Positions 1 through 9,430 of a stretch of DNA of 9,430 bases are shown here, piece by piece. Positions within the stretch are counted from its first letter, which is position 1, and every line of letters starts with the position of its first letter. The position numbers and the translations under genes are program-made. The notes under the pieces were generated by a model that saw only the letters and a program-made list of their open reading frames with translations, made no database searches and had not been told where the DNA came from. Source of the stretch: Nitrospinota bacterium (lineage in GTDB: Bacteria; Tectomicrobia; Entotheonellia; J063); NCBI GenBank assembly GCA_003696125.1, contig RFHZ01000329.1, forward strand, positions 1 through 9,430, in the 5' to 3' direction.

Positions 1-350
1 ACAAAGTCAAACTCCTGCTTCAGCGCATCACTCAACTGCGCCATCTGTTCCGGGGTCACCGCCGTCTTCTCATCGGCCTGCGATGCCGGGAGGAGGAAGA
101 GGGTTCCCACCCGGCGATCTTTGATCAGGGCCTGCCGGAGCTGGCAACGGCCTTTGATCACATCGACGAGGTTATAGACGATGCGGTTCTCCAGTCCCAT
201 CACCACATCGAGATTACGCAGACCGATATCGACATCGACCACCACGACTCGTTTGCCGCTTTGGGCCAAGGCGATACCGAGATTGGCGGTGGTAGTCGTT
301 TTCCCCACCCCTCCCTTTCCTGAAGTAATAACGATCGTTCGTCCATTCAT
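1..350 (-). CDS. minD: Septum site-determining ATPase MinD (5' part only)
   Basis: MinD is the membrane-cycling ATPase that recruits MinC and is released from the membrane by MinE, so positioning the division septum. Only the first 116 residues are in the window; the gene runs off the left edge. The deviant Walker A motif GKGGVGKTT is at residues 11-19, with signature Lys12 and Lys17. It is followed by VDVDIGLRNLD (about 38-48), MGLENR, and LLPASQ (about 87-92), all matching the MinD pattern closely and separating it from ParA relatives. The ATG at 348-350 is preceded by GGAATAGGAGT, and the N-terminus needs no extension. The C-terminal amphipathic membrane-targeting helix lies outside the window. 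The gene follows minE by 77 bp on the same strand, so it is last in the cluster seen here, whereas minD normally precedes minE. Confidence 0.96.
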   Translation of the reverse strand, partial: MNGRTIVITSGKGGVGKTTTTANLGIALAQSGKRVVVVDVDIGLRNLDVVMGLENRIVYNLVDVIKGRCQLRQALIKDRRVGTLFLLPASQADEKTAVTPEQMAQLSDALKQEFDF

Positions 351-427
351 ACTCCTATTCCTTTTCCTGCTAAGGGAATCTTCCCCATAACCATAATGCT
401 ACTGGGCATAGCCCTCTACCCGCCATA

Positions 428-760
428 TCAGAGCAGTAATGACCAGAGCCGCGAGGTCAAGGGTGCTTGAGGCGGGGGCTGACCTTCCTGTCGAGGCACT
501 CGACCCGGTTTACTGCGTCGGAAGGGAAGGCTCACCACCAGGAGTGAGAGGTCGGTATGCTGTCGCACCCGGATGTCCAGTCCTTCCCTGTCCAGGTCAA
601 AATAGCGGGAGAAGACTTCGATGAGGTCCAACTTCAGAGCATCGAGCGCCTCGGGAGCAATCTGGGTTCGATCATGTACCAAAATAAACTGGAGTCGATC
701 CTTCACCACCATCCGGCTGTTGGATCGGGGTACCAATCGACGGAAGAGCTGTTTCAGCAC
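428..760 (-). CDS. minE: Cell division topological specificity factor MinE, GTG start
   Basis: MinE stimulates the MinD ATPase and confines the division inhibitor to the right place. With the GTG start at 758-760 the protein has 110 residues. LKQLFRRLV (2-10) is the likely amphipathic membrane-targeting segment. MVVKDRLQFILVHDR (17-31) matches the MinD-binding, anti-MinCD segment. About residues 36-82 (LDALKLDLIEVFSRYF, then DIRVRQ and LSLLVVSLPF) fit the topological-specificity dimer domain. An AAGGA box lies 7 nt before the GTG, and the chosen start puts the N-terminus in register with typical MinE. The frame is open upstream to an ATG at 853 inside the preceding gene, but that extension (AWRSPRRALL...) does not resemble MinE. 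Typical MinE has about 80-90 residues; here a Pro/Gln/Arg-rich tail of about 28 residues follows the core. The gene lies 74 bp after the minC-like gene. Confidence 0.9.
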   Translation of the reverse strand: MLKQLFRRLVPRSNSRMVVKDRLQFILVHDRTQIAPEALDALKLDLIEVFSRYFDLDREGLDIRVRQHTDLSLLVVSLPFRRSKPGRVPRQEGQPPPQAPLTSRLWSLLL

Positions 761-767
761 GGGATCA

Positions 768-772
768 TCCTT
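768..772 (-). promoter_or_regulatory. Ribosome binding site fixing the minE GTG start
   Basis: On the minus strand AAGGA is followed by a 7-nt spacer (TGATCCC) and GTG. No in-frame ATG lies near the point where MinE homology begins, and an ATG at about 789 in another frame leads to a stop after eight codons. This box therefore decides the GTG at 760 as the likely start. Confidence 0.6.
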
Positions 773-799
773 TCTCACCTGGTCTTGCCATACTATTGT

Positions 800-815
800 C
801 AGAAGAGCCCTTCTG
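800..815 (-). other. Small hairpin in the minC-like/minE gap
   Basis: CAGAAG and CTTCTG form a perfect 6-bp stem with a 4-nt loop, between the stop of the minC-like gene and the minE ribosome binding site. There is no U-tract, so a terminator is unlikely. It could act as a processing or translation-tuning element, or be chance. Confidence 0.3.
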
Positions 816-834
816 GGACTCCTCCAGGCTGCTC

Positions 835-1509
835 TTAATGTTTGCCATACCACAGACGGAAGCTTTCGATGCGCACCTGATCCGCCACCACTCTGGCGAT
901 CTCTGGGATAGCGGTCCGCTTCAACTCCTGCTTAAACGCCTGCCGGATACAGGGACCGATGCGCAGTTGCATCGGTTGCAGGTCCAGGGCAAAAATCACG
1001 GCCGAGGTGTTGTCCGGCATCCCTGCCTGGGCCACGCCCCGTAATTTCCCCAGCGCAAAGATATCCCCCCCTGCCACCACTTCTGCCCCGGGATTGATAT
1101 CCCCGATAAGCACCAGATTCTCGTCGGCAAAGATCCGCTCTCCGGAACGGAGGGTTTGCCTGACCAGGAGGGTATTGTTGATCGTCTCCCCGCTTTTGAT
1201 CCGCTGCTTCAGCAGCTCGATCTCACTCTTCAAGCGGGCCACCACCATGTCCTTGAATATCTCTTTCTCCTCGTCACTCTTGAGATGCTCCAGCTCCTTT
1301 TCCAGGGCCTCGATCTTGCGCTCCTGCTGGCGGACAATATCCTCGAACTTCGTGGTAGAGTGCTTTATCCGGTTTTCGTACGAGCGCTGCGTATTGCGAA
1401 GACGAGCGATTAAAACCTTCTGACGGCGATAGGAAAGAAAGAGGAGGAGACTCTCTACTCCGATAAGCACAAGGGATAAGAAGAAGATCACCAGAATCGG
1501 TAAGGTCAT
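835..1509 (-). CDS. MinC-like protein: transmembrane helix, coiled coil and MinC C-terminal domain
   Basis: The protein has 224 residues in three parts. Residues 3-27 are one hydrophobic helix (ILVIFFLSLVLIGVESLLLF) followed by YRRQK, so by the positive-inside rule the rest is cytoplasmic. Residues 43-107 are charged and heptad-like, a predicted coiled coil. Residues 113-188 are a MinC C-terminal domain, with LRSGERIFADENLVLIGD, NPGAEVVAGGDI, GKLRGVAQAG and IFALDLQPMQLRIG; this Gly-rich beta-helix dimerises and binds MinD in known MinC. The standard MinC N-terminal domain, which inhibits FtsZ assembly, is absent. The ATG at 1507-1509 has GGGAGG upstream and matches the start of the upstream paralogue; an ATG at 1528-1530 would add seven residues with a poorly placed ribosome site. 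MinE and MinD follow, supporting a Min function. Whether it inhibits FtsZ is unknown. A separate conventional MinC elsewhere in the genome is possible. Confidence 0.88.
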   Translation of the reverse strand: MTLPILVIFFLSLVLIGVESLLLFLSYRRQKVLIARLRNTQRSYENRIKHSTTKFEDIVRQQERKIEALEKELEHLKSDEEKEIFKDMVVARLKSEIELLKQRIKSGETINNTLLVRQTLRSGERIFADENLVLIGDINPGAEVVAGGDIFALGKLRGVAQAGMPDNTSAVIFALDLQPMQLRIGPCIRQAFKQELKRTAIPEIARVVADQVRIESFRLWYGKH

Positions 1510-1597
1510 GTACCCACCCTCCCCTGCCATTCCTGGCCCCAGGCCTTTACGCTAACAGGGATCACAGGCATTTTGTAACGCTCTCCCCCTTCCTTTT

Positions 1598-1639
1598 CGG
1601 TATCTACCGGAAAATCCTTTAGTCGAAAGGACCTTTTCC
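1598..1639 (-). other. Overlapping inverted repeats between the two coiled-coil genes
   Basis: Starting 13 bp after the stop of the upstream coiled-coil gene, GGAAAA-TCCTTT (1609-1620) pairs with AAAGGA-CC-TTTTCC (1626-1639): a 12-bp stem with a 5-nt loop and a 2-nt bulge. A second repeat, CGGTA-TC-TACCG (1598-1609), adjoins it, and its flanking TTTT/AAAA can extend that stem using the same A/T tract. The two folds compete in RNA. No clean U-tract follows on the minus strand, so this is not a canonical terminator. It may be an attenuator, a processing site or a protein-binding site. Confidence 0.4.
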
Positions 1640-1652
1640 CCCGTCCAACTCC

Positions 1653-2258
1653 TCAGGAAATCGCCTCCTTTTTCAGCGAGGCACATTCTCGTTGCAAGAG
1701 ATCGCGCTCCTCCTTTAGCTGGGCGATCTCTACCATCTTCTCATTCAAGGCGAGCTGGAGCGCCTCCATCTCCTTTTCCCCTTCCGCCAATCGCTGTTGC
1801 TGCTGCAGGGCCTGCTCTTCCAGGAGCTGTTTCAGCTCTACCACCTGCATTTCCAGCTCGATGTTCCGTTCTTTCAACTGGAAGAATTCTTCCGGATCGA
1901 TGGTGGCCCCGCCTTCCTCTGCTTCCCGTCTCTTCAAGGTTTCTACCTCTCTCTGCAGCATCTCCACCTCGTTCTTCAGGCGGGCAATGGTCTCCTGCAG
2001 CATCCGCTTTTCTCGATCATTCTTGAGACGGACGAGCTGTTCTTCGAGTTGACGGATCTTCTCCTCGCGTTCTCGTATCGCCTCCTCCATCTTGGCGATG
2101 TAGGAGTGCATACGTCGCCTGTAGGAGCGCTGGCTATGACGCACCCGCATGATCAGGGTCTTCTTCTCCTGGTGCGAGAGGAAAAACAAGAGGCTTTCGA
2201 TTCCGATGGCCACCAGGTAAAGAAAAGAGAAGATCAGAAATACCCTTTCCGTAATCAT
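1653..2258 (-). CDS. Membrane-anchored coiled-coil protein, paralogue of the MinC-like N-terminus
   Basis: I do not recognise this as a named family. The protein has 201 residues. A single hydrophobic helix at about 5-28 (FLIFSFLYLVAIGIESLLFF) is followed by a basic stretch, giving an expected short outside N-terminus and cytoplasmic body. Long heptad-patterned charged segments at about 48-111 and 124-197, separated by a Gly-containing linker (EEGGATIDPEE), predict a rod-like coiled coil. Residues 19-107 align with the MinC-like protein downstream with about one gap, sharing IGxESLLxFLS, QRSY, LKxD and ARLKxE, so the two arose by duplication. The ATG at 2256-2258 is chosen because GGGAGG lies just upstream and the helix starts at once; an ATG at 2312 would prepend 18 polar residues. 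It is first in the min cluster and 143 bp upstream of the MinC-like start. A scaffold or hetero-coiled-coil partner is an inference. Confidence 0.85.
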   Translation of the reverse strand: MITERVFLIFSFLYLVAIGIESLLFFLSHQEKKTLIMRVRHSQRSYRRRMHSYIAKMEEAIREREEKIRQLEEQLVRLKNDREKRMLQETIARLKNEVEMLQREVETLKRREAEEGGATIDPEEFFQLKERNIELEMQVVELKQLLEEQALQQQQRLAEGEKEMEALQLALNEKMVEIAQLKEERDLLQRECASLKKEAIS

Positions 2259-2472
2259 GAGACCTCCCACTGGCTCTGAATCTATACACCTTCCCCGAAT
2301 CCGGGTCATCAAGGGTTTTCCCTTTCTTTTTTCGGATTATGAAGCGGAATCCTTTAGCTTCCTGACAATTTTTCTTTGCACTCTCGCCGGGACGACGGCT
2401 ATAATAGAGGGAGGTTTACCCGTTCATCCACAGCCAACGAGAGAGAAGACCGACTAGAGGGAGGAGAAGTGC
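2259..2472. promoter_or_regulatory. Divergent intergenic region between the min cluster and the HTH/PPOX unit
   Basis: These 214 bp must carry the promoters of both the leftward min cluster and the rightward two-gene unit. Rightward, a perfect TATAAT is present. Leftward, TATAGA (2281-2286) and CATAAT (2337-2342) are possible -10 boxes. Their best -35 partners (TTGATG at 2307-2312, TTGTCA at 2363-2368) sit about 20 bp away, longer than the usual 17, so neither is convincing. I see no clear operator palindrome. The HTH protein encoded next door could act here, but nothing in the sequence proves it. Confidence 0.55.
2375..2405 (+). promoter_or_regulatory. Candidate promoter for the HTH/PPOX operon
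   Basis: A perfect -10 box TATAAT lies at 2400-2405, about 68 bp before the HTH start codon. The best -35 match is TTTGCA (2375-2380), weak and with a 19-bp spacer. The -10 is strong evidence; the -35 is poor, so an activator may be needed or the match may be fortuitous. Confidence 0.5.
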
Positions 2473-2739
2473 ATGCGATCGACCGAGATCTTTCTTGCGC
2501 CTTGGCAAGCCGCGGATTATATGGGACTGAAAATCGAAGCGGTCTATGAACTCCTGGAGAAAGGAGAGCTGCAGGGGGAAAAGATCGAGGGGAGATGGCG
2601 GATCCGTAAATCGGTCATCGATGCCTGGCTCGATGAAGAGGTCTCCTCAGAAGAGCTGGAGAAGCTCGCCTCCAAGATGAAATACCTGGATGAGGAGCAG
2701 GCGAAGAAACTGCTGGAAGAGCAATCGCCTGAGTCATAG
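2473..2739 (+). CDS. Small helix-turn-helix (excisionase/MerR-type) DNA-binding protein
   Basis: The 88-residue protein begins with a winged helix-turn-helix of the excisionase type. APWQAADYMGLKIEAVYELL (9-28) holds the helix pair. KGELQGEKIEGRWRIRKSVIDAWL (30-53) matches the usual wing and last helix, where the family typically shows a Gly-x-Trp-Arg-[IV] turn and a DAWL-like ending. An acidic, Lys/Glu-rich helical tail (55-85) follows. The ATG has GGGAGGAG about 7 nt upstream. The stop codon is 10 bp from the next start and overlaps that gene's AGGAGG, so the two are co-transcribed. Such proteins are often small transcription factors or phage/plasmid excisionases, but no phage genes are present, so a regulator is likelier. 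Its targets are unknown; the adjacent oxidoreductase and the divergent min cluster are the obvious candidates. Confidence 0.82.
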   Translation: MRSTEIFLAPWQAADYMGLKIEAVYELLEKGELQGEKIEGRWRIRKSVIDAWLDEEVSSEELEKLASKMKYLDEEQAKKLLEEQSPES

Positions 2740-2749
2740 GAGGGCAAGG

Positions 2750-3187
2750 ATGCCTCCCCTGACCCGACAGGAACTGGACACCTTTCTGCGCGAGGGAAAA
2801 TACGTGGCCAAGCTGGCGACGGTAAAGCCTGATGGGGCTCCCTACGTCAATCCGGTCTGGTACGAGTATGATGGGACCCATCTGTACGTGATCGCCCGTG
2901 CCCGCTCGCAATTTCTCCAGCATATCCGTGAAGACCCCCGGGTCGCCCTCTGTATCGATACGCCGACCCCTCCCTATACCCGGGTCCTCATCGAGGGGAT
3001 CGCCGAGATCATCGAGCAGGATTGGGTGGAGATGGGAAAGCGTATGGCCCTCCGCTACCGGGGCGAGGAGGGATTGGCCTATATCGAGGCGACCCGTAAC
3101 CGTCCCCGGGCCATGATCCGGATCACTCCCCACCACATCACCTCCTGGAAGGGCGGGGAGTGGCACCGACGCTATATCGATGCGTAG
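2750..3187 (+). CDS. PPOX-class split-barrel flavin/F420-binding oxidoreductase
   Basis: The 145-residue protein matches the pyridoxamine-5'-phosphate-oxidase-like split beta-barrel superfamily. Landmarks are YVAKLATVKPDGAPYVNPVW (18-37), YEYDGTHLYVIARARSQ (38-54, the phosphate/cofactor-binding loop region), NxxxDPRVAL-like HIREDPRVALCID (57-69), VLIEGIAEII (about 77-86) and the late RPRAMIRITPHHITSW. Small members with this pattern are often annotated as F420-dependent or FMN-dependent; the sequence cannot settle cofactor or substrate. The ATG at 2750 is preceded by AGGAGG (2738-2743), which overlaps the stop of the HTH gene. An in-frame ATG at 2690 would add 20 Arg-rich residues overlapping that gene and is rejected. 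No cytochrome or F420-biosynthesis genes are nearby to help. Confidence 0.85.
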   Translation: MPPLTRQELDTFLREGKYVAKLATVKPDGAPYVNPVWYEYDGTHLYVIARARSQFLQHIREDPRVALCIDTPTPPYTRVLIEGIAEIIEQDWVEMGKRMALRYRGEEGLAYIEATRNRPRAMIRITPHHITSWKGGEWHRRYIDA

Positions 3188-3206
3188 AGCCATGGCCAGG
3201 GTGGGA

Positions 3207-3248
3207 AGAGGGAGGATAAGAATACCCCTCTGGGTAAGCTCTCCCTCT
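3207..3248. terminator. Two-part hairpin in the convergent gap, possible bidirectional terminator
   Basis: AGAGGGAG (3207-3214) pairs with CTCCCTCT (3241-3248). Inside it, TACCC-CTCT-GGGTA (3223-3236) forms a perfect 5-bp hairpin. The element sits exactly between two genes that face each other (stops at 3187 and 3254). Neither side has a proper T-tract, so it may be a weak terminator or an RNA 3'-end stabiliser rather than a textbook intrinsic terminator. Confidence 0.45.
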
Positions 3249-3253
3249 CCTCT

Positions 3254-4585
3254 CTAAGGCCCCTCGATCTCCGCCTCCTTCCCCACCACCACCAGGAGGG
3301 AGCGGTCTGGATGCAGGTATTTTTGGGCGACCCGGAGTACATCAGCCTGGCTTACCTGCTCGATCAGGGCAGGATAGCGATCCACGTAGTCGAGACCGAG
3401 CTGATAGAACTCGAGCAGGGGGAGGAGCGTGGCCAGCTCCCGGTTGGTATCCATCCGAAAGGGAAAGCTCCCGACGAGATAGGCCTTGGCCGCCTTCAAC
3501 TCCTCTGGACTCACCGGGGTGCCCTGTATCCGCCGTATCTCTTGCATGGTCAATTCCAGAGCCTGTTTGACCGCACGGTTCCGGGTTTCCAGCCTGACCC
3601 AGAAGAGGTGGGGCACCTTGCCGCTCTGGAACTGGCTATAGGCACCGTACACCAGCCCGTGTTCCTCCCGCAGCTTCTGGAGCAGCCGCGAACCGAACCC
3701 TCCCCCTCCCAGGATATGATTCATCACCGTGACCGCATAGTAGTCTGGGTTGTCCCGACGAATACCCAGATGCCCGAAGAGGACCGTTGCCTGGCTGAGC
3801 GGTTTATCGATGATCCTGCGTAAAGGGAGTGTCGCCTGCAGAGAAGGAGCAGGAGGCTCAGGGGGTGGGGAAACCGGTCGCCACCCTCCCCAGAAGCGCT
3901 CCACCTTGGTGCGGGCTTCTGCCAGGGTAATATCGCCGACAAAGGCCATGATGGAGCGATTCGGGCCATAGTTCTCCTGGTAGAAGCGCAGGATATCCTC
4001 CCGCCCGATGCTTCTCAGCGTCTCCGGTGTGCCCTCGATCCGTCTCCCATAAGGATGTTGAGAACCAAAGAGGAGCTGCCGGAAGGTCGCCTCGGCGATC
4101 TCGTCCGGCTCCTCCTCGGCTTTCTGCAATACGCCGAGGGTCTCCTGTCTCTGGCGGGTAATCTCTTCCGGGGCAAAACGGGGATGCTGCAGCAGATCGG
4201 CCAGCAGCTCTAAACCGGCATCGAGATCCTTCTTCAAGAGGCGCAGGCTCACGGTGACATAGTCTCGTTCCACCTCTGTGGAGAGTTCTCCTCCCCTAAA
4301 ATCGATCGCCTGGCTGATGGCAAGCGCTGATCGCGTGGTCGTCCCCCGGGTGAGGAGTTCGGCGGTGAGATTGGCCAGACCGGCCTTGGCCGCTGGTTCG
4401 CGCAGACTGCCGGCATCGATCAACACCTGTACCACAACCATCGGCAGGGTGGGACGGGAGGTGACCAGGAGGGTCATACCGTTCGGGAGCACCTCCCTCT
4501 CTGCCAGCGCCGCGTGACCGAGGGAGAGGAAAGCCCAGAAGGAGAGGCCTGTCAGGAACACCACTCTGAGGAGCAATCTGCGCAT
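3254..4585 (-). CDS. M16 family peptidase homologue, catalytically degenerate partner subunit
   Basis: The 443-residue protein has the two-lobed M16 fold. A signal peptide (MRRLLLRVVFLTGLSFWAFL..., likely cut after HAALA at about residue 28) directs it out of the cytoplasm. Where active M16 enzymes carry the zinc motif HxxEH, this one reads NLTAE (72-76), so all three motif residues are lost and it should not bind catalytic zinc there. It keeps the C-terminal-lobe substrate-binding signature FGSRLLQKLREEHGLVYG, with Arg300 and Tyr313 as the probable R/Y pair. Known bacterial M16B heterodimers pair such a subunit with an HxxEH subunit. The upstream gene encodes that subunit and ends 1 bp before this ATG, indicating translational coupling. 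An ATG at 4606 adds seven residues overlapping the upstream gene; the start at 4585 with GGAGGGG upstream and an immediate signal peptide is preferred. Confidence 0.92.
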   Translation of the reverse strand: MRRLLLRVVFLTGLSFWAFLSLGHAALAEREVLPNGMTLLVTSRPTLPMVVVQVLIDAGSLREPAAKAGLANLTAELLTRGTTTRSALAISQAIDFRGGELSTEVERDYVTVSLRLLKKDLDAGLELLADLLQHPRFAPEEITRQRQETLGVLQKAEEEPDEIAEATFRQLLFGSQHPYGRRIEGTPETLRSIGREDILRFYQENYGPNRSIMAFVGDITLAEARTKVERFWGGWRPVSPPPEPPAPSLQATLPLRRIIDKPLSQATVLFGHLGIRRDNPDYYAVTVMNHILGGGGFGSRLLQKLREEHGLVYGAYSQFQSGKVPHLFWVRLETRNRAVKQALELTMQEIRRIQGTPVSPEELKAAKAYLVGSFPFRMDTNRELATLLPLLEFYQLGLDYVDRYPALIEQVSQADVLRVAQKYLHPDRSLLVVVGKEAEIEGP

Positions 4586-4586
4586 G

Positions 4587-5921
4587 TTACATCCCCTCCT
4601 TCCCACCTGCCGGCCTCAACACACCGACCGTGCGATTCTCGGCGGTGAAGTAGCGCTGTGCCACCCGCCGGATATCCTGCGGGGTAACCTTCCGGATAGC
4701 CGGAAGATAGTGATCGAGGAGAGACCAGTCGGCTGCCGTGGCATACTGGCCCAGGAGCATGGCCCGGTAAAAGATGGAATCCTGGGCAAAGATGAAGCTC
4801 GCTTCAAGCTGGTTTTTCGCCTTCTGCAGCTCCTCCGGAGCCACCGCTTTCTGCTGGAGGCGCTCCAGCTCGGCCAGGAGCGCCTGCTCCACTTCTGCAG
4901 GAGGCTGCTTCGGAAAGACCTGGGCATAAAGGATAAAGAGGGAAGGATCGGCGGAGAGGAGCGAGTAGTCGGCACCGGCAAACAGCGCCAGTTGCCGCTT
5001 GTATACCAGGTTTTGATAAAGGCGGGAGCTTTTCCCCTGGCTGAGGATGGCTTTGATAATCTCCAGGATGTACCCATCCTGCGTAGAGAGGTTAGGGACA
5101 TGGTACCCGATGGCCACAAAGGGGAGTTGCGCCTCTCTCTGCAGTATGACCCGCCGCTCTCCCTGCTGGGGAGGCTCCACGCTCCGTACCGGTGGAGGAG
5201 GGGGACCGGCCGGGATAGGGGCAAAGTAGTGGCGAATCTTCTGGAGTAAGGCCTCGCTCTGGAAGTCACCCACCGCGATCAGGGTGGCATTGTTCGGCCG
5301 GTAATAGGTCTGATAATACGCGGCCAGATCCTGCGGGGTGATACCATCCAGATCAGATATCCACCCGATTATCGGCCACATATAGGGGTGGGCAATGAAG
5401 GCGATCGCTTCCACCTGCTCAAAGAGGGAGGAGACCGGGTCGGTATCCGTCCGCAACCGCCGCTCCTCCTTGACTACCTCCCGCTCTTTCGCCACCTCTT
5501 GGGGATCAAAGCGCAGGTGTTGCATCCGATCCGCCTCCATGGCCAGGGCAACCTCGATCTCTCCCCGCGGCATGTTCTCAAAGTAGGCGGTATAATCCCG
5601 GGCCGTAAACGCATTATCCGAACCTCCCAGGCGCTGTATGGTGCGGGAGAAATCCGGATACCGGGCGGTGCCCTTAAACATCATATGCTCCAGCAGATGG
5701 GAGATCCCGGTCTTCCCCAACTGCTCGTTTCTCGATCCGACCCGGTACCAGATCTGCAGGGTGATGATAGGGGCCTTATGTTCTTCTAAAAGCAGGACCT
5801 TGAGCCCGTTTGCCAGTTGGAATTCCCGCACCTGCTCCTTCCAGGAACCTGTCTCCCCTGTGCGGCCGAGGAGACCGAGGGAGATGATGATCATCCAGAT
5901 GATCCCGTATCGCTTGAGCAT
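4587..5921 (-). CDS. M16 family zinc metallopeptidase, catalytic subunit
   Basis: The 444-residue protein starts with a hydrophobic segment (YGIIWMIIISLGLLG, 5-19), a signal peptide or anchor without an obvious cleavage site. The inverted zinc motif HLLEH is at 75-79 (GISHLLEHMMFKGT), with the distal Glu ligand in REVVKEERR (Glu152 or Glu153), so the active site looks complete. FTARDYTAYFENMP (105-118) is typical of M16B. The C-terminal lobe has SQGKSSRLYQNL but lacks the GLVY Tyr kept by the partner subunit, so the two proteins appear complementary. M16 enzymes degrade peptides in an enclosed chamber. The ATG at 5921 is 6 nt from AAGGAG and opens straight into the hydrophobic segment. A further 67 codons are open upstream to 6122, but they are polar and run into the AMIN gene on the same strand, so they are rejected. 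Confidence 0.94.
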   Translation of the reverse strand: MLKRYGIIWMIIISLGLLGRTGETGSWKEQVREFQLANGLKVLLLEEHKAPIITLQIWYRVGSRNEQLGKTGISHLLEHMMFKGTARYPDFSRTIQRLGGSDNAFTARDYTAYFENMPRGEIEVALAMEADRMQHLRFDPQEVAKEREVVKEERRLRTDTDPVSSLFEQVEAIAFIAHPYMWPIIGWISDLDGITPQDLAAYYQTYYRPNNATLIAVGDFQSEALLQKIRHYFAPIPAGPPPPPVRSVEPPQQGERRVILQREAQLPFVAIGYHVPNLSTQDGYILEIIKAILSQGKSSRLYQNLVYKRQLALFAGADYSLLSADPSLFILYAQVFPKQPPAEVEQALLAELERLQQKAVAPEELQKAKNQLEASFIFAQDSIFYRAMLLGQYATAADWSLLDHYLPAIRKVTPQDIRRVAQRYFTAENRTVGVLRPAGGKEGM

Positions 5922-6012
5922 GGACACTCCTTTCTGCGCTTTTCTCCTTCTCCTAAAAAACGTCTCTGTATATCTACCCGCTCTCCCCTCCTCTGTCAAG
6001 GCCTGCCCCTCC

Positions 6013-6408
6013 TCAGTTCGACTGCGCGGTGATATCGACCACGATCCGAAACGGGTCGGCAAGCGGGAAATGTCTCTTGACCCGAAGCGGCCACCTTCCC
6101 TGAATCTCCCCTTTGATCCCATAAGGGGTCAAGAGAAAGTAGACTTCGCGCAGCAGGGGGTGGGAGAAACGGTAGAAGGTCTTCTCCGGCAGTTCCTGGA
6201 TCTGGGGGAACAGGACGGTGATGATGAGCGGATCTTCTCTCTCCGCGATGCGATAGGTCGTATACCCTCGCAGATCAAAGACGATGCGAACAAAATCGCC
6301 ATGGTCCCCAAAGCGCACCCCCTGGAGCAGGGATACCCCTTCCCCTGAGCCGGAGAGGGTCCACCCCCATAAGCAGAGCAAGAGGATCAGAAATGTTCCT
6401 GACCGCAT
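6013..6408 (-). CDS. Exported stand-alone AMIN-domain-like protein
   Basis: The 131-residue protein has a signal peptide or N-terminal anchor (FLILLLCLWGWTLSGSGEG, 6-24) followed by one domain resembling AMIN. The opening strand pattern LLQGVRFGDHGDFVRIVFDL (27-46) and the closing PFRIVVDI (119-126) match the two signature strands of that family. AMIN domains bind peptidoglycan and localise envelope proteins such as amidase AmiC and secretin PilQ. Here no catalytic domain is attached, and the chain ends right after the domain. The ATG at 6408 has GGGGAG about 8 nt upstream. The gene is first in an apparent operon with the M16 pair, 91 bp before the catalytic subunit, so it may help hold the peptidase complex at the envelope; that is inference. 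The Cys at residue 12 lies inside the hydrophobic core without a good lipobox, so a lipoprotein is unlikely. Confidence 0.72.
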   Translation of the reverse strand: MRSGTFLILLLCLWGWTLSGSGEGVSLLQGVRFGDHGDFVRIVFDLRGYTTYRIAEREDPLIITVLFPQIQELPEKTFYRFSHPLLREVYFLLTPYGIKGEIQGRWPLRVKRHFPLADPFRIVVDITAQSN

Positions 6409-6467
6409 CCTTTTTCTCCCCTGCCTGTCTCCTTCGCCTCACCCCCTATACTATACCCTCCCCGCTC

Positions 6468-6485
6468 AAAATGCTCCAGCATTTT
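6468..6485. promoter_or_regulatory. Perfect 18-bp palindrome, operator-like
   Basis: AAAATGCT-CC-AGCATTTT has perfect 8-bp arms around a 2-bp centre. It is too tight to be a useful RNA hairpin, so a dimeric repressor or activator site is the likelier reading. It overlaps the -35 position of the candidate leftward promoter and lies about 107 bp upstream of the rightward -35. No regulator that would bind it is identifiable. Confidence 0.5.
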
Positions 6486-6591
6486 CTTTCCCCTTTCCCT
6501 TGTACCCTAGCCGGCTTTCCGCATCCTCTGTGCTCCCCTGCTCTGGACGCCGTCTCTGCAGGCTGAGGAGGGAAAGAATCGATACCGGGCA

Positions 6592-6620
6592 TTGACTTGT
6601 GGGAGGGGGTGTGCTGAAAT
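6592..6620 (+). promoter_or_regulatory. Promoter of the amidase/racemase operon
   Basis: TTGACT (6592-6597) matches five of six -35 consensus bases. A 17-bp spacer leads to TGAAAT (6615-6620), four of six for the -10, with TGC immediately upstream forming an extended -10. The start codon is 44 bp further on, behind a near-perfect AAGGAGG (6651-6657). Confidence 0.65.
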
Positions 6621-6664
6621 AGGAGAGACAGGTATGTGTCCCGGTATGTAAAGGAGGAAACACC

Positions 6665-6853
6665 ATGTCCCAGGAACGACTACAGGCCATGCTACGACAC
6701 ATCATCACCGAGATCCGCAGCATTCCGGCCAGCGATGCCGATCTGGAGCGGGTATCCACCCAAATGCAGGTGCTGCTCACTTCCCTCACCTCCCTGCGAG
6801 GACTCGACTTCAGCACCGTCGAAATAGCCGGCATCCTGCAGCTAGAGGAGTAG
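6665..6853 (+). CDS. Small GatC/AtzG-like amidase partner protein
   Basis: The 62-residue, mostly helical protein is translated from an ideal site, AAGGAGG 7 nt before the ATG. True GatC has about 95 residues and stabilises GatA in the tRNA amidotransferase. This protein is shorter and lacks the C-terminal GatC segment. The layout of two helices followed by LDFSTVEIAGILQLEE is closer to small AtzG-type (DUF4089-like) subunits, which bind and stabilise the biuret amidase AtzE and descend from the GatC fold. Its stop is 4 bp before the amidase start, and its last codons supply that gene's GAGGAG ribosome site, so the two are translationally coupled, as expected for subunits of one complex. The family assignment rests on size, position and pattern rather than strong motif matches. 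Confidence 0.62.
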   Translation: MSQERLQAMLRHIITEIRSIPASDADLERVSTQMQVLLTSLTSLRGLDFSTVEIAGILQLEE

Positions 6854-6857
6854 AGAG

Positions 6858-8270
6858 ATGACCGAGAATGAACTGATGCAGTATACCATCGGGAAACTCG
6901 CTTCCCTGTTCCAGGCCAGGGCCCTCTCCCCGGTCGAGGTTACCCAGGCACTCCTTGCCCGTATCGATCGCCTGGACAAGAGGGTGAACGCCTTTATTAC
7001 TGTTCTTGCCGAACAGGCCCTGGAAGCGGCACGGGACGCCGAGGCGGCGATCATGCGTGGGGATTATCGAGGACCGCTCCACGGCATACCGTTCGCCGTA
7101 AAAGACATCTTTGCCACCCAAGGGGTGCGGACGACCTGTGCTTCCAAGGTCTGGCCAGATCGTATCTTCCCTGTTGATGCCACGGTGATCGAGCGCTTAC
7201 AACAGGCAGGAGCCGTTCTCCTGGGCAAGCTGAACATGCATGAATTTGCCATGGGTGCTACCTCGACCAGTTCTCACTACGGACCGGTCCGCAATCCCTG
7301 GGACCTGGAACGCGTTCCGGGAGGATCGAGTGGAGGGTCTGCTGCTGCCATAGCGGCGACACTGGCGCTGGGAACATTGGGGACAGATACCGGGGGCTCG
7401 GTACGGATCCCTGCTTCCCTCTGTGGGATTGTCGGGCTCAAACCGACGTATGGGCGGGTCAGCCGCCATGGGGTGGTCACCCTCTCCTGGTCACTCGACC
7501 ATGTCGGGCCGATGACCAGGACGGTAGAAGATGCGGCACTCATGCTTCAGGTCATGGCTGGGAAGGACCCCCAGGACCCGACGACCAGTTCTCTACCTGT
7601 CCCCGACTACCGGGCAGCGCTGGAAGAGGATCTCCGGGGCATCACCCTCGGTATCCCTACCGACAGCTTCTTCACCGAGGTAGATGCCGAAGTCGAAAGT
7701 GCCGTGAGCGATGCTGTGCAGCTTCTGCAAGGACTGGGAGCCGCTGTGGAAGCGATCTCTCTCCCCCACATCGAGCTGGCACACCCGGTAGGCACCATCA
7801 TCTCCTCCACGGAAGCTTACACCTATCATGAGCCGTTCCTGCAGCGTCAGGTGCAGGATTATCAACCGGATGTGCGGGATCGCCTGCTCATCGGGGCGTC
7901 TCTGCTGGCCTCAGACTACGTCAGGGCGCAACAGTACCGCAATCTCTTCCGCCGCGAAGTCTCCCAGGTGATGAGACGGGTCGATGCCATCGTGACCCCT
8001 ACCACCCCGATCCCTGCCCCTAAGATCGGGGAGAAAACGGTCACCATCCGGGGTAAAGAAGAAGAGGTGCTCAAGATATTGAGTCGATTGACCCGGCCCT
8101 GGAATCTCACCGGCCAGCCGGTCATCTCTCTCCCCTGTGGCTTTACGCAATCAGGTCTCCCCATCGGGCTCCAGATCGTGGGGAAGGCGTTTGCAGAGAC
8201 GACCATCCTGCGGATCGCCCATGCTTATGAGAGGCATACCCCCTGGCATGAACAGCGGCCAGCACTCTGA
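6858..8270 (+). CDS. Amidase signature family hydrolase (GatA/AtzE-like)
   Basis: The 470-residue protein has the complete amidase signature and a Ser-cisSer-Lys triad. Lys82 is in IPFAVKDIF, Ser157 in PGGSSGGSAAA, and nucleophile Ser181 in GTDTGGSVRIPASLCG; the 24-residue spacing of the serines matches GatA and fatty acid amide hydrolase. Residues 191-200 (IVGLKPTYGR) and the late RPWNLTGQPVISLPCG and LPIGLQIVG are also typical. The enzyme would hydrolyse a C-N amide bond in the cytoplasm. Automatic annotation would probably call it GatA, but no gatB is present and the preceding small gene resembles AtzG. A catabolic amidase with an AtzE/AtzG-like arrangement is therefore more likely. The downstream racemase-family gene also points to catabolism. 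The substrate cannot be read from the sequence. The ATG at 6858 follows GAGGAG by 7 nt. Confidence 0.9.
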   Translation: MTENELMQYTIGKLASLFQARALSPVEVTQALLARIDRLDKRVNAFITVLAEQALEAARDAEAAIMRGDYRGPLHGIPFAVKDIFATQGVRTTCASKVWPDRIFPVDATVIERLQQAGAVLLGKLNMHEFAMGATSTSSHYGPVRNPWDLERVPGGSSGGSAAAIAATLALGTLGTDTGGSVRIPASLCGIVGLKPTYGRVSRHGVVTLSWSLDHVGPMTRTVEDAALMLQVMAGKDPQDPTTSSLPVPDYRAALEEDLRGITLGIPTDSFFTEVDAEVESAVSDAVQLLQGLGAAVEAISLPHIELAHPVGTIISSTEAYTYHEPFLQRQVQDYQPDVRDRLLIGASLLASDYVRAQQYRNLFRREVSQVMRRVDAIVTPTTPIPAPKIGEKTVTIRGKEEEVLKILSRLTRPWNLTGQPVISLPCGFTQSGLPIGLQIVGKAFAETTILRIAHAYERHTPWHEQRPAL

Positions 8271-8320
8271 CTCCCTGTCCTGAATGTTGAACCTGGCTAC
8301 AGAAAGGAGGAGATCTGCCT

Positions 8321-9385
8321 ATGCGACTCAGCAACCTCATCACCGCTATCGATGCGCATGCCTGCGGTCAACACGGTCGGGTTATCATTGGCGGCGTGGT
8401 CGATGTGCCGGGCAAGACCATGTTTGAGAAGAAGGTCTATCTGGAAACCCATATGGATGCCCTGCGCAAGCGGATGCTGCGCGAGCCCCGCGGGTACCCT
8501 GCTGCCTGCTGCAACCTGATCCTTCCTCCCACCCATCCGGAAGCCGATGCCGGTTTTGTCATCATGGAACAGACCAAGTACCCTCCCATGTCGGGGAGCA
8601 ATACCATCTGTGTGGCCACCGTTCTGCTCGAGACCGGCATGATTCCCAAACAGGAGCCGGAAACCGAATTCGTCCTGGAGGCACCGGCTGGACTGATCCG
8701 CATCCAGGCAGCCGTGGCCAATGAGAAGGTCACCCGGGTCACCTTCCAGAACGTACCCGCCTTTGCCCTCTACCTGGATGCCCGGGTAGAGGTCCCGGAT
8801 TTGGGAACGGTAACGGTTGATGTCGCTTATGGAGGGCAGTTCTACGTCATTACCGAGGCGGCCCCCCTGGGACTGCGCCTGACTCCGGATGAAGGCCGGG
8901 ATCTGGTGCGGCTGGGAGAGATGATCAAAGCTGCCACACAAGAGCAGCTCTCCATTGTCCACCCGGAAAACCCGGAGATCACCGGGATCGGAGGAACCCT
9001 GTTTTCCGGGCCTCCCACTCACCCGGACGCCGCTCTTAAGAACACGGTTGTCCTCTCCACCGGGACCCTTACCTGGGAGCGACCAGCTTCCTGGACCGGG
9101 ATTCTGGATCGGTCCCCCTGTGGTACCGGCACCTGCGCCAAGATGGCGGCCCTACATGCCAAAGGGCAGCTCCCCCTCCATCATGACTTCCCCCACGAAG
9201 GCATCCTGGGCACGATCTTTACCGGTCGCCTGATCGGCGAGACCAGGGTCGGATCGCATACGGCGGTGATCCCCATGCTGAGCGGACAGGGATGGATCAC
9301 CGGGATCACCCAGTACGTAGTCGATCCTGACGATCCCTTCCCCGAGGGCTTTACCGTCGGCGATATGTGGGGAGATATGCGGTAA
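8321..9385 (+). CDS. Proline racemase family protein, Ser/Cys active-site type
   Basis: The 354-residue protein aligns over the full proline racemase fold, a pseudo-symmetric two-lobe enzyme that moves a proton at the alpha carbon of proline or hydroxyproline, or dehydrates 3-hydroxyproline. The first catalytic site, CGH in classical racemases, reads MSGSNTICV with Ser91 and Ser93. The second site, DRSPCGTGTCAKMAALHAKG, keeps Cys267. Asp11-His13 (IDAHACG) and the VAYGGQFYVI strand (168-177) are normal. Family members with Ser at the first position are reported mainly as hydroxyproline epimerases rather than proline racemase, and Thr marks 3-hydroxyproline dehydratase; this is family knowledge, not proof here. 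The gene follows the amidase by 50 bp with no terminator between, and has AAGGAGG 10 nt before the ATG, so co-transcription is likely. Confidence 0.9.
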   Translation: MRLSNLITAIDAHACGQHGRVIIGGVVDVPGKTMFEKKVYLETHMDALRKRMLREPRGYPAACCNLILPPTHPEADAGFVIMEQTKYPPMSGSNTICVATVLLETGMIPKQEPETEFVLEAPAGLIRIQAAVANEKVTRVTFQNVPAFALYLDARVEVPDLGTVTVDVAYGGQFYVITEAAPLGLRLTPDEGRDLVRLGEMIKAATQEQLSIVHPENPEITGIGGTLFSGPPTHPDAALKNTVVLSTGTLTWERPASWTGILDRSPCGTGTCAKMAALHAKGQLPLHHDFPHEGILGTIFTGRLIGETRVGSHTAVIPMLSGQGWITGITQYVVDPDDPFPEGFTVGDMWGDMR

Positions 9386-9430
9386 ACGGTTACCATCGCT
9401 CCGGGGGGAAAGGCCACGAGGATTCCATGC

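Follow-up and report, generated by a model that had tools for sequence, protein, structure and literature searches.

A predicted membrane-anchored MinC-like protein encoded in a likely second Min module of a Nitrospinota genome bin

The anchored MinC-like gene and its module

The analyzed window is a stretch of 9,430 nucleotides from a draft genome of a Nitrospinota bacterium and carries, at its left end and on the minus strand, a minC-like gene together with minE and minD. The genes and features of this cluster, which continues on contig C186 of the same genome bin, and the conventional min genes on contig C641 of the bin are as follows:

3..350, minus strand: MinD, first 116 aa, with the remainder on contig C186 and a complete length of 277 aa (TIGR01968, 1.7e-53 on the N-terminal part)
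428..757, minus strand: MinE (MinE1), probable GTG start at 757 after AAAGGAT, contact segment VKDRLQFIL kept (Pfam MinE, 6.9e-19; aligns to E. coli MinE of 3r9j)
835..1509, minus strand: membrane-anchored MinC-like protein (transmembrane helix, coiled coil and MinC_C), 224 aa (ORF translation, Pfam, hydropathy, full-length model)
859..1173, minus strand: MinC_C beta-helix domain, aa 113-217 (Pfam; PDB sequence matches 4v02, 1hf2, 6riq and 5xdm; Foldseek)
1138..1149, minus strand: RSGE motif, aa 121-124, counterpart of the MinD-contacting RSGQ of E. coli (alignment of 17 MinCs; PMC5548801, PMC6803595)
1195..1428, minus strand: coiled coil, aa 28-105 (heptad analysis; AlphaFold2 helices)
1429..1497, minus strand: transmembrane helix, aa 5-27, with conserved IG[VI]ESLL, then basic YRRQK (hydropathy; helix in the AlphaFold2 model)
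1653..2258, minus strand: paralog of the N-terminal half, sharing its transmembrane helix and coiled coil and continuing with a further coiled-coil stretch of about 95 aa, without MinC_C (BLASTP; shuffle test)
Contig C186, 2373-3077, minus strand: second MinE (MinE2) with an in-frame fusion to a zinc-ribbon-like stretch and a helix-turn-helix (HTH) domain (Pfam; C186 joins window positions 1-55)
Contig C641, 2192-3785: conventional minC-minD with minE adjoining (Pfam MinC_N, 3.7e-13; MinC_C, 1.5e-33)

The coding sequence 835-1509 is a real gene. Inspection of the sequence shows a ribosome site of the GGAGG type 8 nt upstream of the ATG at 1509, and the start assumed in the earlier note is therefore the likely one. 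The MinC_C part is under purifying selection, since its comparison with the conventional MinC paralog of the same bin gave a dN of 0.29 against a saturated dS. A scan for promoters and terminators gave no signal above chance.

The hydropathy maximum of the protein lies at aa 5-23 (KD 2.78) and is followed by YRRQK. Because these basic residues flank the transmembrane helix (positive-inside), an N-out/C-in topology is predicted, which places MinC_C and its coiled-coil stalk on the cytoplasmic side. AlphaFold2 modelled the N-domain, using two sequences, as a helix of residues 2-74, a break and a second helix of residues 79-105 (mean pLDDT 88.5); the full-length model is confident for the C-terminal beta-helix but not for the first 52 residues. 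No MinC_N fold appeared in the N-terminal half. Pfam MinC_N gave no match in the protein at E<=1, and an iterative MinC_N HMM that accepts 54/63 sampled MinCs returned E=2.5, while a profile-profile comparison (hhalign) of the N-domain pair with nine MinC_N sequences gave a probability of 0.1%. The idea of a diverged MinC_N was rejected on the hhalign, iterative HMM and AlphaFold2 results.

The C-terminal half matches Pfam MinC_C (PF03775) over aa 116-214 with E=1.6e-28 and 99.2 bits against a cut-off of 33.2. Foldseek placed the beta-helix, modelled with pLDDT above 90 across most of aa 121-190, on the MinC of 4v02 (E=4.8e-11) and also on 1hf2, 6riq and 5xdm; the closest solved structure is the MinC of the A. 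aeolicus MinC:MinD complex (4v02). NCBIfam MinC models align mainly to this half, and the cut-off of the equivalog TIGR01222 was narrowly missed (93.5 vs 95.25 bits).

The RSGQ motif of MinC_C is known to bind MinD helix 7 (S148, D154, I159) at a site overlapping that of the MinE contact helix (PMC6803595, PMC5548801). Across 17 MinCs, the R, S and G of RSG[QE] are invariant; the anchored protein reads RSGE and keeps all columns invariant across these 17 within its MinC_C. On the partner side, helix 7 of the module's MinD (PEVSAIRDADRVIGLL, on C186) keeps the counterparts of E. coli S148 and D154, and the I159 counterpart is L, as in A. aeolicus. Judged from its residues, MinC_C is complete with its MinD-contact motif intact, and since the contact residues are conserved on both partners, the domain probably binds ATP-MinD dimers through its RSGE face.

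Altogether, these results agree with most of what the earlier note had proposed for this gene, namely a single N-terminal transmembrane helix (helical also in the AlphaFold2 model), a MinC C-terminal domain in the last half, the lack of an N-terminal MinC domain, and minE and minD after the gene. The HMM searches suggested there for both MinC domains returned only MinC_C. The coiled coil it described was found as well, although at about 78 residues (about aa 28-105 by heptad analysis) instead of about 65, and the permanent membrane anchoring it assumed is well supported by the sequence.

The minD of the window is cut by the contig end. A walk along contig ends linked contigs C186 and C476 to the window, with the join to C186 based on an overlap of 55 identical bases, agreement with the MinD profile and a matching reading frame. 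Directly after MinD follows MinE2 (Pfam MinE, 4.1e-15), whose extension comprises a cysteine-rich, zinc-ribbon-like stretch and then an HTH domain (HTH_23, 1.9e-5; weak IS1 transposase similarity). Neither the rest of the bin nor the class relatives yielded this extension, and it is either a real fusion or an old IS remnant. The completed module thus reads TM-coiled coil, TM-coiled coil-MinC_C, MinE1, MinD, MinE2-HTH, with MinE1 between the minC-like gene and minD and with the MinE contact segments retained.

The gene directly upstream (1653-2258) resembles the N-terminal half of the anchored protein (44% over 107 aa, E=1e-25, BLASTP). The score of this N-domain pair lies about 20 SD above shuffles preserving composition and heptads. 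For the membrane part by itself, the score was 114, compared with at most 59 in shuffles. A profile of the N-domain matched only these two genes in the draft genome. Their longest exact DNA match is 9 bases, and the duplication is therefore old and could not have confused the assembly. As the adjoining gene shares the transmembrane-coiled-coil part, a local tandem duplication followed by fusion onto minC is the simplest account of the anchored gene.

Elsewhere in the window, a PPOX protein of the F420-dependent Rv1155 type is encoded at 2750-3187 (TIGR03618, 93.5 bits), suggesting F420 use. Positions 6858-8270 encode a GatA-like amidase, preceded in the place of GatC by a 62-aa ORF (6665-6853) without Pfam match and followed by a proline-racemase-family gene (8321-9385).

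Two min loci in one bin and the rarity of the fused architecture

With the conventional genes on C641, the bin contains three MinEs and two MinDs in total. The two MinDs are 80% identical, contact helix included, form sisters in a small tree (support 0.985) and are under purifying selection (dN 0.13 vs dS about 1.9). The bin comprises 990 contigs and is 94.8% complete and 7.98% contaminated, and we judged contamination by composition and markers. The min-bearing half of C641 is ordinary for the bin in tetranucleotide composition (correlation r=0.67, 32nd percentile; class relatives 0.20-0.33), a test that is decisive against a distant contaminant but not against a close relative. The ftsZ gene is present in two non-overlapping pieces with no second copy seen, rpoB showed no second copy, and dnaX gave one full-strength match and weak ones resembling related ATPases, again with no second copy seen. 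We therefore regard both min loci as probably belonging to the same organism.

The alternative, in which C641 is contamination by a related species and this organism has no MinC other than the anchored protein, appears somewhat doubtful. It would fit the contamination level of the bin and the class relatives, each of which carries a single min locus with a conventional MinC, as well as C641 itself, which the contig-end walk joined to no other contig and whose right half is atypical in composition (5th percentile). Against it stand the ordinary composition of the half that actually bears the min genes and the three markers, none of which showed a second copy.

In the class relatives, a dnaA-like gene lies just before minCDE and lexA-, radA- and recA-like genes lie after it; this gene order is kept at neither min locus of the bin. 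Besides that, contig C668 encodes at 1757-2476 a DivIVA-like protein, read from the sequence, adjoining proC- and yggS-like genes, and DivIVA and MinE thus seem to coexist in this genome.

The earlier note held that the N-terminal domain of MinC had been replaced, which is true of the gene but not clearly of the cell, as the bin also encodes a conventional MinC with MinD and MinE. It had counted a conventional MinC elsewhere, combined with no MinD binding by the anchored protein, as evidence against its reading; the former exists on C641, whereas the conserved contact residues point to retained binding. We accordingly soften the claim: given the 8% contamination of the bin, the anchored MinC_C protein is likely, though not certainly, an addition to the conventional MinC and part of a second Min module.

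The fused architecture was found in one genome only, with no orthologue in our searches. MinC_C occurred at E<=1e-8 in 62/386 genomes, and among the 63 MinC_C proteins of these genomes, just one, the anchored protein, has a segment of transmembrane strength before MinC_C (KD 2.78; next 1.67). Nine of the 63 lack a MinC_N call, namely the anchored protein, two that look like E. coli-type MinC_N when their sequences are read, three whose N-terminal part is short and three more, and none of these other eight (0/8) has a transmembrane helix. The N-domain profile gave only partial coiled-coil matches with weak E-values, some across stop codons, in the 386 genomes. Two scans of 84,980 species genomes yielded pattern matches but no relative by tblastn, with patterns that reach close relatives only. 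Among plasmids, 332 records matched, the best 10 of 332 mainly over MinC_C, and none listed covers 80% of the query. In class relatives, only conventional MinC was found and the fused architecture was absent. The architecture of the anchored protein is well formed and apparently rare.

Possible roles of the anchored protein

The best-supported reading is a membrane-fixed MinD receptor without filament-breaking activity, because RSGE, the S148 and D154 counterparts, the MinE contact segments and the FtsZ tail are all kept. In its full form, this reading describes a second Min module that acts through a MinD receptor embedded in the membrane, with capture and release in place of a soluble FtsZ breaker and with division as the likeliest output; we give it about an even chance. 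Here, a duplicated transmembrane-coiled-coil gene fused to MinC_C would have produced a receptor inserted into the inner membrane, with its coiled coil and MinC_C predicted to be cytoplasmic. Since the N-domain is common to the anchored protein and its upstream paralog, the receptor may form homo-oligomers and/or hetero-oligomers with this paralog. Its RSGE face, given the conserved residues, would bind ATP-MinD dimers, and the cognate MinE(s), competing for this same face of MinD, would release it. In this way, MinD density would govern the capture and release of a membrane scaffold, not the recruitment of a soluble FtsZ breaker.

In the known case, MinC_C together with MinD engages the FtsZ tail and MinC_N shortens the filaments (PMC6803595, PMC5548801). 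Lacking MinC_N, the anchored protein should not shorten FtsZ filaments, an activity that the conventional MinCDE of the same bin probably supplies. Division would still be the likeliest output, as the MinC_C-MinD surface could engage the FtsZ tail, which is conserved in the FtsZ of the bin (C-terminal end DVPTFIRRQLE), and such engagement might displace tail-binding anchors or mark zones. In E. coli, MinC_C by itself inhibits division only if it is overproduced together with MinD (PMC6803595), and an effector consisting of MinC_C may therefore be weak. On the other hand, a ZipA-TM-MinC fusion can block division in the absence of MinD, and MinD stimulates it further (PMC6803595).

A second possibility, which we consider unlikely, is that one cell contains two MinDE modules with different tasks: the conventional MinCDE would handle division, and the second MinD/MinE with the anchored MinC_C as adaptor would position a membrane cargo or transmembrane-coiled-coil scaffold other than FtsZ, its MinE2 carrying a DNA-binding-like domain. 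The upstream paralog would then form part of the cargo or serve to link it. Two Min modules in one bin, the loss of MinC_N, a dedicated transmembrane-coiled-coil partner and a MinE2 fused to a zinc-ribbon/HTH extension, which is out of place in a plain division module, are consistent with such a repurposing, and MinDE waves are able to move permanently attached membrane proteins in vitro (PMC6803595). However, no cargo gene was identified in the operon, the genes past the cluster resemble ordinary metabolism, and E. coli MinC_C itself binds the FtsZ tail.

Less probable still is a role as regulator of the conventional system. The anchored MinC_C would then produce no output itself but would compete with conventional MinC and MinE for MinD, or hold MinD at the membrane in the way that MinJ fixes it to one place in Bacillus, and so change the wavelength or damp the oscillation. 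The 80% identity of the two MinDs, which extends to the contact helix, and the retention of the MinD motif after loss of the effector domain would allow this, and MinJ is a precedent for a transmembrane MinD partner (PMC2844427). Yet the module has a MinD and two MinEs of its own, which would be superfluous for a pure decoy, and there would be nothing to regulate if C641 belongs to another organism. Finally, a misassembly or decayed gene without functional fusion, as the fragmentation into 990 contigs might suggest, is highly improbable in view of the continuous ORF with its own ribosome site, the purifying selection on MinC_C, and longest exact DNA matches of 9 bases (N-domains) and 13 bases (other minC), far under the assembly overlap of 55 bases. 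A chimera of ORF 835-1509 formed through a repeat was rejected on the same match lengths.

If the second module does position a transmembrane-coiled-coil scaffold through its MinC_C adaptor, Min patterning would be read out by something besides soluble FtsZ inhibition. If both modules operate in one cell, it would also have to be asked how two MinDE systems, their MinDs 80% identical, prevent cross-talk or turn it to use.

Comparison with known systems

In known systems, the Min gradient is read out by soluble MinC, which breaks FtsZ filaments with its N-domain. Like the MinCs of E. coli, T. maritima and A. aeolicus, the anchored protein has the MinC_C beta-helix with RSG[QE] and all invariant columns, and its gene adjoins minD and minE; it also shares with A. 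aeolicus MinC a helix after the beta-helix. Unlike these proteins, it has an N-terminal transmembrane helix and a coiled coil in place of MinC_N and is predicted to reside permanently at the membrane, whereas MinC is recruited there by MinD. A natural membrane-fixed MinC_C of this kind would separate MinD binding from filament breaking, two activities that are usually tied together. No natural transmembrane MinC is reported in the literature searched, which consisted mostly of open-access papers. A close counterpart is the laboratory fusion ZipA-TM-MinC (Johnson et al. 2004, in PMC6803595), in which one N-terminal transmembrane helix likewise anchors the MinC portion. Whereas that fusion is man-made and described as an FtsZ inhibitor, the anchored protein is encoded by a natural gene and contains only MinC_C on a coiled-coil stalk, and it can be seen as a natural near-equivalent of such constructs.

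In its predicted layout of one N-terminal helix and a cytoplasmic stalk, the anchored protein resembles ZipA and EzrA. Proteins of this type are N-out and single-pass, have a cytoplasmic stalk or coiled coil and may touch the FtsZ tail. Unlike in ZipA, however, the C-terminal domain is MinC_C and not the FtsZ-binding fold; neither the ZipA FtsZ-binding domain nor EzrA repeats gave a Pfam match, and no such fold was among the PDB matches of the protein. MinJ has six predicted transmembrane helices and a PDZ domain, lacks MinC_C and acts in a system without MinE; the anchored protein has a single transmembrane helix by hydropathy and no PDZ domain by Pfam. By analogy, the anchored protein may work like MinJ of Bacillus subtilis, a transmembrane partner tying MinD to a membrane landmark (PMC2844427).
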